Shown in pieces: positions 1 to 13,597 of a stretch of 13,597 nt of DNA. Made by a program: the position numbers and the translations under genes. Location of the stretch: positions 1-13,597 of the forward strand of contig USSR01000114.1 in the NCBI GenBank assembly GCA_900557355.1. Direction: 5' to 3'. Numbering within the stretch: the stretch's first letter is position 1; the number at the start of each line of letters is the position of its first letter. The DNA is from an uncultured Bacteroides sp. (lineage in GTDB: Bacteria > Bacteroidota > Bacteroidia > Bacteroidales > Bacteroidaceae). The notes under the pieces are model-generated. The model was not told the DNA's origin. It worked only from the letters and a program-made list of their open reading frames with translations, and did not search any database.

Positions 1-56
1 GGCCTTTTCCCTACATTTCTACACTTTTTATACACTCTCATTGGATAATTTCTCTC

Positions 57-64
57 TAAATTTG
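57..64 (+). promoter_or_regulatory. Bacteroidetes -7 promoter element of the first module
   Basis: TAAATTTG matches the Bacteroidetes -7 consensus TAnnTTTG exactly. It lies 31 bp before the ATG at 96, giving a predicted transcript start near 71 and a leader of about 25 nt. No TTG -33 element sits 19-21 bp upstream (the nearest, at 41-43, is only 13 bp away), so the promoter may need an activator. Two CTACA words at 11-15 and 19-23 lie upstream. The second word is 38 bp before the -7 element, almost the same offset as the CTACA at 3946-3950 before the promoter of the second module (39 bp). Confidence 0.6.
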
Positions 65-95
65 CTGCCGTCGTAACAAATTAAAAGTATATCTT

Positions 96-491
96 ATGAA
101 AAAGTTATTATTTACATTTTTTGTATTAACTGTAGTATTGGGCAGTATTTCATTGCAAGCCCAAGATCGTTTTTCATTTGCCGATGATGATGAAAGGGAG
201 ATTCCCTTAGACCCGGTAGGATCTAAAGAAGGTGGTCCTATAGCTCGGAGCATCATCATCCAACCCGCCAGTGCCTATGTTAATAGTGATATAGTCACTG
301 TAGTTTTCAACAAGGATTTGCCTTCTGCAAGTATTACCATTACAAATGTTTCTACAGGAGCAGTCGTTTATTCTGAGATTTATTCCATGCCTACACTTAT
401 CACAATCAATGTAAGTGCAGAAAATTCCGGAGAATATCAGATAGAGATTGTATCAGATGAAATTCGCTTAAGCGGATACTTTACTCTTTAA
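96..491 (+). CDS. Exported DUF3244-family small protein (copy 1)
   Basis: This 131-residue protein starts with a signal peptide (MKKLL, a hydrophobic run, then LQA before Q23-D24), so it should be exported to the periplasm or beyond. The mature part has the pattern of DUF3244 proteins of Bacteroides: the word EREIPL near residue 35, an R-S-I segment near 51, then alternating beta-strand-like stretches including GAVVYSEIY and GEYQIEIVSDEI, ending in SGYFTL. A small Ig-like beta sandwich is likely, but the function of the family is not known to me. It is 39 bp upstream of the VKOR-type gene at 531, probably in the same transcript, and the pair recurs at 4023-5958. The constant pairing suggests a role beside the membrane thiol protein, such as a partner, chaperone or immunity factor; none of these is shown by the sequence. 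Confidence 0.85.
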   Translation: MKKLLFTFFVLTVVLGSISLQAQDRFSFADDDEREIPLDPVGSKEGGPIARSIIIQPASAYVNSDIVTVVFNKDLPSASITITNVSTGAVVYSEIYSMPTLITINVSAENSGEYQIEIVSDEIRLSGYFTL

Positions 492-530
492 CAAGGAACC
501 TAACCTAAACTTTAACTATAAATTCAGACT

Positions 531-2081
531 ATGCTGGGAGATGATTATGCCACCAGTGAAGTAGTCCATCACTTTTTACGGTCATTGACCGTAAAAGTGA
601 GCAGGACTACTATATGCCGTCTGCTCGACAATCCGTTGGGCAACACCATGCAAGGTATTAGTGACGCTTTAGATGCACTTCATGTAAAGAACGTAGTTTA
701 CCAACTTCAACCCCAATATCTGGAGAAGCTGCACGGCCCGTTCATTACCCAATTGGAAACAAGCCATTCTACATTCTGTCTTGTTGAAAAGATAGAACAG
801 GATCGGCTCATTATCACTACTTCCGAAGTCAGCCACATGCCCATAAGTAGAAAATTATTTATTCACCAATGGACAGGAGTTGTCCTGTTGGGTGAAACCA
901 CTCGGGAAACCATCTGTGAATCTCATTGCCTGATCAAAAATATTAATTATATGTGTCGGCAGCACAGAATACTAATTGCCGGGATCATATCTGTCCTCTT
1001 AGTTTTCTCTTCAATCTGGAGCAGAAATTATCCCCCCGGATTACCACTCTATCTCTCTGCATTAACTTGCGGTATTATCATTTCTACTATAATCCTATAC
1101 AAAGAAATGGTAGACCATCATTTTCTACACCGTTTCTGCCATATAGGTAAAGTTATAGATTGCAATGAAGTGCTCAAATCCAAAGGTGCAAGTATTGCAG
1201 GAATAGGAATTGGAGAGCTATCGTGGATGTATTTCACCACGATGTTCTTCTTCACAGCCGTCTGTCCCGAAGAGTTTCATCTTTTGGCTGCCCTGTCTGT
1301 TTTCATAGCAATTGCATTTACGCTATACTCTATTATATATCAGATATTCTTTATTCATAAAGCCTGTCTATTTTGTATGCTCACCACCTTCTCGGTCTGG
1401 CTGACAGCAGCATCGCTTTATATCATACGGAATAACTTTGAATGGAGATTTTCCATCCGGATTCTCTTTTCTATGATTGCAGTCAGCGTTATCTGCCTGA
1501 TATTCTGGATACAGGCAAAAGCACTTGTTTCTTCAGACAAGGAGAAGCGTTTCATGAAGGTCAAATTATCCGGTCTACTCAATCCAATCACTTTCCAGAA
1601 GCTACTGGCGTTAAAGCCTAAAGTCAGAACGATGATCCATCCTGATATAGCTTTACACAATTCTGCCGATCATACAAAAGACAGACTGATGGTAGTTGTG
1701 AATCCCAACTGCAAGGCATGCGCCAAAGTTCACCACCACATTCGGGAGATCTCAGCGGATATATCCATCTCATTAGTCATATACACCAATGATCGTCTGG
1801 GAGCACATATTGCACAGACAATTCTCTCCGCCTATCTCTCCGAAGGTTGGGAAAAGGCTACTTATTTACTGGAGGAATGGTTCGAGATTCAGGAAATACC
1901 GGGTGTAGAGAAATACTACATCAATGACGTTGCACAGCTACTTTGGAGACAGCAACAAGAATATTGTGAGCGAAATAATATCAGTCATACACCAGCGGTT
2001 ATTGTCAACGGACACTATATGCCAAGCGTTTATCAATTGGCCGAATTGAAGTATTTATTAATATCCTCGGATAACAGATAA
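531..2081 (+). CDS. C39-like / VKOR / thioredoxin fusion membrane protein (copy 1)
   Basis: This 516-residue protein appears to have three parts. Residues 1-121 resemble a C39 peptidase domain (ISDALDALHVKN, PFI, then FIHQWTGVVLLGE), but the catalytic Cys and His positions are not conserved, so it should bind rather than cut. Residues about 145-330 hold several membrane helices with the VKOR pattern: loop cysteines C203 and C211 (CHIGKVIDC) and the active-site pair C279-x-x-C282 (CLFC). Residues about 385-510 look like a thioredoxin/DsbA-type domain with CKAC (C394, C397) and a probable cis-proline in TPAV (P488). VKOR homologues pass electrons from a thioredoxin partner to quinone and so drive disulfide formation; here the partner is fused. 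It follows the DUF3244 gene by 39 bp. A paralogue lies at 4432. The natural substrate is inferred to be a cysteine-containing exported peptide. Confidence 0.87.
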   Translation: MLGDDYATSEVVHHFLRSLTVKVSRTTICRLLDNPLGNTMQGISDALDALHVKNVVYQLQPQYLEKLHGPFITQLETSHSTFCLVEKIEQDRLIITTSEVSHMPISRKLFIHQWTGVVLLGETTRETICESHCLIKNINYMCRQHRILIAGIISVLLVFSSIWSRNYPPGLPLYLSALTCGIIISTIILYKEMVDHHFLHRFCHIGKVIDCNEVLKSKGASIAGIGIGELSWMYFTTMFFFTAVCPEEFHLLAALSVFIAIAFTLYSIIYQIFFIHKACLFCMLTTFSVWLTAASLYIIRNNFEWRFSIRILFSMIAVSVICLIFWIQAKALVSSDKEKRFMKVKLSGLLNPITFQKLLALKPKVRTMIHPDIALHNSADHTKDRLMVVVNPNCKACAKVHHHIREISADISISLVIYTNDRLGAHIAQTILSAYLSEGWEKATYLLEEWFEIQEIPGVEKYYINDVAQLLWRQQQEYCERNNISHTPAVIVNGHYMPSVYQLAELKYLLISSDNR

Positions 2082-2111
2082 GAAGCAAATAGAAGCTTTA
2101 TAAAGAAAGTA

Positions 2112-2217
2112 TTCTCCCTTTATAGAGAATCTTTTCTCAATACGGTGAGAGTTTCTTCTCAATACGATGAGAATAAACTCTTAATTATGTGAGAAAAGAT
2201 TCTCAACGTGTTGAGAA
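2112..2217. repeat. Five tandem dyads TTCTCA-N6-TGAGAA, 22-bp period
   Basis: Five 18-bp inverted repeats start at 2112, 2134, 2156, 2178 and 2200, an exact 22-bp period. The half-sites are TTCTCC/AGAGAA, TTCTCA/TGAGAG, TTCTCA/TGAGAA, CTCTTA/TGAGAA and TTCTCA/TGAGAA. The central six bases and the four-base spacers differ from unit to unit, so symmetry and spacing are kept rather than a copied unit. This fits a row of protein-binding sites on roughly one DNA face. It sits between the VKOR gene stop (2081) and the regulator promoter (2257-2287). A related half-site TTCTCA (2267-2272), inside the palindrome TCTC-AAAA-GAGA (2268-2279), lies in the promoter spacer. Alternatively the repeats could act as RNA hairpins in a read-through transcript. 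The binding protein is unknown. Confidence 0.75.
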
Positions 2218-2256
2218 AGATAAGAAGAAAGAGAACTCAAAAAACATACAGTTGCC

Positions 2257-2287
2257 TTGGTAATATTTCTCAAAAGAGATACCTTTG
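2257..2287 (+). promoter_or_regulatory. Promoter of the TPR/HTH regulator
   Basis: TTG at 2257-2259, a 20-bp spacer and TACCTTTG at 2280-2287 match the Bacteroidetes promoter pattern (TTG, about 19-20 bp, TAnnTTTG). Transcription would begin near 2294, about 20 nt before ATG 2315. This settles the start of the regulator, because the longer in-frame TTG start at 2285 lies inside the -7 element and would not be transcribed. The spacer holds the 12-bp palindrome TCTCAAAAGAGA, a possible operator that a repressor could use to block RNA polymerase. Confidence 0.75.
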
Positions 2288-2314
2288 TATACTACTAACC
2301 AAATACTCATCAAA

Positions 2315-3889
2315 ATGAAGCAGGGCATTTATGTTACAATATGGCTAATAAGTTTTCTTTTACTAAACTCATGTACACGACAGCACAATCACAATATACT
2401 GTTAGTACAAGCAGATTCGTTAATGGAAGAATATCCAGACAGTGCATTGCATATTCTGGAAAGCATAGAATCTCAACAACTGACAGTACACGCGGATCGC
2501 GCTTACTATGCTCTGCTACTGACACAAGCCAGAGACAAAAACTACATTGTACAAACAGATGATTCACTGATACGGACGGCTGTGCAGTATTATGATTCTA
2601 TTGGAGATGTACAGATGCAGGCGAAAGCGTATTACCATTGGGGAGGAGTTTTAAGGGATCAAAGGAACTATTCTCATGCACTAAACCTATATGTAAATGC
2701 AAGCTATTATGCTAAGAACAGTGAAAGGTCAAAACTATTATCATTGATATATAATAATATTGGCAACATTTACTATCAAGAAAACCATTATAACAATGCG
2801 GATTCCATATATCAGTTGATGCAGCAGCAAGCGACCTTGCAGAAAGACACAATCAACTTGGTTGAAGCCTTATCCAAACGCGGAAGTATAAATATAGAAA
2901 AAGGAAAAGCACGCTTGGCCGTATCCACATCATTACTATTACAAGCCTCAGAACTTACAAAATACTTTCCCAACAATATGCTGAAAGCCAATATTGCATC
3001 TTCCTTAAGTGCTTTGTATAGTAGAATGCAGAAAGGTAAAGAGGCTATAAAATACGCCAAAGAAAATTTCACCCACTTAACTGACACTACATTATATGCC
3101 AAAGGATATCTTCTATTAGGAGACGCCTACTATAAAGCCCAACTATATGATTCTGCCCGGTTCTATTTCAATAAAGCCTTGCATACCCAAGAATACACCA
3201 CCAAAGCCAGTGCTTATATGCGCCTTGCTGATATTGCAAAAAAGTCAAATAAATTAGAAGAATCACTGGAATTGGAAAGGCTTTACTCCTCCTATCAAGA
3301 TAGTGCACACAATCAGAATCTCTATATATTGTCGACAAATGCGTTTTATCCTCCTACTCCACCCCAATATAAATCTGATTTTCCCGTAAAAAGATGGATA
3401 TTATATATCAGTATAGGCATACTTATAGTAGGGAGCTACCTATTTATAAGACAATATAAATGCAAGAAAGTATCATCAGAAAAAGATAGTATAAGAACAA
3501 TGGAAATAGATATAGAAAAAGTAAAAGGTCAATTACAGGAAACTGCTTTTTATAAGAAAGCACAAAGCATATTGAATCATCAAAATGATATTAATGCAAA
3601 GGCAACAGAAAAACCGGAATTAACAAACGATGACCAAAAGTCATTAATAAAGGAGATTAATTGTTTGATTCCCGAATATACTTCACACCTGAAAAAGAAC
3701 TTTCCATTACTGACCGATAAAGACATTTTCTTTTGTTGCATTCACTTGTCAGGCTTTTCCATACAGGAACTTGGAGTCATTTTGAGCAGAACCCCTAATA
3801 GCATATATAAAAGACGGAGTAGCATTCTTGAAAAGAAAATGCAACTTGACAAAAATGATAATTTCATCAAAGCTATCACTTCTATCTGA
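2315..3889 (+). CDS. Membrane-anchored TPR regulator with C-terminal HTH
   Basis: With the ATG at 2315 the protein has 524 residues. It begins with a lipoprotein-like signal (hydrophobic residues 5-17, LLNSC with C20). Residues about 30-335 are helical, tyrosine- and alanine-rich TPR-type repeats, e.g. AKAYYHWGGVLRDQRNYSHA and YLLLGDAYYKAQLYDSARFY. One membrane helix spans about 361-378 and is followed by a basic, coiled-coil-like stretch. The C-terminal 60 residues (LTDKDIFFCCIHLSGFS, then IQELGVILSRTPNSIYKRR) look like a LuxR/sigma-4-type helix-turn-helix that Bacteroidetes TPR regulators carry. Topology therefore suggests an external TPR sensor and a cytoplasmic DNA-binding end. It lies between the two DUF3244/VKOR modules, each with its own promoter region, and is their most likely regulator. 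The target sites are inferred, not proven. Confidence 0.85.
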   Translation: MKQGIYVTIWLISFLLLNSCTRQHNHNILLVQADSLMEEYPDSALHILESIESQQLTVHADRAYYALLLTQARDKNYIVQTDDSLIRTAVQYYDSIGDVQMQAKAYYHWGGVLRDQRNYSHALNLYVNASYYAKNSERSKLLSLIYNNIGNIYYQENHYNNADSIYQLMQQQATLQKDTINLVEALSKRGSINIEKGKARLAVSTSLLLQASELTKYFPNNMLKANIASSLSALYSRMQKGKEAIKYAKENFTHLTDTTLYAKGYLLLGDAYYKAQLYDSARFYFNKALHTQEYTTKASAYMRLADIAKKSNKLEESLELERLYSSYQDSAHNQNLYILSTNAFYPPTPPQYKSDFPVKRWILYISIGILIVGSYLFIRQYKCKKVSSEKDSIRTMEIDIEKVKGQLQETAFYKKAQSILNHQNDINAKATEKPELTNDDQKSLIKEINCLIPEYTSHLKKNFPLLTDKDIFFCCIHLSGFSIQELGVILSRTPNSIYKRRSSILEKKMQLDKNDNFIKAITSI

Positions 3890-3903
3890 AAAGAGACCTC
3901 ACA

Positions 3904-3950
3904 TTACACAGAAACTACATCTGAGAAAGCAAAACTACACAAAAACTACA
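3904..3950 (+). promoter_or_regulatory. Direct repeat YTACACARAAACTACA upstream of second module
   Basis: Two 16-bp copies, TTACACAGAAACTACA (3904-3919) and CTACACAAAAACTACA (3935-3950), agree at 14 of 16 positions and start 31 bp apart, about three helical turns. Inside each, the TACA words are 11 bp apart, one helical turn. The second copy ends 11 bp before the TTG of the promoter at 3962. The position and phasing fit binding sites for an activator, possibly the TPR/HTH protein encoded just upstream. CTACA words also occur at 11-15 and 19-23 before the first module, but with 8-bp spacing. Confidence 0.5.
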
Positions 3951-3961
3951 CACCTTTAGAG

Positions 3962-3992
3962 TTGTTTTTATGAATAACAATCTCTTAATTTG
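3962..3992 (+). promoter_or_regulatory. Promoter of the second module
   Basis: TTG at 3962-3964, a 20-bp spacer, then TTAATTTG at 3985-3992, which matches TAnnTTTG in all but the second base. Predicted start of transcription is near 3999, about 24 nt before ATG 4023. The segment ATCTCTTAATTTGC resembles TCTCTCTAAATTTGC before the first module, so the two DUF3244 promoters look related. Confidence 0.55.
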
Positions 3993-4022
3993 CACACATA
4001 ACATAATCAAAAAAATAATTTT

Positions 4023-4412
4023 ATGAAAACACTTTTGATCATATTAATCACTGCATTTATTAGTGTTTGCTCCATTCAAGCACAGGAAAAAGGAAGTATG
4101 GTGGAATATAACAATACAGAAAGAGAAATTCCACTAAAGAATTTACAACCGAACAAACCTATAAGTAGAAGTCTTATTCCACAAATTGCGTATGCTTACC
4201 TATACAATAAGGTAGTAACCGTATCTTTTGAAGAAGCGATGCTAACCGTCACTATCAAGATTATTAAAGAAGCTACTGGTGAAATTGTTTATTCGCAAGA
4301 GTACATGAATCCAACGGTAATCTCTGTCGATCTAACAGGGCAGGATTCAGAAACATACTCTATAGAAGTTGTTTCAGATACTATTTCTTTAGAAGGCGAA
4401 TTTATGCTTTAA
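4023..4412 (+). CDS. Exported DUF3244-family small protein (copy 2)
   Basis: This 129-residue protein is a diverged paralogue of the one at 96-491. It has a signal peptide (MKTLLIILITAF, cleavage likely after IQA near residue 20). The mature chain repeats the family landmarks in the same order: TEREIPL, SRSL, a VVTVSF strand, TGEIVYSQEY, and a final strand pair SIEVVSDTISLEGEFML. There are no cysteines in the mature part, so it is not an obvious disulfide substrate. It lies 19 bp upstream of the VKOR-type gene at 4432, with its own promoter and repeat element upstream. Function is unknown; keeping a separate DUF3244 copy with each VKOR copy suggests the two products work together. Confidence 0.85.
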   Translation: MKTLLIILITAFISVCSIQAQEKGSMVEYNNTEREIPLKNLQPNKPISRSLIPQIAYAYLYNKVVTVSFEEAMLTVTIKIIKEATGEIVYSQEYMNPTVISVDLTGQDSETYSIEVVSDTISLEGEFML

Positions 4413-4431
4413 AATTTAAGAAAGGGATATC

Positions 4432-5958
4432 ATGTCAGGAGTTGATAACACTAGTGAAGTGTTCTATCACTATTTACGCGCATTACATGTAAAAGTGAGT
4501 AAGATGACCGTACACCGTTTGCTCGACAATCCGTTGGGCAACAGTATGCGAGGCATCAGTGACGCGCTGGACTCACTCCACATCAACAATGCGGTATATC
4601 AACTTCCAACAGAGTATTTCGATAAGTTAGAAAGTCCATTTATCGCTGTAACCAGTGATAATGATTCTCCTTTTTGCTTGGTTGAGGAGATCGAAGAAGC
4701 ATATATCACTATTACTATACCTCATTACCAACACATGAGAGTAAGCAAACAACAATTCTTACAAAAGTGGACAGGTGGTGTATTAGTCAGCGAAGTAACA
4801 GAGAGAACCAGTCAGGAAAAGAACTGTTGGCTGAAAAATGCAGTCGACTGGATTCAGCGATATCAACTACTATTAGCTGCCACCGCTACTATCCTGCTTA
4901 TATTGTGTAGTGCAAGTAGTAGCTACTCAACGGGAATGGTAGTCTACTTATTTACGTTATGTATAGGAATTCTCGTATCTTCCGCGATTCTCTATAAAGA
5001 AACTGTCAATAGTAAGTTCTTGCACCACTTCTGCCACATAGGCAAAGTTATTGATTGCAATGAAGTATTACATTCTAAAGGTTCACATATTATAGGGATA
5101 GGATTAGGAGAATTATCATTATTCTACTTCAGCACTTTATTGCTATTTACCCTTATCCGCCCATACGACTTTTACTACATCAGTTTAATATGTAATATTA
5201 CCGCAATAGGATTTACTATCTTCTCCGTAATCTATCAGATCTTTATAATCCGTAAAGGATGCATGCTCTGTATGGTTATAAACTTGATAGTATGGAGTAA
5301 CTGCCTTATTTTATATTTAATAAAAGATCAATATAATCAGGTACTTTCTATACAAACAGTATTTCTCATTATTACTATAAGCTGCATTTATTTAATAATT
5401 TGGATACAACTAAAGAAATTGCTGAGCTATAATGAAGAAAGAAAGCAGCTCAAGACTCATTTCTCAGGCTTACTAAGCCCTCAAATATTTCAAGCCATTT
5501 TAGCCCAAGAGCCCCAAATTAGAGAAATGCCGAAACATGACATTACTTTACACAATGATGTAACAGGTGAGAATCAATTACTATTTGTCACTAACCCTAA
5601 TTGCAAGAACTGCGCAAAGACACTTTTACAAGTTCAAAAAATTGCTGATGAACAGCCTATATCTTTAGTGCTATTGACTTTCCCGGGAGATGACACGGGG
5701 AAACAAGTTGCACTAATAATAATCTCAATCTATCTTACAGAAGGTTGGAAAAAGGCCATGGATTCATTATTAAAATGGCACAAAAACCACCACATAGAAA
5801 ACCCTAATCGTATAACGAATAAATCGAAGGAAATATGGAAACAACAACAGTTATATTGCTTACAACAACAAATAAATGAAACGCCCACTATAATTGCAAA
5901 TAAACATTACTTACCATACATATATCAGATAGAAAATCTAAAGTATGTATTAACATAA
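4432..5958 (+). CDS. C39-like / VKOR / thioredoxin fusion membrane protein (copy 2)
   Basis: This 508-residue paralogue of the 531-2081 product has the same three-part layout. Residues 1-121 form a degenerate C39-like domain (LLDNPLGNSMRGISDALDSL, PFI, FLQKWTGGVLVSE) without a recognisable catalytic triad. The VKOR-like membrane part carries loop cysteines C201 and C209 and the pair C277-x-x-C280 (CMLC). The C-terminal thioredoxin-like domain has CKNC (C391, C394) and a probable cis-proline in TPTI (P485). All redox cysteines are kept, so both copies should be active. AAAGGG at 4421-4426, just before the ATG, is purine-rich. It is the copy nearest the cysteine-rich peptide gene (74 bp to the ATG at 6033) and the likeliest to serve it. 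Confidence 0.87.
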   Translation: MSGVDNTSEVFYHYLRALHVKVSKMTVHRLLDNPLGNSMRGISDALDSLHINNAVYQLPTEYFDKLESPFIAVTSDNDSPFCLVEEIEEAYITITIPHYQHMRVSKQQFLQKWTGGVLVSEVTERTSQEKNCWLKNAVDWIQRYQLLLAATATILLILCSASSSYSTGMVVYLFTLCIGILVSSAILYKETVNSKFLHHFCHIGKVIDCNEVLHSKGSHIIGIGLGELSLFYFSTLLLFTLIRPYDFYYISLICNITAIGFTIFSVIYQIFIIRKGCMLCMVINLIVWSNCLILYLIKDQYNQVLSIQTVFLIITISCIYLIIWIQLKKLLSYNEERKQLKTHFSGLLSPQIFQAILAQEPQIREMPKHDITLHNDVTGENQLLFVTNPNCKNCAKTLLQVQKIADEQPISLVLLTFPGDDTGKQVALIIISIYLTEGWKKAMDSLLKWHKNHHIENPNRITNKSKEIWKQQQLYCLQQQINETPTIIANKHYLPYIYQIENLKYVLT

Positions 5959-5961
5959 AGA

Positions 5962-5982
5962 TATTGTTCTCGAGACACAATA
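5962..5982 (+). repeat. 21-bp dyad between VKOR copy 2 and the peptide gene
   Basis: TATTGT (5962-5967) and ACAATA (5977-5982) are perfect reverse complements around the palindrome TCTCGAGA (5968-5975), with one unpaired C at 5976. It could be a small hairpin or an operator. No T-run follows, so it is not a standard terminator. No convincing TAnnTTTG promoter was found between it and the peptide gene, which suggests the peptide is read from the upstream transcript. Confidence 0.45.
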
Positions 5983-6032
5983 GCCGATAAGAGTGACGGT
6001 TGCAAAATATCACTCAAGTTATTTCACTTAAA

Positions 6033-6242
6033 ATGCTAAATGATATGAAAGAAGAATTTCTAAAATTTCAATTACGCAAAGTGGCTATGAATGGACTCCG
6101 AGGAGGAGGAGCCGGACATGTAGAAAACTGTCATTGCGCAGGTGGTTCAACATTTACCATAATAGTAAATGAGACAGTAAATGTTGCAAATGTAATGGCC
6201 AAAAGATGTAATGGCGGCGACTGGGCTTGTAGCAAGCAGTAG
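6033..6242 (+). CDS. Double-glycine leader peptide precursor with four-cysteine core
   Basis: From ATG 6033 the product has 69 residues; from ATG 6045, 65; a TTG at 6000 would add 11 residues and is less likely. The N-terminal part KEEFLKFQLRKVAMNGLRGG has the form of a Bacteroidales Gly-Gly leader (amphipathic, hydrophobic residues before GG), so a C39 protease should cut after the GG. A third G follows, leaving the exact site open. The predicted core of about 44 residues is glycine- and asparagine-rich with cysteines in CHC, RC and WAC, a central hydrophobic stretch FTIIVNETVNVANVM and an end of ACSKQ. Four cysteines could form two disulfides. It sits between a VKOR/thioredoxin gene and the C39 ABC exporter. 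It is probably a bacteriocin-like or signalling peptide; activity is inferred. It resembles no peptide I can name. Confidence 0.75.
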   Translation: MLNDMKEEFLKFQLRKVAMNGLRGGGAGHVENCHCAGGSTFTIIVNETVNVANVMAKRCNGGDWACSKQ

Positions 6243-6264
6243 ACGATCCTAAGTAAAAACTCTT

Positions 6265-6354
6265 AAAGAGAGTGTGCCAAAAGTTACACAGTATGTAGAT
6301 AAACAATTATTTGTTTGTGATATACTAAATAACTTCTGGCACATCCCCCTTTTT
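6265..6354 (+). terminator. Long imperfect hairpin with T-run between peptide and export genes
   Basis: GTGTGCCAAAAGTTA (6272-6286) pairs with TAACTTCTGGCACAT (6330-6344), with one mismatch and one G-T pair. Inside, AGTAT/ATACT (6290-6294 with 6322-6326) and AAACAA/TTGTTT (6301-6306 with 6311-6316) extend the fold. Five C and five T (6345-6354) follow. A partial terminator here would let the peptide be made in excess over the transporter, as in many bacteriocin operons. The arms could equally be the remains of a small inverted-repeat element; a decayed extension (AAAGAGAG against CCCCCTTT) surrounds them. The hairpin also makes the GTG at 6274 an unlikely start for the next gene. Confidence 0.5.
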
Positions 6355-6366
6355 AAACAGATAATT

Positions 6367-7809
6367 ATGAAATACAAACTCTTCTCTCTTTTTTTCATGC
6401 TCTTATTACCAATAAGTGGTCATGCGCAAAACGCAACTATTCTATTTTCGACAGAACAAGATTGCGAAATTTCTATCTATGAGCCTATAGATGGAGGATA
6501 CAATAATCAACTACCAACAACAATACTTAAAGTTACAACAAATAAGCCATGTATTTATAGTACAGACATCGTCTCATTTAATTTTATATATTGCCAATTC
6601 TCACAAGGAACGAAATGTGAGGTTATTCTTTTTCCATCTGACTCTTTAAAGATACACATCAATAATAAACAAATAACATTTGAAGGAAGCAATCAAGATG
6701 GATTAGAATACTTACAGGACAAATTCACCAACGCCTCCCATTATGACCTCTATATGGGACCAATGGAAGAACTAATAAACGAATATGTTGGGCAAAAAAG
6801 AGAATTCAACACGATTATACCGGAAATACAGAAGAATATCATTCTTCCGACAATGAAAACCATAAACGAAATACCACTAAGCACAACCACGTCTCAGGAC
6901 TTTATCGATAAATTAGGAAAAGAAATTCTACTACAATACAACAGCTATCTAATTTTGCTCCTAAGAAGTATATTAGAGATAGAAGATTATAAAGTCACTG
7001 CTATTAAAGATAGTACAGAAATAGTCAATCAAATAGATAATCTATTTAAAACCACTGCACTACTTAGCCGGGAAACATTAAAATATGATTATGATTTATT
7101 CGTCTCCCAATATCTGGTGTTCTACTACGGGGAAGAAGCACCAGAAGAATGTGAGGAAAACATATTCGGACCTTATAGAAATATTTTATATGCACCTATA
7201 GATATGCATCCTGTTTTATTGGGGAAAGCATATCTCCGCCAATTGGAACGCAACACGCCAGTAATGAACCTTCCTAAAGTCCGAAAATATTTCAATGAGA
7301 AATTCCCTGATAGTCAATATACCGCTATTATTAATGATAAAAGCCGAAATGAAGAAGATTCAAAAGACTTCTTTTGCTCGTACATCAAACAGAACATAGA
7401 TTCCTTATCACAACTCAGAACTATATCGGAGCTTAAAAACAAATATATATTCATTGATTTATGGGCAAGTTGGTGTATGCCATGTAGACATGAATTCAAG
7501 TATAAAAAAGAGTTGAATGAACTACTAAGTACTTATAAAGACATATCTGTAGTATATATATCTATCGATAGTTCCACACAAAAAGACAGTTGGCAACAAT
7601 GCATCAATAATTACAAATTAAGCGGCTTTCACTTACTGGCAGCCTCCGAATTACAAAAGAGTATTCAGAAACAAATATATGGAAGTGATGAATTCACAAT
7701 ACCCCGATACATATTGCTTAACTCAGATGGTAAAATTCTGCATAAGAATTTACCACGTCCCAGCCATATTTCAGATTTAAAAGAAGTATTAGATAAGATA
7801 ATGCAATGA
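6367..7809 (+). CDS. Exported TlpA-like thioredoxin-family protein
   Basis: ATG 6367 gives 480 residues and puts a clean signal peptide at the start (MKYKLFSLFFMLLLPISGHA, cleavage near Q21); the in-frame GTG at 6274 would bury it behind 31 residues. Residues about 23-125 are beta-rich with PSDSLKIHINNKQITFEGSN, similar to the N-terminal domain (DUF4369-like) of Bacteroidetes TlpA proteins. About 130-350 are mostly helical and unassigned. The C-terminal domain has the active site W369-C-M-P-C373, a preceding DLWAS strand, and a cis-proline in IPRY (P446). It should act on thiols in the periplasm, as a reductase or isomerase, perhaps correcting disulfides in the neighbouring peptide. Its TGA overlaps the ATG of the ABC exporter by the ATGA arrangement, so the two are translationally coupled. 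Confidence 0.85.
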   Translation: MKYKLFSLFFMLLLPISGHAQNATILFSTEQDCEISIYEPIDGGYNNQLPTTILKVTTNKPCIYSTDIVSFNFIYCQFSQGTKCEVILFPSDSLKIHINNKQITFEGSNQDGLEYLQDKFTNASHYDLYMGPMEELINEYVGQKREFNTIIPEIQKNIILPTMKTINEIPLSTTTSQDFIDKLGKEILLQYNSYLILLLRSILEIEDYKVTAIKDSTEIVNQIDNLFKTTALLSRETLKYDYDLFVSQYLVFYYGEEAPEECEENIFGPYRNILYAPIDMHPVLLGKAYLRQLERNTPVMNLPKVRKYFNEKFPDSQYTAIINDKSRNEEDSKDFFCSYIKQNIDSLSQLRTISELKNKYIFIDLWASWCMPCRHEFKYKKELNELLSTYKDISVVYISIDSSTQKDSWQQCINNYKLSGFHLLAASELQKSIQKQIYGSDEFTIPRYILLNSDGKILHKNLPRPSHISDLKEVLDKIMQ

Positions 7810-9992
7810 CATTTGTTCCTTACTATCCTCAGCATGACGCCATGGACTGCGGCCCCACCTGCCTCCGCATGGTAGCCGCCTTCTATGGCAAACGTTATTC
7901 GTTGGAAGGGTTAAGGGAAAAGTCATTCATCACCCGTGAAGGGGTATCCATGCTTGGTATCAGCGAAGCGGCAGAAAAGATTGGTTTTCGCAGCATTTGC
8001 GTACAAGTGGGTTATGAAAAGCTACAGGAAGCTCCTTTACCCTGCATCATACATTGGAACCAGCAGCACTTTGTCGTAGTATATAAGCTCAACGACAAGC
8101 ATGTTTGGGTGGCCGACCCCGGTGCAGGAAAGCTAAAATACACCAAAGAAGAATTTTGTAATTGCTGGCTGAGTTCCCGAAAGAACGAAGAAGACACAGG
8201 TGTGGCGTTGTTGCTGGAGCCCACACCCGAATTTTATACAATAGAGGACGAGGGAGACGAAGTGAATCGCAAAGGCTTTAGCTTCCTCTACTCCTATCTC
8301 CGCCCGTACCGGGGGTTGGTGGGGCAACTGCTTTTAGGTCTGCTACTGGGCAGTATGATACAGCTCATGTTACCCTTCCTCACACAATCGGTAGTAGACT
8401 TCGGCATCAACAACCAGAATCTCGGTTTTATCTATCTGGTGCTGATTGCCCAGTTGATGCTGTCTTTCAGCAGCAGTGCCGTAGATTTCATACGGGGCTG
8501 GATATTGCTACATCTGGGCACACGCATCAACATCGCCCTCATATCAGACTTCCTTATCAAGCTAATGAAGATGCCTATCAGCTACTTCGACAGCAAAATG
8601 ACAGGAGACATCCTGCAACGCATCAACGACCACAAGCGCATACAGGATTTCCTGACGGGAAGTAGCCTTAGCGTTATCTTTTCCGTATTCAATATTATCA
8701 TCTTCGGCATTGTACTGCTGGTGTACAGTGGCATGATATTCCTTATCTTCATGGGCGGAAGTGCCCTATACGTGGCATACGTCTGGCTATTCATGAAGAA
8801 GCGCGCCGAACTGGATCACAAGCGTTTTGCCCAGCAGAGTGCCAATCAAAGTACGGTAGTGCAATTAGTGAACGGCATGCAGGAGATTAAACTCAGTGCC
8901 TGCGAACAACAGAAGCGCTGGGAATGGGAGCGAATACAAGCGAAGCTATTCAAAGTAAACATCAAAAGCCTTGCCCTGCGACAGTATCAGGATTCGGGAG
9001 CGGTGCTGATTAATCAAAGCAAGAACTTGCTGATTACCGCACTCGTAGCGAGCTTGGTAGTGAAAGGGGAAATGACACTGGGTATGATGCTGTCCGTGCA
9101 ATACATCATCGGACAGTTGAACAGTCCGGTAAATGAGCTCATCGCTTTTGCCCGCGATATGCAGGACGCACGGCTCAGCATGGACCGCCTCAGCGAAGTG
9201 CGCGACAAACCGGATGAGGAAGACCCCACCCGTGAATTGCTGCGGGAAATACCGGAAGGGAAAGAAATAAGACTCCAAAACCTTAACTTCAAATATGATC
9301 CGCTAAGCGAATACCCGACGCTGGACGACATCAACCTAGTGATTCCGCCGGGCATGCAAACGGCCATCGTGGGTATGAGCGGAAGCGGAAAGACAACACT
9401 CGTTAAACTACTGTTAGGATTCTACCCACCCGCAAGCGGCGATATCTTCATCGGGGATACTCCACTGGGAAGTTACAGTATTCGCGAGTGGCGCAAGCGG
9501 TGCGGCGTAGTAATGCAGGATGGTTTCATCTTCTCCGACAGTATTGCCGGTAACATTGCACCCGGAGTAGAGCATATCGACAAGAAACGTCTGCGCCATG
9601 CTGCTGAAGTGGCAAATATACACGATTTCATAGAAGAATTGCCTTTAGCATACAATACTAAGATAGGACAGGAAGGGCACGGATTAAGTCAGGGACAGAA
9701 ACAACGCATACTCATAGCCCGCGCCGTGTACAAAGACCCGGAATTCATCTTCTTCGACGAAGCAACCAATGCACTGGATGCCAACAACGAACGCACTATC
9801 ATGAACAACCTGCAAACCTTCTTCAAAGGCAGGACATCCGTAGTGGTAGCCCACCGGTTGAGCACCGTAAGGAATGCGGAACAAATCATCGTCATAGAAC
9901 AGGGCAGGATAGCAGAGACCGGAACGCATGAAGCGCTGATTGCTCTGGAAGGAAGATATTACAAGCTGGTGAAGAACCAATTGGAACTTTAA
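7806..9992 (+). CDS. C39-peptidase ABC exporter (leader-cutting peptide transporter)
   Basis: This 728-residue protein is a full-length peptidase-containing ABC transporter. Residues 1-140 are a C39 domain with the catalytic Cys in DCGPTC (C15), His in QQHFVVVY (H88) and Asp in VADPG (D104), so it should be an active Gly-Gly leader protease. Residues about 165-445 hold the membrane helices. The ATPase has Walker A GMSGSGKTT (523-531), Q-loop Q571, signature LSQGQ (627-631), Walker B FIFFDEATNALD (about 648-659) and the H-loop histidine in VAHRLSTV (H683). Family members cut the leader of a substrate peptide and pump the core across the inner membrane. It overlaps the TlpA gene and is followed by the HlyD adaptor. 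Its DNA is visibly richer in G+C than the genes just upstream. The likely substrate is the 6033 peptide. Confidence 0.95.
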   Translation: MTFVPYYPQHDAMDCGPTCLRMVAAFYGKRYSLEGLREKSFITREGVSMLGISEAAEKIGFRSICVQVGYEKLQEAPLPCIIHWNQQHFVVVYKLNDKHVWVADPGAGKLKYTKEEFCNCWLSSRKNEEDTGVALLLEPTPEFYTIEDEGDEVNRKGFSFLYSYLRPYRGLVGQLLLGLLLGSMIQLMLPFLTQSVVDFGINNQNLGFIYLVLIAQLMLSFSSSAVDFIRGWILLHLGTRINIALISDFLIKLMKMPISYFDSKMTGDILQRINDHKRIQDFLTGSSLSVIFSVFNIIIFGIVLLVYSGMIFLIFMGGSALYVAYVWLFMKKRAELDHKRFAQQSANQSTVVQLVNGMQEIKLSACEQQKRWEWERIQAKLFKVNIKSLALRQYQDSGAVLINQSKNLLITALVASLVVKGEMTLGMMLSVQYIIGQLNSPVNELIAFARDMQDARLSMDRLSEVRDKPDEEDPTRELLREIPEGKEIRLQNLNFKYDPLSEYPTLDDINLVIPPGMQTAIVGMSGSGKTTLVKLLLGFYPPASGDIFIGDTPLGSYSIREWRKRCGVVMQDGFIFSDSIAGNIAPGVEHIDKKRLRHAAEVANIHDFIEELPLAYNTKIGQEGHGLSQGQKQRILIARAVYKDPEFIFFDEATNALDANNERTIMNNLQTFFKGRTSVVVAHRLSTVRNAEQIIVIEQGRIAETGTHEALIALEGRYYKLVKNQLEL

Positions 9993-9996
9993 TAAG

Positions 9997-10024
9997 TGGA
10001 GAGTTGAGAATGGAGAGTTAAGAG
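9997..10024 (+). repeat. Two 14-bp tandem copies before the HlyD gene
   Basis: TGGAGAGTTGAGAA (9997-10010) and TGGAGAGTTAAGAG (10011-10024) agree at 12 of 14 positions and fill nearly the whole 34-bp gap between the ABC exporter and the HlyD gene. The stretch is purine-rich and may help ribosome loading; copy-number slippage could change the spacing to ATG 10027. Confidence 0.55.
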
Positions 10025-10026
10025 TT

Positions 10027-11325
10027 ATGAAGAAGAAAGAAGAAAAAGACATAGAATTAAGGTGTGAGGAGGTGCAGGAGATATTGACACGCCCGCCACA
10101 CGCATTAATCAGATGGGGAATAACAGCATTCTTCGGAGTGCTGGCATTGCTCTTCATCGGGGGCTGCTTCTTCAAATATCCGGATATCGTAAGTGCAGAA
10201 ATCACCATTACCACAGAGCATCCACCCGTATGGATCGTGGCAAGAGGAAGTGGAAAAATTCAGGAGGTATATCGAAAAGACCGTGAAACCATAAAAGCAG
10301 GAGATATCATAGCTGTACTGGAGAATCCTGCCATCACTGCCCATGTATTGGAACTGAAAGAAAGGATTACTTCTTTCATTCTGACGGATAGTTGTATCTG
10401 CCAAACCGTGTTTCCAGAGAAACCGGAACTCGGAAACATTCAGAATGCTTATGCCTCTTTCATCAAATGCTTGACAGATTATCGTAATTTTCTGTCGATA
10501 GACCTCTACGCCCAGAAAGAGCAGGCCGCCTGCAAAGAACTGCAAGAGTATCAGAAGTACATCCGGCATCTGAATAAACAAGCAGAACTTGATGAAGAAC
10601 AGGTACAGATAGCTTCCGCTACCCATAGCCGGGAAAAGAAACTCTTCGACAAAGGATTAATATCGAAAGCTGATTATGAAGAAGCACAACAAACCTATCT
10701 GAATCGCAGGCAAGGGAGAGAGCAACTAATGACTTCACTTTCATCTGCCAGAATACAAGAGGCGCAATTACAACAGAATATTGTAGAAATCCGTATGGAA
10801 CGTAATCGGGAAGCCAATACAATAAGCACTTCGTTAAAATCAGCCCTCAATGATTTACAGGTAAGCATCAGCGATTGGGAGTTGGGATATCTCTTTACCA
10901 GCCCTGCCAGTGGTATATTATCTTACAATAATATCTGGCAGAAGAACCAGAATGTCAATGCGGGAGATAAAGTGTTCTCTATTGTAGCCTCTACTCCCGG
11001 TGACATTATAGGAAAAATAAAATTACCCGTCAGCGGATCAGGCAAAGTATGCCCCGGACAAAGAGTGAATATCAGTGTGACAGGGTATCCATACATGGAA
11101 TTCGGCTTCCTCACCGGAGAAGTGCTGTCTGTTTCACTATTAGCAAGCGAGGACAATATGTACACTGTCACGGTAAGTCTGCCACAAAATTTATGCACCT
11201 CATATGGCAAGCAGTTGGACTTTAAAGGAGAACTTTCCGGCACAGCAGAGGTCATGACAGACGAACGGAGCGTAACTGCACGTCTACTCAGTCCGCTCCG
11301 CTATCTGTGGGAAAAATATCTATAA
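10027..11325 (+). CDS. HlyD-family periplasmic adaptor of the exporter
   Basis: This 432-residue protein has the layout of an HlyD-type membrane fusion protein: short cytoplasmic N-terminus, one membrane helix (about 29-48), a first biotinyl-lipoyl half (about 66-105, VWIVARGSGKIQEVYRKD, then IKAGDIIAVLENPA), a long coiled-coil hairpin (about 160-280) containing KKLFDKGLISKADYEEA, a second lipoyl half (about 289-321, TSPASGILSYN and NVNAGDKVFSIV) and beta domains to the end. It connects an inner-membrane ABC exporter to an outer-membrane channel. It follows the C39 ABC gene by 34 bp and is almost certainly its partner. No TolC-type outer-membrane gene is in the window, so the channel must be encoded elsewhere. 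It ends 8 bp from the stop of the convergent DUF418 gene. Confidence 0.93.
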   Translation: MKKKEEKDIELRCEEVQEILTRPPHALIRWGITAFFGVLALLFIGGCFFKYPDIVSAEITITTEHPPVWIVARGSGKIQEVYRKDRETIKAGDIIAVLENPAITAHVLELKERITSFILTDSCICQTVFPEKPELGNIQNAYASFIKCLTDYRNFLSIDLYAQKEQAACKELQEYQKYIRHLNKQAELDEEQVQIASATHSREKKLFDKGLISKADYEEAQQTYLNRRQGREQLMTSLSSARIQEAQLQQNIVEIRMERNREANTISTSLKSALNDLQVSISDWELGYLFTSPASGILSYNNIWQKNQNVNAGDKVFSIVASTPGDIIGKIKLPVSGSGKVCPGQRVNISVTGYPYMEFGFLTGEVLSVSLLASEDNMYTVTVSLPQNLCTSYGKQLDFKGELSGTAEVMTDERSVTARLLSPLRYLWEKYL

Positions 11326-11333
11326 AAAATCTT

Positions 11334-12503
11334 TTATTTCAACCAAGTCGCTCGTTTCCACAAGTATTCCAGCGGACCGTGTGCATGACGGCTCATCCAC
11401 CAACGGCAGAAAGCAAGCTGCACGATGAAGAGCACTACTCCTACCAGGAAGCTGGCTGTTATACCCAACTGAGAGTGAAGTGCAAGACCCCAATTATAGA
11501 ACAACAACGAACCGATAATACTCTGAGTAATATAATTTGTAAGACTCATCTTACCGTAAGGAGTAATCTTCATCAACCAGTCATGCAGGTTTGTCCGATA
11601 GAAAGCAAAGATAACACCCGACACCAATATCAGCATAAATGCAAATTTGGACAAGGAAGTTATGATTAGTAACAAAGGAGTAAGAATAGACTTACTAACG
11701 ATGAAACCCGGCAACATATTACCCAATCCATATAGGGGGAAGAAAGCGATAAGAGCGCCACAAAGTACCTTATTCCAGAATTTCAGATTTTCCTTCAGGA
11801 AAAGTCCCCGACGTCCTATCAGCAAGCCGAACAGGAAAAGAGCGGCAGTCTGGAATACACGTCCGTGATCCCAAGCCCATGCAAGACTGGCAATCTGCCC
11901 TTCCCATAAATTCACACGCAGAGTTTCAAGGAAAGTGCCGTGACTCTGCACTTGAAAAGCAGCTTTCCAGTAACTACCTGTCGGAATAGAGGGAGTCACA
12001 AAAGAAGGATCTATGCAGGCACATATCACATAATAAAGTGGTAATGGTTGTATCAAAAGTACACATGCCAGAATAAACAACCATTTATCTTTCAGCCTGC
12101 AGGTAAGTGGTAAGATGAATCCGACTAACGAATAGAGCACCAATACTTCGGCCGTGAAAAAAGCTGCATTTATATTACCAAGAATGAACAATAAGATCAA
12201 TCGCCAGCAAAAACGCAAACGAAAATCATTGCCACGCATACGCTGGTTATTATCCTGGATGAAGAAACTAAAACCAAAAAGTAAAGCAAACACAGCGTAA
12301 GCCTTTCCTCCGAACATGAAAAAGAGTCCGTCCCAAATGGCTTTATCAGAAAAGTTAAGCCATGCACATTGAGTACTTGTATCAGGAAATGAATAGAAAT
12401 TAAAGTGTTCGATGGAGTGTAATACAATGATGCCCATAACGGCGAGTCCACGCAGCACGTCAGCTACGTCAATACGGGTGTGTGTTTCCAATTTCTGTAC
12501 CAT
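11334..12503 (-). CDS. DUF418-family integral membrane protein
   Basis: This 389-residue protein has about ten hydrophobic segments. It begins with RIDVADVLRGLAVMGIIVLH (10-29), the N-terminal pattern of DUF418 proteins, and ends with the family's C-terminal landmarks YGKMSLTNYITQSIIGSLLFY (316-336, split here as YGKMSLTNY and ITQSIIGSLLFY) and GPLEYLWK (376-383). Length is usual for the family, whose members are poorly characterised and distantly like acyltransferase-type membrane proteins. It faces the HlyD gene end to end with an 8-bp gap and is divergent from the lipoprotein gene at 12667, so it is not part of the secretion operon. A role in peptide immunity cannot be excluded but has no support here. 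Confidence 0.88.
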   Translation of the reverse strand: MVQKLETHTRIDVADVLRGLAVMGIIVLHSIEHFNFYSFPDTSTQCAWLNFSDKAIWDGLFFMFGGKAYAVFALLFGFSFFIQDNNQRMRGNDFRLRFCWRLILLFILGNINAAFFTAEVLVLYSLVGFILPLTCRLKDKWLFILACVLLIQPLPLYYVICACIDPSFVTPSIPTGSYWKAAFQVQSHGTFLETLRVNLWEGQIASLAWAWDHGRVFQTAALFLFGLLIGRRGLFLKENLKFWNKVLCGALIAFFPLYGLGNMLPGFIVSKSILTPLLLIITSLSKFAFMLILVSGVIFAFYRTNLHDWLMKITPYGKMSLTNYITQSIIGSLLFYNWGLALHSQLGITASFLVGVVLFIVQLAFCRWWMSRHAHGPLEYLWKRATWLK

Positions 12504-12551
12504 AATCAGTATAAATTCATTAGCAATCTGCTCTTTTTAATGTTAAAATCG

Positions 12552-12559
12552 CAAATATA
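12552..12559 (-). promoter_or_regulatory. Candidate -7 promoter element of the DUF418 gene
   Basis: Read on the - strand the element is TATATTTG, an exact match to TAnnTTTG, 48 bp upstream of the ATG at 12503. The nearest TTG -33 candidate (12584-12586) leaves a 24-bp spacer, longer than usual. On the + strand the sequence CATCTTTG (12615-12622) is a one-mismatch -7 candidate for the divergent lipoprotein gene at 12667. Confidence 0.45.
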
Positions 12560-12666
12560 GAATTTATTATCCACTTTTGGAGGCAAATTCCCAATTTCTT
12601 CCAGAATTGCCCGTCATCTTTGCAATAAAATCAACAATAATCAGAAACTCTAAAAAATAAGTAACT

Positions 12667-13545
12667 ATGAAATTGAAAATGTATTTAGCCCTATTAGTTA
12701 TGGGGATGTTAAGCCTACAAAGCTGCAGTGATGACGATGACGATCTCCCAAGTTCTAAAGTTCCCGAAGCTGTACGCACGGCATTCGATAGTAGTTTTTC
12801 TAACACCGCTAACCTGAGTTGGGAAACAAAAACTGTCTCGCAAGAGCAATATTACAAAGCTGAATTCAATAACAAGAGTGACAACGGATATAAAACAGAA
12901 GCTTGGTACAAGGCAGATGGTTCGTGGCATATGACGGAGACAGAAATGCCATATAGTGCCATTCCACAAGCAGTAAGGACCTCCTTTGAGAGCAGTGAAT
13001 ACGCCACTTGGCAAAAAGATAATGAAGTGGAACGCATTGAACGTGCAGGAACCGAAAAAGAGGTTATCTACATCATAGAAGTGGAATCTGCACAGGATAT
13101 AGATATGGACTTACATTATTCAGCAGACGGAATTCTTATTAAAGCCGTAAATGATGACGGTAACGGCAATAATGAATCATTGCTGCCGGATGCTCCATCC
13201 AATATGGTTACTGCCGTAACAGAACTTATACAGAAGAATTATCCTAACGCCCGTATTATTGAGATTGAGCAGGAGAAAGGAATGATTGAAGTGGACATCA
13301 TACACGAAAATCAAAGTAAAGAAGTATTGCTTAGTACAAACTATGAATGGATTTCCACCTCATGGGATGTATATGTACTTCCAGTAAAAGTAACAGATGC
13401 CATTAAAGCGTCACAATATAGCGGCTATGTAGTAGATGATGCCGAATATTTTGAAACTCCTGCCGGGAACTACTACTGGATAGAGCTGGAGCAAGGCGAA
13501 AAGGAAGTGAAAGTTAAGATCAACGAAGACGGACAGTTTATCTGA
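12667..13545 (+). CDS. PepSY-like lipoprotein, probably surface exposed
   Basis: This 292-residue protein starts with a lipoprotein signal (MKLKMYLALLVMGMLSLQSC, C20). S-D-D-D-D-D follows the cysteine directly, the kind of acidic signal that sends Bacteroides lipoproteins to the cell surface. The mature part contains repeated units of the PepSY-like (DUF2874, BLIP-fold-like) type: VPEAVRTAF, then NLSWET, YKAEF and EAWYKADGSW; IPQAVRTSFESS with a following YIIEVES and DLHYSADGILIK; and a third unit near 180-292 with MVTAVTELIQKNYPNA and WIELEQGEKEVKVKINEDG. Members of the family are exported and of unknown function. The gene is divergent from DUF418 and looks like a stand-alone unit, unrelated to the peptide locus. 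Confidence 0.85.
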   Translation: MKLKMYLALLVMGMLSLQSCSDDDDDLPSSKVPEAVRTAFDSSFSNTANLSWETKTVSQEQYYKAEFNNKSDNGYKTEAWYKADGSWHMTETEMPYSAIPQAVRTSFESSEYATWQKDNEVERIERAGTEKEVIYIIEVESAQDIDMDLHYSADGILIKAVNDDGNGNNESLLPDAPSNMVTAVTELIQKNYPNARIIEIEQEKGMIEVDIIHENQSKEVLLSTNYEWISTSWDVYVLPVKVTDAIKASQYSGYVVDDAEYFETPAGNYYWIELEQGEKEVKVKINEDGQFI

Positions 13546-13597
13546 TAACACCGATTAGATAATAAACGAAAAGGGGGGAGCCAACCCCAGCCCCATC

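Follow-up and report, generated by a model that had tools for sequence, protein, structure and literature searches.

A Gly-Gly-led four-cysteine peptide of Bacteroides and an apparently swappable cassette for its export and oxidation

The small open reading frame (ORF) at positions 6033-6242 of the + strand of contig USSR01000114.1, from an uncultured, gut-type Bacteroides sp., most likely encodes, with a probability that we put at roughly 0.7, the precursor of a secreted peptide with disulfide bonds, which would act as a bacteriocin-like weapon against related Bacteroidales. The observations that bear on this reading are the conservation of the peptide, the linkage of its gene to those of export and redox proteins, the parity of the cysteine counts, the loss of catalytic residues from the peptidase-like domain of one partner, the covariation of another partner with the peptide, and the differences of the middle module between conserved flanks among related loci. 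That the peptide is the cargo of the exporter and carries two disulfides is, at the level of sequence, well supported; its antibacterial action is the further step that we infer. The cassette in the window (the entire stretch of 13,597 nucleotides that was analysed) appears to belong to a family of cassettes that can be swapped and that encode apparently undescribed antibacterial-type peptides.

The precursor and its genomic context

The following features of the window enter the argument:

96-491, + strand: DUF3244 protein, 5' of the orphan fusion
531-2081, + strand: second C39-like/VKOR/DsbA-like fusion, an orphan with no GG-leader peptide directly 3'
2315-3889, + strand: TPR protein, weakly BT3442-like, putative regulator of the cassette
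4023-4412, + strand: small DUF3244 protein, 5' of the fusion, as in many relatives
4432-5958, + strand: C39-like/VKOR/DsbA-like fusion, 508 aa, with Pfam VKOR and Peptidase_C39 matches
6033-6242, + strand: peptide precursor ORF, with a leader ending ...MNGLRGG, a putative cut, and then the core GAGHVENCHCAGGSTFTIIVNETVNVANVMAKRCNGGDWACSKQ
6045-6107, + strand: putative leader of 21 aa, MKEEFLKFQLRKVAMNGLRGG, with L, M and L at -12, -7 and -4 and GG at -2/-1
6108-6242, + strand: putative core peptide, 44 aa plus stop, with 4 Cys (codon starts 6129, 6135, 6207 and 6228)
6367-7809, + strand: TlpA-like thioredoxin (WCMPC) with an N-domain of about 320 aa, between the peptide and the exporter
7806-9992, + strand: C39 peptidase ABC exporter, Cys15/His88/Asp104 intact
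10027-11325, + strand: HlyD-type periplasmic adaptor, with Pfam/NCBIfam matches

An earlier note on this DNA had described a small ORF with a Gly-Gly leader and a core of about 44 residues with cysteines arranged as CHC, RC and WAC, next to a C39 ABC exporter and VKOR/thioredoxin genes. The ORF is as described, and the neighbours are the intact exporter and the two fusions of VKOR with a thioredoxin-fold domain; the TlpA-like and HlyD genes are additional members of the cassette that the note had not mentioned. Read from the ATG at 6045, the precursor consists of 65 aa (leader 21, core 44), and this ATG, rather than 6033, is probably the true start because the leader then has 21 aa, a length shared by 37 of the 47 sequences in the alignment. 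The other ten include five short gene calls at an internal Met and four leaders of 22 or 33 aa, and among these ten, P0002, which is near-identical to the window peptide, is the only one with the MLND extension. The gap to the stop codon of the fusion, 87 bp from 6045 and 75 bp from 6033, does not discriminate between the two starts.

Gly-Gly leaders conform to a consensus of hydrophobic residues at -4, -7 and -12 followed by a double glycine, and the window leader has hydrophobic residues at all three positions and the GG. The core is neutral, with a pI of 6.9. The AF2 model of the peptide (mean pLDDT 70.7; 72-85 for the core blocks) yields a predicted order of strand, strand, helix, strand in the core, and no fold is claimed for the peptide because a Foldseek search with this model retrieved no PDB fold at E ≤ 0.001. 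The four-cysteine pattern, which the earlier note could not place, is indeed unfamiliar: the peptide has no NCBIfam family at E ≤ 1 and, against Pfam, a sub-threshold fn1 fragment alone, so that no cut-off of either collection is reached, and it shows no detectable similarity to the one bacteroidetocin-like peptide of B. oleiciplenus, identified by locus description, with which it was compared (see below).

Conservation and selection

Four close relatives of the window peptide came from the first search; family-wide, 399 genomes searched with a five-row profile, for which the richer A3 and A4 were then substituted, contained three weak matches. With a 12-row profile that took in siblings from genomes, 46 related proteins were detected at E ≤ 1e-3 among 5.8 billion. 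Both glycines as well as Cys29 and Cys31 are kept in all 47 aligned sequences (the 46 relatives and the window peptide), Cys55 in 44 and Cys62 in 43, which is the outcome anticipated when a database search with the core was proposed; the five rows that do not contain the full four cysteines appear to have a truncation, a frameshift or an altered end. In the single pairwise comparison made, with the L060 peptide, dN is 0.26 and dS is 1.45 (dN/dS of about 0.18, NG86). These patterns indicate that the ORF is a real gene under selection. Viral contigs and plasmids that were searched contained no relatives, and therefore no link to mobile elements was found.

Recurrence and linkage of the cassette

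A scan of GTDB recovered 11 loci, all in Bacteroides records. The fusion is present at E ≤ 1e-20 in 31 of 158 Bacteroides genomes and, in Bacteroidota at large, in 17 of 344 genomes besides G001 at E ≤ 1e-15. VKOR is found in 37 of 157 Bacteroides genomes, with 66 matches that are almost all of the C39-like fusion type. The fetched stretches contain 66 ORFs with VKOR (one gene being split into two ORFs, and the L098 match not being recovered): the C39-like domain is present in 58 of these ORFs and the thioredoxin-fold domain in 60, and all three domains occur together in 54, each over 480 aa. A related ABC gene lies in the fetched stretch for 41 of the 66; the stretches of the remaining 25 do not include one, in some cases owing to contig ends.

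Searched alone against the 157 Bacteroides genomes, the peptide profile produced 20 matches in 16 genomes. The order-wide search of Bacteroidales yielded a match in one of 393 genomes at E ≤ 1e-4. The earlier note had suggested checking whether homologues always sit beside both VKOR and C39 ABC genes. With respect to VKOR, this expectation held: all nine strong matches (E ≤ 1.4e-15) lie beside a fusion, the VKOR match being no more than 3 kb away, and, regardless of strength, 19 of the 20 are within about 7 kb, the exception being a match in G450 with no listed VKOR match. The test is limited by the origin of the profile, whose seeds came from VKOR loci. With respect to the exporter, it held in part, given that a related ABC accompanies seven of the nine same-class peptides within the fetched loci (one of these ABCs being a 513-aa fragment and another cut by a contig end) but not the two at L061 and L062. 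The L157 locus, in the genome that the order-wide search picked up through its peptide, contains two CxC GG peptides (9078-9290 and 15121-15333), one on either side of a C39-like/VKOR fusion, with the ABC and HlyD genes several kb upstream.

A peptidase-like domain that is apparently dead, joined to a putative oxidase

All 35 exporters compared have the catalytic Cys, His and Asp. In the columns of the C39-like domain that align with these residues, 59 fusions have the Cys in none, the His in none and the Asp in 10, with gaps at the three columns in 5, 20 and 1 of the fusions, respectively. On this alignment, the C39-like domain of the fusion is dead as a peptidase, its catalytic residues having been lost. 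The six redox cysteines, by comparison, are kept in 55 or 56 of the 56 full-length fusions. The thioredoxin-fold region is C-terminal, after the C39-like and VKOR parts. In Foldseek, the AF2 model of the fusion (mean pLDDT 78.3) matches the PCAT1 and ComA peptidase domains, with TMt values of up to 0.77, as well as proteins of the DsbA type, ScsC and BdbD among them; the 50 matches listed include no VKOR structure, and a sequence search of the PDB with the fusion retrieved no relative.

An extra conserved hydrophobic segment precedes the VKOR core in the 4432-5958 protein and in the 56 full-length fusions, and, from the AF2 helices and the hydropathy profile together, six membrane spans appear likely. 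If all six cross the membrane, the C39-like domain would be outside, on the side of the DsbA-like domain, which fits poorly with binding of the leader in the cytoplasm. Fusions of VKOR with thioredoxins are known from cyanobacteria and other bacteria, where VKOR is followed by a thioredoxin-fold domain with a conserved CxxC; the Bacteroides proteins have the same order but differ in the dead C39-like domain at the N-terminus, the extra N-terminal hydrophobic segment and the linkage to peptide cassettes. Similarly, C39 ABC (PCAT) exporters with an HlyD adaptor serve class II-type microcins, and the window contains an intact C39-ABC and an HlyD; unlike the microcin exporters, it adds a dedicated C39-like/VKOR/DsbA fusion and a class-matched TlpA. 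Close homologues of the orphan fusion at 531-2081 lack an accompanying cassette at L006 and, in B. cellulosilyticus, at L005. In a literature search, with most subscription journals outside its reach, no relevant paper was found that ties VKOR to bacteriocins, C39 or Bacteroides disulfides.

Even numbers of cysteines near VKOR

Leader-like small ORFs that fit a fixed pattern within 6 kb of a VKOR gene comprise 56 distinct GG-leader cores on the VKOR strand, compared with five on the opposite strand, two of which (at L080) also resemble four-cysteine peptides. Even non-zero cysteine counts are found in 55 of the 56 cores (15 with two cysteines, 20 with four and 20 with six), related sequences among them not being independent; the lone core with one cysteine, at L081, is apparently damaged. 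A GG peptide with three cysteines lies by a broken fusion at L010, beyond the pattern of the scan. Among 20 control peptides of the TIGR04149 type located away from VKOR (from 30 loci of a longer list, less seven near VKOR and three unparsed, some of the 20 being near-identical), the count is even in 15 and odd in five, and therefore the evenness is stronger near VKOR, yet not exclusive to these loci.

TIGR04149 itself raises the possibility that the peptide is a radical-SAM-modified RiPP with thioethers in place of disulfides. Sibling leaders match this family weakly, some peptides of VKOR loci exceed its cut-off, and the style of the leader is shared; the window peptide, however, has no TIGR04149 match, and the locus encodes the oxidase fusion and TlpA instead of a radical SAM enzyme, no radical-SAM family being among the matches listed for the eleven window genes scanned (ten against Pfam and NCBIfam, with the best 25 of 196 NCBIfam matches for the ABC, and the DUF418 gene against Pfam alone). 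Such a modification is, accordingly in our estimate, highly improbable for the window peptide. Some of the peptides near VKOR fusions, namely those at L110, L114 and L122, fall under NCBIfam TIGR04149, which is labeled rSAM-modified, and for these loci the label may mislead.

The TlpA-like partner goes with the peptide

The TlpA-like protein starts with a segment that, by eye, is signal-like, and its C-terminal part resembles solved thiol-disulfide oxidoreductases. Of 36 peptides, 31 have, as the next gene on their strand, one that encodes a thioredoxin-like WCxxC motif; the other five have no adjoining TlpA-like gene, two of them being at contig ends. Similarity to the N-domain of the window protein ranges from 81 to 233 bits for the partners of CxC peptides (n=9, i.e. 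eight distinct proteins, both L055 peptides having one partner in common), compared with 0 to 84 bits for other partners (n=25, including four that are not TlpA-like at all), a difference with a Mann-Whitney p of 2.9e-6 for peptide classes that the analyst had assigned before the test. The three highest non-CxC scores adjoin L069, L082 and L075, and the L069 and L082 peptides have an early CxC. The L001 locus, of B. timonensis, separates the partner from the exporter: its exporter and fusion are 96% and 74% identical to those of the window at the amino acid level, but its peptide is of an unrelated two-cysteine type and the N-domain of its partner has no match to that of the window, and therefore the partner goes with the peptide and not with the exporter. 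The correspondence is not strictly one-to-one, in that L055 has two peptides and one TlpA, and L002 and L003 have TlpA and no peptide found by the scan. The L003 protein (5619-7073), with no CxC peptide in the scan, is 46% identical to the window TlpA-like protein and is perhaps the remnant of a lost module.

The location of this gene directly 3' of the peptide and the tracking of the peptide class by its N-domain are also compatible with a bacteriocin-like system in which the TlpA-like protein is the immunity factor that binds or reduces the cell's own peptide in the periplasm, TlpA/ResA proteins being reductases as a rule. We regard this role as unlikely: the bacteroidetocin oxidoreductase, encoded at the same position, conferred no protection (PMC6671954), which is an analogy from a different protein.

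Apparent exchange of modules between conserved flanks

Compared with the window at the nucleotide level, the L004 locus is 89% identical in the TPR gene, 89% in DUF3244, 94% in the ABC and 82% in the HlyD gene; its peptide and TlpA-like genes cannot be aligned to those of the window, and its fusion aligns over 8% only. At L001, the identity is 76% in the fusion, 88% in the ABC and 92% in the HlyD gene, and continues into the flanks (DUF418 gene 92%, PepSY-like gene 86%), with the TPR gene aligned over 20% only and, again, unalignable peptide and TlpA-like genes. In L005 of B. cellulosilyticus, the DUF418 gene comes next after the orphan fusion, the cassette being absent, and L052 keeps a 5% stub of HlyD. 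These are the patterns expected if a module that sets specificity is exchanged and lost.

The flanks also bear on the possibility that the peptide is no weapon but serves in signalling, as a pheromone or cue with disulfide bonds that the upstream TPR protein may sense. A TPR protein is encoded upstream in many of the close cassettes and possibly regulates the cassette, no immunity gene was recognised at the window cassette, and the core is neutral. This alternative nevertheless appears to us quite unlikely since the TPR gene is not exchanged along with the peptide (at L004, the conserved TPR gene accompanies an unrelated peptide), and the diversity of the cores and the loss of cassettes look more like the behaviour of competition genes.

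Comparison with bacteroidetocins

The closest parallel to a bacteriocin-like peptide of this organization is offered by the bacteroidetocins, which have been proposed as class IIf bacteriocins (PMC6671954) and target BamA (PMC8546649). In the first report, they are described as having leaders of 15-16 aa and cores of 42-53 aa with at least two cysteines (four in A and B), in loci with the order membrane protein, peptide, thiol oxidoreductase, ABC, and with no evident immunity gene; the thiol oxidoreductase gene is required for full toxin activity and gives no protection (PMC6671954). The window system resembles this description in the Bacteroidales host, the GG leader, the C39-type ABC, the thiol oxidoreductase 3' of the peptide, and the core of 44 aa with four cysteines, which is within the described ranges, but differs in the leader of 21 aa (or 25 if translated from 6033).

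A locus of B. oleiciplenus (L132, 5242-8968) encodes a four-cysteine peptide with a 15-aa leader, a 249-aa membrane protein, a ResA-like protein and a C39 ABC; it is called bacteroidetocin-like by its fit to the locus description of PMC6671954, and is the one such locus with which the window was compared. A phage-type integrase gene adjoins this locus. The window ABC is 25% identical to its ABC, the 249-aa membrane protein has no counterpart in the window (best tblastn E of 2.3) and no similarity to the VKOR fusion, and the 15-kb B. oleiciplenus stretch contains no VKOR or HlyD match. The idea that the five-TM protein of bacteroidetocin loci is VKOR-like was rejected on the dissimilarity of the B. 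oleiciplenus membrane protein to VKOR. Despite the similar gene order, the window peptide was also rejected as a bacteroidetocin, on the leader length and the membrane protein, with which the peptide and ABC comparisons agree. By the features tested, then, the window system would work like the bacteroidetocin system but is not one. The peptides described here appear to constitute a new family of disulfide peptides that are exported through Gly-Gly leaders and served by an oxidation module of their own, the comparison with bacteroidetocins being that with the one B. oleiciplenus locus.

A possible route from precursor to secreted peptide

Under the preferred reading of a bacteriocin-like secreted peptide, cleavage, cysteine pairing, secretion, killing and the role of each partner are what we infer, as follows. 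The C39 domain of the exporter would recognise the leader and cleave the precursor behind the double glycine, at the bond joining residues 21 and 22, and the ABC exporter would pass the 44-aa core through the inner membrane. On the periplasmic side, two disulfides would be made in the core by the DsbA-like domain, with the VKOR part of the fusion handing the electrons to quinone, and the TlpA-like partner, matched to the cysteine class, would reshuffle or proofread the bonds, after which HlyD and an outer-membrane channel would release the peptide. The dead C39-like domain might bring the precursor or the exporter together with the oxidase.

A more specific version of this scheme is a general system of guided oxidative folding, whereby the dead C39 domain, a relative of the protease domain in the exporter, is joined to a self-contained, quinone-driven VKOR/DsbA-like oxidase so that the peptides are oxidised as they leave the exporter, and the TlpA-like proteins are swappable, peptide-specific disulfide editors. 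We put it forward tentatively, as a conceivable mechanism with the odds somewhat against it, and the same applies to its evolutionary component, in which modules of peptide and editor are swapped between conserved flanks to change specificity.

Should the bacteriocin-like reading be correct, the machinery would be named for a sizeable and apparently unrecognised set of disulfide peptides of Bacteroidales, with 55 further distinct cores, and such peptides could be sought by a simple rule, namely, a GG leader near a C39-like/VKOR fusion. The peptides would then be candidate agents against gut Bacteroidales, with a specificity module that lends itself to testing.
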